Assembly (NCBI GenBank): GCA_944321705.1 | Contig: CALUMG010000005.1 | Location: 1 to 64,000, forward strand | Length of the DNA stretch: 64,000 nucleotides | Direction: 5' to 3' | Source of the DNA: an uncultured Muribaculaceae bacterium | GTDB taxonomy: Bacteria > Bacteroidota > Bacteroidia > Bacteroidales > Muribaculaceae | Shown here: positions 1-64,000 of the stretch, piece by piece | How the letters are laid out: each line of letters opens with the position of its first letter | Position numbering within the stretch: the stretch's first letter is position 1 | Made by a program: the position numbers and the translations under genes | Notes under the pieces: generated by a model | The model's database searches: none | The model's input: only the letters and a program-made list of their open reading frames with translations | What the model was told of the DNA's origin: nothing

Positions 1-27
1 CCGAATCGTTCATTGTGGTTGTTCACG

Positions 28-49
28 GAGACGCGATGAATCGCGTCTC
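28..49. repeat. REP-like palindrome, single copy near window edge
   Basis: A 22-bp near-perfect palindrome with 10-base arms GAGACGCGAT and ATCGCGTCTC around a central GA. The bases before and after it (1-70) match the right end of the 312-bp repeats at 78-389 and 1391-1702, so this is probably the right end of another unit that starts outside the window. The same palindrome recurs at 282, 347, 1595, 1660, 5014 and 5079. Confidence 0.8.
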
Positions 50-133
50 TACAATGGGCGGTGACGATGGCTGGATGTTCATTGTGACGACAGTGATGGG
101 GCTGCCATAACGCCCGATAAAATGTAAATAAAA

Positions 134-151
134 GGCCGAATTGTTTCGGCC
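134..151 (-). terminator. Hairpin with U tract on the minus strand
   Basis: Arms GGCCGAA (134-140) and TTCGGCC (145-151) form a 7-bp stem with a 4-base loop. On the minus strand it is followed by TTTTATTT, the form of a rho-independent terminator. An equivalent lies at 1447-1464 in the second repeat copy. It could end transcripts running leftwards from the toxin-antitoxin operon. Confidence 0.5.
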
Positions 152-281
152 CGATGATTCTCATATTACTTTAATAGTAAGGGAGCGAGAGACGAGTCAT
201 TGAGGCCACTCCGCTCCCTTTCCTGTTTTCCCATGGTTGCTGCACGACGGTGGTTGAATGGCTTTGCGGTGGTTCATTGTA

Positions 282-368
282 GAGACGCGATTCATCGCGT
301 CTCGAAAGCAGCGGAAATCCCGAATCGTTCACTGTGGTTGTTCAGGGAGACGCGATGAATCGCGTCTC
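282..368. repeat. Paired inverted REP-like palindromes (BIME-like)
   Basis: Two copies of the 22-bp palindrome at 282-303 and 347-368, in opposite orientation because the central dinucleotide is TC in one and GA in the other. A spacer containing AAATCCCGAATCGTTCA separates them, and TTGTAGA / TCTACAA flank the outside. The same paired arrangement recurs at 1595-1681 and 5014-5100. It resembles the REP doublets (BIMEs) mobilised by REP-associated tyrosine transposases, though no such transposase is in this window. Confidence 0.8.
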
Positions 369-393
369 TACAATGGGTGGTGACGATGGATGG

Positions 394-425
394 CAATTCG
401 GCGGTTCATTGTGACGACGGTGACG
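394..425. repeat. 32-bp exact direct repeat flanking the HigBA cassette, left
   Basis: Identical to 1380-1411 over 32 bases, starting CAATTCGGCGG and ending GACGGTGACG. It bounds a 954-bp stretch holding only the toxin-antitoxin operon with its promoter and terminator. The right copy merges into the start of the second 312-bp repeat. This looks like the boundary of an inserted or duplicated segment. Confidence 0.85.
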
Positions 426-486
426 TGGCTATGCTGGCCGTTGATACGGTGGCCGGAATGGATGTTGCAAACTGATGATAACAAAT

Positions 487-515
487 GAAGGAGGACACGT
501 TTCGCGCCCTCCTTC
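487..515. terminator. Terminator downstream of the HigBA operon
   Basis: Arms GAAGGAGG (487-494) and CCTCCTTC (508-515) form a strong stem. A T-rich run follows on the plus strand and ATTTGTT on the minus strand. It lies 40 bases beyond the antitoxin stop codon, so it most likely ends the minus-strand operon. The better U tract is on the plus strand, so it may work both ways. Confidence 0.6.
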
Positions 516-555
516 GTTGTTTTTTATACTATGGCCTACCCCATTGGAATAGGGT

Positions 556-888
556 TTACCATAAAGCGACTTTCCCGGCTACACCCAAATCGAGGGTTGC
601 CGACGTTATTCCCAATGCCTTGAATACCCTGCTCATAGTGGGTAGCGTGATGACGCATTTCCCCTTTTCGAGCTTGGATATTTGTGATTTTTTTACGCCG
701 ACTTTTTCTCCAAGTTCTTCCTGCGTGAGGTTCTGTTTTATTCGTTCCGCCTTGATGGTTTCCCCGATGTGGTAAGCCTGCAATTCCTCTTTGAGACGAG
801 CTTCCATCGCGTCACGCTCAGGAGTCCCTATCGGTCCCCAGGCTTCGTCAACCAACACACTGAGCGGGGTTAAATTCATCTTTGCCAT
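556..888 (-). CDS. HigA-like XRE-family antitoxin
   Basis: A 110-residue protein with a Cro/CI-type helix-turn-helix at about residues 48-98; the recognition region reads LTQEELGEKVGVKKSQISK. In this family the antitoxin binds and neutralises the ribosome-dependent mRNase encoded beside it, and represses the shared promoter. The start is 2 bases after the toxin stop, so the two are surely co-transcribed, toxin first as in higBA. The N-terminal 40 residues (rich in acidic residues, containing PERDAMEARLKEEL) would be the toxin-binding part. That role is inferred from family architecture. Confidence 0.85.
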   Translation of the reverse strand: MAKMNLTPLSVLVDEAWGPIGTPERDAMEARLKEELQAYHIGETIKAERIKQNLTQEELGEKVGVKKSQISKLEKGKCVITLPTMSRVFKALGITSATLDLGVAGKVALW

Positions 889-890
889 AA

Positions 891-1235
891 TTATTTATTT
901 TTATTGTTGAAATATTCTTTTCTTAATGTCTCTGCCTTTTTTATCTCTTTTTTTGGTGTCTTCTGAGTCTTTTTCACTATCCCATGGGTGGCAACGACTA
1001 ATGCTTCTATCTCCGTGTCCCAAAAGGCAAACAGACGATAACATATTCCATTGAAGAGTGTTCGTATCTCCCAAATTTCGGAGTTTTCCAATTTCTTGAA
1101 AAGTTCTTTATCTATTTCTCCGCCTTCTATTTTGAGGAGGTCGTATGTGATTTTCTTTCGGGCTTTTTCAGGGAGAGATGATATGAATTCCCTCGCCATG
1201 TCCATAAATGCAATTCTAAGTTTTGGTCCTTTCAT
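891..1235 (-). CDS. HigB/RelE-like toxin (phage-derived Gp49-like family)
   Basis: About 114 residues. The segment LENSEIWEIRTLFNGICYRLFAFWD is the typical core of Gp49-like/HigB toxins, which cut mRNA in translating ribosomes; it is followed by IVKKTQKTPKKEIKKAETL, the conserved lysine-rich tail. The frame stays open upstream to 1283, but the promoter at 1257-1288 would then lie inside the gene. The ATG at 1235 (MKGPKLRIAF) also fits the family start, so it is preferred. The HTH antitoxin follows 2 bases later. Confidence 0.85.
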   Translation of the reverse strand: MKGPKLRIAFMDMAREFISSLPEKARKKITYDLLKIEGGEIDKELFKKLENSEIWEIRTLFNGICYRLFAFWDTEIEALVVATHGIVKKTQKTPKKEIKKAETLRKEYFNNKNK

Positions 1236-1256
1236 AGAATTTATAATATTTCGATA

Positions 1257-1288
1257 CAAAGATAAAAATAAGTTTCCATACAAGCAAA
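1257..1288 (-). promoter_or_regulatory. HigBA promoter (Bacteroidetes-type)
   Basis: Reading the minus strand, a -33 TTTG (1288-1285), a 20-base spacer and a -7 TATCTTTG (1264-1257) match the Bacteroidetes primary sigma consensus exactly. Transcription would start near 1250, about 15 bases before the toxin ATG. This supports the 1235 start. Confidence 0.7.
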
Positions 1289-1302
1289 CATTTGTCTATA
1301 TT

Positions 1303-1317
1303 TATCTACTTTAGATA
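1303..1317. promoter_or_regulatory. Candidate antitoxin operator dyad
   Basis: Perfect 6-base arms TATCTA and TAGATA around CTT, just upstream of the -33 box of the HigBA promoter. HTH antitoxins of this type bind such short dyads to repress their own operon. The assignment is inference from position and symmetry. Confidence 0.4.
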
Positions 1318-1390
1318 GAATCCGTTTAAGGGTCATATCGGGACATCACGGATGATGTCGCAACGATGGGGCTGGATGTCAATTCGGCGG

Positions 1391-1702
1391 TTCATTGTGA
1401 CGACGGTGACGGGGCTGCCATAACGCCCGATAAAATGTAAATAAAAGGCCGAATTGTTTCGGCCCGATGATTCTCATATTACTTTAATAGTAAGGGAGCG
1501 AGAGACAAGCCATCGAGGCCACTCCGCTCCCTTTCCCGTTTTTCCATGGTTGCTGCACGACGGTGGTTGAATGGCTTTGTGCTGGTTCATTGTAGAGACG
1601 CGATTCATCGCGTCTCGAAAACAGCGGAAATCCCGAATCGTTCATTGTGGTTGTTCACGGAGACGCGATGAATCGCGTCTCTACAATGGGCGGTGACGAT
1701 GT
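1391..1702. repeat. 312-bp direct repeat, right copy
   Basis: Gap-free counterpart of 78-389 (offset 1313). It contains the same hairpins (1447-1464; AAGGGAGCG arms near 1493-1535) and the same palindrome pair (1595-1616 and 1660-1681). Its first 21 bases belong to the 32-bp direct repeat at 1380-1411. It ends just before the promoter of the hipBA-type locus. Confidence 0.9.
1595..1681. repeat. Paired inverted REP-like palindromes (second doublet)
   Basis: Palindromes at 1595-1616 and 1660-1681 with the same spacing, orientation and spacer sequence as the doublet at 282-368. The doublet was copied along with the 312-bp unit. Confidence 0.8.
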
Positions 1703-1754
1703 TGAATGGATTTGTGGCGATATTTTTGCACATAACATGTCATTAAATAATCGA

Positions 1755-1775
1755 AATATGCTATATTTGCATATT
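1755..1775 (+). promoter_or_regulatory. hipB promoter -7 box covered by a 21-bp operator dyad
   Basis: The -7 box TATATTTG (1762-1769) sits inside a perfect inverted repeat, AATATGC (1755-1761) and GCATATT (1769-1775) with a 7-base spacer. A regulator bound here would block RNA polymerase, as expected for an autorepressing HipB. No clean -33 TTTG is seen at the usual distance. Confidence 0.6.
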
Positions 1776-1791
1776 ATATGATAAGTTGACG

Positions 1792-2112
1792 ATGGCAAAG
1801 AACACAATGGGCACCAAGTTGCCGCGAAAATTGGAGCAGAAAATGCAAATCGTGGGTGAGCAGATAAAACTTGCGAGACTGCGCAGGGATTTGAGCGTGG
1901 CTCAAGTGGCCGAGCGTGCCACATGCTCGACGCTTACGGTGTCGCGCATAGAGAAAGGCGCGCCGACGGTGGCAATAGGCATATATCTGCGCGTGCTTTA
2001 TGCCTTGCAGCTCGACGATGACATATTGTGGCTTGCCAGGGAGGACAAGTTGGGTAAAGCCCTGCAAGATTTGAACCTGAAAACAAGAAAACGAGCCTCA
2101 AAAAAAGAATAA
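1792..2112 (+). CDS. HipB-like XRE-family antitoxin/repressor
   Basis: About 106 residues with a helix-turn-helix near residues 28-80. The core is LSVAQVAERATCSTLTVSRIEKG, and the following segment (TVAIGIYLRVLYALQLDDDI) is the usual shape of HipB proteins. HipB binds operator DNA and tethers the kinase HipA. An alternative ATG two codons upstream (1786) is possible. The gene ends 3 bases before the remains of hipA. As hipA is broken, this may now be an orphan repressor. Confidence 0.85.
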   Translation: MAKNTMGTKLPRKLEQKMQIVGEQIKLARLRRDLSVAQVAERATCSTLTVSRIEKGAPTVAIGIYLRVLYALQLDDDILWLAREDKLGKALQDLNLKTRKRASKKE

Positions 2113-2115
2113 GCG

Positions 2116-2793
2116 ATGAATAAATTGTATGTATATGCAGATTTTGACTGGCTTAAGGCGATAGAGTTTGTCGGTGAGTTGGGTTATGAATCATTGCGCG
2201 GATCGGATAGTTATTCTTTCACGTTCAGCAACCAATGGTTGAAGAAGCATGGAAATATATTCTTGAGCAGTGACCTGAACAATTATCCCGGGATACAATA
2301 TATTTCTAACCGGCATTGATGATTTTTCCCGAATGGGAGGCTTTCGTTTCAAGGAAGAGCCTGACGGGGAGTTTATAAACACAAGCAAGACATTTAAAAT
2401 TCTAATTTGCAAGAACTTTACCGACGGGTCGCGTTTAACATTTGCATAGGAAACAGCGACGACCACTTTCGCAATCATGGTTTCCTGTTGACGGCAAAAG
2501 GTTGGACATTATCACCGGCATACGACATGAATCCCTCGTTGAACAGATATCAAAGCCTGCTTGTTTCATCAACATCCAATAAAGCCGATTTAGACATTTT
2601 GCTTGGAGCTTGCGAAGATTACATGCTTGACCGAAGTGTTGCAGAAAAGATTGTAACGGGAGTGGTCGGGACGGTAAAAATGTGGCGTGGGCTGGCAGCG
2701 AGACTCGGAATCTCCAAGCGAGAGACGGATATGTTTGCAGGAGTGCTGGATGAGCGCGCGTCCAAAGTATCTATTCATGGCTTGAAAGGCTGA
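2116..2793 (+). pseudogene. Decayed hipA kinase toxin (frameshift plus internal deletion)
   Basis: Three blocks of HipA remain. Block one, 2116-2319, is the N-terminal subdomain (VYADFDWLKAIEFVGELGYE, then LSSDLNNYPGIQY). Block two, about 2312-2405 in the +1 frame, reads GIDDFSRMGGFRFKEEPDGEF, the conserved 'RMGA-RF' region. Block three, about 2407-2793, is the C-terminal kinase part with NICIGNSDDHFRNHGFLL and SPAYDMNPS. HipA is normally about 400-440 residues; roughly 170-200 residues between blocks two and three, including most of the ATP-binding core, are gone. The DDH-N catalytic segment survives but without the rest of the kinase. A functional toxin is very unlikely. Confidence 0.85.
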
Positions 2794-2878
2794 TTTTAAT
2801 CATCGTGGGCTGTAATAAAGCGTCGCGATGCGAGGAAATTAGGGAAAAAGATATTAATTTTACCAAAACGGCCCGTAA

Positions 2879-3319
2879 ATGGAACTGGCAAATGAAATAT
2901 TGTTTCCCGAGGTAGCTGCGTTGCTCGAAGAAGGGCATACGGTGACGCTAAAGGCGAAAGGCACGAGCATGATGCCATTCATCGTCGGCGGACGCGACAG
3001 CGTGGTGCTGCAAAAGGCCGACCGGGTGGCTGTGGGCGACATAGTGCTTGCACGGCTGGACGACGGGCGGCATGTGTTGCACCGCGTGACAGGCTTGGCC
3101 GAGGGGGGCAAGGTGGTGAACCTGATGGGGGACGGCAGCATACGTTGCCGCGAGACATGCCGCAGGAGCGACCTGCTGGGCAAGGCGGTGCAGATAGTGC
3201 GCAACGGGCGCACGGTGGACTGCTCGGCAGCCGGGGAGCGTAGACGGGCGCGGTTGTGGCAGGCGTTGTTGCCGGTGAGAAGATACGTTTTATGGATATT
3301 TCGAAAGATATGCATGTGA
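2879..3319 (+). CDS. S24/S26-like (signal-peptidase-fold) peptidase, exporter-linked
   Basis: 146 residues. GTSMMPFI (residues 28-35) matches the nucleophile box of S26 signal peptidases, with Ser30. It is followed by a VGDIVLARL strand, VLHRVTG with His68, and NLMGDG. A Ser/His arrangement resembles the ER/SipW type rather than the Ser/Lys type of LepB; that is my reading of the motif, not a tested fact. The C-terminal LPVRRYVLWIF may be a short membrane-touching helix. It overlaps the ABC exporter by 28 bases, so the pair is translationally coupled. The obvious guess is processing of a peptide handed to the exporter; no precursor gene or PqqD-type carrier is seen. Confidence 0.75.
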   Translation: MELANEILFPEVAALLEEGHTVTLKAKGTSMMPFIVGGRDSVVLQKADRVAVGDIVLARLDDGRHVLHRVTGLAEGGKVVNLMGDGSIRCRETCRRSDLLGKAVQIVRNGRTVDCSAAGERRRARLWQALLPVRRYVLWIFRKICM

Positions 3320-4944
3320 AAGAGTGCGCCGGGTGGCTTTGGAGAGCTTCCAAGGGAATACACGGCTCGGTGTCATGGAGCGCGCTGGCCGGCATCGTGA
3401 ACGTGACGGTGTCGCTGACGTTCATATACGTCTGCAAGCACTTGATTGACATCGTGACGGGACATTCGGATGACGAATTGTCGGTCTACGTCGGGCTGAT
3501 GTTCGGTTGCATAGCCATGCAGATGCTGTTGTCGGTGGTGAAAGGACGGCTTGAAAGCCGTCTTGAGATACGCTTCCGCAACAGATTGCGCGACAAGCTG
3601 TTTGCGCATTTGATGAGCACACAGTGGACCGGTCGTGACTCGTTGCACACCGGCGACATGCTCAACCGCCTTGAAGAGGACGTGATGACGGTGTCGGATG
3701 CCGTGTGCCGCACAGTGTCGTCGGTAATCGTGACGCTTTTCAGGCTTGCCGGAGCGATGTTCATTCTTTCGAGCCTCGACGTGAGGCTTGCGTGCGTGTT
3801 GTTTTTCATCATGCCGCTGGCGTTGCTGTTCAGCAAAAGCTACATGCGCCGGATGCGCCGGTTGACACGCGACATACGCTCGACCGACAGCCGTGTGCAG
3901 AGCCTTTTGCAGGAGCATTTGCAACACCGCATATTGATTCGCACGCTTGAATACACCGACCGGGCGACGGGGATGCTGGGACGGTTGCAGGGTGACTTGC
4001 AGCGTCTTTTTGACCGTCGTACCGACTTCTCGATATTTTCACGGTTGATGGTGCGCATCGGGTTTGCCGTAGGTTATGCCACGGCGTTCCTGTGGGGCAT
4101 CTATGGCTTACGCGACGGCACGGTGACATTCGGGATGATGGCGGCTTTCCTGCAACTTGTGTCGCAGATACAGAACCCCATAGTGGAACTGAGCCGCAAA
4201 ATTCCGTCGTTCATACGCGTTTTCACCTCGACCGAGCGTCTGGCCGAGCTTACCGACATGCCGCTTGAACAGCAAGGCGAGTCGCAGCGGCTTGATGGGG
4301 AGATAGGCGTGAGATTTGCCGACGTGACATTCCGCTATCCCGAGGGTAAGCGTGACGTGCTTGCCGGTTTTTCGCACGATTTCATGCCTGGCAGCCTGAC
4401 GGCCATCGTGGGGGAGACAGGTGCAGGAAAGAGCACGATGATGCGGCTGATGCTCGCGTTGCTGCTGCCGGGCAAGGGGAAGGTGACATTTTACAATGGA
4501 TCGCGCGAAATAACGGCTTCGCCGCTCACGCGGTGCAACGTGTCGTATGTGCCTCAAGGGAACACGCTGCTGAGCGGCACTATTCGCGACAATTTGCTCA
4601 TGGGTAATCCCGACGCGACCGACGAGGAGCTGAAAGCGGCCTTGCACACGGCCGTGGCCGATTTCGTGTTTTCATTGCCCGAGGGACTTGACACCCGTTG
4701 TGGCGAGCAGGGTTCAGGTATCAGCGAGGGACAGGCACAACGCATCGCCATAGCACGCGGGTTGCTGCGTCCCGGCGGCGTGGTGCTGCTCGATGAGCCG
4801 ACTTCTTCGCTCGACGGGGAAACCGAACGGCTGTTGATGGAACGACTGGCCGGACAAGTGCATGGCAAGACGCTGATATTGATAACGCACCGTGAGGCAA
4901 TGGCGCAATTGTGCACCGAGGTGGTGCGCATCGGCAAGCCATAG
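3292..4944 (+). CDS. ABC exporter, fused permease and ATPase
   Basis: About 550 residues from the ATG at 3292 (a GTG at 3256 is also open). Residues ~25-300 are a type I exporter transmembrane domain with about six helices (ITFIYVCKHLIDIVTG, LACVLFFIMPLALLFS, IGFAVGYATAFLWGIYG). Residues ~320-550 are the ATPase: Walker A GETGAGKST (374-382), Q-loop VPQGN, signature SEGQ (478-481), Walker B VLLDEP with D501/E502 and switch H533. The signature is ISEGQ, not LSGGQ. No C39 peptidase domain is fused; the neighbouring S26-like protein may do that job. Half-transporter, so it should homodimerise. Substrate unknown, perhaps a modified peptide. Confidence 0.85.
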   Translation: MDISKDMHVKECAGWLWRASKGIHGSVSWSALAGIVNVTVSLTFIYVCKHLIDIVTGHSDDELSVYVGLMFGCIAMQMLLSVVKGRLESRLEIRFRNRLRDKLFAHLMSTQWTGRDSLHTGDMLNRLEEDVMTVSDAVCRTVSSVIVTLFRLAGAMFILSSLDVRLACVLFFIMPLALLFSKSYMRRMRRLTRDIRSTDSRVQSLLQEHLQHRILIRTLEYTDRATGMLGRLQGDLQRLFDRRTDFSIFSRLMVRIGFAVGYATAFLWGIYGLRDGTVTFGMMAAFLQLVSQIQNPIVELSRKIPSFIRVFTSTERLAELTDMPLEQQGESQRLDGEIGVRFADVTFRYPEGKRDVLAGFSHDFMPGSLTAIVGETGAGKSTMMRLMLALLLPGKGKVTFYNGSREITASPLTRCNVSYVPQGNTLLSGTIRDNLLMGNPDATDEELKAALHTAVADFVFSLPEGLDTRCGEQGSGISEGQAQRIAIARGLLRPGGVVLLDEPTSSLDGETERLLMERLAGQVHGKTLILITHREAMAQLCTEVVRIGKP

Positions 4945-5013
4945 GGAATGTATATATTGTTGCAATTATGCATGTGAGTACAAGAGAGAGTCTCTTATAT
5001 GTCGGATAACGTA

Positions 5014-5100
5014 GAGACGCGATTCATCGCGTCTCGAAAGTTTCGGCAAATCCCGAATTGTTCATGTGGCGGTTCATGGAGACGCGATGAATCGCGTCTC
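5014..5100. repeat. Paired inverted REP-like palindromes (third doublet)
   Basis: Palindromes at 5014-5035 and 5079-5100 in opposite orientation, with a diverged version of the spacer seen at 282-368 (AAATCCCGAATTGTTCA shared). Here the doublet is not inside the 312-bp unit, so the doublet itself is the dispersed element. Confidence 0.8.
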
Positions 5101-5147
5101 TACGATGACAGGTTGGCTCATTGAGGCGCGTATTGTTATGTTTTGTC

Positions 5148-5164
5148 GATGAATCGCGTCTCTA
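5148..5164. repeat. Half REP-like palindrome
   Basis: GATGAATCGCGTCTCTA repeats the right half of the 22-bp palindrome with its flank, without the left arm. It is a decayed or truncated copy just beyond the third doublet. Confidence 0.6.
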
Positions 5165-5220
5165 CGAGATGAGGTGCATTTCAATTTTGGGAAAATTAGT
5201 TTTATTTTTGAGAAAAGAAA

Positions 5221-5249
5221 AACCCTTGGAGCTTCACAGCGGCAAGGGT
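5221..5249 (-). terminator. Terminator for the DUF4919 gene
   Basis: On the minus strand, a stem with ACCCTTG and CAAGGGT arms is followed by TTTTTCTTTTCT. It lies about 75 bases past the stop codon at 5323. Confidence 0.6.
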
Positions 5250-5322
5250 CTCATTAATAGTGCTATTATTTTCGAGTGCTATTATATATTGATTATTGTT
5301 GTTGTTTCTTTCTAATTTAAAA

Positions 5323-6027
5323 TCATTCTTCCTTGTATTTCGTGGCAGTCACTTCATTGATGCGACTGATGTCGAAATAGAATCCTTCGGGAGAATTTTT
5401 ATCTTTTTGCTCAACCATGATGTAATCGATATTATTACCTTCATCTTTATGTCCTGTCGCTACGAATCCGAGCATGTTGAGCAGATTATACTCGTGCGAC
5501 ACCGAAATCACCACCCACGGCTTCTCTTTGCTACCATTTCCGGAAGAGAGAATCGCTGCCACAAGATGATTCAACTTGTATTGGCGGATGGATGCGAGAG
5601 TATTCTTTTCTTTCTTTTTCAGTGCAAAGATATAAAAATTCATTTGATTCAAATCAAAAATATTATCACGAAGTGTTAATTCTGCATATTTTATGATTGT
5701 ATCACACTCTGCACGAGTAAAGTCCTTTTTATAATAAAGATCTCTGATGCCTTCGGGATAATCTGACAGAGACATTCTCACAGGGTCGTAGTCTTCCTGA
5801 AAGGTGTATCCGTAGTACAGGTGCCGATAATCTTCATGCTTCAACACAGTGTCGTTGCTGAGGAAGTTTTCCAGCAGCCTTGGATAATAGAATTTTGATT
5901 TCGGGTCGTTTACAGCGGTTCCGATAGAATCAAAATCCACTTTTTTCACCTCCAATCGTTGAGACTTTGCCGAAAGGGTCAATGTTAAGACCAACACAGC
6001 CGTTATGGAAAGTAGGATCTGCTTCAT
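5323..6027 (-). CDS. Exported DUF4919 protein
   Basis: 234 residues with a cleavable signal peptide (MKQILLSITAVLVLTLTLSA). The body matches the look of the Bacteroidetes DUF4919 family: FDSIGTAVNDPKSKFYYPRLLENF at the start, LYYGYTFQEDYDP, then a domain containing HEYNLLNMLGF and a strand-rich end with EGFYFDISRIN. Its biochemical function is unknown; it is predicted periplasmic. It stands alone, with a terminator after it. Confidence 0.75.
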   Translation of the reverse strand: MKQILLSITAVLVLTLTLSAKSQRLEVKKVDFDSIGTAVNDPKSKFYYPRLLENFLSNDTVLKHEDYRHLYYGYTFQEDYDPVRMSLSDYPEGIRDLYYKKDFTRAECDTIIKYAELTLRDNIFDLNQMNFYIFALKKKEKNTLASIRQYKLNHLVAAILSSGNGSKEKPWVVISVSHEYNLLNMLGFVATGHKDEGNNIDYIMVEQKDKNSPEGFYFDISRINEVTATKYKEE

Positions 6028-6084
6028 AAACCTTTTTTTTGGACATATTTATTACAGCTTGCGGATGTGTGAGATGTTGAGTGG

Positions 6085-6576
6085 TTATCTAATTAAAAAT
6101 CCTTCGACTGCTATACCTGTCAATGAGATTGTAACTATCGTTTTCAATCCGGCAGCACAAAAGTAATGAATAAAATTGGAAAATGAAAATTTTATCCACT
6201 TTCCTCGCGGAGTTTTAGAGAATGCCAATTGGCCTAACAGAGTACCGATGATTGCCGACAGTATCATTACCGACGCATCAATCGACATGCCCACGAGCAG
6301 GCCGGCAAAGCCTCCGATTGAGAGGTACAAGTTGCCTTGAATGTCGGGTCGAGCACCTTCTTTTGCCGACAGGATCGCGATTCCCCAAGTGATTGCCGCC
6401 GCGATTCCCCAAAATATCAAGGCATTGTCAGTCAGGTTTATAAATTTGCCCCAATGCAGCAATGCCATTCCCAAGTAGGCGAGAATGGCCGACGGTGGGA
6501 AATTGCGGATTCCGGTGGCGATGCCGCCGAGCATCAGCATGATTCCTATCACGGCAAATATCGTGTTTGAGTCCAT
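6085..6576 (-). CDS. Small integral membrane protein, unknown function
   Basis: 163 residues with about five hydrophobic segments: TIFAVIGIMLMLGGIATGI, AILAYLGMALLHW, ALIFWGIAAAITWGIAILS, LYLSIGGFAGLLVGMSI and ASVMILSAIIGTLLGQLAF, plus a hydrophobic C terminus. The glycine-rich helix pattern in the middle resembles the DUF456-type arrangement, but I cannot assign a family firmly. It lies upstream of DUF4919 on the same strand with a 57-base gap. Confidence 0.65.
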   Translation of the reverse strand: MDSNTIFAVIGIMLMLGGIATGIRNFPPSAILAYLGMALLHWGKFINLTDNALIFWGIAAAITWGIAILSAKEGARPDIQGNLYLSIGGFAGLLVGMSIDASVMILSAIIGTLLGQLAFSKTPRGKWIKFSFSNFIHYFCAAGLKTIVTISLTGIAVEGFLIR

Positions 6577-6636
6577 TTCCTTAAATCAAGTTTATGGTTG
6601 AAGTAGCTGACGCAAGCATTTGCAGGTTGATTTGCA

Positions 6637-8682
6637 TTAATTTTTTTTAACCATGTCGGGATACTTTATTCGGGCGTGATACATCATGCAAAGCCTGTAG
6701 ATAAAGCATTTTTTTATCTCTTCCACGTCGTGGAAGCTGATTGGAGAGTCTTTGAAAAGGCCGTCGGCAATCTGCGAGTCAATGATTCGGTTCACCAGCT
6801 GCTTTATCGACTCGTCGTCGTGGCTTGTGAGACTTCGAGAAGCCGCTTCGGTGGAATCGGCCATCATCAGGATTGTAGTTTCCTTCGTGTTGGGATTAGG
6901 CCCCGGATATGTAAACGGAGCCGGGTCGATTGTCTCGTCGGGATGAGCGTTGCAAGCCTGCGTGTAGAAATATTTTGCAGTTCCGCGACCGTGGTGTTGC
7001 AGGATGAAATCCTTTATGACTTGCGGCAACTTGGCCTTGTCGGCGCGTTTGACTCCGTTTGTAACATGCTCGATGATTATTTTCGCGCTCAATTCGGGCG
7101 GCAAAGCCTTGTGCGGATTTTCGCCACGTTGGTTCTCGGTGAAAAATGCAGGATTGTCGATTTTCCCAATGTCGTGATATAGCGAGCCGGCCCTCACGAG
7201 CTGCACGTTTGCTCCAATGACATGGGCAGCCTCGGCAGCCAGATTGGATACTTGCAGCGAATGTTGGAACGTGCCCGGGCATTTTTCGGACAATTCACGA
7301 AGCACAGGATTGTTGACATCGGTGAGCTCGACGAGCGTCACTGTCGAGGTGAATCCAAACAGCTTTTCTATCAAGAAAATGAGAATGTAGGCAAAAGAAA
7401 GGAAAATAACGTTCATGCCGAAATATCCGAATACATGCCAGTTGATGTTGCGCAGGTTGCCCTCATTCACGACCTCGATGGCAGTATAGGATATCGCATA
7501 GGCGAGCAGGACATATATGGCACATTGCACCAATTGCGACCTGCGCGACAATTCCTGCACGGTCATTATGGCTGTGACACCGGCGGCAAATTGCAAGAAT
7601 ATGAACTCGGCAGGGAATGGGACCACTAGCGCGCAAAGCAACGTTTCGACGATGTGCATGAATGTAGCCGTGCGTGAGTCGAAGAATGTCGTGATTATTA
7701 TCGGCAGCACTGTGAAAGGCATGACATACACTCCTATCGACAACGATGAAATGGCTATGTAGGCCACGAGCGTGAATGCCGAAAGGAAGGCGATGAGGAA
7801 TGTGATGCGGCGCATGTCGTTGAACGTTCGCCACCGGAAGTAATACAGGAATGTGAAGAAGTAAAGGACTAAAATGGCAACCAACACGATTTGTCCCATA
7901 AACTGGTAGTCGATGGTCTTTATGGTGTTTTCGCGGTTCTTCAGCATTCGTTCATATTCTTTCAGCAGTTCGTAGGTCTGCGGTGTCACTATGTCACCTT
8001 TGTCGATGATTCGTTCCCCCTTTTGTACGACACCCACCGGGGCAAGTGCCTTGAGATAGGCTTGACTGAGCATGCGCTTTGACTCCACGCTGTCGCATGT
8101 CACGTTTGGAAGCAGATATTTTGACAGTTTTACGTTGTTGATTACTATCTGCGCGTAAGGCATTGGGAAAATCGAGTCAATGACACTGTAGGCCTTCCTC
8201 ACCGACATCATCTTGTCGGTAGGAGTGAGAGTTGCCACATTGTCGATTATGAACCTCACGTTAGGCATTTCCCCTTTTTTAATCAGGTCGTATGAGCCAT
8301 TGTCGACGATTCCGTCGTCATATAGTGATTTTACGGTTTCCACCAGTTGGCGGCGCAAAGCAGGAGTAGCGTAGTTTTCTTTTTCAAGTGCATGAGTCAG
8401 GCTTTTCACGTTGCTTGAAGCGACTTTGTCGTCACGCTTGTATATAGGCACGAATGAGCGGTTTATGCTGTCGCGTTGCTTAGCCGCGCTTGCCGAGTCG
8501 AGATTGACCGGGATGTCGAAAGGGGCAGTCAACAGAGGATACTGCCACGGCCGACCCATTGTATAGTTGAAAGATTCGTCATTCTCTCTCGGAATGAAGT
8601 AGGTTATAATCATTATAGCGCCCACAAAGAGCAGCAACCTGATTATGTTTCCCTTGTTGAATTTGAATATTCGGTTCATCAA
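6637..8682 (-). CDS. 7TM-HD phosphodiesterase (PgpH/YqfF type), probable c-di-AMP hydrolase
   Basis: 681 residues. One N-terminal helix, then an extracellular 7TMR-HDED-type domain (residues ~35-255), a seven-helix membrane block (~260-450) and a cytoplasmic HD domain. The HD dyad is H503-D504 in YHDIGKIDNP, followed by KIIIEHVTNGVK and LQHHGRG, the extra metal ligands expected for HDIG enzymes. Listeria PgpH, of the same architecture, hydrolyses c-di-AMP; the same substrate here is inferred. The gene sits 17 bases downstream of relA/spoT on the same strand, so two second-messenger hydrolases are probably co-transcribed. Confidence 0.85.
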   Translation of the reverse strand: MMNRIFKFNKGNIIRLLLFVGAIMIITYFIPRENDESFNYTMGRPWQYPLLTAPFDIPVNLDSASAAKQRDSINRSFVPIYKRDDKVASSNVKSLTHALEKENYATPALRRQLVETVKSLYDDGIVDNGSYDLIKKGEMPNVRFIIDNVATLTPTDKMMSVRKAYSVIDSIFPMPYAQIVINNVKLSKYLLPNVTCDSVESKRMLSQAYLKALAPVGVVQKGERIIDKGDIVTPQTYELLKEYERMLKNRENTIKTIDYQFMGQIVLVAILVLYFFTFLYYFRWRTFNDMRRITFLIAFLSAFTLVAYIAISSLSIGVYVMPFTVLPIIITTFFDSRTATFMHIVETLLCALVVPFPAEFIFLQFAAGVTAIMTVQELSRRSQLVQCAIYVLLAYAISYTAIEVVNEGNLRNINWHVFGYFGMNVIFLSFAYILIFLIEKLFGFTSTVTLVELTDVNNPVLRELSEKCPGTFQHSLQVSNLAAEAAHVIGANVQLVRAGSLYHDIGKIDNPAFFTENQRGENPHKALPPELSAKIIIEHVTNGVKRADKAKLPQVIKDFILQHHGRGTAKYFYTQACNAHPDETIDPAPFTYPGPNPNTKETTILMMADSTEAASRSLTSHDDESIKQLVNRIIDSQIADGLFKDSPISFHDVEEIKKCFIYRLCMMYHARIKYPDMVKKN

Positions 8683-8698
8683 TTGGTCGAAATTTGGT

Positions 8699-10936
8699 TC
8701 AATTCATTCTGACAGCCGATTTCACACCGTCAACTTTCTTGATTTGCTTGCACAATTTTGCCACGACATCGACATCTTCCACATCCACATCCAGTTCGCA
8801 TGTGAACACGCCTTCATTGGCTGCGATGTTCAAGCGTCGGATGTATATTGCAAGATTGGTCGAAATGATGGAAATAATTTCTTGCAGGATTCCCATACGG
8901 TCGGTTCCTTCGATATGGACGGTCACCGGGAATTTCTCATGCTTTGTCTCCCATTTTGTTGTTACGATTCGGCCGCCGAAGCTGCTTTTCAGTCGCATGG
9001 CGTTCTCGCATGTGAGTTTGTGCACTATGACATGATTTGATTCATCGACAAATCCGAATACGTCGTCGCCCGGAATAGGATGGCAGCATGAAGCAAGCCT
9101 GTAGTTGCTGATGCCGTTTTCGGTTTTCAGGATGTAGGTCTTTTTCATGTCGACAGGGTCGGCAATCTTTTCGGCAACGTTGTTGTTGGAATTTTTGGAC
9201 TTGGACGACTTGAATGGTTTCAGAAGCAGTTTAGCGAGAATGTTCTGCGTGGACGGCTTCAGAGGCTGCAATAATTGAGGAGACAGCGCAATATCTTCAT
9301 TGCCAATTAAGTACATTAATTCGTCTTTGTTCGACAATCGTTCGGCATTGACAATTTTGTCGATGGTCTCATTTGTCACCGTGTAATTGTTGCTCTTCAT
9401 ATAGTCGTCAAACATCTTTTCCCCTTTCTCGATTGTTGACCGTCGGTCTTTCCTCAATGCAGCCCGCAATCGGGTCTTACCTTTGGCCGTGGCAAGGAAA
9501 TTAAGCCATTCGGCTTTGGGCTGATGAGCCTGTGAAGTCAAAACCTCCACTTGGTCGCCGCTTTGCAGCTTGTGGGACACCGGCACGAGCTTATGGTTGA
9601 CCTTGCCGGCAATGCAGTGTGTACCAATCTCGGAGTGCAAATAGAATGCCACATCGAGCACGGTTGAGTTCTTAGGCAGGGTAATAAGTTCACCCTTAGG
9701 GGTAAAGACGAGTATTTCAGATGCAAACAAGTTGAGTTTTATCGTGTCAAGGAAGTCGAGAGCGTTAGGTTCCGGAGTTTCAAGTATGTCTTGAATGGTC
9801 TTTAGCCAAGACGCAAGTTCCGATTCCTCCTCGCCTTCTCCGATTTTGTATTTCCAGTGTGCGGCAAATCCGCGTTCTGCCATTTCGTCCATGCGTTTGC
9901 TTCTGATTTGCACTTCAATCCAGTTGCCATCGGGACCCATCACGGTTAAATGCAATGCACGGTATCCGTTGGCCTTTGGTGTGCTGAGCCAGTCGCGAGT
10001 GCGCTCGGGGTGCAGGCGGTACAGGTCGGTGATTTCGGAATATATGTTCCAGCAGATTTTTTTCTCGTCGGCCTCGTTTGGGCAGTCAAACACGATTCGG
10101 GCGGCATACAGGTCATATACTTCTTCAAACGGAACATGTTTCGTTTCCATTTTGTTCCATATGGAGTATATCGATTTTACACGAGCCTTGAGCGTGTATT
10201 TCAGCCCCATTGCGTTGAGACGTTCCTTGATGGGTGCCGCGAATTTGTTGAAAATTTCATTTCGATGAGTTTCGGTAGCGGCGATTTTTTCGCTTATGGT
10301 TTTATAAGCCTCCGGATGTTCATATTTGAAGCTCAGGTCTTCAAGTTCGGTTTTTATTGCAAACAGGCCGAGACGGTGAGCCAACGGAGCATATATGTAA
10401 AGGGTTTCACCTGCAATCTTGTATTGCTTGCTCGGGAGCATGGAGCCGAGCGTGCGCATGTTGTGAAGGCGGTCGGCCATCTTGATTAGGATGACGCGGA
10501 TGTCGTTGTTCATTGTCAACAAGAGCTTGCGGAAGTTTTCGGCTTGTGCCGAAGCCTTGTCACCGAATATGCCGCCGGATATCTTGGTCAAGCCCTCGAC
10601 GATTTGGGCAATTTTCTTGCCAAATTGCGATTCTATGTCTTCCACCGTGTAGTCGGTGTCTTCCACGACATCGTGCAACAAAGCCGCGCATATTGAAGTG
10701 GAGCCAAGGCCTATTTCCCTGTTGACAATGCGAGCCACGGCTATCGGGTGCATGATGTAAGGTTCTCCCGAACGCCTGCGGATGCCTTTGTGTGCTTCTT
10801 TTGCAAACTTATAGGCGCGCTCAATTATTTCCACTTTTTTGCGGTGGTTACTTGCCATGTATCCATCGAGCAAATCTTTAAAAGCAGCTTCGACCATGCG
10901 GTCTTCTTCTTCGGGCGTAATGTTTTTGGTTTCCAT
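8699..10936 (-). CDS. Bifunctional (p)ppGpp synthetase/hydrolase, RelA/SpoT family
   Basis: 745 residues with the full long-RSH layout. HD hydrolase: YIMHPIAVARI and LLHDVVEDT with H88-D89. Synthetase (~225-350): RVKSIYSIWNKM, YDLYAARIVF and EVQIRSKRMDEMAERGFAAHWKYK. TGS (~405-465): EILVFTPKGELITLP. C-terminal ACT domain: VTVHIEGTDRMGILQEI. The HD residues look intact, so hydrolysis as well as synthesis of (p)ppGpp is expected, as usual for a single Bacteroidetes Rel/SpoT. It lies directly upstream of the PgpH-like gene. Confidence 0.95.
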   Translation of the reverse strand: METKNITPEEEDRMVEAAFKDLLDGYMASNHRKKVEIIERAYKFAKEAHKGIRRRSGEPYIMHPIAVARIVNREIGLGSTSICAALLHDVVEDTDYTVEDIESQFGKKIAQIVEGLTKISGGIFGDKASAQAENFRKLLLTMNNDIRVILIKMADRLHNMRTLGSMLPSKQYKIAGETLYIYAPLAHRLGLFAIKTELEDLSFKYEHPEAYKTISEKIAATETHRNEIFNKFAAPIKERLNAMGLKYTLKARVKSIYSIWNKMETKHVPFEEVYDLYAARIVFDCPNEADEKKICWNIYSEITDLYRLHPERTRDWLSTPKANGYRALHLTVMGPDGNWIEVQIRSKRMDEMAERGFAAHWKYKIGEGEEESELASWLKTIQDILETPEPNALDFLDTIKLNLFASEILVFTPKGELITLPKNSTVLDVAFYLHSEIGTHCIAGKVNHKLVPVSHKLQSGDQVEVLTSQAHQPKAEWLNFLATAKGKTRLRAALRKDRRSTIEKGEKMFDDYMKSNNYTVTNETIDKIVNAERLSNKDELMYLIGNEDIALSPQLLQPLKPSTQNILAKLLLKPFKSSKSKNSNNNVAEKIADPVDMKKTYILKTENGISNYRLASCCHPIPGDDVFGFVDESNHVIVHKLTCENAMRLKSSFGGRIVTTKWETKHEKFPVTVHIEGTDRMGILQEIISIISTNLAIYIRRLNIAANEGVFTCELDVDVEDVDVVAKLCKQIKKVDGVKSAVRMN

Positions 10937-11079
10937 AATCTAAAAGAGTTCCTATAAGTCTGTAATGTCAATATTTTAACACTCGTCACAATAATTATTA
11001 CAAACATAGTAAATTATTGTGACATTTGCCAAGCGCCTGTTTGAATTTTGTTTGAAGCAGTTTCTAATGTGAAGGACTA

Positions 11080-12261
11080 TTATTTGTTTAATTTTACAAT
11101 TGCGTCTTTCAGATTGTCAAGAGCTTTAAGCAATATTTTTCGGGGAGTTCCCACATTGAGCCTCATGTGTCCGTTGCCGCCCAAGCCGAACATTTCACCA
11201 TCGTTGAGTGCAAGCCCGGCTTTGTTTACAAAGAGGTCTACAAGCTCTTCGTGTGATAAATTGAGAGCCGAGCAGTCGAGCCACACAAGGAATGAAGCTT
11301 GCGGGCGTATGGGCTTTATGGCCGGAATGTGTTTTGCGCAATATTCCTCTACGGCTATTATGTTGTTTTCGATGTAGTTTTTTGCTTGGTCAAGCCATTC
11401 GCTTCCGCATTTGTAGGCCGATTCGGTGGCTATGGTGGAGAAGAACGGGGCTTCATTGAATTCGTTGGCTTCAAGCCATTCGAAGAAACCTTTTCGCAAG
11501 TCGGGATTCTTAATCACGCACCAAGAACTGACAATACCGGGAATGTTGAATGTCTTGGATGGTGCCGAGAGCGTCACAGCTACTGCGGCCGCGTCATCAC
11601 TTACCGATGCAAATACATGATGGGTGTGGCCAAACATGGCAAGGTCGGCATGGATCTCGTCGCTGACGACAACTACGCCATAGCGCCGGGCAAGCGTGCC
11701 TACTTTGCGCAATATTTCAATGTCCCAAGTTATACCTATAGGGTTGTGAGGGTTGCACAGTAGCATCATGCGAGGGTGTTCGTCACGGAAAATCGCCTCA
11801 AGGCCTTCAAGGTCCATTGTGAAGAAATCCCCGTCTTTCACAAGCGGATTGTTTAACACGATTCGGCCATTGCCTTCGGCCACGTTGCGGAATGGGTGGT
11901 AAACAGGCTCTTGGATTACAATTTTATCTCCTTTGTTGGTGAAGTAGTTAACGGCAAATCCAATGCCCTTTACCACACCGGGGATGTAGGTGAGTTCGTC
12001 TCGTGTGAAATTGAAGTCGTGGGTGTTTCGTTCCCAGTCGATTATCGATTGCCAATAGCTGTCGTCGGTGCATGAATACCCATATATGTGGTGATTGAGC
12101 CGTTGTTGCAATGAGGCCGTTATTTCAGGGCACACTTCAAAATCCATGTCGGCAACCCATAGTGGGATAAGGTCTTCTTTGCCGAAGAGTTGTTTTAATC
12201 CATCGTATTTTATCGATTCGGTGCCGTGGCGTTCTATTATTTTGTCAAAGTTGTATTTCAT
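11080..12261 (-). CDS. MalY/PatB-type PLP-dependent C-S lyase
   Basis: 393 residues, fold type I PLP enzyme. Diagnostic stretches: LIPLWVADMDFEVCPEI near the N terminus, CNPHNPIG, VVVSDEIHADL and the PLP-lysine site SAPSKTFNIPG (K236), ending with GHMRLNVGTPRKIL. Members cleave cystathionine or cysteine conjugates to a thiol, pyruvate and ammonia; some also act as regulators. It is a single gene between relA/spoT and korB. Confidence 0.88.
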   Translation of the reverse strand: MKYNFDKIIERHGTESIKYDGLKQLFGKEDLIPLWVADMDFEVCPEITASLQQRLNHHIYGYSCTDDSYWQSIIDWERNTHDFNFTRDELTYIPGVVKGIGFAVNYFTNKGDKIVIQEPVYHPFRNVAEGNGRIVLNNPLVKDGDFFTMDLEGLEAIFRDEHPRMMLLCNPHNPIGITWDIEILRKVGTLARRYGVVVVSDEIHADLAMFGHTHHVFASVSDDAAAVAVTLSAPSKTFNIPGIVSSWCVIKNPDLRKGFFEWLEANEFNEAPFFSTIATESAYKCGSEWLDQAKNYIENNIIAVEEYCAKHIPAIKPIRPQASFLVWLDCSALNLSHEELVDLFVNKAGLALNDGEMFGLGGNGHMRLNVGTPRKILLKALDNLKDAIVKLNK

Positions 12262-12413
12262 TTCAATTAAGATGTGAATTGATGTGTAGAATTGTCGTTT
12301 AGGACAAAATTACAAATTAGCATTGACAACGACCGTATACATGTATAAAAATCTTATACGCTTAAAAGTTAAATTCAATTATTCCGCTTTTATTTGACGT
12401 GAGTGTATGAAGA

Positions 12414-12451
12414 ACGGGATGGCAGTATCCCATTGAATATTGCCATCCCGT
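12414..12451 (-). terminator. Hairpin after korB
   Basis: Arms ACGGGATGGCA (12414-12424) and TGCCATCCCGT (12441-12451) give an 11-bp perfect stem 36 bases past the korB stop. The following T run is poor, so termination may be weak. Confidence 0.5.
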
Positions 12452-12486
12452 CGAGATGTTTGTAGGTATGTTTGATTGGTTTCCTC

Positions 12487-13503
12487 CTATTTTACTTCCC
12501 AAGTGTCGCCCGACATTATCATGTCGCGCAGGCAGGAGAATCCTTTTCGAGCCTTGACATCGGCCACCTGTTTTTCAATTTCTTCGTTGTAGACCGGAGC
12601 GTCCACATCGCGTATGACTCCAATGGCGAGCGGCAATTCGTGTCCGTCCATCATGGCGAGTTGCTGATGCAAGAAATTGGATTTTGTGTGAGCATCATGT
12701 ACCAATATGTCATCGAGGGTGTATCCGTCTTCGCCAATTGTCACGGCTTTCAGCCCGAAACCATCTTGGACGAGCCCTTTTTCATGATTCTTGCCAAATA
12801 GCATTTTTTCGCCATGCACGAGGTGTATTGTGCGGTCGGGACGTGTTTCGCGGTCGGTAACGAAGTTGTGGATGCCATTGTTGAAGATTACGCAGTTTTG
12901 CAATATTTCAACAACCGAGCAGCCTTTGTGTCTTGCCGCCGCAGCCATTACTTCCTGCGATACTTTCAGCTCGACGTCGATGCTGCGGGCAAAGAATGTT
13001 CCGCGTGCTCCAAATACGAGTTCGGCGGGGATGAATGGGTCTTCGGTCGTTCCGTATGGAGACGACTTGCTTACAAATCCGCGATCGCTCGTCGGGGAGT
13101 ATTGACCTTTTGTCAAGCCGTATATCTTGTTGTTCAACAGCAACATGTCGATGTCGACATTGCGTCTCACTTCATGGATGAAGTGGTTTCCGCCGATGGC
13201 CAATCCGTCGCCGTCGCCCGAAACTTGCCAAACTGTAAGATTCGGATTAGCGACTTTTATGCCTGTTGCAACGGCAGCTCCACGACCGTGTATGGTGTGG
13301 AAGCCATAAGTGTTCATGTAATATATGAGACGCGAGCTGCATCCAATGCCTGAAACCACTACTATTTCATGTGGTGGGATTCCGAGTTCGGCCATTGCCT
13401 TGTGCAACACATTTAGAACCGCGTGGTCGCCGCAACCGGGACACCAACGCACATATTGGTCGCTTTTATAGTCGGCAGGAGTATATTTTTTAGTATCTTC
13501 CAT
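12487..13503 (-). CDS. korB: 2-oxoacid:ferredoxin oxidoreductase, beta subunit
   Basis: 338 residues. RWCPGCGDHAVL near the N terminus is the Fe-S/substrate motif of this subunit. GDGDGLAIGGNHFIHEVRRN followed by LLLNNKIYGLTKGQYSPTS is the thiamine diphosphate-binding motif. With KorA it oxidatively decarboxylates a 2-oxoacid, most often 2-oxoglutarate, to the acyl-CoA, passing electrons to ferredoxin. It can also run reductively in anaerobes. The gene follows korA by 2 bases. No separate ferredoxin-like subunit is present here, as usual for two-subunit enzymes. The precise 2-oxoacid cannot be told from motifs. Confidence 0.9.
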   Translation of the reverse strand: MEDTKKYTPADYKSDQYVRWCPGCGDHAVLNVLHKAMAELGIPPHEIVVVSGIGCSSRLIYYMNTYGFHTIHGRGAAVATGIKVANPNLTVWQVSGDGDGLAIGGNHFIHEVRRNVDIDMLLLNNKIYGLTKGQYSPTSDRGFVSKSSPYGTTEDPFIPAELVFGARGTFFARSIDVELKVSQEVMAAAARHKGCSVVEILQNCVIFNNGIHNFVTDRETRPDRTIHLVHGEKMLFGKNHEKGLVQDGFGLKAVTIGEDGYTLDDILVHDAHTKSNFLHQQLAMMDGHELPLAIGVIRDVDAPVYNEEIEKQVADVKARKGFSCLRDMIMSGDTWEVK

Positions 13504-13505
13504 GA

Positions 13506-15356
13506 TTATTTATCCTCCATTATTTTAGTTACGCCGTCCACGATTTCGCTGACGAGGAACGGTTGACCCTGGACTTTGTTTATGCGTTTTATGTTGGCCG
13601 ACGGATGTTTTGCCTGTAAATAATCGGCAAATTGGCCGTTGTTTAATTCGGCAACGATTATGGTCTTATATTTTGACAATACTTCTGCGGTGTTGGCAGG
13701 CAGCGGACAAATGTAACGGAAATGAGCGAAGGCCACTTGCTTGCCGTCGGCATTGAGTTGGTTCACGGCCGAATACAGGTGTCCGTAAGTACCGCCCCAT
13801 CCCACGAGCAAAGTGTCGGCATCCTTGTTGCCGCTAACTTCAAGAGCAGGGATGTCGAGTGCAATGTTTTCTACTTTTTGCCTGCGTGCGTCTACCATGC
13901 GTTGATGGTTGGCAGGGTCGGTAGATATTGCGCTTGTCACATAGTCCTTTTCAAGGCCGCCAAGACGGTGTGTGAATCCCGGAGTGCCGGGGATTGCCCA
14001 GTATCTAACTTTTGTGTCCTCGTTGCGCATGTAAGGTTTCCACCCCTTGTCAAGGAGGTCGGGAGTGACGAAATTAGGCTTTATTTCGGGATATTCATCT
14101 TCGTCGGGAATGCGCCATGCCGACGATCCGTTGGCGATGAATCCGTCGGTGAGCAATATGACGGGAGTCATGTGCTCCAATGCGATGCGAGCCGCCTCGA
14201 ATGCCATTTTGAAGCAGTCGGTAGGCGATGCGGCAGCAACGACGGCAAGTGGAGACTCTCCGTTGCGTCCGTACAGGGCTTGTTTCAAGTCGGCCTGTTC
14301 GGTTTTTGTAGGCAATCCGGTGCAAGGCCCGCCACGTTGCACGTCAATTACGACAAGAGGCAATTCGGCTATCACGGCCAGCCCGAGTCCTTCGCTTTTC
14401 AATGCCAATCCCGGACCAGAAGTGCTTGTGGCAGCGAGGTCGCCGGCAAATGCAGCACCTACTGCCGAGCATATTCCGGCGATTTCATCTTCCATCTGGC
14501 AAGCTTTTACGCCAAGGTCTTTGCGCTTGGCCAGCTCATGCAGTATGTCGGTTGCCGGGGTGATGGGATAACTCCCGAGGAACAAAGGCCTGCCGCTCTT
14601 TTCCGAAGCCATGATCAGACCCCATGCCGTGGCAGTGTTTCCGTTTACGTCGGTGTAGGTTCCCGGACGTATGTCGTCGGTCTCTATGCGATAAGTGGAT
14701 ACTGACGCATGTATGTTGTGGCCATAGTCATATCCTGCTTGAATTACTTTGGCGTTTGCCTCGTAAATGGCAGGTTTCTTGGCAAATTTGTTTTTAAGCA
14801 AATGCAATGCGCTTTCGAGCGGACGGTCGAACAGCCAGCACACAAGGCCGAGTGCAAACATGTTCTTGCACTTCATTATCGACTTCAAGTCCATGCCGCT
14901 GTCGGCAAGTGCGTCTTTCACCATCGTTGACATCGGCACTTCCACTACCTGAGCTTTCAATCCAAGTTCGGTATAGGGGTCGTCGGTCTTGTAAAGGGCT
15001 TTTTCAAGGTCGCTTTTTTTGAACGAATCGATATCGACGATTGCGACTCCGCCTTTTTTAAGGAATTTAGCATGTTGTTTCAATGCGGCAGGATTCATGG
15101 CTACAAGCACGTCGGCCGAGTCTCCGGGAGTGTAAACACCTTTCCCGATGTGCACTTGGAAGCCGGAAACTCCGCTCAGAGTCCCTTGAGGGGCTCGTAC
15201 TTCGGCGGGATAGTCGGGAAATGTAGAAATTTGATTTCCGACACCTGCCGATACATTAGAGAAAATATTCCCGGCAAGTTGCATGCCGTCGCCCGAGTCT
15301 CCCGAGAATCGAACGACAACTTGGTCGAGAACTTTGATGTCTGTTTTTTCCAGCAT
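13506..15356 (-). CDS. korA: 2-oxoacid:ferredoxin oxidoreductase, alpha subunit (gamma-alpha fusion)
   Basis: 616 residues. The N-terminal ~190 residues are the gamma domain (VVRFSGDSGDGMQLAGNI, YPAEVRAPQGTLSGVSGFQ). The remainder is the pyrimidine-binding alpha domain (YPITPATDILHELAKR, GICSAVGAAFAGDLAATSTSGPG, RGGPCTGLPTKTEQADL). This fused layout is typical of the two-subunit KorAB enzyme. The gene leads the korAB operon; its start faces the dCMP deaminase gene across a ~300-base gap. Confidence 0.9.
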   Translation of the reverse strand: MLEKTDIKVLDQVVVRFSGDSGDGMQLAGNIFSNVSAGVGNQISTFPDYPAEVRAPQGTLSGVSGFQVHIGKGVYTPGDSADVLVAMNPAALKQHAKFLKKGGVAIVDIDSFKKSDLEKALYKTDDPYTELGLKAQVVEVPMSTMVKDALADSGMDLKSIMKCKNMFALGLVCWLFDRPLESALHLLKNKFAKKPAIYEANAKVIQAGYDYGHNIHASVSTYRIETDDIRPGTYTDVNGNTATAWGLIMASEKSGRPLFLGSYPITPATDILHELAKRKDLGVKACQMEDEIAGICSAVGAAFAGDLAATSTSGPGLALKSEGLGLAVIAELPLVVIDVQRGGPCTGLPTKTEQADLKQALYGRNGESPLAVVAAASPTDCFKMAFEAARIALEHMTPVILLTDGFIANGSSAWRIPDEDEYPEIKPNFVTPDLLDKGWKPYMRNEDTKVRYWAIPGTPGFTHRLGGLEKDYVTSAISTDPANHQRMVDARRQKVENIALDIPALEVSGNKDADTLLVGWGGTYGHLYSAVNQLNADGKQVAFAHFRYICPLPANTAEVLSKYKTIIVAELNNGQFADYLQAKHPSANIKRINKVQGQPFLVSEIVDGVTKIMEDK

Positions 15357-15660
15357 GATGTTTTTTAGGCTTTTTAGTTAATGGTGTTCTTGGACAGTTA
15401 ATCCAAGACCATTGGCAAAGATAATTCAACCTCGTGTCATAACAAAATAAAATGCCATCGCTTTTCCATGTGGAGTGGTTATATTTATTCTATGAGTCTA
15501 ATTATCGCACCGGCTTTGATGAGTATTGGCGTTTTGAAGCATTTTCAATGTGCTTTAAATGATGAAATTTTGCGAGTTCGCTATTTTTTACCTTTAAAAT
15601 TATTACATTTGCATTTATCAATTTTCCAATGTGGAAATGATAGTGTTGGAATGAGCTTAT
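15357..15660. other. Divergent intergenic region korA / dCMP deaminase
   Basis: 304 bases with no credible gene; an open frame at 15468-15668 has no recognisable content. A plus-strand -7 box TACATTTG is at 15604-15611, about 50 bases before the deaminase ATG. Confidence 0.5.
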
Positions 15661-16107
15661 ATGGATAACAATATTCAAAACAAACAGCGTCTTTTGGATG
15701 AAAGGTATCTGAGAATGGCCGATATATGGGCCGAGAATTCATATTGCCAGCGAAGGAAGGTGGGTGCCTTGATAGTGAAAGACAAAATGATAATATCTGA
15801 TGGATACAATGGGACACCGTCGGGGTTTGAGAATTGTTGCGAAGATGAGAACGGAGTGACGAAGCCCTATGTGCTGCATGCCGAGGCCAACGCCATCACC
15901 AAAGTGGCTCGTAGCAACAATAGCAGCGAAGGTGCGACATTGTATATTACCGACTCGCCTTGCATCGAGTGTGCAAAACTCATCATACAAGCCGGGATAA
16001 GACGTGTGGTGTATTCAAGGATGTATCGCATCGTCGACGGACTCGAATTGCTTGAAAGAGCCGGGATAGAATGCGTCAGGCTCGAATTGAACGAAGATGA
16101 CAAATAA
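15661..16107 (+). CDS. dCMP deaminase (ComEB family)
   Basis: 148 residues. Zinc site: HAEANAI with H73 and catalytic E75, then TDSPCIECAKL with C101 and C104. The N terminus (RYLRMADIWAENSYCQRRKVGALIV) and the insert between the two motifs match deoxycytidylate deaminases, which make dUMP for thymidylate synthesis. It starts a plus-strand run with the CtpA-type protease 31 bases downstream. Confidence 0.9.
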   Translation: MDNNIQNKQRLLDERYLRMADIWAENSYCQRRKVGALIVKDKMIISDGYNGTPSGFENCCEDENGVTKPYVLHAEANAITKVARSNNSSEGATLYITDSPCIECAKLIIQAGIRRVVYSRMYRIVDGLELLERAGIECVRLELNEDDK

Positions 16108-16138
16108 TTAAAGAATCAAAAAAGGATTCAGTATCGAT

Positions 16139-17773
16139 ATGAAAGCAAGTAAAGACCCTTTGGTGTGGCTACCCCTTGCCATTTCAATAGCCATCATCGG
16201 AGGAATGTTCATAGGCGACATATTTTCGGGCAAACAGTATGTGGTTGACTATGACCGCAAATTAAATACCATCTTGAACCTTGTGGCCGATGACTATGTC
16301 GACACCGTAAAAATCAACGATTTGGTGGAGCAAGCTGTTCCCGGACTGTTGGAGAGTCTTGACCCACATACGGTTTATATTCCTGCAAAGGATCTTACGG
16401 CTGTCAACGACGAGCTTGAAGGTAGCTTCAGCGGCATAGGCATTTCGTTGACTGTCTTTGATGACACAGCAACAGTGCTGCAAGTGATTCCGGGAGGCCC
16501 ATCGGAAAAGGCCGGATTAAGAATTGGGGACAGAATAGTGACAATTAACGATTCTACATTTGTCAGCCCCAAACTTGATTTGGAAGAAGTCGTCAGGAAC
16601 TTGAAAGGTCCTAAAGGATCGGTCGTGAAACTTGGAATCAAGCGCAGTGACAAATTGGAATTGCAGCCCTATGAAGTGGTTCGCGGAGATATTCCGGTGA
16701 AGTCGGTGGATGCGGCTTACATGGCCGACAAGGTGACAGGATATGTGAAAGTGAACAAGTTTGGAAGAACGACATACGACGAATTTTTCAATGCACTTGT
16801 AAAACTGAAAGATGAAGGCGCAAAACGGTATATAGTTGACTTGCGCGGTAATGCCGGAGGATATATGGAAATGGCTATCTTAATGGCCAATGAATTTCTT
16901 CCCGAAAACCAACTGATAGTATTTACAAAGGGACGTGAGAAGCGCAATGACATGCAGGTGTGGAGCGATGGAACGGGGTCGTTCCAAGATAGCGAGCTGA
17001 TTGTACTCATGGACGAATTTTCGGCCAGCGCGAGCGAGATTTTCGCCGGAGCAATTCAAGACAATGACCGTGGGTTGATAGTGGGTCGCCGTTCGTTTGG
17101 CAAAGGTCTTGTGCAACAACAGTTCACCTTGCCCGACAGCAGCGCGATAAGAATGACCATTGCCCGTTATTACACACCTACGGGCCGATGCATCCAAAAA
17201 GATTACAAGAAAGGTGATGGAGATTACAATCTTGAAGTGTTTGCCCGTTACAGCCACGGGGAGATTTACAGCCAAGACAGTATTCGCATAGACTCAACTC
17301 AGATATTTGTCACGACGCATGGCCGCAAAGTATATGGCGGAGGTGGCATAATTCCCGATATTTTTGTTCCTAACGACACTTCGGGCATAACGAATTATTA
17401 TATGAAAGTAGCTAATGCCCGTTTGTTGCAGAAGTTTGCGTTTACCTATGTGGACAGAAACAGGGAAGAACTGAGCAAGCTGAAAGATTATAAGCAATTT
17501 TTGCGCATATTGCCAAGCAATGACGTGCTGCTTAATGATTTCGTGTATTACGCGTCCAGGAACGGCGTCCCTGCAAGATGGTATTACATAAATATTTCCC
17601 GCGACTTGATAACCACGCAGCTAAAGGCGTTGATAGCCCGGGACTTATTTGGTGATGATGCTTTCTATTACATCTACAACCGGAACGACAATAATATCGA
17701 GGAGGCCATAAAGGCGTTCAACAAACACTTGGCGGCATTCCCTATAACATCCTCTTCGGAGGACGAGAAATAG
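16139..17773 (+). CDS. C-terminal processing protease, S41 family (CtpA-like)
   Basis: 544 residues. An N-terminal hydrophobic helix (VWLPLAISIAIIGGMFIGDIF) anchors or exports it. Then come the S41 N-terminal helical part, a PDZ domain (~100-180, with GGPSEKAGLRIGDRIVTIN) and the protease core. MDEFSASASEIFAGA (from 291) carries the nucleophile and SFGKGLVQ the general-base Lys322. A C-terminal extension of ~150 residues follows. These proteases trim C termini of periplasmic proteins. The gene is 9 bases upstream of the folate cyclo-ligase gene. Confidence 0.92.
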   Translation: MKASKDPLVWLPLAISIAIIGGMFIGDIFSGKQYVVDYDRKLNTILNLVADDYVDTVKINDLVEQAVPGLLESLDPHTVYIPAKDLTAVNDELEGSFSGIGISLTVFDDTATVLQVIPGGPSEKAGLRIGDRIVTINDSTFVSPKLDLEEVVRNLKGPKGSVVKLGIKRSDKLELQPYEVVRGDIPVKSVDAAYMADKVTGYVKVNKFGRTTYDEFFNALVKLKDEGAKRYIVDLRGNAGGYMEMAILMANEFLPENQLIVFTKGREKRNDMQVWSDGTGSFQDSELIVLMDEFSASASEIFAGAIQDNDRGLIVGRRSFGKGLVQQQFTLPDSSAIRMTIARYYTPTGRCIQKDYKKGDGDYNLEVFARYSHGEIYSQDSIRIDSTQIFVTTHGRKVYGGGGIIPDIFVPNDTSGITNYYMKVANARLLQKFAFTYVDRNREELSKLKDYKQFLRILPSNDVLLNDFVYYASRNGVPARWYYINISRDLITTQLKALIARDLFGDDAFYYIYNRNDNNIEEAIKAFNKHLAAFPITSSSEDEK

Positions 17774-17782
17774 ACTGTTCTC

Positions 17783-18343
17783 ATGGACAAGCGCGAGTTG
17801 AGAGCTGCCATGCGTGAGCTGAAGCGCATCCTGCTTCCGTGCATAGATAGGCAGCGGTGTGAAGATGCAGTGTTTTCGGCGATAGAATCCTTGCGAGAGT
17901 TTACCTGTTCTCGCAATATATTGATGTATTGCTCACTTGCCGATGAATTGCCAACGATGTCTACGTTGAATCGATGGAGAGCGACAGGCAAGCAAGTTTA
18001 TTTACCTCGCGTGAATGGCGATTTTCTCGACATAATGCCTTATGATCCCGAGTGCATGGAAAAAGGGGCATTTGGAATCAATGAGCCGGCATCAGGCATT
18101 AAGGTGAGGCCGGAAACTATCGACATGGTAGTTGTGCCAGGTATGGCATTTGATTGCGAAGGGAATCGCTTGGGTCGTGGTCGCGGGTTTTATGACAGGC
18201 TGCTTTCAGGCATGAAGTCAACGGTAATTACCGTCGGTGTCGGATATGATTTCCAGTTGCTCGATCATGTGCCTGTCGACGAACATGACATGAAACTTGA
18301 TTATGTGGCAACTCCAAGTTGCATTATCATCAAAAAGAAATAA
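17783..18343 (+). CDS. 5-formyltetrahydrofolate cyclo-ligase
   Basis: 186 residues, the usual size. The N terminus (MDKRELRAAMRELKRIL) is the conserved start of the family. VVPGMAFDCEGNRLGRGRGFYDR is the signature that binds ATP and folate. The enzyme converts 5-formyl-THF to 5,10-methenyl-THF using ATP. It is embedded in a tight plus-strand gene run. Confidence 0.92.
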   Translation: MDKRELRAAMRELKRILLPCIDRQRCEDAVFSAIESLREFTCSRNILMYCSLADELPTMSTLNRWRATGKQVYLPRVNGDFLDIMPYDPECMEKGAFGINEPASGIKVRPETIDMVVVPGMAFDCEGNRLGRGRGFYDRLLSGMKSTVITVGVGYDFQLLDHVPVDEHDMKLDYVATPSCIIIKKK

Positions 18344-18354
18344 AAACATATAAC

Positions 18355-19065
18355 ATGGCTCTCATAAACAAAGAAGACAAGTTGTGCGATGTCATAATAA
18401 TCGAACCTACGGTTATTTCGGTGCTTAACCGTTTCAACATATTCCTTGGTGTTGGAGACAAGAGTGTGGAACAAATATGCGAGGAAAAAAATCTTGATGT
18501 GGATTTCTTCCTTACGATTCTCAATACCTACATGAATGAGGAATATTTCCCCGAGAAGTTGCTCAAGTCGTTTGACGCGACATTGATAGTGGGTTACCTT
18601 ACCAAGACTAACAAATATTATCAGCAATTCCAGATACCTAACATAGAGCGGCATTTTAATTTGCTCATAGAGCGTAGCCAAGATGACAACAACAATCTGT
18701 CGCTGTTGCGTAAGTTCTTTTTTGAGGTAAAAAGCGAATTGCTTGGCCGCATAGCCGAAGACAGCAACAGATGGTTCAAGGAAATATCCGAACTTGAAAA
18801 GTCCTCTTCCGGTTCTCGTTGTGCATCAGGCGAAATAACGGTGCCACAACCTGTACAGGCAACCGACACTATTGAAGACAAGCTCGGAGACTTGGTAAGC
18901 ATGTTCATAAAGCATCTCACGGGCAGCTATGACTCTAATTTGTGTCTTGCCGTGTTGTATGCCATCATTAATTTAAAGAAGGATATAATTCAAAACGACA
19001 GGATAAGGAACAGGATATTGATGCCGTTATACAACTTCTTGCTTTCCAAAAAGAAAAATGAGTGA
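18355..19065 (+). CDS. RIC/hemerythrin-like protein lacking metal ligands, unknown function
   Basis: About 236 residues from the ATG at 18355; an in-frame start at 18319 would overlap the previous gene. Residues ~10-60 (CDVIIIEPTVISVLNRFNIF, then SVEQICEEKNLDVDFFLTIL) resemble the ScdA N-terminal domain (DUF542) of iron-sulfur repair proteins. The next ~110 residues have the helical pattern of hemerythrin (IVGYLTKTNKYYQQFQIPNIERHFNLL). However, the usual HHxY histidines are replaced by TNKYY, so di-iron binding looks lost. It overlaps the LuxR-type regulator by 8 bases, which implies coupled translation and perhaps a shared pathway. Family similarity is read by eye. Confidence 0.55.
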   Translation: MALINKEDKLCDVIIIEPTVISVLNRFNIFLGVGDKSVEQICEEKNLDVDFFLTILNTYMNEEYFPEKLLKSFDATLIVGYLTKTNKYYQQFQIPNIERHFNLLIERSQDDNNNLSLLRKFFFEVKSELLGRIAEDSNRWFKEISELEKSSSGSRCASGEITVPQPVQATDTIEDKLGDLVSMFIKHLTGSYDSNLCLAVLYAIINLKKDIIQNDRIRNRILMPLYNFLLSKKKNE

Positions 19066-19603
19066 ATTGTCGACTGTAATCATAGCTAAAGACACGTTGC
19101 GTGCCTTGGGCATGAAATATTTGCTTGAGAGCATGTTTGACATGAAATCGGCAGTATTCAATGATTATGCCGATGGCAAGTTGCCGGACGATGTTGACAG
19201 GTATGACCTCATAGTCGTCGACGAGGCTTTGTGCTTGTCAAATTTGGATTATCTCATTCCTAAAAAGAACAGGACAGTCATTCTTGCCGACCATGACATG
19301 GCCGGACATTCTTGGCAATATGTCAACAGCAATGCCGATGAAAACACAATCATAGAATCCCTTGCCTCGATAATAAAAAAACTGAAACGTGTCAATTCGG
19401 GACAAGACGGATTGTCGGCTCGTGAAATAGACGTTCTTAAACTTGTCGCGACAGGATTGACAAACAAGGAGATAGCCGACCGACTCAACATCAGTATCAA
19501 TACCGTGCTTTCTCACAGAAAGAACATCTCGGCCAAGTTGGGCATAAAGAGCGTGTCGGGACTTAGCGTGTATGCCATGATGAACGGGTATATTAATTCT
19601 TAA
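19058..19603 (+). CDS. LuxR/NarL-type response regulator with atypical receiver
   Basis: 181 residues. The C terminus is a clear LuxR HTH: LSAREIDVLKLVATGLTNKEIADRLNISINTVLSHRKNI. The N-terminal ~115 residues have a receiver-like outline (STVIIAKDTLRALGMKYLL; DLIVVDEALCL). The acidic pair that binds Mg is reduced to AKD, and the conserved K/T region is not recognisable, so control by phosphorylation is doubtful. No histidine kinase gene is nearby. The overlap with the hemerythrin-like protein suggests that protein is its partner. Confidence 0.85.
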   Translation: MSELSTVIIAKDTLRALGMKYLLESMFDMKSAVFNDYADGKLPDDVDRYDLIVVDEALCLSNLDYLIPKKNRTVILADHDMAGHSWQYVNSNADENTIIESLASIIKKLKRVNSGQDGLSAREIDVLKLVATGLTNKEIADRLNISINTVLSHRKNISAKLGIKSVSGLSVYAMMNGYINS

Positions 19604-19615
19604 AACTTAGTTATT

Positions 19616-22429
19616 ATGAAAATTATAAGACTTATATTATCCATCGTGTTGCTTGCAGTAGGTATTTCAACGTCGGCCGCTGCCGGCAAGACACTCGATG
19701 AGCAATTTCCGCTTGATTCGGCAGTACGCTACGGAGTGCTGCCCAATGGACTGACTTATTACATCTTGCATAATGAAGAACCAAAGAATCGGGCAGAGTT
19801 CCACATAGCGCAGAAGGTCGGTTCCATATTGGAGGAAGAAAACCAGCGAGGGCTGGCACATTTTCTTGAACACATGGCATTCAATGGTACTGAGCATTTC
19901 CCGGGCAAGAGCATGCTTGAATATTTGCAGGATAACGGCATGCGCTTTGGCAGTGACATTAATGCGTACACAGGATTTGACGAGACGGTGTATCGTGTGT
20001 CGAATGTTCCGACACAGCGCGAGAGCCTGTTGGATTCCACGTTGCTTGTCCTCTATGACTGGGCATGTGGCATTTCACTGGACGCAAAAGAGATAGACAA
20101 GGAGCGTGGCGTGATAAGGGAAGAATGGCGTTCACGAGGCAATGCCACGCAACGCATGTATGACGCGGTTCTGCCGGTCATATTCCATGACAGCCGTTAT
20201 GCCGACCGGATGCCGATTGGTACAATGGAAGTGGTGATGAATTTCAAACCCGAAGAATTGCGCGATTATTATCATCGTTGGTATCGTCCTGACCAGCAAG
20301 GATTGATAATAGTGGGAGACTTTGATGCCGACCGCATGGAGCAAAAGGTCATCGAGATGTTTGGCAAAATAAAGATGCCCGAAAATGCTCCCGAGCGAGT
20401 ATATTTCCAAGTTCCCGACCATAAAGGCATAGATTATGCTTCTTACGCCGATCCGGAGGCTTCGATGACTCTTGTATATTTGTTTTTCCAGCATGAGGCA
20501 ACTCCGTTTTCGCAAAAAAACACTCGCGGTTATCTTAAGAAAGAATTGACGGGCATGTTAAGCTCGGTAATGCTCGCGTCCCGTTTTGCCGAATTGGCTC
20601 AAAAGCCCGATGCGCCTTTCAATTATGCAGTGGGACAGGACGGGCAATTTTTCATAACGCCGACCAAGGATGCTTATATGCTTATTGCATCGGCCAAGGA
20701 TGGGATGACAATGGAAACTTTCAAGACCATTCTTACTGAAGCGCAACGATTGAATTTGCATGGATTCACGGCAGGGGAGCTGGAAAGGGCAAAAGCTGAT
20801 GTAAGATTGCAAATAGAGCATACTTATGCCGAACGCAACAAGTTGCGTAGCAATTCGTTGGCCGAATCATTAATAACTCATTTCACGCAAGGCGGATATT
20901 GGCCCGGAATTGAGATTGAGACATGTGAATCGCTTGAATTATTGCCCGAAATCACGCTTGAGGATGTGTCGGAGTTTGTTGAGAATGCCATCTCGGAAGA
21001 CAATGTGAGCCTTATAATATCGGGACAGGAGAAGGAAGGCGTGACATATCCGACAAAGGAAGAGATAGAAAAAGCGTTTAATGAAGTGTTGTCATCGAGT
21101 GTAGATGCTTATGTAGACAATACCCCTGATGAACCATTGATTCCGAACGAACCTGTCGCCGGCAGCATAGTAGAAGAGGCATATGATGACGAACTTGGAA
21201 TAACGGTGTGGAAATTGTCGAACGGCGCGACCGTATATCTGAAACCTACCGATTTCAAGAATAACGAGATAAACATGAATGCTGTGAGCATAGGCGGCGA
21301 GTGGGCCTATGGCGGCGAGACTTCTCCTGAGTTGAAATTGCTCAACGATGTCATTGACAATAGTACCGTCGGTTCATTTACCCGTACCGACCTCGGAAAA
21401 CGTCTTGCCGGGAAAGGGGTGAATGTGGATTTCAATCTCTACTCGGCCACTGAGGCCATGACGGGAATTTGTGTCAAGAAAGACATTGAGACCATGTTTC
21501 AGCTTAATTACCTAATGTTTACCGAGGTAAACAAGGATGAGCAGGCCGTGGACGCGCTGTGCAGCCGCTTGTCGTCGCAGTTGGCTTTGCGCGACAAGAA
21601 TCCAAGCTATATTTTCAGAGATTCGGTGATGGCAACCTTGTATTCGCACAATCCGCTGTATGAATATGTCACCGAAGAAGATTTGCGTGAATTTAACTAT
21701 GACAAGTGTCTTGCCTTGTATCGGGAGAGAATGGCAAATGCAGGAGATTTCACATTCTCATTTGTGGGGAATTTTGACGTTGACAGTTTGCGCCCGTTGG
21801 TGGAAAAATATGTGGCATCGCTTCCCGATAATGGCAAGCGTGAAAAGGTCTCTTACACTGTTTCGTGCGTGGATGGCATATTGGACAATCGTTTCAAGCT
21901 GCCGATGTTGACACCCAAGACCATAGTATTATCCAATTTCTCGGGACAAAATGAATATTCGGTACACGATGCACTGATGTTTAATTTGTTAAGCAATGTC
22001 ATGGATATTGTGTACACGGCTACTATTCGTGAAGAAGAAGGAGGAACGTATGGTGTCGGGGTGAATGGCGACTTGTCGCAATTTACTGATGAATGGTCGT
22101 TCACGTTCCAATTCTCGACAAATGCCGAGCAGATGGAATCGTTATTGCAACGGGCAAATGATGAATTGCAAAATGTGATAACCAATGGAGCAGAAGAGGC
22201 TGAGTTCAACAAAGTCAAGCTTGCTGCCATCAAGCAATATGAAAATAGCGTGAGAACCAACGGTTATTGGTTGAGTGTATTGAATGACAAGGCGTTAGGC
22301 GTAGATAGCTATGCAGGTTTCAGGGAAATGCTTGAAAATGTCACGCTTGAAGAATTTAACGCATTTATAAAGAAGCTCGATTTCACTAAAAACCGGGTCA
22401 CAGTTGTGATGGAAGGAGTGGAAAAATAG
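19616..22429 (+). CDS. M16 family zinc protease, full length, exported
   Basis: 937 residues with a signal peptide (MKIIRLILSIVLLAVGISTS). The first half has the inverted zinc motif HFLEH (H82, E85, H86) in RGLAHFLEHMAFNGT, with the distal glutamate in KERGVIREEWR. The second half is the inactive M16 repeat (SFVGNFDVDSLRPLVEKYVASLP). A single chain with two halves is the pitrilysin/PqqL-like layout. It is expected to degrade peptides in the periplasm. A strong terminator follows. Confidence 0.92.
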   Translation: MKIIRLILSIVLLAVGISTSAAAGKTLDEQFPLDSAVRYGVLPNGLTYYILHNEEPKNRAEFHIAQKVGSILEEENQRGLAHFLEHMAFNGTEHFPGKSMLEYLQDNGMRFGSDINAYTGFDETVYRVSNVPTQRESLLDSTLLVLYDWACGISLDAKEIDKERGVIREEWRSRGNATQRMYDAVLPVIFHDSRYADRMPIGTMEVVMNFKPEELRDYYHRWYRPDQQGLIIVGDFDADRMEQKVIEMFGKIKMPENAPERVYFQVPDHKGIDYASYADPEASMTLVYLFFQHEATPFSQKNTRGYLKKELTGMLSSVMLASRFAELAQKPDAPFNYAVGQDGQFFITPTKDAYMLIASAKDGMTMETFKTILTEAQRLNLHGFTAGELERAKADVRLQIEHTYAERNKLRSNSLAESLITHFTQGGYWPGIEIETCESLELLPEITLEDVSEFVENAISEDNVSLIISGQEKEGVTYPTKEEIEKAFNEVLSSSVDAYVDNTPDEPLIPNEPVAGSIVEEAYDDELGITVWKLSNGATVYLKPTDFKNNEINMNAVSIGGEWAYGGETSPELKLLNDVIDNSTVGSFTRTDLGKRLAGKGVNVDFNLYSATEAMTGICVKKDIETMFQLNYLMFTEVNKDEQAVDALCSRLSSQLALRDKNPSYIFRDSVMATLYSHNPLYEYVTEEDLREFNYDKCLALYRERMANAGDFTFSFVGNFDVDSLRPLVEKYVASLPDNGKREKVSYTVSCVDGILDNRFKLPMLTPKTIVLSNFSGQNEYSVHDALMFNLLSNVMDIVYTATIREEEGGTYGVGVNGDLSQFTDEWSFTFQFSTNAEQMESLLQRANDELQNVITNGAEEAEFNKVKLAAIKQYENSVRTNGYWLSVLNDKALGVDSYAGFREMLENVTLEEFNAFIKKLDFTKNRVTVVMEGVEK

Positions 22430-22474
22430 ATTGTACGAAATTGTTAATGCGATTATTTCCGTTAAGATAGAATT

Positions 22475-22509
22475 ACACCGAGGAGGAATTTTATGAGCCT
22501 CCTCGGTGT
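22475..22509 (+). terminator. Terminator after the M16 protease gene
   Basis: Arms ACACCGAGGAGG (22475-22486) and CCTCCTCGGTGT (22498-22509) make a perfect 12-bp stem followed by TTCTTGTTT. It lies between two converging genes. Confidence 0.8.
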
Positions 22510-22516
22510 TTCTTGT

Positions 22517-23734
22517 TTAAAAGTTTATGGATGTTGCTCCTCCTATGATGATGGATTGGGCAATCTTGTCGTTCCCGGGAACATAAGAACCGGTAAAACC
22601 GTAATCGCAATATATCCTTGCGCCGAAATTCTCGGTTGACTTGAATGAAATTGACAGCCCGGTTTCAAATCCCGGAGTCGATTTCCCGCCTATCGAGCAA
22701 TCAGTCAAAGAGCATTTGCCGTAATAATTGTATCCGGCGGTAACTTTTGCCCCGATGCCGAGCCTTGTGAATATGGGATAAGAAAAATATGCTCCGCAGT
22801 ATAGACGTCCGGCTTTCATGGGTTCTTGCGCAAGATTGCCGTTGTATTTCACAGGCAAGGCAGAAATGCCGGTATTGCCGCCTATTCCTATGTAGGGATT
22901 GAAGAAATATGCGCCTTGGATGCCTGTGCTAGCTCCGGTTGATAATTCTATTTTACCTCCCGGCAGTGTATAATTGGTGAGTGACAGGTTCATGCCGAGG
23001 TCTATCGACAAGAACGATGGCGACTCCCACCGGTAGAAATCTTGATCGGAGAAATAGTCGGTGATTCCTTTGTCTTTAAAAACGATGTCACCGATGAAAT
23101 AACCCAATTCGGTCGATAATACTCCGATGCCGGCACCCACAAGGATGTCGCTCATCCAGTGCCTGTTGTGCAACATGCGGCTTGTGGCCGTGGTCGCTGC
23201 GATGGCATAACTTCCGAGGCTTATCCAAGGACTTATGTGACCGTATTCTTTATGCAACATGGTTGCCATCATATAAGAAACAGCCGTGTGTCCTGACGGG
23301 AATGAGCGGTTATCTTCCCCGTCGGGACGCATTTCTTTGACTGCGCGTTTAAGATTCTCAGAAACTCCTATCATGATTACAGCCGAGAAGGCATCCGACA
23401 CAAGCAATCGAGGCCAAGAGCTACGGCTTTCCACGCCTGCAATCTTCATCGCAAGCAATGCAGCTCCGGGGGCGTATTGCAGGTAGTCTTCAAATGGGTT
23501 GTCGTAGTGCTTTGCATATGTCGTCGGAGAGTCTTTTAAGTTTCTGTCGGCTCCATATAATGCCATTCCGCCTATGAGCATAGGTGTGCCGGCGTAGATG
23601 GATTTAAAGACCTTGGAATCGGCAATTTTATCAAATTTGTCGCGTTTGGCTGGAATAGTGTCGCAGCGTCCTGCCGCAAATGATGGCATCAAGGTCGTAA
23701 TTATGAATAGTAATGTTATTATCGAGCTTTTCAT
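22517..23734 (-). CDS. PAP2-family phosphatase with C-terminal outer-membrane-like domain
   Basis: 405 residues with a signal peptide. The PAP2 motifs are in order: KEMRP (133-137), PSGH with H149, and SRMLHNRHWMSD. They form the acid phosphatase core that acts on lipid phosphates or pyrophosphates. Residues ~235-405 are strand-rich with alternating hydrophobics and end in SINF, like a small beta-barrel or lipid A-modifying-type domain. Lipid A or undecaprenyl-PP are plausible substrates, not shown. Confidence 0.85.
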   Translation of the reverse strand: MKSSIITLLFIITTLMPSFAAGRCDTIPAKRDKFDKIADSKVFKSIYAGTPMLIGGMALYGADRNLKDSPTTYAKHYDNPFEDYLQYAPGAALLAMKIAGVESRSSWPRLLVSDAFSAVIMIGVSENLKRAVKEMRPDGEDNRSFPSGHTAVSYMMATMLHKEYGHISPWISLGSYAIAATTATSRMLHNRHWMSDILVGAGIGVLSTELGYFIGDIVFKDKGITDYFSDQDFYRWESPSFLSIDLGMNLSLTNYTLPGGKIELSTGASTGIQGAYFFNPYIGIGGNTGISALPVKYNGNLAQEPMKAGRLYCGAYFSYPIFTRLGIGAKVTAGYNYYGKCSLTDCSIGGKSTPGFETGLSISFKSTENFGARIYCDYGFTGSYVPGNDKIAQSIIIGGATSINF

Positions 23735-23806
23735 TATTGCAGATTATTTGTGCAAATATAGCAATCTGTGTCAAAATAATGAAACGGCACCTTACAGAGG
23801 AAAAAG

Positions 23807-24652
23807 TCAATCGGAATTGGAACCAGTGCAAGACAATTGTTCTTCGCCGGTAGTCGTGGCAAGGTGTTCTTCAGTCATTTGCGGCTTGAATGCTGCAAAA
23901 ATCTCTTCTCTGAATTTTGCATTAGTCGACACGCGGTGGTAAGCTATCTTTGATGCTATCTGGTGAGATTCTTTTTTTGTGTAGCCAGATGCTTCCGACA
24001 CGAGTATGTCGCCGATGAATACCGCCGACCTGAAAATGGGACTGTTGTGCCCGTCGTTTGACGTCTCGATTAGGTCAAACTTGATGGGGATATGGTATTT
24101 CTGTCCCCATTCTATCAGTCGCGATTTAAAGTTTATTTCAGTTTTTGCTATTGAATTGATATTGATGTGAGGCTTGATGATTCGTTCGATGACGAACCTC
24201 TTGCATTTGTCGTATCCTCGGTCGAGGTATACAGCTCCGACAAGGGCTTCCACGGCATTGCCGTAGATGTAGGAATTGTGCGACAAAGTGTGTGAAGCCG
24301 ATCTCACGACAGCCTCAAGCCCGATATCTATGCCTATTTTGTTAAGACTTTCGCGTTTTACGATTTTTGAGCGTGTGCTTGTAAGGAATCCTTCGCGTTT
24401 GCGAGGGAACATGCGATAAAGCATGTCGGCGATTATGGCATCGAGTATTGCGTCACCGAGATATTCAAGCCTTTCGTTGTTGGCATAGGTTCCGTTTCCA
24501 AGCTTTACCGGCAACGAGCGATGCACGAAGGCGAGATGGTATAATCTAATGTCTCCCGGATAGAATCCGAGTAATTTAAAACAAAAAGCATAAAACTCCC
24601 TGTCTTTTGTGAAAAGGAGTTTTATGCGTGATAGGATATTGCAACTAAGCAC
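23807..24652 (-). CDS. rnc: Ribonuclease III
   Basis: 281 residues. The signature NERLEYLGDAILDAIIAD (from residue 59) holds the catalytic acidic residues, with the second site near ALVGAVYLDRG. The C-terminal dsRNA-binding domain is FKSRLIEWGQKYHIPIKF to KKESHQIASKIAYH. The enzyme cuts double-stranded RNA in rRNA and mRNA processing. It follows fabF by 15 bases, an arrangement (acpP-fabF-rnc) common in Bacteroidetes. Confidence 0.95.
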   Translation of the reverse strand: MLSCNILSRIKLLFTKDREFYAFCFKLLGFYPGDIRLYHLAFVHRSLPVKLGNGTYANNERLEYLGDAILDAIIADMLYRMFPRKREGFLTSTRSKIVKRESLNKIGIDIGLEAVVRSASHTLSHNSYIYGNAVEALVGAVYLDRGYDKCKRFVIERIIKPHININSIAKTEINFKSRLIEWGQKYHIPIKFDLIETSNDGHNSPIFRSAVFIGDILVSEASGYTKKESHQIASKIAYHRVSTNAKFREEIFAAFKPQMTEEHLATTTGEEQLSCTGSNSD

Positions 24653-24667
24653 AAAACGTGAATTTAA

Positions 24668-25930
24668 TTATTCGGCATATTTCTTGACAATCATGCTTGC
24701 GTTGTGTCCACCAAATCCAAATGTGTTGGAAAGGGCAACATTAACGTCACGTTTTTGAGCTTTGTTAAATGTAAAGTTCAACTTATAGTCGATTTCCGGA
24801 TCCAAATCATCATCGGCATGGTTGATTGTAGGAGGCACGATGCCGTCGGTGATAGTCTTGATACAGAAGAGTATTTCGAGGGCTCCGGTTGCACCGAGCA
24901 AGTGTCCTGTCATTGATTTGGTAGAACTTATGCTCAATTTATAGGCGTCTTCACCCCATACTTCTTTTATAGCTTTGACTTCCGACAAGTCTCCTACCGG
25001 AGTCGATGTTCCGTGCAGGTTGATGTAGTCAACTTCTGCAGGCTTCAGACCGGCATCTTTCAATGCATTGCTCATCACTAATTTAGCACCAAGGCCTTCG
25101 GGATGGCTTGCAGTGATGTGATAAGCATCGGCCGACATTCCACCACCGATAACTTCGGCGTAAATTTTTGCACCACGAGCCTTTGCGTGTTCCAATTCTT
25201 CGAGGACGAGACATGCAGAGCCTTCACCGATGACGAATCCGTCACGAGAACCGCTGAACGGGCGAGAAGCTGTTTCAGGGCTGTCGTTGCGCGTCGAAAG
25301 GGCGTGCATCGAGTTGAAACCTCCTACACCTGCAGGGTAGATGGCTGCTTCTGAACCTCCGCTGACGATAGCGTCGGCCATTCCAAGACGAATATAGTTG
25401 AACGCGTCAATCAAGGCATTCGTTGATGATGCGCAAGCTGAGACGATACCAAAGTTAGGACCACGGAAGCCGTATTCCATTGATATATGGCCTGCTGCGA
25501 TGTCGGCAATCATCTTCGGGATGAAGAATGGATTGTATTTAGGTCCATCGGCAGCATGCAATGCATAATATCCGGCTTCTTCCTCAAATGTGTGCAAACC
25601 TCCGATACCCGACGAGAAGATGACGCCAACGCGGTCGCCGTTTACGCCTTCACCGTTAAGCTTGGCGTCTTCGACTGCTTGTTTGGCTGCCACCAATGCG
25701 TATTGGGCATAGAGATCCAAGGTGCGGAGCTTTTTACGGTCGAAATATTCGGCACCGTTGAAGCCCTTCACCTCGCACGCAAATTTGGTCTTGAACAATG
25801 ATGCGTCGAAATGTGTAATAGGTCCCGCACCGCTTACTCCCGCAATGGCGTTCTGCCATGCAGTTTCCACGTCATTGCCTATAGGCGTGATGGCTCCAAG
25901 ACCTGTTACTACAACTCGTTTTAACTCCAT
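24668..25930 (-). CDS. fabF: 3-oxoacyl-ACP synthase II
   Basis: 420 residues. The Cys-His-His triad is visible: SACASSTNAL with C166, NLHGTSTPVGD and KSMTGHLLGATG. LSNTFGFGGHN is the conserved C-terminal loop. It elongates acyl-ACP with malonyl-ACP. It lies 24 bases downstream of acpP. Confidence 0.96.
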   Translation of the reverse strand: MELKRVVVTGLGAITPIGNDVETAWQNAIAGVSGAGPITHFDASLFKTKFACEVKGFNGAEYFDRKKLRTLDLYAQYALVAAKQAVEDAKLNGEGVNGDRVGVIFSSGIGGLHTFEEEAGYYALHAADGPKYNPFFIPKMIADIAAGHISMEYGFRGPNFGIVSACASSTNALIDAFNYIRLGMADAIVSGGSEAAIYPAGVGGFNSMHALSTRNDSPETASRPFSGSRDGFVIGEGSACLVLEELEHAKARGAKIYAEVIGGGMSADAYHITASHPEGLGAKLVMSNALKDAGLKPAEVDYINLHGTSTPVGDLSEVKAIKEVWGEDAYKLSISSTKSMTGHLLGATGALEILFCIKTITDGIVPPTINHADDDLDPEIDYKLNFTFNKAQKRDVNVALSNTFGFGGHNASMIVKKYAE

Positions 25931-25954
25931 TATTAAATTTTGAAAATTCTTTTT

Positions 25955-26194
25955 TTACTTGTTGGTTTCGGCTTCGATATAGGAGATTGCATCGCCTACT
26001 TTTGTGATGCCTTCTGCTTTGTCGTCAGGGATTGTGATTCCGAATTCTTTTTCGAATTCCATGATCAACTCAACTGTGTCGAGAGAATCAGCTCCAAGGT
26101 CTTGAGCAAATGTAGCTTCTGGTGTTACTTCAGATTCGTTTACTCCAAGTTTCTCTACAATTATTGCTTTTACTTTTTCTGCAACTTCAGACAT
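25955..26194 (-). CDS. acpP: Acyl carrier protein
   Basis: 79 residues, acidic. [12 protein letters not shown] contains the Ser37 that carries 4'-phosphopantetheine. First gene of the acpP-fabF-rnc operon; a minus-strand TACTTTG in the upstream 60 bases may be its -7 box. Confidence 0.97.
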
Positions 26195-26668
26195 AATAAT
26201 TAAGTTTTAATAGTTATAATTTGGATATATAATGTATTTTCGCGGCACAAAGTAAGCAATTTTAATTCAGATATGAAAAAAATCGGCCTTATAAATTGAT
26301 TTCCTCTGCGCATTTTTGTATATTATGTGCAAAAATCGGTTCAATTTACAACTTTATTTTCTCAATCGTTTAATTGCTCAATGTCTTGTAACCGGGCCGG
26401 ATTGTTATCGTTTCCGACCCTTTTTCATTCAGGCCTGTGCCTTTCGGGCTTATGTCCGCATGGTGGCACAATGCATTAATTGGCGCAAATATACTAAATT
26501 AATATTAAACAATGGCTCATTGGGGTGAAAAAGTGATAAAAAAATCATATCTTTGGATAAAATAGTAGTGGCGCGGGTGATGTCGGGGTCTGATCGGCCT
26601 GGCGTGTCATTGCTTGCGGCTTGCTGTTATTATTATTTCATAGTATGTATTTAAATTATTGAATTGCG
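26195..26668. other. Divergent intergenic region acpP / DUF3298
   Basis: 474 bases with no credible gene. It holds a hairpin followed by five T (26394-26425, plus strand) that no upstream gene explains, and a plus-strand -7 box TATCTTTG at 26548-26555. Confidence 0.5.
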
Positions 26669-27520
26669 ATGAAAAAACTTGCGTGGATGTTAATGGTTCC
26701 GGCAGCACTAATGGCATTGTCGGTGTCTTGTGTTGACGGAAAGAGTGGAGCCTCGGCTGCCAATGAGAATGAGGAGAGCGTGAATTTCGTGTTGAAGTCG
26801 GGTGAATCGATGTATGAATGCGTTGGAGATACGCTTTTCGGAGAGGATACGCCATTGTATTCGTCGGTATCGGCATCGGTGATGTGGCCAGAGTTCGTTC
26901 AGGGGAACGATGTAAAGAGCTTGCAAGATTCATTGTTGTCGATGTGCTTTGGCAAGGATGCTGTGGGGCAATCGGTTGACGCCGCGTTGAAAAATTATTT
27001 GGCCGATGCGCCTCAGGCTGATGTCTCAAAACTTAAACCTGTTGATTCCATCCCGTCAGACGGCATGGTGCGGATACTGTCAAGGGAAGTTGAGGCTTCG
27101 ATATTGTCGCTCAAAGAAGATTGGCTAATATATAAGGTATATAATTATGTGTATGAAGGCGGGGCGCATCCGTTATATTTTACGACGTTTGTCAACTATG
27201 ATATAAAAGGCGGCCGTGTGGTGGGTCTCGAAGACTTGTTTAAGGAGGGAACTGGCGCTGATGTGATTGCAGCCATAAAAGCAAATCTTTATGGCCGTTA
27301 CCGCGCTGCAAATGACGTGGAACTTGCTGAATATTCCGGCATTAACGTTGAAGAATTGTATGTCACGCCTACATTCTACATTGTCGACGGATATGTGGTG
27401 TTCCATTACAATCCCTATGAGGTCGGGCCTTGGGTCATAGGTGCAATAGAGGTGCCTGTGCCTGTGTATCAGCTTGAAACTTTGTTGACCGATGATGCTC
27501 GTGACATGCTTGGCATGTAA
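26669..27520 (+). CDS. DUF3298/RsiV-type lipoprotein
   Basis: 283 residues with a lipoprotein signal peptide ending LSVSC (Cys at about 21). The second half carries the DUF3298 hallmark GGAHPLYFTTFVNYD followed by GRVVGLEDLF and a C-terminal YEVGPWVIGAIEVPVP. Known relatives bind ligands (RsiV binds lysozyme), but most Bacteroidetes members are uncharacterised. Predicted lipid-anchored in the envelope. Confidence 0.8.
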   Translation: MKKLAWMLMVPAALMALSVSCVDGKSGASAANENEESVNFVLKSGESMYECVGDTLFGEDTPLYSSVSASVMWPEFVQGNDVKSLQDSLLSMCFGKDAVGQSVDAALKNYLADAPQADVSKLKPVDSIPSDGMVRILSREVEASILSLKEDWLIYKVYNYVYEGGAHPLYFTTFVNYDIKGGRVVGLEDLFKEGTGADVIAAIKANLYGRYRAANDVELAEYSGINVEELYVTPTFYIVDGYVVFHYNPYEVGPWVIGAIEVPVPVYQLETLLTDDARDMLGM

Positions 27521-27595
27521 GGCGTATTTTAAAACCAAGATGGGCTGCGGTTAGGCATAGCCAAACATTAAAACGATGTTTTTGTTTGTCTCTGC

Positions 27596-27698
27596 GCTAA
27601 CGTTGCACTATCTTTAGATAATATAGGCTGCGTTTCGGCAATGTGTAAAAATATGCGAGCTCATTTTTTCCCATTGCGCTCAACTTGCACTATCTTTG
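27596..27698 (+). promoter_or_regulatory. Two tandem extended promoters upstream of the aminotransferase
   Basis: GCGCTCAACTTGCAC then TATCTTTG (27675-27698, -7 box 27691-27698) and a near copy, CTAACGTTGCAC then TATCTTTA, at 27597-27616. The same extended sequence is found upstream of dapB and of the AraC-type regulator. Transcription from the nearer one would start about 30 bases before the ATG at 27736. Confidence 0.6.
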
Positions 27699-27735
27699 CA
27701 CCGAAAATGACAAAACAGACAACACGATTATAATT

Positions 27736-28929
27736 ATGGCACAGATTTCAAACAGGATTCAAGCGTTGTCGCCTTCGGCCACGTTGGCGATGTCGCAGAA
27801 AAGCAATGAGCTTAAAGCTCAAGGTGTGGACGTGATAAACTTGTCGGTTGGAGAACCCGACTTTTTCACTCCCGAACACATAAAGGAAGCGGCCAAGCGC
27901 GCTATTGACGAAAATTATTCGTTCTACACGCCTGTGCCAGGATATTTGTCGCTTCGTAAAGCCATTTGTGGCAAATTGTTGCGTGAAAACAATCTTAATT
28001 TTGCACCGGAACAAATCATCGTTTCAAATGGTGCCAAGCAGTCGTTGTGTAATTGCATCCTTTCGTTGGTAAACCCGGGAGACGAAGTGGTTATCCCTAC
28101 TCCGGCGTGGGTTAGCTATGTTGAGATGGTGAAACTGGCCGAGGGCAAATGCGTGCTTGTTCCGGCTACGGTGGAGCAGAATTTTAAAATTACTCCGAAG
28201 CAGTTGAGTGATGCCATTTCTCCAAAAACAAAGATGATAATTTTGTGTTCTCCTTCCAATCCTACTGGAAGCGTTTATTCAAAAGAGGAGTTGAAGGCTC
28301 TTGCCGATGTGCTTGCAGCTTATCCCGACATAATAATCCTTGCCGATGAGATATATGAACACATTAATTACACAGGCGAATTCAATTCCATTTCTCAATT
28401 TGAGAGCGTGCGCGACCGTGTGGTAATCGTGAACGGAGTGTCGAAGGCTTATGCCATGACGGGATGGAGAATTGGATTCATTGCGGCTCCTCTTTGGATT
28501 GCAAAGGCCAACAGCAAGTTGCAGAGCCAATACACGTCGGGATGCTCGTCTATAGCTCAGAAGGCTGCCGAAGAGGCTTATAATGGTCCGCAAGATTGCG
28601 TTGAGGAGATGCGCAAGGCATTTGAGCGTCGTCGCGACTTGATAGTTTCGTTGCTCAAAGAGATTCCGGGGCTGAAAATCAATCATCCTGAAGGCGCATT
28701 CTACATATTTCCTGAAGTTTCGGCTTATTTCGGAAAGTCTTACGGAAAATATACAATCAATGACTCCAACGACCTTGCCATGTATCTACTTGAAGAAGCC
28801 CATGTGGCAACAGTCGATGGCGCAGCTTTCTGTGCACCGGGTTATATCCGCTTGAGCTATGCTACAAGTGATGACAACATCCGTGAAGCTGTGAAGCGTA
28901 TTGCCGAAGCGTTATCCAAGTTGAAATAA
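27736..28929 (+). CDS. PLP-dependent aminotransferase, aspartate/aromatic type (class I)
   Basis: About 397 residues from ATG 27736 (MAQISNRIQALSPSATLAMS); the longer frame from 27685 would run across the promoter -7 box. Motifs: VINLSVGEPDF, SNGAKQSL, CSPSNPTGSVYS, LADEIYEHINY, and the PLP-lysine region VNGVSKAYAMTGWRIGF. This is the usual pattern of subgroup I-gamma aspartate aminotransferases. It transfers amino groups between aspartate (or aromatic amino acids) and 2-oxoglutarate. Confidence 0.92.
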   Translation: MAQISNRIQALSPSATLAMSQKSNELKAQGVDVINLSVGEPDFFTPEHIKEAAKRAIDENYSFYTPVPGYLSLRKAICGKLLRENNLNFAPEQIIVSNGAKQSLCNCILSLVNPGDEVVIPTPAWVSYVEMVKLAEGKCVLVPATVEQNFKITPKQLSDAISPKTKMIILCSPSNPTGSVYSKEELKALADVLAAYPDIIILADEIYEHINYTGEFNSISQFESVRDRVVIVNGVSKAYAMTGWRIGFIAAPLWIAKANSKLQSQYTSGCSSIAQKAAEEAYNGPQDCVEEMRKAFERRRDLIVSLLKEIPGLKINHPEGAFYIFPEVSAYFGKSYGKYTINDSNDLAMYLLEEAHVATVDGAAFCAPGYIRLSYATSDDNIREAVKRIAEALSKLK

Positions 28930-29363
28930 ATCCTCAGTTTCGATACTTCGGTTTCGGAGTTGAGTGTGAAATAGCGTGCCATGGCGCATTTATGCCGAAG
29001 ACTGACATGAAATCATGTAGTCGGTAAGGTAAATGCGCCATGGCTCATTTTTTGTTAATTACAGGTTGGGGGGATGCATGTATGGTGCAAAATTGTTTAG
29101 ATGTGTTAATAATAAATATCTGAAGTTAATTATTTGATTCCGGTGATTTAATGATGCATGAGTGTACAGTGTTGAATGTCAGAATAGTATGTAGTATAAA
29201 AACTGCGCATTCAACTAATGGACGATGGCTTGATGTGTTTGCAATTGTTTAGTTAAAAAGAAATCGGATGAAACATTTTGCGTACATTTGTGGCAGAATA
29301 TATGATTTAATCACGGAAATTAAGTCACATTGCATCTTTAATGCAAGTTTCAAACGTATAATA
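28930..29363. other. Intergenic region aminotransferase / NlpC-P60
   Basis: 434 bases without a credible gene. It contains the long hairpin at 28978-29044 and, near the right end, a -7 box TACATTTG at 29283-29290. An open frame starting at 29268 precedes that box and is not used as the gene start. Confidence 0.6.
28978..29053 (+). terminator. Long hairpin terminator after the aminotransferase
   Basis: Perfect 15-bp arms GCCATGGCGCATTTA (28978-28992) and TAAATGCGCCATGGC (29030-29044), then TCATTTTTT. The 37-base loop can itself fold (CCGA..GACT..CATG paired with CATG..AGTCGG), so the structure is unusually extended. Confidence 0.75.
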
Positions 29364-30008
29364 ATGGTAAAGACGATAACTAAAATATTGGCATGTGCTG
29401 TTGTCGCTGTGATGGCAGTGACGACAGCTAATGCACAGGAATTGGTGGCTCGCAAGTACGGTACCGTGCTTGAACAGCTCAACCAATCTTCTCTCTACAA
29501 TCGTGTAGAGCCTGAAATTGCGGCTATCGTGGATTATGAAAGCATGTTCTTGAGTTCGTGCTTTTGGAGCGATGGCTTGTCAAATGGTAAAGAAAGCGAT
29601 GTAAACAGCGGCAATGAAGAGCTTATCGCAGCGTTGCTCGACTATGCTTTCGCATTCGAAGGAACTCGTTATCGTATGGGTGGCAGCACTCCGAAAGGGT
29701 TTGACTGCTCTGGATTTACGAGTTATGTATTCAAAAAATTCGGATATGAATTGAACCGTACTTCACGGCAACAGATAAATGACGGAGAGTTGGTTGAACA
29801 AGAAGCGTTGCAACCGGGCGATCTTGTGTTCTTTAACGGTCGGGCCGTGAACAAGAACATAGGTCATGTGGGAATCGTGACCGAAGTCGACAGTGCCGGT
29901 TTTAGCTTCATTCATGCAAGTTCAAAAGGAGTGCGTGTCAGCAAGTATCCCGAAGAGAGGTATTATCAAGTGCGATACATAGGTGCTTGCAGGCCTATCA
30001 AAGAGTGA
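29364..30008 (+). CDS. Secreted NlpC/P60 (C40) peptidoglycan hydrolase
   Basis: 214 residues from ATG 29364, which gives a signal peptide (MVKTITKILACAVVAVMAVT, then TANAQ). The NlpC/P60 domain is ~95-214: GFDCSGFTSYVF with the catalytic Cys, NIGHVGIVTEV with the His, and FIHASSKGVRVS with the third polar residue. The family cuts D-Glu to diamino acid bonds in stem peptides. A terminator follows at 30043-30071. Confidence 0.9.
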   Translation: MVKTITKILACAVVAVMAVTTANAQELVARKYGTVLEQLNQSSLYNRVEPEIAAIVDYESMFLSSCFWSDGLSNGKESDVNSGNEELIAALLDYAFAFEGTRYRMGGSTPKGFDCSGFTSYVFKKFGYELNRTSRQQINDGELVEQEALQPGDLVFFNGRAVNKNIGHVGIVTEVDSAGFSFIHASSKGVRVSKYPEERYYQVRYIGACRPIKE

Positions 30009-30042
30009 TTTTTGCAAAGTGGATATAATAAATGAGTAAGTG

Positions 30043-30071
30043 GCCGTTCTCTGTAGGCAAGAGAGCGGCCG
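30043..30071 (+). terminator. Terminator after the NlpC/P60 gene
   Basis: Arms GGCCGTTCTCT (30043-30053) and AGAGAGCGGCC (30061-30071), one G-T pair, followed by GTTGATTTTATTT. Confidence 0.65.
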
Positions 30072-30255
30072 TTGATTTTATTTAAAATGGGTCGCCTTGA
30101 GGTTTTAGGGAATGGAATAATAGCCGGTTGTGATAAGAAAAACTGTTAAAAAATTACAGGCAATTGCCTAAATGAGTATTTTTGTGGATTCTTGATTTGC
30201 TTGCGTGCCGATGGTGCGTGCAAGTACTTGAATGTCCTGATTATAACCATAAGGA

Positions 30256-31221
30256 ATGATGCAAGAAAAAAGTATTGAAGAGATGCAAGAAGATGCCGAA
30301 ATGCTGGCTCGCGCCAACGAGGCAAAGCGTTGCACGCTGGTAGGACTGGTGGTTAATGCCGTCCTGTCGGCATTGAAAATCGTGGCTGGCGTTGTCGGCC
30401 GTTCGGGGGCGATGATAGCCGATGGAATACATTCCATATCGGATTTTGTCACCGATATAGTTGTCATTGTGTTTGTTGGCGTGACCGCGCGTGGTGTGGA
30501 TCGACGCTATCATTACGGGCATGGCAAGTTTGAGACATTCGCGACAATGATAATCGCGGTCGTGTTGTTTTTTGTCGCCGTGGGATTGTTTTGGAGTAGC
30601 GGCAGCACGGTGCTCGACTCGTTGTCGGGCAAAGAGATAGAAGCTCCCGGGTATATCGCTTTGATAATGGCGGTGGTTTCCATCGTGGTGAAGGAAATTT
30701 TATATAGATATACGGCTCATGTGGGTGAGACAATAAAAAGCATGGCGCTTGTTGCCAACGCTTGGCATCATCGCAGCGACGCATTTTCGAGTATCGCCGC
30801 GTTGCTCGGCATTGCCGGGGCCATGTTCCTGTCGCCGCAATGGCGTATTCTCGACCCTATTGCCGCAATGGCGGTAAGCATATTCATTGCTGCCGTGGCT
30901 TACAGGCTTTTTATGCCTGCTGTGAATGAATTGCTTGAAGTTTCGCTGCCCGAGGAAGAGATTTTGGGCATAGAAAGCGAGATAAAAGAGGTGCCGGGCG
31001 TGAAAGCTTTTCATAACTTGCGGACACGTAAAAACGGGAACCGCTACATAATAGACCTCCATATAAAGGTTGATCCGGAAATAAAGGTCGTGGCAGCCCA
31101 TGACATTGCCACTGCCGTTGAGCGCAGGTTGCAGGAAAAGTACAAGGGAGCGATGGTTTATGTCCATGTGGAACCCTATCGTGGCGAAATTGTCGACAAC
31201 AACGGCAAATGCAGCGATTGA
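30256..31221 (+). CDS. Cation diffusion facilitator (CDF) metal efflux protein
   Basis: 321 residues with about six membrane helices (VGLVVNAVLSALKIVAGVVG; TMIIAVVLFFVAVGLFW; others). Metal site residues are in DGIHSISDFVTD and HHRSDAFSS, and the HYGHGKFET loop after helix 2 is typical. The C-terminal cytoplasmic domain (~215-310) contains VKAFHNLRTRKNGNRYIIDLHI. These antiporters export Zn, Fe or Mn against protons; the metal is not predictable here. Confidence 0.92.
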   Translation: MMQEKSIEEMQEDAEMLARANEAKRCTLVGLVVNAVLSALKIVAGVVGRSGAMIADGIHSISDFVTDIVVIVFVGVTARGVDRRYHYGHGKFETFATMIIAVVLFFVAVGLFWSSGSTVLDSLSGKEIEAPGYIALIMAVVSIVVKEILYRYTAHVGETIKSMALVANAWHHRSDAFSSIAALLGIAGAMFLSPQWRILDPIAAMAVSIFIAAVAYRLFMPAVNELLEVSLPEEEILGIESEIKEVPGVKAFHNLRTRKNGNRYIIDLHIKVDPEIKVVAAHDIATAVERRLQEKYKGAMVYVHVEPYRGEIVDNNGKCSD

Positions 31222-31286
31222 CAATATTGGACACATGTTGCTTGCGTCGTCAGCCCGGGGGATGTGCGTAGATAGATATAATATAT

Positions 31287-31928
31287 ATGAATATAATAAA
31301 GATGAGCGATGTGTTACCGTCGATATTCAACGGGCGGACACTTGCGAGCGAGGTGTGGCAAAGTGAATTGTCGTTTGAAAAAGGCTGCAACTATCTTGTT
31401 TCGGCCGAAAGCGGGTCGGGCAAGTCTTCGTTATGCAGTTACATTTACGGGTATCGCAGCGATTACTCGGGTAAAATAACTTTTGATGATGACGACATAA
31501 GCCGGTTTGACGTGTCGCGCTGGTGCGAGTTGAGACAACGGCACCTGGCATATTTGCCACAGGAGTTGCGCCTGTTTCCCGAGCTTACGGCAATGGAGAA
31601 CGTAGAATTGAAAAATAACTTGACAGGAGCCAAGTCGCGTAAGGAAATAGAGGATATGTTTGCCTTGCTTGGAATAAGCGACAAGGTGGATGTGCGTGCA
31701 GCGTTCTTGTCGATAGGGCAGCAACAAAGGGTGGCGATAATAAGGGCTTTGTGCCAGCCATTTGATTTCATATTGCTCGATGAGCCTGTGAGCCATCTTG
31801 ATGAAATGAACAACAGGCTTGCCGCCAAGTTGATAGCTGAGGAAGCAGCTTCGCAAGGAGCCGGAATAATATCGACGTCGGTGGGGAATAACGTATTGAT
31901 AAATGTAGATGCAGAATATAAGTTATGA
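31287..31928 (+). CDS. ABC transporter ATP-binding protein
   Basis: 213 residues (a second ATG at 31302 is equally possible). Walker A SAESGSGKSSL, Q-loop YLPQELRLFPELTAMENVEL, signature LSIGQQQRVAII and Walker B FILLDEPVSHLD. It resembles the LolD/MacB-like group that pairs with FtsX-type permeases. It overlaps the permease gene by 4 bases (stop/start overlap), so they form one unit. Confidence 0.88.
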   Translation: MNIIKMSDVLPSIFNGRTLASEVWQSELSFEKGCNYLVSAESGSGKSSLCSYIYGYRSDYSGKITFDDDDISRFDVSRWCELRQRHLAYLPQELRLFPELTAMENVELKNNLTGAKSRKEIEDMFALLGISDKVDVRAAFLSIGQQQRVAIIRALCQPFDFILLDEPVSHLDEMNNRLAAKLIAEEAASQGAGIISTSVGNNVLINVDAEYKL

Positions 31929-33127
31929 CGGCAGGTAAAGGGAAAAACTTATTGTGGCGTTTGTTGCGCAAGCATGTCAGTCCGTTGCAGCTTGCCGGAT
32001 TTTCCATTGCGAGCCTTGTGGGGCTTACCATCGTGGTGCTTGCTTTGCAATTTTATGTAGATGTGAAGCCTGTGTTTTCGGATGAAGACAGTTTCGCGCG
32101 TCGCGATTATATAGTAGTCACCAAGCATGTGTCGGGGCTCGGCTCCATGTTTGGGTCGGGAGTGGAATTCAGTGAAAGCGACATTGCCGATCTCGAAAGC
32201 CAGCCGTGGGTGAGGGAAGTGGGTCGTTTCACCACATCGGAATATGGCATTTACGCATCGGTGATGTTCGGCGGGCGTGGATTACGCACGCAACTGTTTT
32301 TCGAGTCGGTCCCCGATAAATTCATCGATGAATTGCCCGAAGACTGGGGATTTGATCCTGCAGATCCGAAAGTTCCGGTCATTTTGTCGCGCGATTATCT
32401 TTCATTGTATAATTTTGGATTTGCCACTACCCAAGGAATGCCTAAGATAAGCGAAGGCATGATAGGAATGGTGCCGGTGTCGCTCGCATTGTCGGGCAAT
32501 GGCAACAGGCAGGTGGTTGAAGGCCGCATAGTGGGCTTTTCAAACAGGCTTAACACCATAATCGTGCCAGAGTCGTTCATGCAGTGGAGCAACGAGAAGT
32601 TTGGCGATGGAAGCGCGAAGCAACCGTCACGATTGATTGTGGAGGTGAGCAAGCCGGGAGACGTGGCCATAGGGGAGTATATGGACGCACATGGATATGA
32701 AATAGGAGGCGACAAGGCCGACAGTGGCAAGGCAAGTTATTTCCTTAATGTGACGATTGGCATTGTCGTTGCCGTAGGGGCATTGATAAGCCTATTGTCG
32801 TTTTTCGTGCTGATGTTGAGCATATACCTGTTGTTGCAGAAGAATACTCGCAAGTTGCAAGACTTGTTGATGCTGGGATATACTCCGCGACAGGTGTCAT
32901 CGCCTTATGTCAAGCTGGTGGTGGCCGTCAATTGCATCGTGCTGGCGGTGGCATGCATCGCGGTGGCAGTGTGCAGGGCATGTTATTTGCCGATACTTGA
33001 GGCATTTGACGTCTCGGGTGGTGAGATTTGGTTGCCGATAGTCGTCGCGGTGGTCGTGATGGGAGCAATCACTTTGGGGAATATTATGGCCATAAGGCGT
33101 CGCGTGGCTTCGCTTTGGCATCAATGA
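31925..33127 (+). CDS. FtsX-like ABC permease
   Basis: 400 residues. One N-terminal helix (LAGFSIASLVGLTIVVLALQFYV), a large periplasmic domain (~50-265), then three helices (FLNVTIGIVVAVGALISLLSFFVLMLSIYL; VKLVVAVNCIVLAVACIAVAV; IWLPIVVAVVVMGAITLGNIM). That is the 4-TM FtsX/MacB-like topology. Such pairs move lipoproteins or drive cell-wall enzymes rather than translocate small solutes; the task here is unknown. Coupled to the preceding ATPase gene. Confidence 0.8.
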   Translation: MTAGKGKNLLWRLLRKHVSPLQLAGFSIASLVGLTIVVLALQFYVDVKPVFSDEDSFARRDYIVVTKHVSGLGSMFGSGVEFSESDIADLESQPWVREVGRFTTSEYGIYASVMFGGRGLRTQLFFESVPDKFIDELPEDWGFDPADPKVPVILSRDYLSLYNFGFATTQGMPKISEGMIGMVPVSLALSGNGNRQVVEGRIVGFSNRLNTIIVPESFMQWSNEKFGDGSAKQPSRLIVEVSKPGDVAIGEYMDAHGYEIGGDKADSGKASYFLNVTIGIVVAVGALISLLSFFVLMLSIYLLLQKNTRKLQDLLMLGYTPRQVSSPYVKLVVAVNCIVLAVACIAVAVCRACYLPILEAFDVSGGEIWLPIVVAVVVMGAITLGNIMAIRRRVASLWHQ

Positions 33128-33616
33128 TAATACAGGAATATAGGACATTTCGCTTTTGTTAGTGAATTAACAGATGTAATCGGTAGCTGCGGTCATGCAA
33201 AGACACTGCTGCCGATTTTTAACATTTTAATAAAAATTTTTAGTTACAGTTAAATATGCTATTTTCCACGAGAAAAAAGATGTTTAATTGAGAAAATAAT
33301 GTTTAATTTGTAACAATGATATGACCTTTTTAGTTGTTGCACTTGACTAAAAAGCCTGAATGCTAAAAAACTAATACCCGTTACCACTTAAAAAGGAGCG
33401 GATAAAGAGCACGCCATTTACCTATGATTATGATAGAAGTCATGAAAACAACCGTGATTGAGAGGGAAAATTCCGTTATCATAATGATGAGGAAGACGGC
33501 TGTAGCTACATTCAAGCCTTGAGCATGAGGCCGTTGTCATGTGTGATGGCTAAAACGGAATATGAAGAAAGAGAGAATTAACGTAAACCCAAATGTAAAA
33601 CTAAAAACATTCTTGC
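33128..33616. other. Long leader region upstream of the Sus-type operon
   Basis: 489 bases. After the terminator at 33179-33220 the sequence is A/T-rich with no certain promoter match. A possible 26-codon frame starts at 33442 but has no support. Susceptible place for regulation of the operon; nothing more can be read from it. Confidence 0.4.
33179..33220 (+). terminator. Terminator after the FtsX-like permease
   Basis: ATCGGTAGCTG (33179-33189) pairs with CTGCTGCCGAT (33206-33216) with one mismatch and one G-T pair, followed by TTTTTAA. Confidence 0.65.
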
Positions 33617-36600
33617 ATGAAGAACATTTGTTTCCAAATGAATCGGAAGGCATGGCTGGTGCTGTTGTTTGCAATATGCCTTGCTTTCCCTGCATTAGCG
33701 CAAAAGATTTCTGTACAAGGTACAGTGGTCGATGCCACCGGAGAGCCTTTGATCGGGGCCAGCGTCATGGCGCAAGGCACAACGTCGGGCACTGCCACTG
33801 ATTTTGATGGCAAGTTCGTCATCGAAGTTGATCCCAATGCCACTCTTGTGGTTTCCTATGTGGGCTATGAACCGCAAAATGTTGCGGTCGAAGGCCGCAC
33901 GCTTGTCAAGGTTACTCTTCAAGAAAGCTCGTTGATGCTTGATGAAGTCGTAGCCATCGGTTATGGTACAGTAAAGAAAGAGGATGCCACCGGTTCGGTG
34001 TCGACAATCAAGCCTACCGAAATTCAAGCCGGGCTGTCGGCTTCGGTACAAGACCTGTTGGTCGGCCAGACTCCGGGTGTGGTAGTAACTCCGTCGGCAG
34101 GTCCTGAAGGTTCAGGAACGATCCGTATCCGTGGTGGTTCGTCTTTGAACGCCAACAATGACCCGCTTATCGTGCTCGACGGTGTGCCATTGAGCAACCA
34201 AGGCACTCAAGGCATGGGCAACGCGCTCGCCATGATTTCGCCCGACAATATCGAGACGATGACAGTCCTCAAGGATGCTTCGGCAACCGCAATCTACGGT
34301 TCGCGTGCATCAAACGGTGTAATCATTATAACTACCAAGAAAGGACAAGCCGGCAAGCCTCAAGTGAACTTCTCGGCAACGATGACAGTTAACACTGCCC
34401 GCAAGACTTGGGACGTGCTTTCGGCCAGCGAATGGAAAGATCTCATGGCTTCTTATTGGGGCGCAAACCATGAAATAATGGGCTACATGGGCAATGCTGA
34501 CACTAATTGGCAAGATGAAGTTTTGCGCACCACGGTTTCTCAAGACTACAGCTTGAGCGTAGGTGGAAAGGCCGGTTTCTTGCCTTATCGCGTTGCTGTA
34601 ACTTACACGGGCAATGACGGTATCTTGAAAAACAGCTCAATGGACCGTGTTACTGTGGGATTGAACCTTACCCCGGAATTCTTCGACGGCAAGTTGAAAG
34701 TTCAAGCCAACGTGAAAGGTTACTATATCGAGAACCAATTCTCTGACACAGGCGCAGTAGGTTCGGCTCTTTCAATGAACCCGACTGTTCCTGTACACAC
34801 CGATTATCCTATGGCCGAAGGTTCGGTTGACGGATATAAGTTATTCAACGGCTATACCACTTACATGCGTGGCGGAATATTCAACACCGAAGGTGTGAAC
34901 AACCCTCTTGCAATGATAGAAAGCGTTGACAACGTGGCAAAGGTTTGGCGCAGTAACGGTAACTTGCAACTTGACTATGCTTTGCATTTCCTTCCTGAAT
35001 TGCGTTTCAACTTGAACCTCGGTTACGACATAAGCAAGACCGACGAGCACAAGATCACCGCTCCTAACTCGCCTGTTGCTTGGGACAGCTATTTCCAAGA
35101 TGGTGCAGGAACCGACTTGTACACCTATCAATACAGGGCTAATACATTGCTCGACTTCTATGCCAACTATAAGAAGTATTTTGACGTGATACAATCTGAC
35201 ATCGACGTTACTGCAGGTTACTCTTGGCAATATTTCTATGGCAAGGGTCATAACAACGGTTCGTTGTTCACTTCAAACGGATTTGCAATCACCCAAGATG
35301 CCGATGGCAACTACTTGCTTTCGGAAGGTACTCAACGTCAAGGTACTACTGCCGATAACGAAGAAGAAACTTATTGGAAAAACCACTATCAACTCGTTTC
35401 GTTCTTCGGACGTTTGAACTATACACTCATGGATCGTTACTTGTTGACATTCACAATGCGTGCCGACGGTACTTCGCGCTTCTCAAAGGATAACCGCTGG
35501 GGTACATTCCCGTCACTTGCACTTGGATGGAAGATATCGGAAGAAGAATGGATGGAAGGCACTAAGGACTGGATGAACGAATTCAAGTTGCGTCTCGGTT
35601 GGGGTGTTACAGGTCAACAAGACCTTGGCGACTCTTACTTCCCATACATGGCTATTTACCAAGCATCTACCATAGGTTCTTATTATCCTTGGCTCGATGG
35701 TCGCGGCGGTTGGATGTCAACCCTTTATCCGCAAGGTTATGACAGCAGCTTGAAGTGGGAGGAAACTACTACATGGAATGCCGGTCTTGACTTCGGTTTC
35801 TTGAACAACCGCATTACCGCTGCCCTTGATTTCTACTATCGCGAAACGAAAGACTTGTTGAGCTATGTTACAATCCCTGTGGGTTCGGCTACGACCAACA
35901 TGCTTAACCAGAACATCGGTTCTCTTGAAAACATGGGTGTTGAATTCGGTATCACCGCACGTCCTATCGTGACTAAGGACTTCACTTGGACAGTAAACGC
36001 CAACGTAGCATGGAACCGCAATGAGATCACCAAGTTGAACAACGACGGTTCTTACGTTACAACAGGTGGCATCTCAGGCCCGACAGGAAACACTTGTCAA
36101 GTTCATGCAGTAGGTCATCCGGCCAACTCGTTCTTCTTGTATGAACAAGTATATGACGAGAACGGTCTTCCTATCGAAGGCGTGTTTGTTGACCAAAACG
36201 GCGACAATGTAATTGACGACGACGATAAGGTAATCAACAAGAGCCCGGATCCTAAGGTAACATTGACATTCGGTTCTACTTTCAACTATAAGAACTGGGA
36301 CTTCGGTTTCAACTTGCGTGCAAGCATCGGCAACTACGTTTATGCCAATGTATTGTCGGACAAGACCACTCTTAACCGTACATATCGTAACAGTTCTCCG
36401 AGCAACTTGATCGATAGCGATTTCTATTTCGACGGCGGACTCTCTACTGCAAACCTTTACTTGAGCGACTACTGGTTGCGTAATGGTAGCTTCTTGCGTT
36501 GCGAAAACATCACAGTGGGTTATACTTGGCCATCATTGTTGAAAGACCAATTGAGATTGCGTCTCTACGGTGCTGTTCAAAACCCATTCGTAATCACGAA

Positions 36601-36697
36601 GTATGACGGGCTTGATCCTGAAGTGTTCGGCGGTATAGACAACAACATTTATCCGCGTCCTATCACATTCACACTCGGACTTGTTGCAACATTCTAA
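33617..36697 (+). CDS. SusC/RagA-family TonB-dependent outer membrane transporter
   Basis: 1026 residues. Signal peptide (WLVLLFAICLAFPALAQ), then a carboxypeptidase-D-like domain (~25-110: VQGTVVDATGEPLIGASVMA, LVVSYVGYE) and the plug (EVVAIGYGTVKKEDATGSVS, TIRIRGGSSLNANNDPLIV). A ~750-residue barrel ends in ITFTLGLVATF with the terminal aromatic residue. With SusD it imports oligosaccharides using TonB energy. An ATG eight codons in (33638) is an alternative start. Forms an operon with the next two genes. No N-terminal STN domain is present, so it is probably not linked to an anti-sigma switch. Confidence 0.95.
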   Translation: MKNICFQMNRKAWLVLLFAICLAFPALAQKISVQGTVVDATGEPLIGASVMAQGTTSGTATDFDGKFVIEVDPNATLVVSYVGYEPQNVAVEGRTLVKVTLQESSLMLDEVVAIGYGTVKKEDATGSVSTIKPTEIQAGLSASVQDLLVGQTPGVVVTPSAGPEGSGTIRIRGGSSLNANNDPLIVLDGVPLSNQGTQGMGNALAMISPDNIETMTVLKDASATAIYGSRASNGVIIITTKKGQAGKPQVNFSATMTVNTARKTWDVLSASEWKDLMASYWGANHEIMGYMGNADTNWQDEVLRTTVSQDYSLSVGGKAGFLPYRVAVTYTGNDGILKNSSMDRVTVGLNLTPEFFDGKLKVQANVKGYYIENQFSDTGAVGSALSMNPTVPVHTDYPMAEGSVDGYKLFNGYTTYMRGGIFNTEGVNNPLAMIESVDNVAKVWRSNGNLQLDYALHFLPELRFNLNLGYDISKTDEHKITAPNSPVAWDSYFQDGAGTDLYTYQYRANTLLDFYANYKKYFDVIQSDIDVTAGYSWQYFYGKGHNNGSLFTSNGFAITQDADGNYLLSEGTQRQGTTADNEEETYWKNHYQLVSFFGRLNYTLMDRYLLTFTMRADGTSRFSKDNRWGTFPSLALGWKISEEEWMEGTKDWMNEFKLRLGWGVTGQQDLGDSYFPYMAIYQASTIGSYYPWLDGRGGWMSTLYPQGYDSSLKWEETTTWNAGLDFGFLNNRITAALDFYYRETKDLLSYVTIPVGSATTNMLNQNIGSLENMGVEFGITARPIVTKDFTWTVNANVAWNRNEITKLNNDGSYVTTGGISGPTGNTCQVHAVGHPANSFFLYEQVYDENGLPIEGVFVDQNGDNVIDDDDKVINKSPDPKVTLTFGSTFNYKNWDFGFNLRASIGNYVYANVLSDKTTLNRTYRNSSPSNLIDSDFYFDGGLSTANLYLSDYWLRNGSFLRCENITVGYTWPSLLKDQLRLRLYGAVQNPFVITKYDGLDPEVFGGIDNNIYPRPITFTLGLVATF

Positions 36698-36744
36698 AAC
36701 AATGCAAGTGTTTTTAACCAACAAAATAAAAGAGGATAAAATTT

Positions 36745-38466
36745 ATGAAATCTATAAATAAAATATTTTCCATTCTTGGCGTGTCGCTTGCATTGGGCAT
36801 GTCGTCATGCGTTGGCGATTTGGACTTGCTGCCAATTGACCCGAATCAAATGACAGCCGACAAATTTGCCGAAAATCCGTCGGAATATATTATGCAAGTA
36901 ATGGGTAAGTGCTATTCAGGCCTTGCAGTTTCCGGCCAGACCGGTCCTGACGGAGCTTCCGATATTTCAGGTCTCGATGGTGGTACAAGCCAGTACACGC
37001 GTGCGTTGTTCATGATGAACGAATTTACTACCGACGAGTCGAAGTGGATATATGCCGATGCAGGTGTTATCGACTTGAACACAAATACTTGGGGTAACGG
37101 TAATGCCAATGTGTTCGGTACTTACAGCCGCCTTTATGTGCACATCGCAATATGCAACGATTTCCTTCGTCTCGTTGATGGAGGAAACTTGAGCGACCTT
37201 GGCATATCGGTAGATGCCACATTGCAGGCTACAATCGACCAATACAAGCTCGAAGCTCGTGCTTTGCGTGCCATGAGCTACTATTGGGCTCTCGACTTGT
37301 TCGGCAATCCGGGTTTCATTGATGAAACATCCGAGGCTGGAACCGCTCCTGTGCAATACACTCGTCAACAATTGTATGACTGGCTTGCTGCCGAACTTGA
37401 AGATCTCGTTGCATCGTTCCCCGACACGACTCCTATTTACGGCCGTGTAGGCAAGGATGGCGTTGAAGCATTGCTTGCCCGTCTTTATCTCAATGCCGAG
37501 GTTTATACCGGTACTCCTGCCTACGACAAGTGCTCGCAGCATTGCGCCAATATCATAGCTCGCCACCGTGGTGGTGGATATGACGGTTCGGGTCTTGCCA
37601 ACCACTACATGTATGTGTTCTGTGGCGACAACGACGTTTACATGCCGGGTGGAGGCAATGATGCCGAGAATGAAATCCTTTGGGGTATTCCATACGACAG
37701 CGAGAACATCCAACCTTATGGTGGTACGACTTTCTTGTGCAAGGCTGGAGTGATTGAGTCGAGTAAGGATGAAGATACAGGAGAAGGTTATGAAATGCAC
37801 GCGGCCGATTACGGTATATCAGGTCCTTGGGGCTGTATGCACGCAACTTCACAATTCTCCGATAAGTTTACTGCAAATCCTGAGGATATCCGCTGGTCGA
37901 TGTGGTGTAAGGACGATGAAGGGTTCACCAAAGATAATACCGACTTCTATACTTTCAACAATGGATACGGAGTTGTCAAGTTCACCAACTTGCTGAAGGG
38001 AACAAACGGTGATTGGAGTACTGAGAACGGAGGCATTTATGACCCGACAGGCCAAATTCAAGCCCGTGCAGAGGCATTCCCCGACACCGACCTACCGTTG
38101 CTTCGTCTTGCCGATGTTTACTTGATGTATGCCGAGTCCAACATCGTGGGCAACGCAGGTGACGCTTCACTTGCTTTGCAATATGTCAACTACGTTCGTG
38201 GCCGTGCAGGCGTGAGCGACTGGACAAGCAGCGACATGACAGCCGACAACATCCTCGACGAGCGTTGCCGTGAATTGTATTGGGAATTGACACGTCGCAG
38301 CGACCTTATCCGTCATGGCAAGTTCTCGGGCAACAGCTACAACTGGGCATGGAAGAACAACCAATTGAACGGTGCAGGATTTGCTTCTTACATGGACTTG
38401 TTCCCAATCCCGACCAACGTAATTGCAGCTCAGCCTTATTTCGAACAAAATGAAGGTTATAATTGA
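36745..38466 (+). CDS. SusD/RagB-family glycan-binding lipoprotein
   Basis: 573 residues with a lipobox ending GMSSC (Cys at about 22). The body has the SusD helical TPR core (LEARALRAMSYYWALDLFGNPGFI) and the C-terminal region common to the family (DLPLLRLADVYLMYAESN; ILDERCRELYWELTRRSDLIRHGKF). It caps the SusC barrel and captures the glycan. It follows susC by 47 bases. Confidence 0.95.
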   Translation: MKSINKIFSILGVSLALGMSSCVGDLDLLPIDPNQMTADKFAENPSEYIMQVMGKCYSGLAVSGQTGPDGASDISGLDGGTSQYTRALFMMNEFTTDESKWIYADAGVIDLNTNTWGNGNANVFGTYSRLYVHIAICNDFLRLVDGGNLSDLGISVDATLQATIDQYKLEARALRAMSYYWALDLFGNPGFIDETSEAGTAPVQYTRQQLYDWLAAELEDLVASFPDTTPIYGRVGKDGVEALLARLYLNAEVYTGTPAYDKCSQHCANIIARHRGGGYDGSGLANHYMYVFCGDNDVYMPGGGNDAENEILWGIPYDSENIQPYGGTTFLCKAGVIESSKDEDTGEGYEMHAADYGISGPWGCMHATSQFSDKFTANPEDIRWSMWCKDDEGFTKDNTDFYTFNNGYGVVKFTNLLKGTNGDWSTENGGIYDPTGQIQARAEAFPDTDLPLLRLADVYLMYAESNIVGNAGDASLALQYVNYVRGRAGVSDWTSSDMTADNILDERCRELYWELTRRSDLIRHGKFSGNSYNWAWKNNQLNGAGFASYMDLFPIPTNVIAAQPYFEQNEGYN

Positions 38467-38488
38467 TTAAAAACTTTTTATAGCAGAC

Positions 38489-40033
38489 ATGAAAACAAAA
38501 ATTTTAAATATACTTCTGTTGTTTGCAGTAGCAATAGGGTTTGCTGCTTGTAACGAAGATACCGAACCGATGTTGTCTCGGATAAGCGACGGGCAGTTGA
38601 ATGCGCCAAGCGCGACCGATGTCGTATTGACAAGAGAACAAGCTGCTGCCGAGGCTCTGACATTGTCGTGGGTTGCTCCTGAATACAATGTAGAAGTCGC
38701 ACAATCTTTTGAATTGGAATTCTCCCTTACCGAGGATTTTGCAACACCTGTCCAAGCTACAGTGTCCAGCGAGAAAGAGCATACGTTCACTGTAGAAGAC
38801 CTGAACACGGTTATCAACACGATGACTACCGTTACCGAGGGCATGGCTCCTGTGACTGTTTACGCCCGCGTGTTGTTTGCATTGAATAGTGAAGAAGCTC
38901 GTACTGTCATTTCAAATACAGTCAGCTTCAATGTCACTCCTTATCCTGCCGAGGCCAAGTTGTATGTCATCGGTACTCCTAACGGATGGGACATCAACAA
39001 CGGCGATGTATTCTTGACAAGTCAGGACGGAAAGGTATTCTCGGGAGTTCTTACTCTTGAAGATAATCCGCAATTCCGCTTCTACAGCGTGCTTGGCGAC
39101 TGGGATAAAGGTTCTTACGGTGCTCGTGAAGCTGATGGCGACAATATCGACATCTCGGCCGAATTCAAGAATGGCGTTTATGAAGGCCCGATTGTAAACG
39201 GCAAGGGCAACTGGGGATTTGCCAACGGTGGCGTTTATGCAATCACAGTCGATATCGAAGCAATGACATTGCGCATCGAAAGCACTACTAATAATCCGAA
39301 GATTTACCTTGTAGGTACTCCTAACGGATGGAGCATGGAAGACGATTCTTGTCCGCTCGAATGCTCGACAGGCGATGAGGTATATGTAGGAGTATTTGAG
39401 ATGCCCGACAATTCAGGATTCCGTTTCTACAAAGAAGTTGACGGCAACTGGGACAATGGCACTTCGATGGGTGCTCGTGAAAACGATGGCGACAACATCA
39501 ACATCAGCGACCAATTTGTTGACGGTGTGTTCGAAGGCCCGATGGTAATGGGTAAAGGTAACTGGGAAATCACCACAGGCGGTATCTACACATTAACCGT
39601 CGATGTTGCCAACATGACTGTTAAATTTGAGCAAGGCGGCACATTGCCGGGTGGTGGCGAAGATGAAGGTGAAGAACCTGCCGAAGAAGATGCCATGTAT
39701 GTCATTGGCAACATTACCAATTGGGATATGAATTCGGCCGACGGTAAGCTTGAGCCGACAAGCGATGAAGGTGTTTACTCAGGTGTGTTGACATTGCCAG
39801 ATAGTGGCGACGGAAACTCTTATTTCCGCGTATATGCCGCACTTGGAGGAGCAAATAGCGACTCTTATGGCCCTGCTTCAACTGATGCTGACGAGGAAAT
39901 CGTAATGACCGACGGTTTTGCCGAGGTAAATGTCGTTAAGGGTAATGCAGGCAAAGCATTCAAGATTGTTGCCGGAACCTACTCGATAACAGTTGATGTA
40001 AATACCAATGTGATGTTTGTCGAGCCGGCATGA
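38489..40033 (+). CDS. SusE-like lipoprotein with three tandem starch-binding-type modules
   Basis: 514 residues; lipobox in FAVAIGFAAC. Residues ~22-150 are the SusE N-terminal Ig-like domain (LTLSWVAPEYNVEVAQSFELEFS). Three related ~110-residue modules follow, opening LYVIGTPNGWDINNGD (~155), IYLVGTPNGWSMEDD (~271) and MYVIGNITNWDMNSAD (~402). The first two are close repeats also at DNA level; the third is separated by an acidic linker rich in Glu and Gly. Such modules bind alpha-glucan on the cell surface in SusE/SusF. This suggests a starch-like substrate, by analogy. Confidence 0.88.
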   Translation: MKTKILNILLLFAVAIGFAACNEDTEPMLSRISDGQLNAPSATDVVLTREQAAAEALTLSWVAPEYNVEVAQSFELEFSLTEDFATPVQATVSSEKEHTFTVEDLNTVINTMTTVTEGMAPVTVYARVLFALNSEEARTVISNTVSFNVTPYPAEAKLYVIGTPNGWDINNGDVFLTSQDGKVFSGVLTLEDNPQFRFYSVLGDWDKGSYGAREADGDNIDISAEFKNGVYEGPIVNGKGNWGFANGGVYAITVDIEAMTLRIESTTNNPKIYLVGTPNGWSMEDDSCPLECSTGDEVYVGVFEMPDNSGFRFYKEVDGNWDNGTSMGARENDGDNINISDQFVDGVFEGPMVMGKGNWEITTGGIYTLTVDVANMTVKFEQGGTLPGGGEDEGEEPAEEDAMYVIGNITNWDMNSADGKLEPTSDEGVYSGVLTLPDSGDGNSYFRVYAALGGANSDSYGPASTDADEEIVMTDGFAEVNVVKGNAGKAFKIVAGTYSITVDVNTNVMFVEPA

Positions 40034-40079
40034 TGAAACTTGACAATAATCGGCATTAAGCCGGTTTTAAATAAGATAC

Positions 40080-40116
40080 AAGCCTCGAAAGTTACAGCTT
40101 TCGGGGCTTGTATTTT
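40080..40116 (+). terminator. Terminator of the SusCDE operon
   Basis: AAGCCTCGAAAG (40080-40091) pairs with CTTTCGGGGCTT (40098-40109), one G-T pair, followed by GTATTTTTATT, about 50 bases past the susE-like stop. Confidence 0.75.
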
Positions 40117-40184
40117 TATTGCTGCTTCCTGCAACTGTGCATAATGGCAGAAAAAGTATCATGGTGACTTGATTTTTCTTTGTG

Positions 40185-40268
40185 GAGACGCGATTTATCG
40201 CGTCTGAATGACTGCGACGTTCAATTGTATAGAATCCATATTTTTAGATGCGACGAATCGCGTTTCTA
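40185..40268. repeat. Degenerate REP-like doublet
   Basis: 40185-40206 keeps arms GAGACGCGAT and ATCGCGTCT with changed centre and last base. 40246-40268 (GATGCGACGAATCGCG then TTTCTAC) is a decayed partner in the orientation expected for a doublet. It shows the element is dispersed along the chromosome and ages in place. Confidence 0.6.
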
Positions 40269-40404
40269 CAGAAAAACGTGGCATTATTTTGGAATCGTTG
40301 CTGTCGCACATGCGTTCTGTCAATTCCATGTGGGTTCACCATGCGCGGAAATATATTATTCGTATAATCAGCGTGCTTTTTCGTTGATATAAATAATTAG
40401 GATA

Positions 40405-40449
40405 TAAAAAAACGGAATCTGAAAGTGTTTGTCAGACTTCCAGATTCCG
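40405..40449 (-). terminator. Terminator of the C10 protease operon
   Basis: On the minus strand CGGAATCTG (40449-40441) pairs with CAGATTCCG (40421-40413), followed by seven T. It is 35 bases past the protease stop. Confidence 0.8.
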
Positions 40450-40483
40450 GTCGTGCTCTAATAACTATTTATAATTCTTGCAC

Positions 40484-42628
40484 TTATGGTACAATTACAA
40501 TTTTTTGAACCGTATTACCAACTTTTACGATATAAACGCCGTTAGTATCGAGGTCAAATTGGGTTTCTGTCGTTTTCAGAATGCACCTTCCGTTTATGTC
40601 GAAGACTTCAATCATGTCGGAATCGACACCTGTTACAGTCACAGTGTGTCCGTCAGAGGTGATTTTCACGGCCTTGTTTGCCAAAGCTGCATCCACGCTA
40701 CTCAAGTCCAAGAAGAATGTTGCCGAGGTCTCGCCGTTCAAATCGAATGCCCGTCCATCGCCACCGATAAAGTTGGTGATGCAGAAAGTGTATTCGCCTT
40801 CAACAGGGTAAGTGAATTCGTTGATATATTCTTTAACGTAGGCTTCATATTCAGCGCCGAGGGTAAACGCGATACCCTCGCTTCCCGATTTTACCGTTTC
40901 CCCTTCAGGGTTTAGAATTTCCCAATAGAAAGCACCGGAATCTACTATGTCGGATTCGTTGGTGATGTTGATGGTGAAATCGAGATATTCGTCATAGGCC
41001 GGAGTGCCTGTAATTGTTATCTTGTCGACATTGACAGTGTATTTCGGCACATAGAGCGAGGCCATTCCGTCGGCGATGGTGACTGTGATTTTCTCGCTCG
41101 ATACGATGCGTTGCCAGTTGTCATATCCATCTTCCTTTGACACTAATCTCAATGCGTATGTGCCATCTTCAAGTCCGACAAGTTGCCCGTCGATTGTGAA
41201 TTCAGGTACTATTTCACCTTCTTCATCTTCGGTAATGTATTCAAGAGGCTCGGCTTCGGTTATTTCTTGCGCGATTTCGTCAAATGTCTTGATTATGTTG
41301 TCGTCGCTGTCAAACAGCGCAATAGTAATTTGGCCATTGTATGCAACTCTGTTGAAGTTGAGCAATCCCCAGCAAGCGATGACGAAGCTGCCGTCTTGGG
41401 CTACTTCTTCGGTGTCGAGACGGTATCCAAAGGTGTCCCCGTCGGCCATGAAAATGTCATCGGCCATCATCCACAAGTAACGTTGAGTTTTCACTACGGC
41501 TTGTTTGGTCCGTTCAGGTTCCAATGTGACGAAACTCTGGTGATAGTTGAAGCCGAAAGATTCGTCGCTTGTAGGATTCATGGCATCTATGTCGAAATAT
41601 CCGTTGCCCGTTCCGTTCCAGCCCCAATTGACATGGACGAAGTTGTTGGTGTCGAAGCCATCGACAATGAACTGGTGTCCACCTTCATAGGAATCGGCAC
41701 CGAATGATACAGGACGTCCGTTTTCAACGATTTCATCGTAAAGCTTGCCGATGAAATCCTTGTGTGACATTGCATCGCGGTAATATAAACCGGTGTTGTA
41801 TTGGAAATGTTTGGCAATGGCATACGGGATGTCGAAATCGTTGGCTCCACTTCCATCAACCGTGTAATCCATGTTTACGACATAACCGCAATCACGGGCG
41901 AGAGTAGCCACAGCCAGTGCCTGCTCGTCGGTAAAATCGTATTCAATCGAGCCGTCAGGATTCTCATTGACGTTGTATTCGTCAAGGATGTTTGGCCAGT
42001 CATAAACCGAGTAGGTTAGTGTCAGTTCTCCATATTTCTCATGTACATAAGAATGAGGAATAAGGACCGAATTTTCATCAACTGTCGGGTGTTCGGGCCA
42101 TTTGTAATTATTCATTATCTGAGATAATGACGTGGCCACGCATCCTACAGGTACATTCACTTGCTCATCTTCGTCGAACGGGCAAAGATTGTAGAACGGC
42201 ACTTCTTGTCCCCATTTTGCTTTTACAAGCGGTTCTATGACAGGCGTAGCTGTCACCAAAGCTTTCTTGTTGGGCTTTACAGAACCGTTGCGCAGGTTCT
42301 TAACATAGGCAGCATAGGAGTTAAGCCATGACATCATGTTCTTGTTGCCGGCATCGAAGTGGCTTTCATCGGAATAAGCCACCAATTCGGTCATTTCGCT
42401 GTCGCCCGAAACTATTACGAAACCACCGTCTTCGGTATTGAACACATAGTATTCATTGTCGGTGGCTCCATTTGAGCTGACGTATTTCATGGACGGAGAC
42501 TTTGCTCCGGCCACGCTTGCATATTTTGCAGCTATCGATTGAGCTTCATTAAGACTTAGCTGCCTTGCATTAGATGAAAAAGCAATAATGATTGCCGCAA
42601 GGCATGATATTAACGCTCTTGTTTTCAT
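40484..42628 (-). CDS. Secreted C10 (streptopain-like) cysteine protease with C-terminal sorting domain
   Basis: 714 residues. Signal peptide (LISCLAAIIIAFSSNA), a Spi/C10 propeptide region (~22-125) and the catalytic domain with VPVGCVATSLSQ (Cys163) and GGHQFIVDGF (His318), followed by VHVNWGWNG, the C10 tryptophan loop. Residues ~380-640 are Ig-like. The last ~70 residues (IEVFDINGRCILKT, GVYIVKVGNTVQKIVIV) resemble a type IX secretion type A sorting domain. It is therefore expected to be exported to the surface or medium. The lipoprotein gene lies 9 bases upstream in the same operon. Confidence 0.9.
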   Translation of the reverse strand: MKTRALISCLAAIIIAFSSNARQLSLNEAQSIAAKYASVAGAKSPSMKYVSSNGATDNEYYVFNTEDGGFVIVSGDSEMTELVAYSDESHFDAGNKNMMSWLNSYAAYVKNLRNGSVKPNKKALVTATPVIEPLVKAKWGQEVPFYNLCPFDEDEQVNVPVGCVATSLSQIMNNYKWPEHPTVDENSVLIPHSYVHEKYGELTLTYSVYDWPNILDEYNVNENPDGSIEYDFTDEQALAVATLARDCGYVVNMDYTVDGSGANDFDIPYAIAKHFQYNTGLYYRDAMSHKDFIGKLYDEIVENGRPVSFGADSYEGGHQFIVDGFDTNNFVHVNWGWNGTGNGYFDIDAMNPTSDESFGFNYHQSFVTLEPERTKQAVVKTQRYLWMMADDIFMADGDTFGYRLDTEEVAQDGSFVIACWGLLNFNRVAYNGQITIALFDSDDNIIKTFDEIAQEITEAEPLEYITEDEEGEIVPEFTIDGQLVGLEDGTYALRLVSKEDGYDNWQRIVSSEKITVTIADGMASLYVPKYTVNVDKITITGTPAYDEYLDFTINITNESDIVDSGAFYWEILNPEGETVKSGSEGIAFTLGAEYEAYVKEYINEFTYPVEGEYTFCITNFIGGDGRAFDLNGETSATFFLDLSSVDAALANKAVKITSDGHTVTVTGVDSDMIEVFDINGRCILKTTETQFDLDTNGVYIVKVGNTVQKIVIVP

Positions 42629-42637
42629 CGTTGGTTA

Positions 42638-43276
42638 TTACTTGTTTTGAGACGTTGAACCTAATTCAATTGTTCCGGTTTTAACCTTTGGCTCAGCAGC
42701 TTGTGTTTCGCGGAAAAATTGCAACGCCTTGTCCTTTGGAACTGACAATTTTGAGGGAGACATGTAAAATGAAGTTTGGATCTTGCCTTCTTCATTCAAG
42801 ACGTATGGAGATATTACGGCCGGAGCAATGTTATAAAATCCGTCTTCGGGCAATGCTGCCACTTTTTCTTCGTTGACAGTGACGCTGATCGAAGCTTTGT
42901 ATTCCATGCCGTCTTTTACATTGGTTGCAATGTCATAGAATAAGAAATCGGTCTCCTGGTTGAACTGGTGTCCATAGACATACGTTGTCAAGTAATAATC
43001 AAACAATTGGGCTTCTTCGGTCCCAAACATATTTTGGTCAGCACTATTAATGTCATAAGTTGTAGTCTTGTCGGTAACCGGATTGTAGATTGAGAGCTCC
43101 ACGTCGGCGAATTTCACCCAGTCGGCAGGCATCCACACGTTGTAGACGAGTGTGTAGGTGTGTTCCTTTTCAGGTTGTCCTTCTCCTCCTTGAGGTTCAT
43201 CTTCATTGCTTCCTCCACATGCGGTGAGGCTCATGGCAATGACAAACATAAAGAATGGTAAAAATAATTTTTTCAT
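42638..43276 (-). CDS. Lipoprotein of unknown function, protease-linked
   Basis: 212 residues with a lipobox ending SLTAC (Cys at about 20), followed by a charged GGSNEDEPQGG linker suited to outer-membrane surface lipoproteins. The rest is strand-rich with no family I recognise. It starts the operon with the C10 protease 9 bases downstream. In Bacteroides fragilis some C10 proteases are encoded with small inhibitors, so an inhibitor or substrate-presenting role is possible. Nothing in the sequence proves it. Confidence 0.6.
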   Translation of the reverse strand: MKKLFLPFFMFVIAMSLTACGGSNEDEPQGGEGQPEKEHTYTLVYNVWMPADWVKFADVELSIYNPVTDKTTTYDINSADQNMFGTEEAQLFDYYLTTYVYGHQFNQETDFLFYDIATNVKDGMEYKASISVTVNEEKVAALPEDGFYNIAPAVISPYVLNEEGKIQTSFYMSPSKLSVPKDKALQFFRETQAAEPKVKTGTIELGSTSQNK

Positions 43277-43393
43277 CGTGTAAAGTGTTATTTTAAATTA
43301 CTCGGCAAAAGTAGATTCAGCTCGGCAATCGGCATAAAATTTACAAGATGGCATTCTCTATTTTTGTCACATGTTTCTCTCTTTTTTACATAA

Positions 43394-45095
43394 TTATTTA
43401 TTAGACAGGTTTTTGTGGAATGCTGACGGGGTGAGCCCGAATTTCTTCTTGAATGACTTGTAGAACTGGGCATTGGACATCCCTACGCTTTTGGCGATGG
43501 CCTCGATTGTGTAGTTTGGATTGTTTTTGAGCATGGACACGGCATGTTCCATGCGTTTGTCGTTTATGTATTCCGAGAACGACATGCCGGCATGATCCTT
43601 GAACAGTTGCGAGAATTTGTTCTTCGGGATATGGGCCATTCTTATTATGTCATCCCTCAACAAATCGGGATTTAGCAGCAACTCTTCGTCGTGCAGCAGC
43701 ATTTCTATGCGGACGAAGTCTTCGTTTGCGGTAGGTTTTGTCTCGGTCGGGTCCTGCGTTTTTGGTATGTAGTTGGAAGCCTTTTCGTCCCGCAGGGACT
43801 TTTTACTTTCGATAAGTTCCTCAATGGTTGAGGTCAGGATGCGGTTTTTCTCTTTTATGATGTGTCGGTTCCTATAAATGAGGAACGTTACTATCATTAA
43901 TATGAAAGTAATTGTCGAGATAGTCCATAGCAGCATGTTGTGCACATGGAGTTCTGCCTGTGCTTTTGCTATTTTCAAGTCTTTGTCGTTGAGGTCGTAT
44001 ATGGCTGCAAGCTCTATCGCCGCGCTTCTTTGTTCACGCTCTTTCAGGCTGTCGCGCAAAGAGGCTAATTCGGCGAATTTCATGGCGGCATTTTTGTATT
44101 GGCCTTGTATGAAGTAAGCTTTGCCCAGCGAATGCAGGATGGATGCCATGTAATAGTTCACGGTGTCACCTTTGGCGATGAATTCTTTTTCCCGTTGTTC
44201 GTTCAATCTGACAGCCTCTTTGTAACGCCCTCGTTTCAGCAGGTATGGAACAATCAAATAGTTGTCCTTGTCGTTGCCGAATGAAAGGAACTTGTCATAG
44301 TATTCGTCGGCTTCGGCCGTGCGCCCGAGACGAGCAAGCGTGACAGCTCGGTTGGCATATAGATTTTTCAGTTCCTTTTCCTTTAATCCTGATATTGGCG
44401 TTATATTATCGCTATCGTTGTCGGACGTTATTATTTCTTCAAGCTTGTCAAGGGCAACAAGTGCGTCTTCAAGCCGTTCATCCCATAACAGATAAAGTAT
44501 AATCGTGTTATAGTAATAGCACAGGTTGTCGTATTTCAATTCATAGTCGGAATCTTTTATGATTTTCAACGCATCGTTGAAATATGTGTATGCCCGTTCT
44601 TTTTCGCCTTGGTAATATATCATTTTTCCGAGTTCAAACAATGCTGTTGAATACATTGCGGTGTTGTTTGATTCCTTTGCCTTTTTCAACAATTTCTCTA
44701 CGCACTCCTTTTTTTGAGCGTCAAGTTTCAGATAGTCGTAGCAGGAAATCAACCTGTGCAGCACTTTCATTTCATTGTGTATCGAAAGCTGTGCCGAGTC
44801 GCTATACAACGCGCGATTGTAGAATTTCAGAGCCATGTATGGATGGCCTGTATTGTAGTATAAATCACCTTCGGTGATGTCGAGCGTATATGCCGGTAGC
44901 TTTTCGGCTTCACGCAGTTCTTTCATTAACAGGCTTGCCTTATTGAAGTCGGTGAAAGTGTATTTATAAACAGAATCTTCGTTTATTGTGTTGATATTTA
45001 AGGTACTGTTCTCTTCGGCGTGAGCAAAAGACGCATGGGCAAATGCGAATAATGCTATGCAAAATGTAATATATTTACCAATTATTTTTTTTCAT
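43394..45095 (-). CDS. TPR-AraC membrane regulator with out-of-frame signal peptide
   Basis: The continuous frame runs 44926-43394 (510 residues): TPR repeats (~1-300), one membrane helix (NMLLWTISTITFILMIVTFLIY, ~330-352), and an AraC HTH at the end (SFSEYINDKRMEHAVSMLKN, VGMSNAQFYKSFKKKFGLTPSAF). Upstream the frame stays open with no ATG until an A8 tract just after an ATG at 45095. With seven A the product would begin MKKIIGKYITFCIALFAFA, a good signal peptide, and continue in frame. With the eight present it stops after six codons. The periplasmic-sensor layout needs that signal. Whether this is decay, slippage control or a base-call error cannot be told. It lies upstream of the C10 protease operon. 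Confidence 0.8.
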
Positions 45096-45102
45096 GACGT
45101 AT

Positions 45103-45128
45103 CAAAGATAATGAAAGTTGAATGTAAT
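45103..45128 (-). promoter_or_regulatory. Extended promoter of the TPR-AraC regulator
   Basis: On the minus strand, TTACATTCAACTTTCAT then TATCTTTG (-7 box 45110-45103). It is the same extended motif as upstream of dapB and the aminotransferase. The ATG at 45095 would lie within a few bases of the transcription start, giving an almost leaderless message. Confidence 0.6.
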
Positions 45129-45204
45129 TGGAAAAATAATGGACATGTTTATTTTAGAGAAGGTCCAGGATGTCTGTGTATATGAATGGTTAATAGGGCC
45201 TGAG

Positions 45205-45897
45205 CTACTGTTGAAAACAGAACATATTTTTATTTTCAGTCATTTTCATTAGAGTGAAGATGGATTCGCGTCCGTTGTTCATCAGCAGGTCGAGAATGCT
45301 CAAGTCGGGGATGAATCCGTGCCTTGAAGACCATGTGTTGTAGTAAGGCACATCATCGATGCCGGCAATATCGTCGTGGCATTTGCCTCCAACCGATTCT
45401 CGGAGGTCGGTAATGCTTGACGTGTCGCATGAATGGCCTATTTTTTCAATATTGAAAGATACCGGCAGGTCGAGGAATTCGCATATCACGTCATGCAGGG
45501 CCATGTTGAAGTCGAGCAGCCACTTGTCGTTACGGTCATATACCTGTTTCAAGTCATCTTCGATGTATTCGAAAAAAGGAGTTTTGCCGTAAGCCGAGAA
45601 TATCGCTCCCCAGTGTATACGTCGCCAATCACCATGTTCCGATATCTTCAAGTCGCTTATTGTCAACTTGTGGTCGAGAGAACTGCATTTCTCAATGGGA
45701 ACAGCAAGCGTTTGAACCCCATTTGCTCCAAGAATGCGGCAATGGTTGTGTTTCCATGAATGCTTGCCGATGTGCTGGGCGGTGTCGATGACGCCTTTCC
45801 CGGCCGCCAGCAATGCCGCATAATATCTTACACTTCCCATGTAGGCAGAGCCGAATACCGGAAACATCGTTGTCGCTTGTGTCGAGTAGTTGCCCAT
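45205..45897 (-). CDS. WbqC-family protein
   Basis: About 230 residues from ATG 45897 (MGNYSTQATTMFPVFGSAYM). The longer frame to 45984 would overlap lepB by 77 bases, so the shorter start is preferred; it leaves a 10-base gap. Family hallmarks: DTAQHIGKHSWKHNHCRILGANG, LAVPIEK, and DWRRIHWGAIFSAYGKTPFFEY. WbqC-like proteins occur in O-antigen and amino-sugar loci; the reaction is unsettled. Co-oriented with lepB and dapB. Confidence 0.85.
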   Translation of the reverse strand: MGNYSTQATTMFPVFGSAYMGSVRYYAALLAAGKGVIDTAQHIGKHSWKHNHCRILGANGVQTLAVPIEKCSSLDHKLTISDLKISEHGDWRRIHWGAIFSAYGKTPFFEYIEDDLKQVYDRNDKWLLDFNMALHDVICEFLDLPVSFNIEKIGHSCDTSSITDLRESVGGKCHDDIAGIDDVPYYNTWSSRHGFIPDLSILDLLMNNGRESIFTLMKMTENKNMFCFQQ

Positions 45898-45907
45898 GCC
45901 TACGCGC

Positions 45908-47377
45908 TTATTTGTCGGGATTGGCATCCTTGAAGAACCTGTTCCAGCGTATGCCCTTGTCCTTGTCAATCGACATGATGACAAACATGGGAGAACCCAC
46001 GATGTGGTCTTCGGGCACGAATCCCCAGTATCTTGAATCGGCCGACATGTCGCGATTGTCGCCCATCATCCAGTAGTAGTCCATCTTGAACGTGTAGCTT
46101 GAAGCTTCTGTCCCGTTTATGAATATCTTTCCGTCACGCACTTCAAGCGAATTGCCCTCGTAGTTTTTTATGACGCGTTCATACAGTGGCAGGTTGTCGA
46201 GAGATAGTGAGAGAGATTCTCCTTTCTTTGGAATCCAGATAGGCCCGTAGTCGGCACGAGTCCATCCGTAATCGTGCGAAATCGGGTACACGTTTATCAT
46301 TTCTTGGGTCGGGATGGGGATGATGTTGATAATCCAAGACATCTTCTTCATTGTTTCGCGCATCTCCTTTGTGAGCGGCAACTGGTATATTGGTGGCACG
46401 TCCCCGTTTGGATTTACAGTAAGGCCGATGCTCATCACGCCAAGTTTCTCTTCATTGCGAGTGACTGAGATGAGAGTGCGGTCGTCAACGCTTATTCCAA
46501 GCAGCTCCCATGTAGCCTCGTCGATTAGCCTGCCGTCGGTTTGCACGAAATAGTTATATTGCACGTTAATTGGTTCGGGCAATGGTTCCCCGTCAATGTA
46601 AATGATGTTTTTCTTTATTTGCAAAGTATCTCCCGGCAGCCCCACGGCGCGTTTCACATAGTTCTCCCTACGGTCAACAGGACGGTAGACGATTTCGCCA
46701 TATTTTTCCTTGTTGGCCCGGATGGCGTTACGTCCGCCCGGCTCGATTGCGCACAATGTGTAATAATCGGGATTTTGTACTTTCAGCGCAACAGTGTCTC
46801 CTGCCGGATAATTGAACACTACGATGTCATATCGTTCCACATCCCTGTATCCTTTTAGCCTGTGGTAATCCCATTGCGGCCAGTCGATATAGGACTTGCA
46901 ATTTAGTATTGGGATGGTGTGTTGCGCCAGTGGGAAGTGCAACGGCGTGTTAGGCACGCGAGGCCCGTAAATCATCTTGTTTACCCACAGGTAATCGCCA
47001 ACGAGCAAGGTTTTTTCGAGCGACGATGACGGAATTTTATAGTTTTGCCCGATGTAGATGAAGATGAAGTATACCAGCACGAGGGCATAAACTATCGCAT
47101 CGACCCATCCCATTACATATCTCAGCGTCTTGTTGTTGCTCTTTTTCCACCAATTCAAGGGAATGTAATGTGTGAGATATATGTCGGCCAGCAGTGGGAG
47201 GAATAAAATTACCCACCAAGAGCCGAGCCAAATCACCCACATGATAAATAAGAAAGCCACGATGCCAAATCTTATCCATCGTGTCTTTTTCACTCTCTCA
47301 AGACGTTGTCTCAGTGTCCCGCCCTCTTCTTGAATGGGAGCTGATGCCGGGGTATTGTGTGTTTTGGTGTTTGACAT
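45908..47377 (-). CDS. lepB: Signal peptidase I, long Bacteroidetes form
   Basis: 489 residues, longer than the ~320 of E. coli. Two or three N-terminal helices (IRFGIVAFLFIMWVIWLGSWW; AIVYALVLVYFIFIYIG), then PSSSLEKTLLVGDYLWVNK with the nucleophile Ser, YVKRAVGLPGDTLQI with the base Lys, and MMGDNRDMSADSRYWGFVPED near the end. A ~120-residue insertion lies between the last two boxes, as in other Bacteroidales. It removes signal peptides at the inner membrane. 18 bases downstream of dapB. Confidence 0.93.
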   Translation of the reverse strand: MSNTKTHNTPASAPIQEEGGTLRQRLERVKKTRWIRFGIVAFLFIMWVIWLGSWWVILFLPLLADIYLTHYIPLNWWKKSNNKTLRYVMGWVDAIVYALVLVYFIFIYIGQNYKIPSSSLEKTLLVGDYLWVNKMIYGPRVPNTPLHFPLAQHTIPILNCKSYIDWPQWDYHRLKGYRDVERYDIVVFNYPAGDTVALKVQNPDYYTLCAIEPGGRNAIRANKEKYGEIVYRPVDRRENYVKRAVGLPGDTLQIKKNIIYIDGEPLPEPINVQYNYFVQTDGRLIDEATWELLGISVDDRTLISVTRNEEKLGVMSIGLTVNPNGDVPPIYQLPLTKEMRETMKKMSWIINIIPIPTQEMINVYPISHDYGWTRADYGPIWIPKKGESLSLSLDNLPLYERVIKNYEGNSLEVRDGKIFINGTEASSYTFKMDYYWMMGDNRDMSADSRYWGFVPEDHIVGSPMFVIMSIDKDKGIRWNRFFKDANPDK

Positions 47378-47395
47378 TTTTCTGTTGAAATGAGA

Positions 47396-48115
47396 TTAAA
47401 AGTGCAACATGTCTTCCATGCCGAAGAATCCGCTTTTGTCTTTCAGCCATTCGGCAGCCACTACGGCTCCGAGGGCGAATCCTTCACGGCTGAATGCTTC
47501 GTGGGATATGGTAATTTTGTCGACAGGCGATGTGTACCGGATTATGTGAGTTCCGGGCACTTCTCCTATGCGTTCGTGTGCAATGTTTATCTCGTTGCTT
47601 TGAGGCGAGCCGCTCTCGGTCCATGAGTTTTTCCGGTCGAGATTGTCGATTATGCCTTTTGCAAGAGACAATGCGGTGCCGCTTGGATGATCGAGCTTGT
47701 GGATGTGGTGTATTTCGGTCATGTCCACGTCGTATTGGTTGAATCCGTTCATCAATCGGGCCAAATACTTGTTCAAGGCAAAGAATATGTTCACGCCGAT
47801 GCTAAAGTTGGAGGAATAGAAAAATGCTATCCCTTCGCGTTTCCCGAATTCATCTTGCAACTTGGGAATATCGGCAGTCCATCCGGTACTGCCCGAGACA
47901 ACTCTCATCCCGGAAGCAAGAGCTTTCCTGCAATTCTCAAATGCAGTGGACGGGGTGGTAAATTCTATTGCCACATCGGCCGAAGCGAAATTCGCCCCGC
48001 CTATTTCGTCGCAATTTGACATGTCAATTTTGCACACTATTTCGTGCCCGCGTTGTAATGCGATTTTCTCAATTGCATGGCCCATTTTGCCATAACCAAT
48101 CAGTGCTATTTTCAT
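47396..48115 (-). CDS. dapB: 4-hydroxy-tetrahydrodipicolinate reductase
   Basis: 239 residues. The Rossmann motif is IALIGYGKMGHAIE. The catalytic segment is EIHHIHKLDHPSGTALSLA, with the His pair and Lys. It reduces HTPA in lysine and diaminopimelate synthesis. First gene of a likely dapB-lepB-wbqC run, with an extended promoter just upstream. Confidence 0.95.
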   Translation of the reverse strand: MKIALIGYGKMGHAIEKIALQRGHEIVCKIDMSNCDEIGGANFASADVAIEFTTPSTAFENCRKALASGMRVVSGSTGWTADIPKLQDEFGKREGIAFFYSSNFSIGVNIFFALNKYLARLMNGFNQYDVDMTEIHHIHKLDHPSGTALSLAKGIIDNLDRKNSWTESGSPQSNEINIAHERIGEVPGTHIIRYTSPVDKITISHEAFSREGFALGAVVAAEWLKDKSGFFGMEDMLHF

Positions 48116-48136
48116 TCTTCCAAGCGTATGTCATTG

Positions 48137-48162
48137 CAAAGATAATGCAAGTTGAGTGCAAT
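48137..48162 (-). promoter_or_regulatory. dapB extended promoter
   Basis: On the minus strand, TTGCACTCAACTTGCAT then TATCTTTG (-7 box 48144-48137), nearly identical to the aminotransferase promoter. The start of transcription would be about 15 bases before the dapB ATG. Confidence 0.65.
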
Positions 48163-48319
48163 GAGAAAAAATAAACCCATTTATTTTTGTTATTGCCAAG
48201 GTGCAGCCTCTCTTGTCGAAAGATAGTGATGTTTTCTTCAAATATTTTGTGCTTTGCTGAAGTTTTTAATAAATTTGTGATAATACAAAGCGTGCAAGCA
48301 TCAAAAAGAAACTGCGTTT

Positions 48320-49300
48320 ATGGAATTCAGGACTGTAATAAATACCAAAGGGATTAGTGGAAAGTTGCTCATGCATAATTCCAAGGTTTTGATGCTGGGT
48401 TCATGTTTTTCCGACAACATGGGGCAGCGGCTGGCCAAAGGTATGGTTAATGTCATGGTAAATCCTTTTGGCACTACCTATAATCCGTTCTCCATAGCGC
48501 GTTGCGTCAAGCAGATGATAAAAGCTGAACAGGTGCCGGCCGACGAATTGTTTTTGTCAAACGGCGTGTGGAACTGTTTCTTGTTCCATTCAAGATTTTC
48601 GGGCGCAGACATGCAATCTACGCTCGATGCCATGAATGCGAGCATTATTGCAGGACATGAACATTTGTCGCGATGCAGCCATGTGTTCATTACGCTTGGC
48701 ACAGCCTATACATATTCGCTTGCCGACAGTGGCATGGTGGTCAATAATTGTCACAAGCAGCCTGCTTCTATATTCTTGCGCCGATTGCGCCGAATAGATG
48801 AAACATGTGCCGCGCTTGAGGAAACTGTCGAAGCATTGCATGAATTCAACAGTGATGCGTCAATAGTATTGACAGTAAGCCCTATAAGGCATCTCGCCGA
48901 CGGGCTTGAGATGAACCAGTTGAGCAAAAGCACACTATTGGTGGCTGCTCACGACGCCGTTTCGCGTCATGCCGATTATTGTTCATATTTTCCGTCTTAT
49001 GAGATAATGATGGATGATTTGCGCGATTACCGGTTTTATGCTTCCGACATGACACATCCGAGCGATGTGGCGGTTGATTATATATGGGAAAAGTTCAAAG
49101 ATGCTTTTTTCGACAATAAGGAACGAGCCAAAGTGGATGAGTGCGAGCGTTTTTCACGTCGGTTGTCGCATCGTGTCATGAGCGGCAATCCTGAGGTGGC
49201 TGAGCGTTTCAGGCTGGATACTCGCAACGCGCTTGTCTCTCTTGTCGAGCGGTATCCGCATATTAAAGAAATAGAATCAATAAAGCAAATTCTTAATTGA
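48320..49300 (+). CDS. GSCFA-domain protein
   Basis: 326 residues. VLMLGSCFSDNMGQRL contains the GSCFx motif that names the family, followed by NPFGTTYNPFSIARC and FITLGTAYTY. The GDSL/SGNH-like fold and TVSPIRHLADGL suggest an esterase, but no substrate is known. It lies 9 bases upstream of the murF-alr fusion, so it may act in envelope metabolism. Confidence 0.9.
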   Translation: MEFRTVINTKGISGKLLMHNSKVLMLGSCFSDNMGQRLAKGMVNVMVNPFGTTYNPFSIARCVKQMIKAEQVPADELFLSNGVWNCFLFHSRFSGADMQSTLDAMNASIIAGHEHLSRCSHVFITLGTAYTYSLADSGMVVNNCHKQPASIFLRRLRRIDETCAALEETVEALHEFNSDASIVLTVSPIRHLADGLEMNQLSKSTLLVAAHDAVSRHADYCSYFPSYEIMMDDLRDYRFYASDMTHPSDVAVDYIWEKFKDAFFDNKERAKVDECERFSRRLSHRVMSGNPEVAERFRLDTRNALVSLVERYPHIKEIESIKQILN

Positions 49301-49309
49301 CGGAATGTC

Positions 49310-51787
49310 ATGAAATATCCTATAAATGAAATAGCGTCCATATTACACATCAAGCCTGATGTGCTTCACGACAATAGCGTGGAAATAAGTCAATTGTTGA
49401 TTGATTCTCGGTCGTTGGTGTTTCCTTCCGAGACATTGTTTTTTGCAATAAGGAGCAACAGCAACGACGGCCATCGCTACATAGCAAGTTTGTATGAGCG
49501 AGGGGTGAGGAATTTTGTAATAGACGATGTGTCATGTGTCCCATCTGAACTTATGGACTATGCTAATTTCCTTGTCGTCCCCGATTCGCGCGCCGCACTA
49601 CAGTCAATAGCCACTTATCACAGACGTCGTTTCGAAATACCTGTCATAGCGATTACCGGCAGCAAGGGCAAAACGACAGTCAAGGAGTGGTTGTACCAAT
49701 TGCTGAGAGACGACTTCAACATCGTTCGAAGCCCGCGCAGCTATAATTCGCAAATAGGCGTGCCGCTTTCATTGTGGGAGATTGACGAGAATACCGACCT
49801 TGCCATCATCGAAGCCGGCATATCGCAACCCGGGGAAATGGTAACACTCCAAGCGATGATAAGACCTACTGCCGGTGTCATAACCAATTTGGGAGAGGAA
49901 CACAATGAGGGATTTGAATCAATGCAGCAGAAGATACATGAAAAGGCCCAGCTGCTGACAGCATGTGACTGCATCGTGTATTGTGCCGATGATAATCTCA
50001 TACGCAATGCCGTAAAGCCGATTCTTGCCGTGGCTCGTGAAATAGCATGGTCGCGTCGCGACGTGGGTCGGCAACTTTTCGTGTCGAGTATTGAACGAGG
50101 TGAGAAGGAGACTGTGATAACTTATCTCTTCCTTGGATTGGAAAATAAGGTGACGGTGCCATTCGTGAAAGATGCCGACTTAGAGAATGTGATAAACTGT
50201 ATAGCCGTGATGCATTATTTGCGCATAGACCCGCAAGTTATAAAAGAACGAGTGGCTCGGCTGACACCTGTGGGTACACGGTTGAACGTGATTGAAGGCG
50301 TGAACAACTGCATGGTCATAGCCGACAGTTATACCAGCGACTTCAATTCGCTTGCGCCTGCGGTCGATTTCATGGCTCGCAGGTCAACATCGGGAACTTC
50401 CATGACCGTGATTCTGTCGGATGTGCTTCATGAGGCCTATCCCCAAGAGGAACTGTACGGCCATGTGGCCGATTTGCTTGAAAACATCGGTGTGACTCGT
50501 CTTATAGGAATAGGTCCGGAGATGTGTGCAAATTCCCGTTTCTTTGACGTGAATTCACGCTTTTTTGCTTCTACTGCCGATTTATTGAATGAGATGTCGC
50601 AGAGTGACTTTGAAGACGAACTTATATTGATAAAAGGAGCTCCTGAATTTGACTTTAACCTCATTGCCGACATGCTTGAGGCCAAGCAGCACCAGACGGT
50701 GCTTGAAGTTGATCTCGGCGCGGTGTTGCACAATTACAAGTTTTTCCGTTCAAAGTTGAAACAATCGACCAAGATGGCCTGCATGCTCAAAGCATCGGGA
50801 TATGGAGCCGGTTCTTATGAGATTGCCAAGACATTGCAGGATGCAGGAGCCGACTATATCGCCGTTGCTGCACACGATGAGGGCGTAGACTTGCGCAAGG
50901 CAGGCATAACCATGCCTATAATGGTGCTTAATCCTGTCTCGGTAAATTATAAAGCGATGTTCTCTTACAGGCTTGAGCCTGAAGTGTTCAGCCTTGAAGA
51001 ATGTAGGAAAATAATCAAAGAAGCCGATAAATTCGGCATAACCGGCTATCCGGTACACATAAAGCTCGATACGGGGATGCATCGTCTCGGGTTTGTAAAG
51101 GATGAGTTGCCTGCACTTGTTGAGTTGCTGAAGAGCCAGGATGCAATAATTCCGCGTAGTGTGTTTTCTCATTTATGTGTTGCCGACGAACCGGCACAGG
51201 ACGATTACACGCAGCAGCAATTTGCATGCTTTGATGAGTGTTGCAAGATGTTGCAAGATGCGTTTCCTTCATTTCACATAATGCGGCACATCTTGAATAC
51301 TGCCGGCATGGTGCGTTTCCCCGAGCGTCAATACGACATGGTGAGATTAGGAATAGGATTGTACGGCATTCCGACGGTGGAGGGTGAAAGGGAATTGAAA
51401 CCAGTGTCGTCGTTGTATTCGGTGATAATCTCGATAAAAAACTGGCCTGCCGGAACGACGATAGGTTATGGCCGCAAAGGCGTGTTGCAGCGTGAGTCAA
51501 AAATTGCCACGATTCCTGTAGGATATGCCGATGGAATAGACCGACATTTTGGTAACGGCCATATTGAGATGCTGGTAAACGGAACGTTGTGTCCAACTGT
51601 GGGGAATATCTGCATGGATATTTGCATGATTGATGTTACCGATGCCGATTGCAAGGTAGGAGACCAAGTGGAGATATTTGGAGCGCATGTCCCTGTCGAC
51701 CGTCTTGCTGAAGCACGAGGCACAATATCTTATGAAGTGCTTACGTCCGTTTCGGAGAGGGTTAAGCGTGTGTACTTTAGGGAGTGA
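49310..51787 (+). CDS. MurF-alanine racemase bifunctional protein
   Basis: 825 residues. The N-terminal half is a Mur ligase: ITGSKGKTTVKEW (ATP site, ~115-127), SYNSQIGVPLSLW, and EAGISQPGEM. From ~465 on it is a fold-III alanine racemase: VLEVDLGAVLHNYKFF and MLKASGYGAG with the PLP Lys494. The C-terminal barrel has IGYGRKG and VGNICMDICMIDVT. The fusion makes D-Ala and joins D-Ala-D-Ala to UDP-MurNAc-tripeptide; it is a known Bacteroidetes arrangement, not an assembly join. Confidence 0.94.
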   Translation: MKYPINEIASILHIKPDVLHDNSVEISQLLIDSRSLVFPSETLFFAIRSNSNDGHRYIASLYERGVRNFVIDDVSCVPSELMDYANFLVVPDSRAALQSIATYHRRRFEIPVIAITGSKGKTTVKEWLYQLLRDDFNIVRSPRSYNSQIGVPLSLWEIDENTDLAIIEAGISQPGEMVTLQAMIRPTAGVITNLGEEHNEGFESMQQKIHEKAQLLTACDCIVYCADDNLIRNAVKPILAVAREIAWSRRDVGRQLFVSSIERGEKETVITYLFLGLENKVTVPFVKDADLENVINCIAVMHYLRIDPQVIKERVARLTPVGTRLNVIEGVNNCMVIADSYTSDFNSLAPAVDFMARRSTSGTSMTVILSDVLHEAYPQEELYGHVADLLENIGVTRLIGIGPEMCANSRFFDVNSRFFASTADLLNEMSQSDFEDELILIKGAPEFDFNLIADMLEAKQHQTVLEVDLGAVLHNYKFFRSKLKQSTKMACMLKASGYGAGSYEIAKTLQDAGADYIAVAAHDEGVDLRKAGITMPIMVLNPVSVNYKAMFSYRLEPEVFSLEECRKIIKEADKFGITGYPVHIKLDTGMHRLGFVKDELPALVELLKSQDAIIPRSVFSHLCVADEPAQDDYTQQQFACFDECCKMLQDAFPSFHIMRHILNTAGMVRFPERQYDMVRLGIGLYGIPTVEGERELKPVSSLYSVIISIKNWPAGTTIGYGRKGVLQRESKIATIPVGYADGIDRHFGNGHIEMLVNGTLCPTVGNICMDICMIDVTDADCKVGDQVEIFGAHVPVDRLAEARGTISYEVLTSVSERVKRVYFRE

Positions 51788-51824
51788 ATGTTAGGAAAAT
51801 GTGAAATTTGCATACGGTTTAGTG

Positions 51825-51910
51825 CCGGATTATGTGAAAATACATGTATTTTTTCACCGGATTGCGTGAAAATACATGTATTTTTCGTATCGGATTATGT
51901 GAAAAATGCG
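51825..51910. repeat. Three tandem ~32-bp repeats with an internal palindrome
   Basis: Units start at 51825, 51857 and 51890 (CCGGATTATGTGAAAA, CCGGATTGCGTGAAAA, TCGGATTATGTGAAAA). The first two contain the perfect 16-base palindrome AAAATACATGTATTTT; the third is cut short. Spacing of 32-33 bases is about three helical turns. They lie between the murF-alr stop and the LRR gene. Confidence 0.75.
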
Positions 51911-51991
51911 CTATACATAATTTAACGAAAATGAACATGCGATTTATGGATTTCTATATTAAGTTTGCAGCACAATTATCATAAAACAGAT

Positions 51992-53131
51992 ATGAAAAGA
52001 CATTTTTTAGCAGCCATTGCATCGATCGTGATGATTCCGATTTGTGGCCGTGCACAGGATTTTGAGAGTAACGGATTGTATTACTCGGTGATAAGTGCCG
52101 ACGAGGTGGAGATTACAAGTGAACCCGACAATGCCCATGTGTTGTACGCAGGTGTGGTGCATATACCGGAGACAGTGACTCATGACGGGGTGGAATATCG
52201 TGTGGTGAAAATTGGGGATGAGGCTTTTTATAATTCCAATGTCACCGACGTGCATATTCCTAACAGCATAAAGGAGATAGGCACAGGGGCGTTTGAGTAT
52301 GCCGCCAGTCTTCAGAATATCACGTTGCCTCTCGGCCTTACCAAGATTTCTGCTGCCGCTTTTGCCGGGACTTCTATTAAAGGAATTGCCATTCCCGAGG
52401 GTGTTACTGTGATAGGAGAAGGGGCATTCCAGTCGTGTGGGCATCTTGAATCGGTGTTTATTCCATCAACATTGCAGAAGATAGAGGCTTATGGATTCAA
52501 CAATTGCCATATGCTTCGTGAAATATATTGTCTTGCCGCTACTCCGCCGGAAGCTACCGGTTGGGCAATTTTCATAGGATTGAGCGGCATTGACATTCTT
52601 GTCCCTGAAGAGTCGATGGCAACATATGGAGAAACTGCTCCATGGAATGATGCCGCCACGTTCAATATCTATCCTCCCGAAAGTTTTGAAATGTCGATGT
52701 CGGCCTCGACTGATCGTGGAGAATGGGTTGAAATCCCTCTTGGTGCCAATTTTGCGTATAAGATATATAATAGCGACGATGAATTGCTTGCAGTGTCGGC
52801 TGCCGAGTCTTATTGGATTGAACGACAAGACAGTGAAACGACTTATACGGTAGTCCCTACAAATTATTTCTATGACTCGGCGGCCGAGACCTATGTTGTG
52901 GGCAGCGCATCGGTCAAAGGCATGCGGACTGATGAGAGTTTGGAAGTTAAAGTCTTGGACGGCGATATAATCCTTGTCGGAGATTACGCAGGCAGACAGG
53001 TACGCATATATGATACCGCAGGTCGTCTTGTGGCAACCCAATCGGATGGCAATGGAGTGATATCGGGATTGATACCCGGGAATGTATATATCGTGTGCTG
53101 CGGAGATATTGTGAAGAAAGTTGTTTTATAA
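51992..53131 (+). CDS. Secreted BspA-type leucine-rich-repeat protein
   Basis: About 379 residues from ATG 51992, which gives a signal peptide (HFLAAIASIVMIPICGRAQ). Residues ~45-215 hold four to five LRR_5 (BspA) repeats such as VTDVHIPNSIKEIGTGAFEY and IKGIAIPEGVTVIGEGAFQS. An Ig-like part follows. The C terminus (GRQVRIYDTAGRLVATQ, GNVYIVCCGDIVKKVVL) resembles a type IX secretion sorting domain. Such proteins are surface or secreted adhesin-like proteins; no ligand is known. The tadA gene starts 10 bases after its stop. Confidence 0.85.
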   Translation: MKRHFLAAIASIVMIPICGRAQDFESNGLYYSVISADEVEITSEPDNAHVLYAGVVHIPETVTHDGVEYRVVKIGDEAFYNSNVTDVHIPNSIKEIGTGAFEYAASLQNITLPLGLTKISAAAFAGTSIKGIAIPEGVTVIGEGAFQSCGHLESVFIPSTLQKIEAYGFNNCHMLREIYCLAATPPEATGWAIFIGLSGIDILVPEESMATYGETAPWNDAATFNIYPPESFEMSMSASTDRGEWVEIPLGANFAYKIYNSDDELLAVSAAESYWIERQDSETTYTVVPTNYFYDSAAETYVVGSASVKGMRTDESLEVKVLDGDIILVGDYAGRQVRIYDTAGRLVATQSDGNGVISGLIPGNVYIVCCGDIVKKVVL

Positions 53132-53141
53132 TGTTTATGAT

Positions 53142-53582
53142 ATGACAGGAACCGAAGACGAGAAATTCATGCGTGCAGCAATTGAGGAGGCACGCAAGGC
53201 CGAGAGTCGTGGAGAAGTGCCAATCGGTGCTGTTGTGACATGCGATGGAAGGATAATAGCGCGTGCACATAATCTTACCGAAACATTGACCGACCCGACT
53301 GCTCATGCCGAAATGCAAGCCATAACGTCGGCAACGAGTTTCCTTGGCGGCAAATATCTTACAGGGTGTACGCTATATGTTACTGTTGAGCCGTGTCTGA
53401 TGTGTGCAGGTGCGTTGGCTTGGAGCCAAATTGACAGGGTGGTGTATGGCGCAGCCGATGACAAGCGTGGATATCATGTGTTTTGTGAAAATCCTTTCCA
53501 CAAGAAGACCAAGATAGTTTCGGGTGTTTTGTCGGATGAATGCTCTCGTCTTGTGACTGAATTCTTCAAGAAAAAACGATAA
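53142..53582 (+). CDS. tadA: tRNA-specific adenosine deaminase (TadA-type)
   Basis: About 146 residues from ATG 53142 (MTGTEDEKFMRAAIEEARKA); the frame is open from 53121 but that would overlap the LRR gene. HAEMQAI is the His/Glu zinc and catalytic motif and PCLMCAGAL the two Cys ligands. The region AWSQIDRVVYGAADDKRGY and the C-terminal helix fit TadA, which makes inosine at the wobble base of tRNA-Arg. A guanine deaminase cannot be fully excluded. Confidence 0.88.
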   Translation: MTGTEDEKFMRAAIEEARKAESRGEVPIGAVVTCDGRIIARAHNLTETLTDPTAHAEMQAITSATSFLGGKYLTGCTLYVTVEPCLMCAGALAWSQIDRVVYGAADDKRGYHVFCENPFHKKTKIVSGVLSDECSRLVTEFFKKKR

Positions 53583-53609
53583 CTTATTTCCATGCGAGGA
53601 TATAATATG

Positions 53610-53649
53610 AATGCCGGGAAAGATTTTGCTTGAAACCTTTCCCGGCATT
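53610..53649. terminator. Hairpin between converging tadA and hsp70-like genes
   Basis: Perfect 13-bp arms AATGCCGGGAAAG (53610-53622) and CTTTCCCGGCATT (53637-53649). The flanking T runs are weak in both directions, so it is likely a shared, bidirectional terminator. Confidence 0.6.
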
Positions 53650-53672
53650 GCTTCATATTGGCATTTTGATTT

Positions 53673-55265
53673 TTATTCTATGCTCAAGCGGTCTATTACA
53701 TCCTTGGCTGCAAGAAGTTCTTCGGACGATTTCACACCCGTGATTTTCAGCTCAAAATCAATTTCATCGCCTTCTACCGATGCTTTTACATGCAGGATGC
53801 CTTCCTTGTCGATTTTGAAAGCTACTTGTACAGGAGTACCCTTAGGCCAGTCTTTTGTGAGACGAAGCACCGACACCTCTTCGGTCGCGAGGGTGCAGAA
53901 TTTTTCATCTACAGTTTCATCCTTTTCCTCGTCGGTGTAGTCACTTTCATAAATCGGCAGGGTGATTCCGCGTTGATTCTCCTTTGAAGTTTCAAAAGTT
54001 TTTACTCGTTCTACCGGCAGACTTGTGTTTGCAAATATTATATTGCCCACTTTGTTGTCGATGAGCCCCAACCCGTAGGTCTTACTTGTTACATCTACAA
54101 TTTGAGTCTTCGGTCCGTGGACTATGTCTATAGGTTTCTCCCCTTCGTCATTCTTCCAGTCTTCGTAAGCCTTTCGGTAGGCCTCGTTCATGGCATAGAT
54201 TGCAGCACCCTTTGCCACGCATTCATCGGGGTCGGAAAGGCGAGTCGGCAATCCGAATTCTTGAGATATGCGTTCTTTTACTTGCGGCATCTTGCTGCTA
54301 CCGCCCACGAGGATAATTTCATCAATGTTTTCGTATCCTTTGTTTCGGGCAATTTCGATTACTTTGTTTGTTGCATCGATTGTTTCTTGCAACTTGTCGG
54401 CTGTGAGGTTGTTGAAGAATTCACGTGTAATCTCGAATGTTGCCGATTGGCCTTGCCATTGTATGTTGGCTTTGGTTTTCTCGCGTGCGGTCAGGGCGTA
54501 TTTGCGAGCTTCGGCTTCAAGCAGCAAGGTGTATTTGAGCAAATTGTCGTCATCAAGGCTGTAGGATGTGCCGTTTTGCTCGTTGAACACGTTGAGCATG
54601 TGCTCGGCAAGCAAAGTGTCCCAGTCTACACCGCCAAGATGGTGGTCGCCACCGGTTGCCACAACTTTTATTGCACCTCCGTTTACGACGATCATCGTCA
54701 CATCGAATGTTCCGCCTCCAAGGTCATACACGAGGATTGTCTTGCGCTCGTTTAGCTTCACGCCATAGGCTATTGCAGCAGCCGTGGGTTCGTTTATTAT
54801 TGCAAGCACGTTAAGGCCTGCGATTATTCCGGCCTGCTTGGTCTGCAATTTTTCTTTGTTCCCGAAGTATGCAGGGCAAGTGATTACCACATCTTTTATC
54901 GGGGTGGGGTTGTCGCCAAGGTCGTTTGCGTCCTTTACAATCTTTTTCAAGATCATTGCAGATATTTCAGACGGATCGAAATGGTATGGAGTTGTATTGC
55001 TTGATTTGTCGAAAGCTTCATCCACACCCATTTGGCGCTTGATGAACGACACTGTTTTTTCCGGCTCGGAAGTGAGCATGGCTTTGGCTTCACGTCCTAC
55101 CACGATATCGTCTTCGTTGTTGAAGTAAACTACCGACGGAGTGGTTGATTCTCCTTCGAAATTACGCAATACTATTGGTTGGTCGTATTTGTCTACTTGT
55201 GCCACGCAGCTAAATGTGGTGCCGAGGTCTATGCCATAAACGGCATGAGTCTTGTCTGTTGCCAT
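53673..55265 (-). CDS. Lidless Hsp70-family chaperone
   Basis: 530 residues against about 640 for DnaK. The ATPase domain (~1-385) is complete: GIDLGTTFSCVA, VYDLGGGTFDVTMI and IILVGGSSKMPQVKERI. The beta substrate-binding domain (~390-510) contains KTFETSKENQRGITLPIYE and FKIDKEGILHVKASV. The chain ends ~20 residues later, so the helical lid and the EEVD-like tail are missing, as in HscC-like forms. The gene is 43 bases downstream of a GrpE-like gene on the same strand. No J-domain gene is nearby. It is distinct from housekeeping DnaK. Confidence 0.88.
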   Translation of the reverse strand: MATDKTHAVYGIDLGTTFSCVAQVDKYDQPIVLRNFEGESTTPSVVYFNNEDDIVVGREAKAMLTSEPEKTVSFIKRQMGVDEAFDKSSNTTPYHFDPSEISAMILKKIVKDANDLGDNPTPIKDVVITCPAYFGNKEKLQTKQAGIIAGLNVLAIINEPTAAAIAYGVKLNERKTILVYDLGGGTFDVTMIVVNGGAIKVVATGGDHHLGGVDWDTLLAEHMLNVFNEQNGTSYSLDDDNLLKYTLLLEAEARKYALTAREKTKANIQWQGQSATFEITREFFNNLTADKLQETIDATNKVIEIARNKGYENIDEIILVGGSSKMPQVKERISQEFGLPTRLSDPDECVAKGAAIYAMNEAYRKAYEDWKNDEGEKPIDIVHGPKTQIVDVTSKTYGLGLIDNKVGNIIFANTSLPVERVKTFETSKENQRGITLPIYESDYTDEEKDETVDEKFCTLATEEVSVLRLTKDWPKGTPVQVAFKIDKEGILHVKASVEGDEIDFELKITGVKSSEELLAAKDVIDRLSIE

Positions 55266-55308
55266 TGTGAGATTATTGTATTATTTATTGATTATTTATT
55301 CGGAAAGT

Positions 55309-56313
55309 TTAGTTAATCGGAGTGTATTTGTACTGGCGGATGAGAGCTTTCTCGATTGTGCGACCTGTCGTCATGTTGACAAATCCGCCATGTATGCACG
55401 ATGCCACTTTCTTGTCGAGCGATTTGTCGTCGGTAGGCACGATCTCAAGTGAAGCGAATTGCTTGGGATTAAATTCATCGCCCACTCCCGGCTCAAAGTA
55501 GGTCAAATCGAATGATTCATCGAGGATGTCTCTTATCGAGCTGATGTAAACTTCTACTTGCTTCAGCAGTTTGTCATAAGCCTTTGGATCGTCCGAGATT
55601 CCTATCTTTGAATAATGGGCAAAAGTGTCGCAGATGCGATTGTGGCATTTGATGATGGTTTTGATTGCCGGAGTCTTCAACTCGGCGTAGAAATCGTTGT
55701 TTTTCTTCATCAAATCGTCGTGCAAGTCTTTTATCACTTTGTCTTTGTATGCGTGTTCGCCTATTTCGGCCGACAGGTGCTTGATTGACGCTTGAATGTC
55801 GTTCAATTGCTTGGTGTAGTCGATGCTTTGTGCCTGTTCCTGTTCTTTTTTGTCATTCGATTCCGACTGAGTCGGAACTTTTTCGGGAATGTTGAACGGA
55901 GGAGGTGTTGGCATTTCTTTGTTGTTTTTTTCTTGTTCCTCAAGTTTCTTTGCCACTTCGTCACGCTCATTGCGTATTGCAGTGAGAGATTCTTTCAAAC
56001 TGTCAAGCTCTTTTTGAAGCGTTTCGATAGTTTGCTGAGACGATTCTATTTCCTTTTTTAAAGTATCGATTTCAATGCCTTGAGCAGCAATTTTTTCTTT
56101 GCCTTGCGCCAATTCATTCGACATGTTGTCGATGGATGTTGTCTGCTGGTCAATGATTTTCTCGAGTTCTTTGTTCTTTTCTTCCGAGTCGTTATTAGTT
56201 TTTGTTAGCAACTTTATAAGGTTTTCTTTTTCCTTGAGCTCGTTGCTGAGATGTTCAACTTCTTCTCTCATGGATTCGTACTTCTCGTTTAAAGGTTTCT
56301 TGAAGATACTCAT
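55309..56313 (-). CDS. Coiled-coil protein with GrpE-like C-terminal domain
   Basis: 334 residues. Residues ~8-135 are a long coiled coil full of Glu and Lys heptads (EEVEHLSNELKEKENLIKLL onwards). A Pro/Gln-rich linker (PTPPPFNIPEKVPTQ) follows. The last ~150 residues resemble GrpE: a helical part, then YFEPGVGDEFNPKQFASLEI and CIHGGFVNMTTGRTIEKALI, matching the FNPxxH...GY...GR pattern of the GrpE beta-wing. It leads the operon with the lidless Hsp70 and is probably its nucleotide exchange factor. The coiled coil may add oligomerisation or targeting. Confidence 0.7.
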   Translation of the reverse strand: MSIFKKPLNEKYESMREEVEHLSNELKEKENLIKLLTKTNNDSEEKNKELEKIIDQQTTSIDNMSNELAQGKEKIAAQGIEIDTLKKEIESSQQTIETLQKELDSLKESLTAIRNERDEVAKKLEEQEKNNKEMPTPPPFNIPEKVPTQSESNDKKEQEQAQSIDYTKQLNDIQASIKHLSAEIGEHAYKDKVIKDLHDDLMKKNNDFYAELKTPAIKTIIKCHNRICDTFAHYSKIGISDDPKAYDKLLKQVEVYISSIRDILDESFDLTYFEPGVGDEFNPKQFASLEIVPTDDKSLDKKVASCIHGGFVNMTTGRTIEKALIRQYKYTPIN

Positions 56314-56691
56314 AAGGTATGGGTTTTGTTATGGTGCTTGATGAAATGTTGCCGGTTGTTTCGTAACAACATATTGCAAATATAGGAAATTAAATCAAAT
56401 ACATGCCATGTGCCGGTATGTATTTGACTTAATCAGATGAAAATCATTGTTTGCAGTGATAAATTCACATTAGTCGCGATGCGGAATGACGGCTCTTGTG
56501 ATATTTGACAGAAGTCGGGTTCTGGTTTTTAACAGTGATTGATTTTTAGATATTGTTCCATTTTTCTCCGGTCGGGTAAAAGGGTTGTGCGCTAAAAAAT
56601 GAAGGAAAATCGCAATTTGTGCATTTTTTTATGTGAAAATAGTTGCTAATTCAAAAATAATGCGTACCTTTGCAACCGAAATCAACGAAAT
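56314..56691. other. Divergent intergenic region GrpE-like / tRNA-Lys
   Basis: 378 bases without a gene. Minus strand: -7 box TATATTTG at 56384-56377, about 65 bases before the GrpE-like ATG. Plus strand: the tRNA promoter at 56665-56672. Confidence 0.55.
56665..56672 (+). promoter_or_regulatory. tRNA-Lys promoter -7 box
   Basis: TACCTTTG fits TAnnTTTG and is 20 bases before the tRNA 5' end. A TTGC at 56643-56646 is near the -33 position. Confidence 0.6.
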
Positions 56692-56764
56692 GACTCCGTA
56701 GCTCAGTTGGTAGAGCAAATGACTCTTAATCATTGGGTCGAGAGTTCGAGCCTCTCCGGGGTCA
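56692..56764 (+). tRNA. tRNA-Lys, anticodon CTT
   Basis: 73 bases. Acceptor GACTCCG pairs with CGGGGTC, with one G-T pair, and the discriminator is A. D arm GCTCAGTTGGTAGAGC, anticodon stem AATGA/TCATT with loop CTCTTAA (anticodon CTT at positions 34-36), and T arm GAGAG-TTCGAGC-CTCTC. CCA is not encoded. A terminator follows at 56776-56807. Confidence 0.95.
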
Positions 56765-56775
56765 CGCTGGAAATT

Positions 56776-56807
56776 AGAGAGTTACAGCAATGTAGCTCTC
56801 TTTTTTT
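56776..56807 (+). terminator. Terminator after tRNA-Lys
   Basis: AGAGAGTTACA (56776-56786) pairs with TGTAGCTCTCT (56791-56801), loop GCAA, one G-T pair, then six or more T. Confidence 0.9.
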
Positions 56808-57302
56808 ATTGTATTCACTCTTTGTTTTAGCGGCAGTTTAAGCGGTTTGTTTAAACCATAGCAATTACAGTAAAAGCAATTTGTTGCAAGTCCAAAGTAC
56901 TTAGTAACAATGAATCACCCCCCCCCTCATGTTGAGGGGCAAAAGACAGAAAGCTGAAATATGTCAGTCTGGGCATATCCTTGGATTCTGCACATTGGGA
57001 CTTCTTCAATAATGAGCCAAAGGCAGATTGCTCCAACCGTGAATACATTGAAATGCTCATATGCGGAGAAGATAAAAGAATACTCCGCCAAAATCATTGA
57101 GCCTAAAACAATAAACCAAGAGTTCACTTCCACTTCGCTTGTGGAAAAAGTCAGCATGAAACATAACAATCACAAGGACTGTGGAAGATGGTTTTAATGG
57201 GCATATAACTTCTCTTGTAAAATCAGGTCGTAAAAACTATGGTTTATCCATTTTATAAGGCCGTTTCCCAACATCAAATGATAGTATCTCGCGGAAATTC
57301 TA
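56808..57302. other. Intergenic region between tRNA-Lys and HEPN-MNT
   Basis: About 500 bases. A C9 tract lies at 56918-56926. Open frames at 56961-57197 (plus) and 56927-57169 (minus, with a hydrophobic stretch) overlap each other and match nothing I recognise, so neither is called. No copy of the tRNA 3' end was noticed. Confidence 0.4.
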
Positions 57303-57322
57303 TATATTTGCATTTGATGCAA
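57303..57322 (+). promoter_or_regulatory. HEPN-MNT promoter -7 box with overlapping dyad
   Basis: -7 box TATATTTG (57303-57310) overlaps a perfect dyad TTGCAT (57308-57313) TTG ATGCAA (57317-57322). The position suits autorepression of the toxin-antitoxin pair. The -33 region is not canonical. Confidence 0.55.
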
Positions 57323-57335
57323 CATTAAAGGCTCG

Positions 57336-57722
57336 ATGAATGACAAGGTAACATATTGGATTGAAATGTCGGATTATGATTTTGACACGGCAAAGGCCAT
57401 GCTTGAAACCAAGCGTTACCTTTATGTCGCTTTCATGTGCCACCAAACAATAGAGAAGATTCTGAAAGCATATTGGAGCAAAGTGTTGGAAGAACCACCT
57501 TTGAAAGTTCACAGCTTATCAAGACTTGCCGAGAAAAGCGGTTTGGATAAGGATATGTCAGAGGAACAAATGGACTTCATAGACGAGCTTGAACCATTGA
57601 ACATAGAAGCACGTTACCCTTCATATAAGGAGCGGTTGATGAAAAGTCTGACCCCTGACCGCTGCAAAGAATTGATTGAACAAACTGATAAATTAAGAAT
57701 ATGGATAAAGAGCAAGCTATAA
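57336..57722 (+). CDS. HEPN-domain protein (toxin-type partner of MNT)
   Basis: 128 residues. WIEMSDYDFDTAKAMLETKRYLYVAFMCHQTIEKILKAYW is the usual start of PF05168-type HEPN proteins, and NIEARYPSYKERL is their second conserved block. HEPN proteins of this size pair with minimal nucleotidyltransferases as type VII toxin-antitoxin systems. The RNase RX4-6H motif is not evident in the sequence. It overlaps the MNT gene by 22 bases. Confidence 0.85.
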   Translation: MNDKVTYWIEMSDYDFDTAKAMLETKRYLYVAFMCHQTIEKILKAYWSKVLEEPPLKVHSLSRLAEKSGLDKDMSEEQMDFIDELEPLNIEARYPSYKERLMKSLTPDRCKELIEQTDKLRIWIKSKL

Positions 57723-57997
57723 AATTGGCGCAACGCTATAAGGCAGCGGTAGCAGAACGGTTGCCCTTAAAGGCTCTTTACCTTTATGGCTCATACAGCA
57801 AAGGCAACCATACGGAGGACAGCGACATCGATATTGCTGTTGTCGTGGAACACATGAGCGATGATTATTTTGAAGATACGCCTTTATTGTGGAAACTGAA
57901 ACGCAAGATAAGCAATCTTATAGAGCCTGTTCTACTTACAGAGGATACAAACAATCCTCTCTATGTCGACATTCTTAAAACAGGAATATTGATATAA
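57701..57997 (+). CDS. Minimal nucleotidyltransferase (MNT antitoxin-type)
   Basis: 98 residues. LYGSYSKGNHTEDSDIDIAVV is the polymerase-beta active-site motif GSxxxG...DxD with both aspartates. In characterised pairs MNT adds AMP to the HEPN toxin and silences it. It is co-translated with the HEPN gene by overlap. Confidence 0.88.
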   Translation: MDKEQAIKLAQRYKAAVAERLPLKALYLYGSYSKGNHTEDSDIDIAVVVEHMSDDYFEDTPLLWKLKRKISNLIEPVLLTEDTNNPLYVDILKTGILI

Positions 57998-58541
57998 AAG
58001 AAGCAGTACCTTTTTTGAAGAAAGTCTATTTTTATAGAGTGATTCAGAAAAAAGTACCACCATTGTAAAAGTCGCTTTATTTTATATCTCAGAAATTAGA
58101 ATATGGCGGCTTTTCAAGTGCTTAGGTTTACTTAAATAAAATGCCGGCGCAGTAGAAATTTAGTGGAGGATATGCATGCAGCTTGGCTATTCTGAAAAGG
58201 AAGAACTTTTGCATTTATTTCCGGTTTCCATTATATTTGTAGCAAGTTTGGCATAATAAGGAATGCTAAAACTATTGTGTTAGAATTACAAGGTGTTATT
58301 GAATTTATGTAATTAGTCCAATTTTGGTGATTTGCAGTGCAATCAAGATGATAGGCACATGCATCGCTTGTTCATGTACTATTATGAATGACGGTATCGT
58401 TGAGAGGCTGTTGTTTTTTGACTGTTGCAGATTGAAGCCAAAAGCTTGAGCTAACGGATAAATCGAATGCAATCTCCACACCTTTTTTGTGCTTAGTGGT
58501 TAGTTCTGTTTGGAGGTTCGGGAACGCAAAAAAAATTGTTT
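57998..58541. other. Long upstream region of the first barrel gene
   Basis: 544 bases with no gene. It contains a well-matched promoter at 58208-58239. The ~300 bases from there to the ATG at 58542 would be a long leader. Its last ~70 bases (CCACACCTTTTT..., CTGTTTGGAGGT) are repeated before the second barrel gene. Confidence 0.55.
58208..58239 (+). promoter_or_regulatory. Promoter of the first barrel gene
   Basis: -33 TTTG (58208-58211), exactly 20 bases, -7 TATATTTG (58232-58239). Same layout as before the second barrel gene. Confidence 0.7.
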
Positions 58542-59336
58542 ATGAAATCTTTTAAAAGAGTGTGCATTACGTTGATTGCGTTGTTTTGCTGCGGCATTGT
58601 GTCGGCCGATGGATTACAAGGCGTGGGGCCTAAAGAAGAGCCTGTGTTGAAAGGCAAAGATAAGTTTGAGCAAGTTAAAGAGGAGCTTGGAAAGAAGAAG
58701 GACAGATCGGAACAAACCAAAGAAAAGCCTGTGTTGAGAAGCAAAAATACATCGGAAAGAATCAAAGAAGAGCCTGTGCCAAATAATGATAACATATCCG
58801 GACAAACCAGAGATGCTGTGTTGAACAGCGAAAGCAGATTTGTAGAAACCAAAAGTTATAATCCGAGGACAAGAGGATATAGAGGCTGGGTAGAAACAGG
58901 AGGAGCAATAGGGCTTGGCGAGTATGGAAGCGGTGTATTTTCTTTTTCTACGAGCCACGGCTACCAATTTAATCCATATTTCTTTTTAGGAGCCGGCATA
59001 GGGGTTGACTGTCATTTTGATTGGGAAACCGTGTTTATGCCCATCTTTGCCAATGCAAGAGCTTATTTCATAGATGGGAAAATCTCACCTTTTATGGATG
59101 TCAAGATCGGTTATTCGCCAGTGGACGATTCCGGCCTCTTCTATTTCACCCCATCGGTAGGAGTTAGTTTTGGGACGTCGAAGAAATGTGCTGTGAATTT
59201 GTCGATTGGTTACAATCTTCAACGAGTGATGATGTATGTTTATAGGTATGTCCCCGAATATGATCATTACAATTTGTTATATGATTCTAGGGAATCGTTA
59301 CACGGATTGTCTTTTAAGTTGGGATTTGAGTTTTAA
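58542..59336 (+). CDS. Outer-membrane beta-barrel-type protein with 15-residue repeats
   Basis: About 264 residues from ATG 58542, giving a signal peptide (MKSFKRVCITLIALFCCGIV). Residues ~31-104 are five degenerate 15-residue repeats (KEEPVLKGKDKFEQV, KEELGKKKDRSEQT, KEKPVLRSKNTSERI, KEEPVPNNDNISGQT, RDAVLNSESRFVETK). The rest is a small barrel-like domain rich in Gly and aromatics (FSTSHGYQFNPYFFLGAGIG, SVGVSFGTSKKCAVNLSIGY) ending LGFEF, with the terminal Phe typical of outer-membrane proteins. Function unknown. The first of a tandem pair. Confidence 0.75.
   Translation: MKSFKRVCITLIALFCCGIVSADGLQGVGPKEEPVLKGKDKFEQVKEELGKKKDRSEQTKEKPVLRSKNTSERIKEEPVPNNDNISGQTRDAVLNSESRFVETKSYNPRTRGYRGWVETGGAIGLGEYGSGVFSFSTSHGYQFNPYFFLGAGIGVDCHFDWETVFMPIFANARAYFIDGKISPFMDVKIGYSPVDDSGLFYFTPSVGVSFGTSKKCAVNLSIGYNLQRVMMYVYRYVPEYDHYNLLYDSRESLHGLSFKLGFEF
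58632..58853 (+). repeat. Five degenerate 45-bp coding repeats
   Basis: Period 45 bases (one unit 42), each opening AAAGAAGAGCCTGTG or a variant. They encode the K-E-E-P repeats between the signal peptide and the barrel. The paralogue at 59652 keeps only part of one unit. Confidence 0.75.
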
Positions 59337-59347
59337 TATACAACCGG

Positions 59348-59373
59348 CATCCAAGATTGCAAAGCCTTGGATG
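59348..59373 (+). terminator. Hairpin after the first barrel gene
   Basis: CATCCAAG (59348-59355) pairs with CTTGGATG (59366-59373). Homologous to the stronger terminator at 60249-60289, but without a clear T run. Confidence 0.5.
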
Positions 59374-59480
59374 CTGTTTGCTTATGGATTTAAATTATAT
59401 TTTGGAAGGGCATCACTTTCATGGAGTGGTGCCTGTTTTTTTCGCGGTCTTTGTAGAATGTAGAATATTTTTAAATAGTC

Positions 59481-59512
59481 TTTGTAGTTATTGTTTATTT
59501 ATGTTATATTTA
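59481..59512 (+). promoter_or_regulatory. Promoter of the second barrel gene
   Basis: -33 TTTG (59481-59484), 20 bases, -7 TATATTTA (59505-59512). Same spacing as the promoter at 58208, last base changed. Confidence 0.65.
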
Positions 59513-59651
59513 CGCTGTCGGGATAACGACGAACCATCGTTCTGAAACGACATATTTTGAAGGGTGTCATTGAAATTACAACTTCCACACCTTTTTAGAT
59601 TATATTGTTAACCGTCCTGTTTGGAGGTACAGGAATACAAAAAGTCTTTTT

Positions 59652-60238
59652 ATGAAAACATTCAGAAGAATTGGCATTACATTGATTGCATTGTTTTGTT
59701 GTTGCATTGCATCGGCCGAGGAGTTGCAAGTTCTAAAGGTGGAACTGTTTTAAACAGTGCAGAATCTAATTCGAGGCCAAAAGGGTATAGAGGCCGGGTA
59801 GAAGCAGGAGAGATAACGGATATTGCCGATGGTGGAATATATGCTGGGTTTTCTGTTTCCACGACTCATGGATATCAATTTACTCCAGATTTCTTTTTAG
59901 GAGCCGGAATAGGTTTAGACTATCACCATGGCCTGCGAACTGTATTTATGCCAATTTTTGTTAATTTAAGGGGGTATTTTACAGATAAGAGAAAAACACC
60001 TTTTGTTGACCTTAAAATAGGATATTCACCAATAAACAAAACAGGCCTCTATCTCAGCCCTTCGGTAGGACTTAGTTTTGGAAGGTCGAAGAAATGCGCC
60101 TTTAATTTATCAATAGGTTATAATATGCAGCAATATAGATTCTATTATAGGGAATACTATGGCTATGGTTATGCAGTAGAATATCAGAACAAAAAATTAT
60201 TAAATGGCGTATCTTTGAAATTCGGGGTTGAATTCTAA
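59652..60238 (+). pseudogene. Second barrel gene, frameshifted after the signal peptide
   Basis: The ATG at 59652 starts a signal peptide clearly paralogous to the first gene (MKTFRRIGITLIALFCCCIA), but that frame stops at 59751. The barrel half (AGEITDIADGG, FSVSTTHGYQFTPDFFLGAG, SVGLSFGRSKKCAFNLSIGY, ending KFGVEF) lies in the frame one base earlier, from about 59725 to 60238. The frame open from 59621 to 60238 reads the signal-peptide DNA in the wrong frame and has no proper signal. Loss of one base (or gain of two) near 59720-59750 explains this. Probably inactive, unless rescued by slippage. Confidence 0.75.
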
Positions 60239-60248
60239 TGTTGAGAAT

Positions 60249-60296
60249 AACCGGCATCCAAAGCGACCGCAAAGCCTTGGGTGCCGGTTGTTTTTT
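60249..60296 (+). terminator. Terminator after the second barrel gene
   Basis: AACCGGCATCCAA (60249-60261) pairs with TTGGGTGCCGGTT (60277-60289), one T-G pair, then TTTTTT. Confidence 0.8.
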
Positions 60297-60343
60297 AGCA
60301 TTTCGGTTTTGTCGTTGATTATAAGGCTGTTCAAAACAAGTTT

Positions 60344-60364
60344 GCAAATTTCGATAAAATTTGC
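60344..60364. promoter_or_regulatory. Dyad upstream of the TPR/DUF6377 regulator
   Basis: GCAAATTT (60344-60351) and AAATTTGC (60357-60364) are perfect inverted arms around CGATA. They lie ~120 bases before the regulator's ATG and could be an operator; no function is shown. Confidence 0.4.
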
Positions 60365-60480
60365 GAATATTGCATACGCCTAATCTTAAAGGTTCATGCC
60401 AATCTAACTTTTTGGCATACTACCTTTTAAAACAGGCATGACTATTCCTTACTTTCAATAGTTTTTAATCTACTATCTGC

Positions 60481-62154
60481 ATGAAGAAATCTATACTCAT
60501 GTTCATAATGTTTTGCCTATCCATGCAAACTATTGCTTCCACAAAAGAAATGGAACAATATATTTCGGCTCTTGACAAAGCGATAACGGAAAGAGGCAAA
60601 TACATGTTGATAAAAGAAAACCGCATTGACAGACTTAAGAATCTTGCCGTGCAATCACGAGATAACACGCCCGAGCAACAGTATGGCAATTATGCGGCAC
60701 TAATCAATGAATACATGAATTACTCGCTCGACTCGGCATTACACTATGCCAAAATTGCCAAATCTGTAGCCTTGAAAGCTGATAACTATAACTTGCGTGC
60801 CGATGCCGAAATGAATATCGCCTACATCTATAACTTGACCGGGCTGATGACCAAAGATGCCTATGACATATTTTCCCGGCTTGACCGTGACGCATTGTCG
60901 GGGAAATACATCAGTAGATATTATATATTGGGCTTGCAGATATATTACAATCTCGCAAATCAAGCATTTGATTCGAAAGTAAACGCCAAATACAGGACTA
61001 TTGCCCAAGCATACCGAGATTCGGCCCTCTACTATTCACCGGACAATGAAATAATCAAGGCCAACAAATATATTGAAGACGGTAATTATGAAAAGGCCCG
61101 CAATATAGTCTCCGAAGGGCTTTCAGAACATATGACATCGCCCGATGCTGCAGCACGATTCCATGTGCTGGCAAAGATATGCGGCTTGCAAAACAATGCC
61201 ACGCAACGGAAACAATACCTTGCACAAGCCGCCTTGCTGGACATGATTAACGGGACACGCGAGTACATGGCACTGCAAGAGCTTGCACGAATGCTGTATG
61301 ACGAGGGCGACACCGAGCGCGCTTACCGATATATACACCGCAGCATCTCGGACGCTATAGCCTGCAACGCGCGTTCAAGAATGCTTGAAATGTCAAAAGA
61401 CATTCCTATCATCGACACCGACTATGACCGCAAACAGGCTGAAACCAAATTTAAGCTATACACAGCCTGCATGGCCATAGGCATATTGTCGGTGCTTCTG
61501 CTTGCCGTTTCAATATATGTGCATAAACGCAATAGAAAGCTACAAGCGGCAAAATTGCTGCAAGAGAACTTAAACATGCAGCTCGAAGCAGGAAATATGG
61601 AACAATCAAGGCTTAACGAGGAACTTCGCAGGCTTAACGGCAACTTGCAACGAGCCAACTCTGAATGGGAGGTACTAAATGGGAAACTTCAACAAGCCAA
61701 CCGCATAAAAGAAGAGTATATCACATTGTTTATAAACATGTGTTCCCAATACTTGTCGAAAATGGAAAGCTACCGCAACAATTTGAAAAAGATTGCAGCC
61801 CAGCGCAACTTCGACATGCTTTACAACGCTATAAAATCGGATTTTGAAATCAACAAAGAGATAGATGAGTTCTACATGCAATTTGACAAGGCTTTCCTGC
61901 ACTTATTTCCCACATTTGTTGATGATTTCAATAAGTTATTGCAACCCGACTGTAAAATCAAGCTGAAAAGCGATGAACGGCTGAATACCGAACTGCGGAT
62001 TTTTGCCCTTACGCGGCTCGGAATACATGACAGTGAAAAAGTTGCAGCTTTCCTGCGCTGCTCCGTTTCCACAATTTACAATTATCGCACGAAAATGAAG
62101 AACCGTGCCATTGATAGAGATAATTTTGAAGAAAAATTCATGAATAGATACTGA
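60481..62154 (+). CDS. TPR membrane regulator, DUF6377 type
   Basis: 557 residues. Signal peptide (SILMFIMFCLSMQTIAS), TPR-rich periplasmic part (~25-315), one membrane helix (YTACMAIGILSVLLLAVSIYV, ~325-345), a coiled coil (LQENLNMQLEAGNMEQSRLN onwards, ~355-420), and a C-terminal domain ending in a HTH-like segment (KVAAFLRCSVSTIYNYRTKMKNRA). Bacteroidetes proteins of this layout often sit beside glycan-use loci and control them. It is directly upstream of a gene for a secreted protein with starch-binding-like modules, its likely target. Same topology idea as the TPR-AraC regulator at 43.4-45.1 kb. Confidence 0.8.
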   Translation: MKKSILMFIMFCLSMQTIASTKEMEQYISALDKAITERGKYMLIKENRIDRLKNLAVQSRDNTPEQQYGNYAALINEYMNYSLDSALHYAKIAKSVALKADNYNLRADAEMNIAYIYNLTGLMTKDAYDIFSRLDRDALSGKYISRYYILGLQIYYNLANQAFDSKVNAKYRTIAQAYRDSALYYSPDNEIIKANKYIEDGNYEKARNIVSEGLSEHMTSPDAAARFHVLAKICGLQNNATQRKQYLAQAALLDMINGTREYMALQELARMLYDEGDTERAYRYIHRSISDAIACNARSRMLEMSKDIPIIDTDYDRKQAETKFKLYTACMAIGILSVLLLAVSIYVHKRNRKLQAAKLLQENLNMQLEAGNMEQSRLNEELRRLNGNLQRANSEWEVLNGKLQQANRIKEEYITLFINMCSQYLSKMESYRNNLKKIAAQRNFDMLYNAIKSDFEINKEIDEFYMQFDKAFLHLFPTFVDDFNKLLQPDCKIKLKSDERLNTELRIFALTRLGIHDSEKVAAFLRCSVSTIYNYRTKMKNRAIDRDNFEEKFMNRY

Positions 62155-62354
62155 TCAGGCTATACGAAACAGCTACATTATAATCTCATGTTGTCGTGAC
62201 TAAAGTGTTAAGTATCAATCAAATCCAAATTTAATCCAACTACATTTTCATTGTATCGGCATTAAAATGCTTGACGCATTTAATAATTTTGTGCAAATAG
62301 CTTTAAAACTAATTGCTACTTATTGTTTTACTTATTTTCTTCATTAATACCGAT

Positions 62355-64000
62355 ATGATAAATCTAAAAAAATTATTCTCATGCATGGGTGTGGCTGCAT
62401 TGGGTTGGACAGCCTTTGCCGTCTCGGGGCAAAATGCCATTACCCTGACGGAACAATCACCCGTAATTACACAAGACTTTGACGGGATGTGGGATGCCAC
62501 TGAGCAGCAAGCCTTATTGACGCTGCCCGACGGGTGGCGTATTGACCGCAATCTTGACGCACCTCGGCAAGTAGGCTCATACGCCGATGCCGCCACTGAA
62601 GTAATGTATAGCGGAGGTACAAGCCTTGCAAGCAATGCAAAAAACGGAACATGGAACTTCGGCAGCACTGACAATCCGGCCGACCGTGCCGTGGGCGGAC
62701 TGTCAACCACGGTGTCGGGAGGGACACGCTGCATCAGTGTAATGGCGAAATTACACAATGGGGATGACTCCGACATCAGCCGGTTACAGCTAAACTATGA
62801 TATTGAAAAATATCGTTATGGAGCCAACACGGCTGGATTTGCCGTGCAGCTTTATTATTCAGCCGATGGAGAGAACTGGATTTCGGGTGGCGATGACTTT
62901 TATACATTTTTCTCGCCTGACGGTGAAACCATCGGTGCCGAAAATGTTCCTATTGCCACGACTGGCATTGATGAAAAGAACCTGCTTGTAGACATTAAAG
63001 CCGGTTCCGACATATATTTGGCTTGGAACATAACCGTGGCATCCGGGACAAGCCCCGATAAAGCCCCGGGCTTAGCTATCGACAATGTGTCGATAACCGC
63101 AAATTACGACTCGGGCAGCCAATACATATATGTGGAAGACAACACAGGATGGAACTCGATAGCCGTGTATGAAACCACCGGAAAAGTCTTCGGAGCGTAT
63201 CCGGGACAAGAGTCTTTGGGATATTCGGTAGTAAACGGCGTGCAATATAAGGCTTATGAATATTCTGCCGCAGCCCCGTTTGAAATTGAAATAAACGATA
63301 CCGGCAACACACGTTTGCCATTTGAAATCAAAGAAGCTCGTGACTATTACTTGTGTGTTACTGATGTTGAGGTTACAGAAATCACCGATCCTGAAAACTA
63401 TACAGGCTATGTTGACCCGGATGCTCCCAAGCCATCGGGCATTTACTTGCGAGGTGATGTCAATGGCTGGGATCCGACCTCTGAATGGGAATTTGGCATA
63501 ATTGGTGACGGTGTTTATGTATTGTATGACAAATATCTCTCAGGAGGTTTTAAAATTGCCGATGCCGATTGGTCTTCAAGCTGCAACTACGGTACCAATG
63601 GCACTACAATCTTGATGGATCAGCCATATGAACTGGTATCAGGAACCAACGATAACATTTCATGCGGAAGCAATGCCTATTTGTGCAAACGCATAGTGCT
63701 GACAATTACCGACGAGGGTGCAACTTTGCTGCTTGAATCAGACGATAGCACTGAAGGACTCACATCGGTATATGTAATCGGTGACAATAACGGTTGGAAT
63801 TACATGGACGCATCGGGAGAATTGAAACTTGATGAGCAAGACGGTCTTTTCAAGGGACGTGTGTCGATGTCGGCATCATCCGACGGTTACAGCCATTGGC
63901 GCATATACCAACGCTTAGGCATGGGTGGAGCATGGGGCGTTCCCGGTGGAGAAAACCTTACCGGAGACAACACCACTGGCAAACTTGAACGTGGAAGCAC
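62355..64000 (+). CDS. Large secreted protein with starch-binding-like modules, 3' end outside the window
   Basis: ATG at 62355; the frame stays open to the window end (about 548 codons seen). Signal peptide LKKLFSCMGVAALGWTAFAV. Residues ~30-250 form a jelly-roll-like region (TQDFDGMWDATEQQALLTLP, AGFAVQLYYSADGENW). Modules follow that resemble those of SusE/SusF: YVEDNTGWNSIAVYETTG (~257), IYLRGDVNGWDPTSEWEF (~365) and VYVIGDNNGWNYMDASGEL (~472). A carbohydrate-binding or carbohydrate-active outer-surface protein is likely; any catalytic domain would lie past the window. Confidence 0.7.
   Translation, partial: MINLKKLFSCMGVAALGWTAFAVSGQNAITLTEQSPVITQDFDGMWDATEQQALLTLPDGWRIDRNLDAPRQVGSYADAATEVMYSGGTSLASNAKNGTWNFGSTDNPADRAVGGLSTTVSGGTRCISVMAKLHNGDDSDISRLQLNYDIEKYRYGANTAGFAVQLYYSADGENWISGGDDFYTFFSPDGETIGAENVPIATTGIDEKNLLVDIKAGSDIYLAWNITVASGTSPDKAPGLAIDNVSITANYDSGSQYIYVEDNTGWNSIAVYETTGKVFGAYPGQESLGYSVVNGVQYKAYEYSAAAPFEIEINDTGNTRLPFEIKEARDYYLCVTDVEVTEITDPENYTGYVDPDAPKPSGIYLRGDVNGWDPTSEWEFGIIGDGVYVLYDKYLSGGFKIADADWSSSCNYGTNGTTILMDQPYELVSGTNDNISCGSNAYLCKRIVLTITDEGATLLLESDDSTEGLTSVYVIGDNNGWNYMDASGELKLDEQDGLFKGRVSMSASSDGYSHWRIYQRLGMGGAWGVPGGENLTGDNTTGKLERGS

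Follow-up and report, generated by a model that had tools for sequence, protein, structure and literature searches.

A lidless Hsp70 encoded with its own GrpE-like partner in gut Bacteroidales, and apparent erosion of its J-domain docking site

J-proteins are regarded as obligatory partners of Hsp70 chaperones (PMC7289447), and Asp35 in the HPD motif of the J-domain is contacted by an arginine of DnaK, R167 (PMC8215388, PMC7289447). Among bacterial Hsp70s, HscA and HscC are known specialised members; they have kept their J-proteins and have apparently dropped GrpE (PMC8215388). The lid of HscC is present but slightly shortened, and HscC works with a J-protein and apparently without GrpE (PMC8215388). 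A further setting is the HSP70+GrpE theme of the GAP1-N2 GTPase-centric systems (Kaur et al. 2020, PMC7159879), which is membrane-proximal, includes SH3 domains and was found mainly in actinobacteria and firmicutes (PMC7159879).

The locus analysed here comes from an uncultured Muribaculaceae bacterium (GCA_944321705.1, labelled genome G000). The window, meaning the whole stretch of DNA that was analysed, covers positions 1 to 64,000 of contig CALUMG010000005.1. On its minus strand lie a gene for a lidless Hsp70 of 530 aa (P0001, 53673..55265) and one for a GrpE-like partner of 334 aa (P0002, 55309..56313), separated by 43 bp with no gene between them; the coordinates and strands given for both in the first-pass annotation were correct. 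With the DnaK-GrpE-DnaJ system the pair shares the Hsp70 catalytic core and the GrpE fold of the partner, but the Hsp70 has no lid, appears to have no J site and falls far below the DnaK equivalog cut-off. Like HscA and HscC, it is a specialised second Hsp70 from which the GrpE-signature loop is deleted, whereas the absence of a lid, the possession of its own GrpE and the loss of the J-docking arginine make it the reverse of their arrangement. HscC is itself short, at 556 aa, and the window protein does not belong with it: it lies on a separate branch of the tree, has no lid and has no linked J-protein. The canonical DnaK of the genome is encoded on contig C7, and the canonical GrpE and DnaJ are encoded together on C2.

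The Hsp70 and its GrpE-like partner

The Pfam HSP70 profile (PF00012) matched residues 9-513 of the window Hsp70 with 351.6 bits and was covered from position 1 to 501 of 599, so that the part of the protein that is absent is the lid only. According to Pfam and the family alignment, the nucleotide-binding domain spans about residues 9-387 (54105..55241, minus strand). The equivalents of E. coli D8, G10, T11, K70, E171, T199 and D201 are intact in this alignment; the catalytic T199 is conserved, and a histidine sits at the GDT/GDH position. The β substrate-binding domain, placed by Pfam, the family alignment and residue comparison at about residues 393-511 (53733..54089, minus strand), is followed in the alignment by a 19-residue C-terminal tail, the start of helix A, and the stop codon (53673..53732, minus strand). 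The first reading of a protein complete in its ATPase and β substrate domains, and ending some 20 residues later with the lid lost, is thus borne out. In the family alignment of 33 Hsp70s, window protein included, the window protein and all 32 relatives end at the same point shortly after the β domain, and helices B-E of the lid are absent from every one. The truncation is therefore no frameshift artefact, and the loss of the lid is an old, fixed feature. With the DnaK equivalog model TIGR02350 the window protein scored 330.7 bits against a cut-off of 822.55, which makes it an Hsp70 but not a DnaK.

The full-length partner matched Pfam GrpE with 33.4 bits (cut-off 25.8), and residues 151-334, from which the coiled coil was excluded, still matched PF01025 with 30.6 bits. 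The GrpE-like C-terminal domain, residues 155-334 (55312..55851, minus strand), was delimited by Pfam, AlphaFold2, Foldseek and VIA and consists of a long helix, a second helix and a beta wing. AlphaFold2 modelled these residues, with 26 relatives, at a pLDDT of 87.2 and a pTM of 0.60. When the model was compared with the PDB by Foldseek, ranks 1-11 were all GrpE (E 2.3e-6 to 3.2e-4) and the next match had an E of 1.2; VIA gave a Z of 13.6 to E. coli GrpE (1dkg_A) and of 13.2 to human GrpEL1 (9blt_C; rmsd 2.9 Å over 158 residues). Judged by its profile match and predicted fold, the C-terminus of the partner is a GrpE homologue, as had been proposed from its FNP...GF...GR pattern. It shares with PF01025 proteins the fold, this pattern and the long dimer-type helix, but is only about 13-20% identical to the solved GrpEs, carries a coiled coil that is optional in the family and is encoded with an Hsp70 that is not DnaK.

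This coiled coil had been presented as a defining scaffold of the machine. About 130 coiled-coil-like residues and a Pro/Gln linker are indeed present within residues 1-154 (55852..56313, minus strand), and in the Pfam scan they gave weak matches to many coiled-coil families, none above the curated cut-off. The stretch that precedes the GrpE domain varies from 15 to 167 aa in the relatives, so the coiled coil is a lineage-specific extension and not the core of the machine. The features of the Hsp70 that bear on GrpE are mixed: the lower cleft salt-bridge pair K55/E267 is kept, the upper pair E264/R362 is lost, and the GrpE-signature loop of DnaK is deleted as it is in HscA and HscC. Since the latter two are thought to be GrpE-independent (PMC8215388), neither exchange activity of the partner nor the fast exchange first proposed is assured. 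The partner might then merely scaffold, the GrpE fold being reused as an oligomeric coiled-coil adaptor that lacks exchange activity, and the long coiled coil of the window protein, the modest GrpE score and the lost loop would all fit such a role. We nevertheless regard it as very improbable, given that relatives dispense with the coiled coil while the GrpE domain and its position next to the Hsp70 are constant.

This constancy emerged from a scan of the GTDB collection of genomes, in which an alignment covering the substrate-binding part of the Hsp70 served as query and 28 loci were returned; the whole Hsp70 used as query in the same kind of scan returned no relative. The loci are nearly all from Bacteroidales (Prevotella, Bacteroides fragilis, Alistipes, Butyricimonas, Tannerellaceae and Marinilabiliaceae), with one from a Victivallales MAG. 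Upstream sequence was available for 27 loci, and in all 27 the Hsp70 gene is immediately preceded, on the same strand, by the GrpE-like gene; the linkage of the two genes is thereby shown to be conserved in Bacteroidales and in the Victivallales MAG. Matches below about 40 bits in the order search were mostly frames of the size of canonical GrpE and were excluded from the members. Distribution is sporadic, the window-type Hsp70 being present in 6 of 198 genomes of the family Muribaculaceae.

Several features of the surroundings can be recorded here. Close to the pair in the window lie a gene for a BspA-type leucine-rich repeat protein (51965-53131, Pfam LRR_5) and, adjoining the chaperone pair, a gene for a HEPN domain and after it a small nucleotidyltransferase gene that overlaps it (57336-57997); the two resemble a HEPN/MNT toxin-antitoxin pair. 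A near-perfect inverted repeat with 19-nt arms and a 7-nt spacer (56389..56433), present in a single copy in the genome, lies 75 bp upstream of the start of the partner gene. It is possibly an operator; a family-wide operator was ruled out, as the repeat is unique in the window genome and was not found upstream of the relatives. In the Victivallales locus (L063:4107-7721), a Ser/Thr protein kinase-like gene of 1204 aa, read by eye, is located directly upstream of the GrpE-like gene.

Residues of the J-domain docking site

The residues with which E. coli DnaK engages J-domains were compared in the same 33 proteins. The position of R167 is occupied by A, G or S in 30 of them and by R in one; in the window protein it is Ala155 (codon 54801..54803, minus strand), identified by family alignment and residue comparison. 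D148 is replaced by N or T in 29 members and kept in none, the acid of E206 is lost in all 33, and Q378 has become Y or F in 32 and is kept in one. Altogether, the docking set formed by R167, D148, E206 and Q378 is replaced in 31-33 of the 33 members. At further positions, N147 is G in 31 of 33, D393 is N in 30 of 33 with D retained in the window Hsp70, and N170 and T173 are retained in the family. R167, D148, Q378 and D393 are all retained in HscA and HscC of E. coli, two Hsp70s that work with J-proteins. These comparisons suggest that the J-domain docking site has been eroded family-wide and appears to be lost.

The first-pass annotation had reported no J-protein, and this proved correct on a wider scale: the flanking sequence retrieved for the relatives' loci showed no recognisable J-domain gene, and a search of the window genome found the canonical DnaJ alone, adjoining the canonical GrpE. 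The erosion of the J site is our strongest evidence that the absence of a J-protein is meaningful. It also lends support to the earlier idea of a specialised machine; the Hsp70 may be one that runs by different rules than the J-switched Hsp70s.

A more ordinary reading would be that of a second general proteostasis Hsp70 which shares the DnaJ of the cell, the loss of the lid tuning client binding. A DnaJ is available in the genome, and D393 in the window protein together with N170 and T173 in the family could allow some J contact. In one Prevotellaceae relative (L056:3090-6233), the GrpE-Hsp70 pair is directly followed by genes read by eye as Hsp20-like and ClpB-like, neighbours that better fit general protein quality control. 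This reading seems unlikely to us, as the whole family has lost both the acidic J-contact residues and the HPD-docking arginine that E. coli HscA and HscC keep, as few genomes of the host family carry the gene, and as a dedicated GrpE is always adjacent.

A third component predicted at the membrane

The first description was that of a two-gene unit. The Hsp70/GrpE pair stands, but a third component escaped it: members of one gene family immediately follow the Hsp70 gene, on the same strand, at 25 of the 28 loci. Full copies of this third protein range from 173 to 990 aa and have one or two helical N-domains of about 110 residues; one copy (L037) has lost the N-domain from the same reading frame. 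The proteins also contain Pro-rich linkers and β domains, and most copies are predicted to have membrane segments. SH3_3 and MORN were recognised by Pfam, and one copy (L043:10632-13604) has SH3_3, an FKBP prolyl isomerase domain and a thioredoxin-like domain behind the membrane segments. The N-domain is the constant part, detectable in 323 of 351 protein pairs (E<=1e-3) versus 168 of 351 for the remainder. AlphaFold2 predicts it as five helices (pLDDT 89.9, pTM 0.79), and no PDB structure matched this model significantly (best Foldseek E 1.7, best VIA Z 7.5), which for a helical bundle is no proof of a new fold. 

In the window genome the third gene is unlinked to the pair. It is located on contig C8 (89144–91396) and encodes 750 aa, made up of a single N-domain, three β domains that resemble one another and a membrane segment preceded by a run of lysines, the features beyond the N-domain being read by eye. 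Across the 198 Muribaculaceae-family genomes, those with the third gene and those with a window-type Hsp70 are the same six, the window genome included; the third gene occurs in none of the other 192, among them three with a GTPase-system Hsp70. The six come from two genera, five of them from one, so that the co-occurrence amounts to about two independent events; within it, the unlinked copy of the window genome is informative. A recognisable third gene is absent from the genomes behind L056, L061 and L063. At L063 the downstream gene has the same layout, with a helical start, a Pro-rich linker and a membrane segment, and no significant sequence match. A recognisable third gene is lacking in two or three of the 28 genomes in all.

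For the general proteostasis reading discussed above, the membrane protein would be one of several clients. Another conceivable role, which we put forward tentatively and rate as rather unlikely, is that it replaces the J-protein. Its constant five-helix domain would then recruit and trigger a J-blind Hsp70 that has no lid and relies on its own GrpE for resetting, and the whole would be a new class of Hsp70 machine.

Kinship with the GAP1-N2 systems and a proposed mechanism

In genomes from the genus of the window bacterium, and in one further genome of its family, there are clusters with a shorter GrpE-like gene, a lidless Hsp70 of 538–540 aa, an Hsp70 fused to vWA, a J-like protein that lacks HPD and carries a zinc ribbon and FNIII-like domains, and DO-GTPase2. 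The J-like region gave a weak Pfam DnaJ match in one copy. DO-GTPase2 is present in all four genomes with such a cluster, and a GAP1-N2 gene is present in the one GTPase-type locus tested. One example from the same genus (L023:1-9202) reads GrpE, lidless Hsp70, Hsp70-vWA, J-like/zinc ribbon/FNIII protein, DO-GTPase2 and GAP1-N2. The Hsp70-vWA proteins of these sister clusters retain R167, D148, Q378 and D393. These Bacteroidales cases look like an extension of the HSP70 theme of Kaur et al. In the tree, the window-type Hsp70s are monophyletic (support 0.975), with the exception of one divergent member; their nearest relatives are the Hsp70s of the GTPase systems, and DnaK, HscA and HscC are on separate branches. 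This kinship with the GAP1-N2 Hsp70/GrpE branch was missed in the first interpretation, which was right about the pair and the absent J-protein and wrong in taking the coiled coil for the defining part.

The two arrangements have in common the GrpE-Hsp70 gene pair, the Hsp70 lineage and the loss of the J site. They differ in that the window genome has no DO-GTPase2 match, no relative of the J-like/FNIII protein and no Hsp70-vWA gene that our searches could find, and has the membrane protein instead. Membership in a GAP1-N2 system was rejected for the window genome, as neither DO-GTPase2 nor the J-like/FNIII protein was found in it, and the window pair consequently represents a different arrangement of the same Hsp70 lineage, one that is free of the GTPase. 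The N-domain of the third protein was also considered as a relative of the J-like protein and was rejected, the two being not alignable (hhalign probability 0.1%). At one locus (L113:4041-7156), a divergent pair (G369) is followed by a protein with a J-like start that lacks HPD and with repeated beta domains, as read by eye; it is possibly an intermediate between the three-gene and the GTPase-type arrangements.

One could imagine that the locus is a stripped-down conflict system of the defence type, derived from the GAP1-N2 HSP70 systems, in which the membrane protein is an effector whose C-terminal domains vary and which the pair unlocks or sets a threshold for. The nearest Hsp70 relatives do lie in GTPase-type clusters such as those of PMC7159879, the third protein varies outside its constant N-terminus, and the distribution is sporadic. 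However, the GTPase and the J-like/FNIII protein were not found in the window genome, no toxin, nuclease or pore domain was recognised in the third proteins scanned, and PADLOC returned no match of substance, only coiled-coil-type matches for the partner. Moreover, no plasmid matched the window Hsp70 at E<=1e-100, and the phage matches listed were all below 36% identity. The defence reading is without direct support, and we consider it improbable.

We lean, by a modest degree, towards the proposal that the pair is the soluble part, and the core, of an Hsp70 module with three components and a link to the membrane, a module that is J-independent, reset by GrpE and provided with a membrane adaptor. 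It shares its Hsp70 lineage with the HSP70+GrpE branch of the GAP1-N2 systems but would work without the GTPase, and its Hsp70 would hydrolyse ATP independently of a J-protein. The five-helix N-domain of the membrane protein would recruit or trigger the Hsp70 and bring it to its client, the lidless pocket would hold a client segment only loosely, and the GrpE dimer would swap ADP for ATP and so reset the Hsp70. The client may be the membrane protein itself or something that it recruits. On the far side of the membrane segment, domains of the SH3-like, FKBP or thioredoxin type would sense the envelope or act on it, and the Hsp70-GrpE cycle would control the assembly or the conformation of the membrane protein.

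We found no description of the three-gene arrangement in the literature searched. As far as its sequences indicate, this Hsp70 lineage seems to have reversed the usual rule, keeping GrpE and losing the J site. Many gut Bacteroidales encode a shortened Hsp70 and a GrpE partner dedicated to it, in nearly all cases together with a third protein predicted at the membrane; strains of Bacteroides fragilis are among the gut bacteria in which such Hsp70s occur. If confirmed, the module would show how an Hsp70 cycle proceeds when both lid and J-domain are missing, and a candidate for its partner protein is already named.
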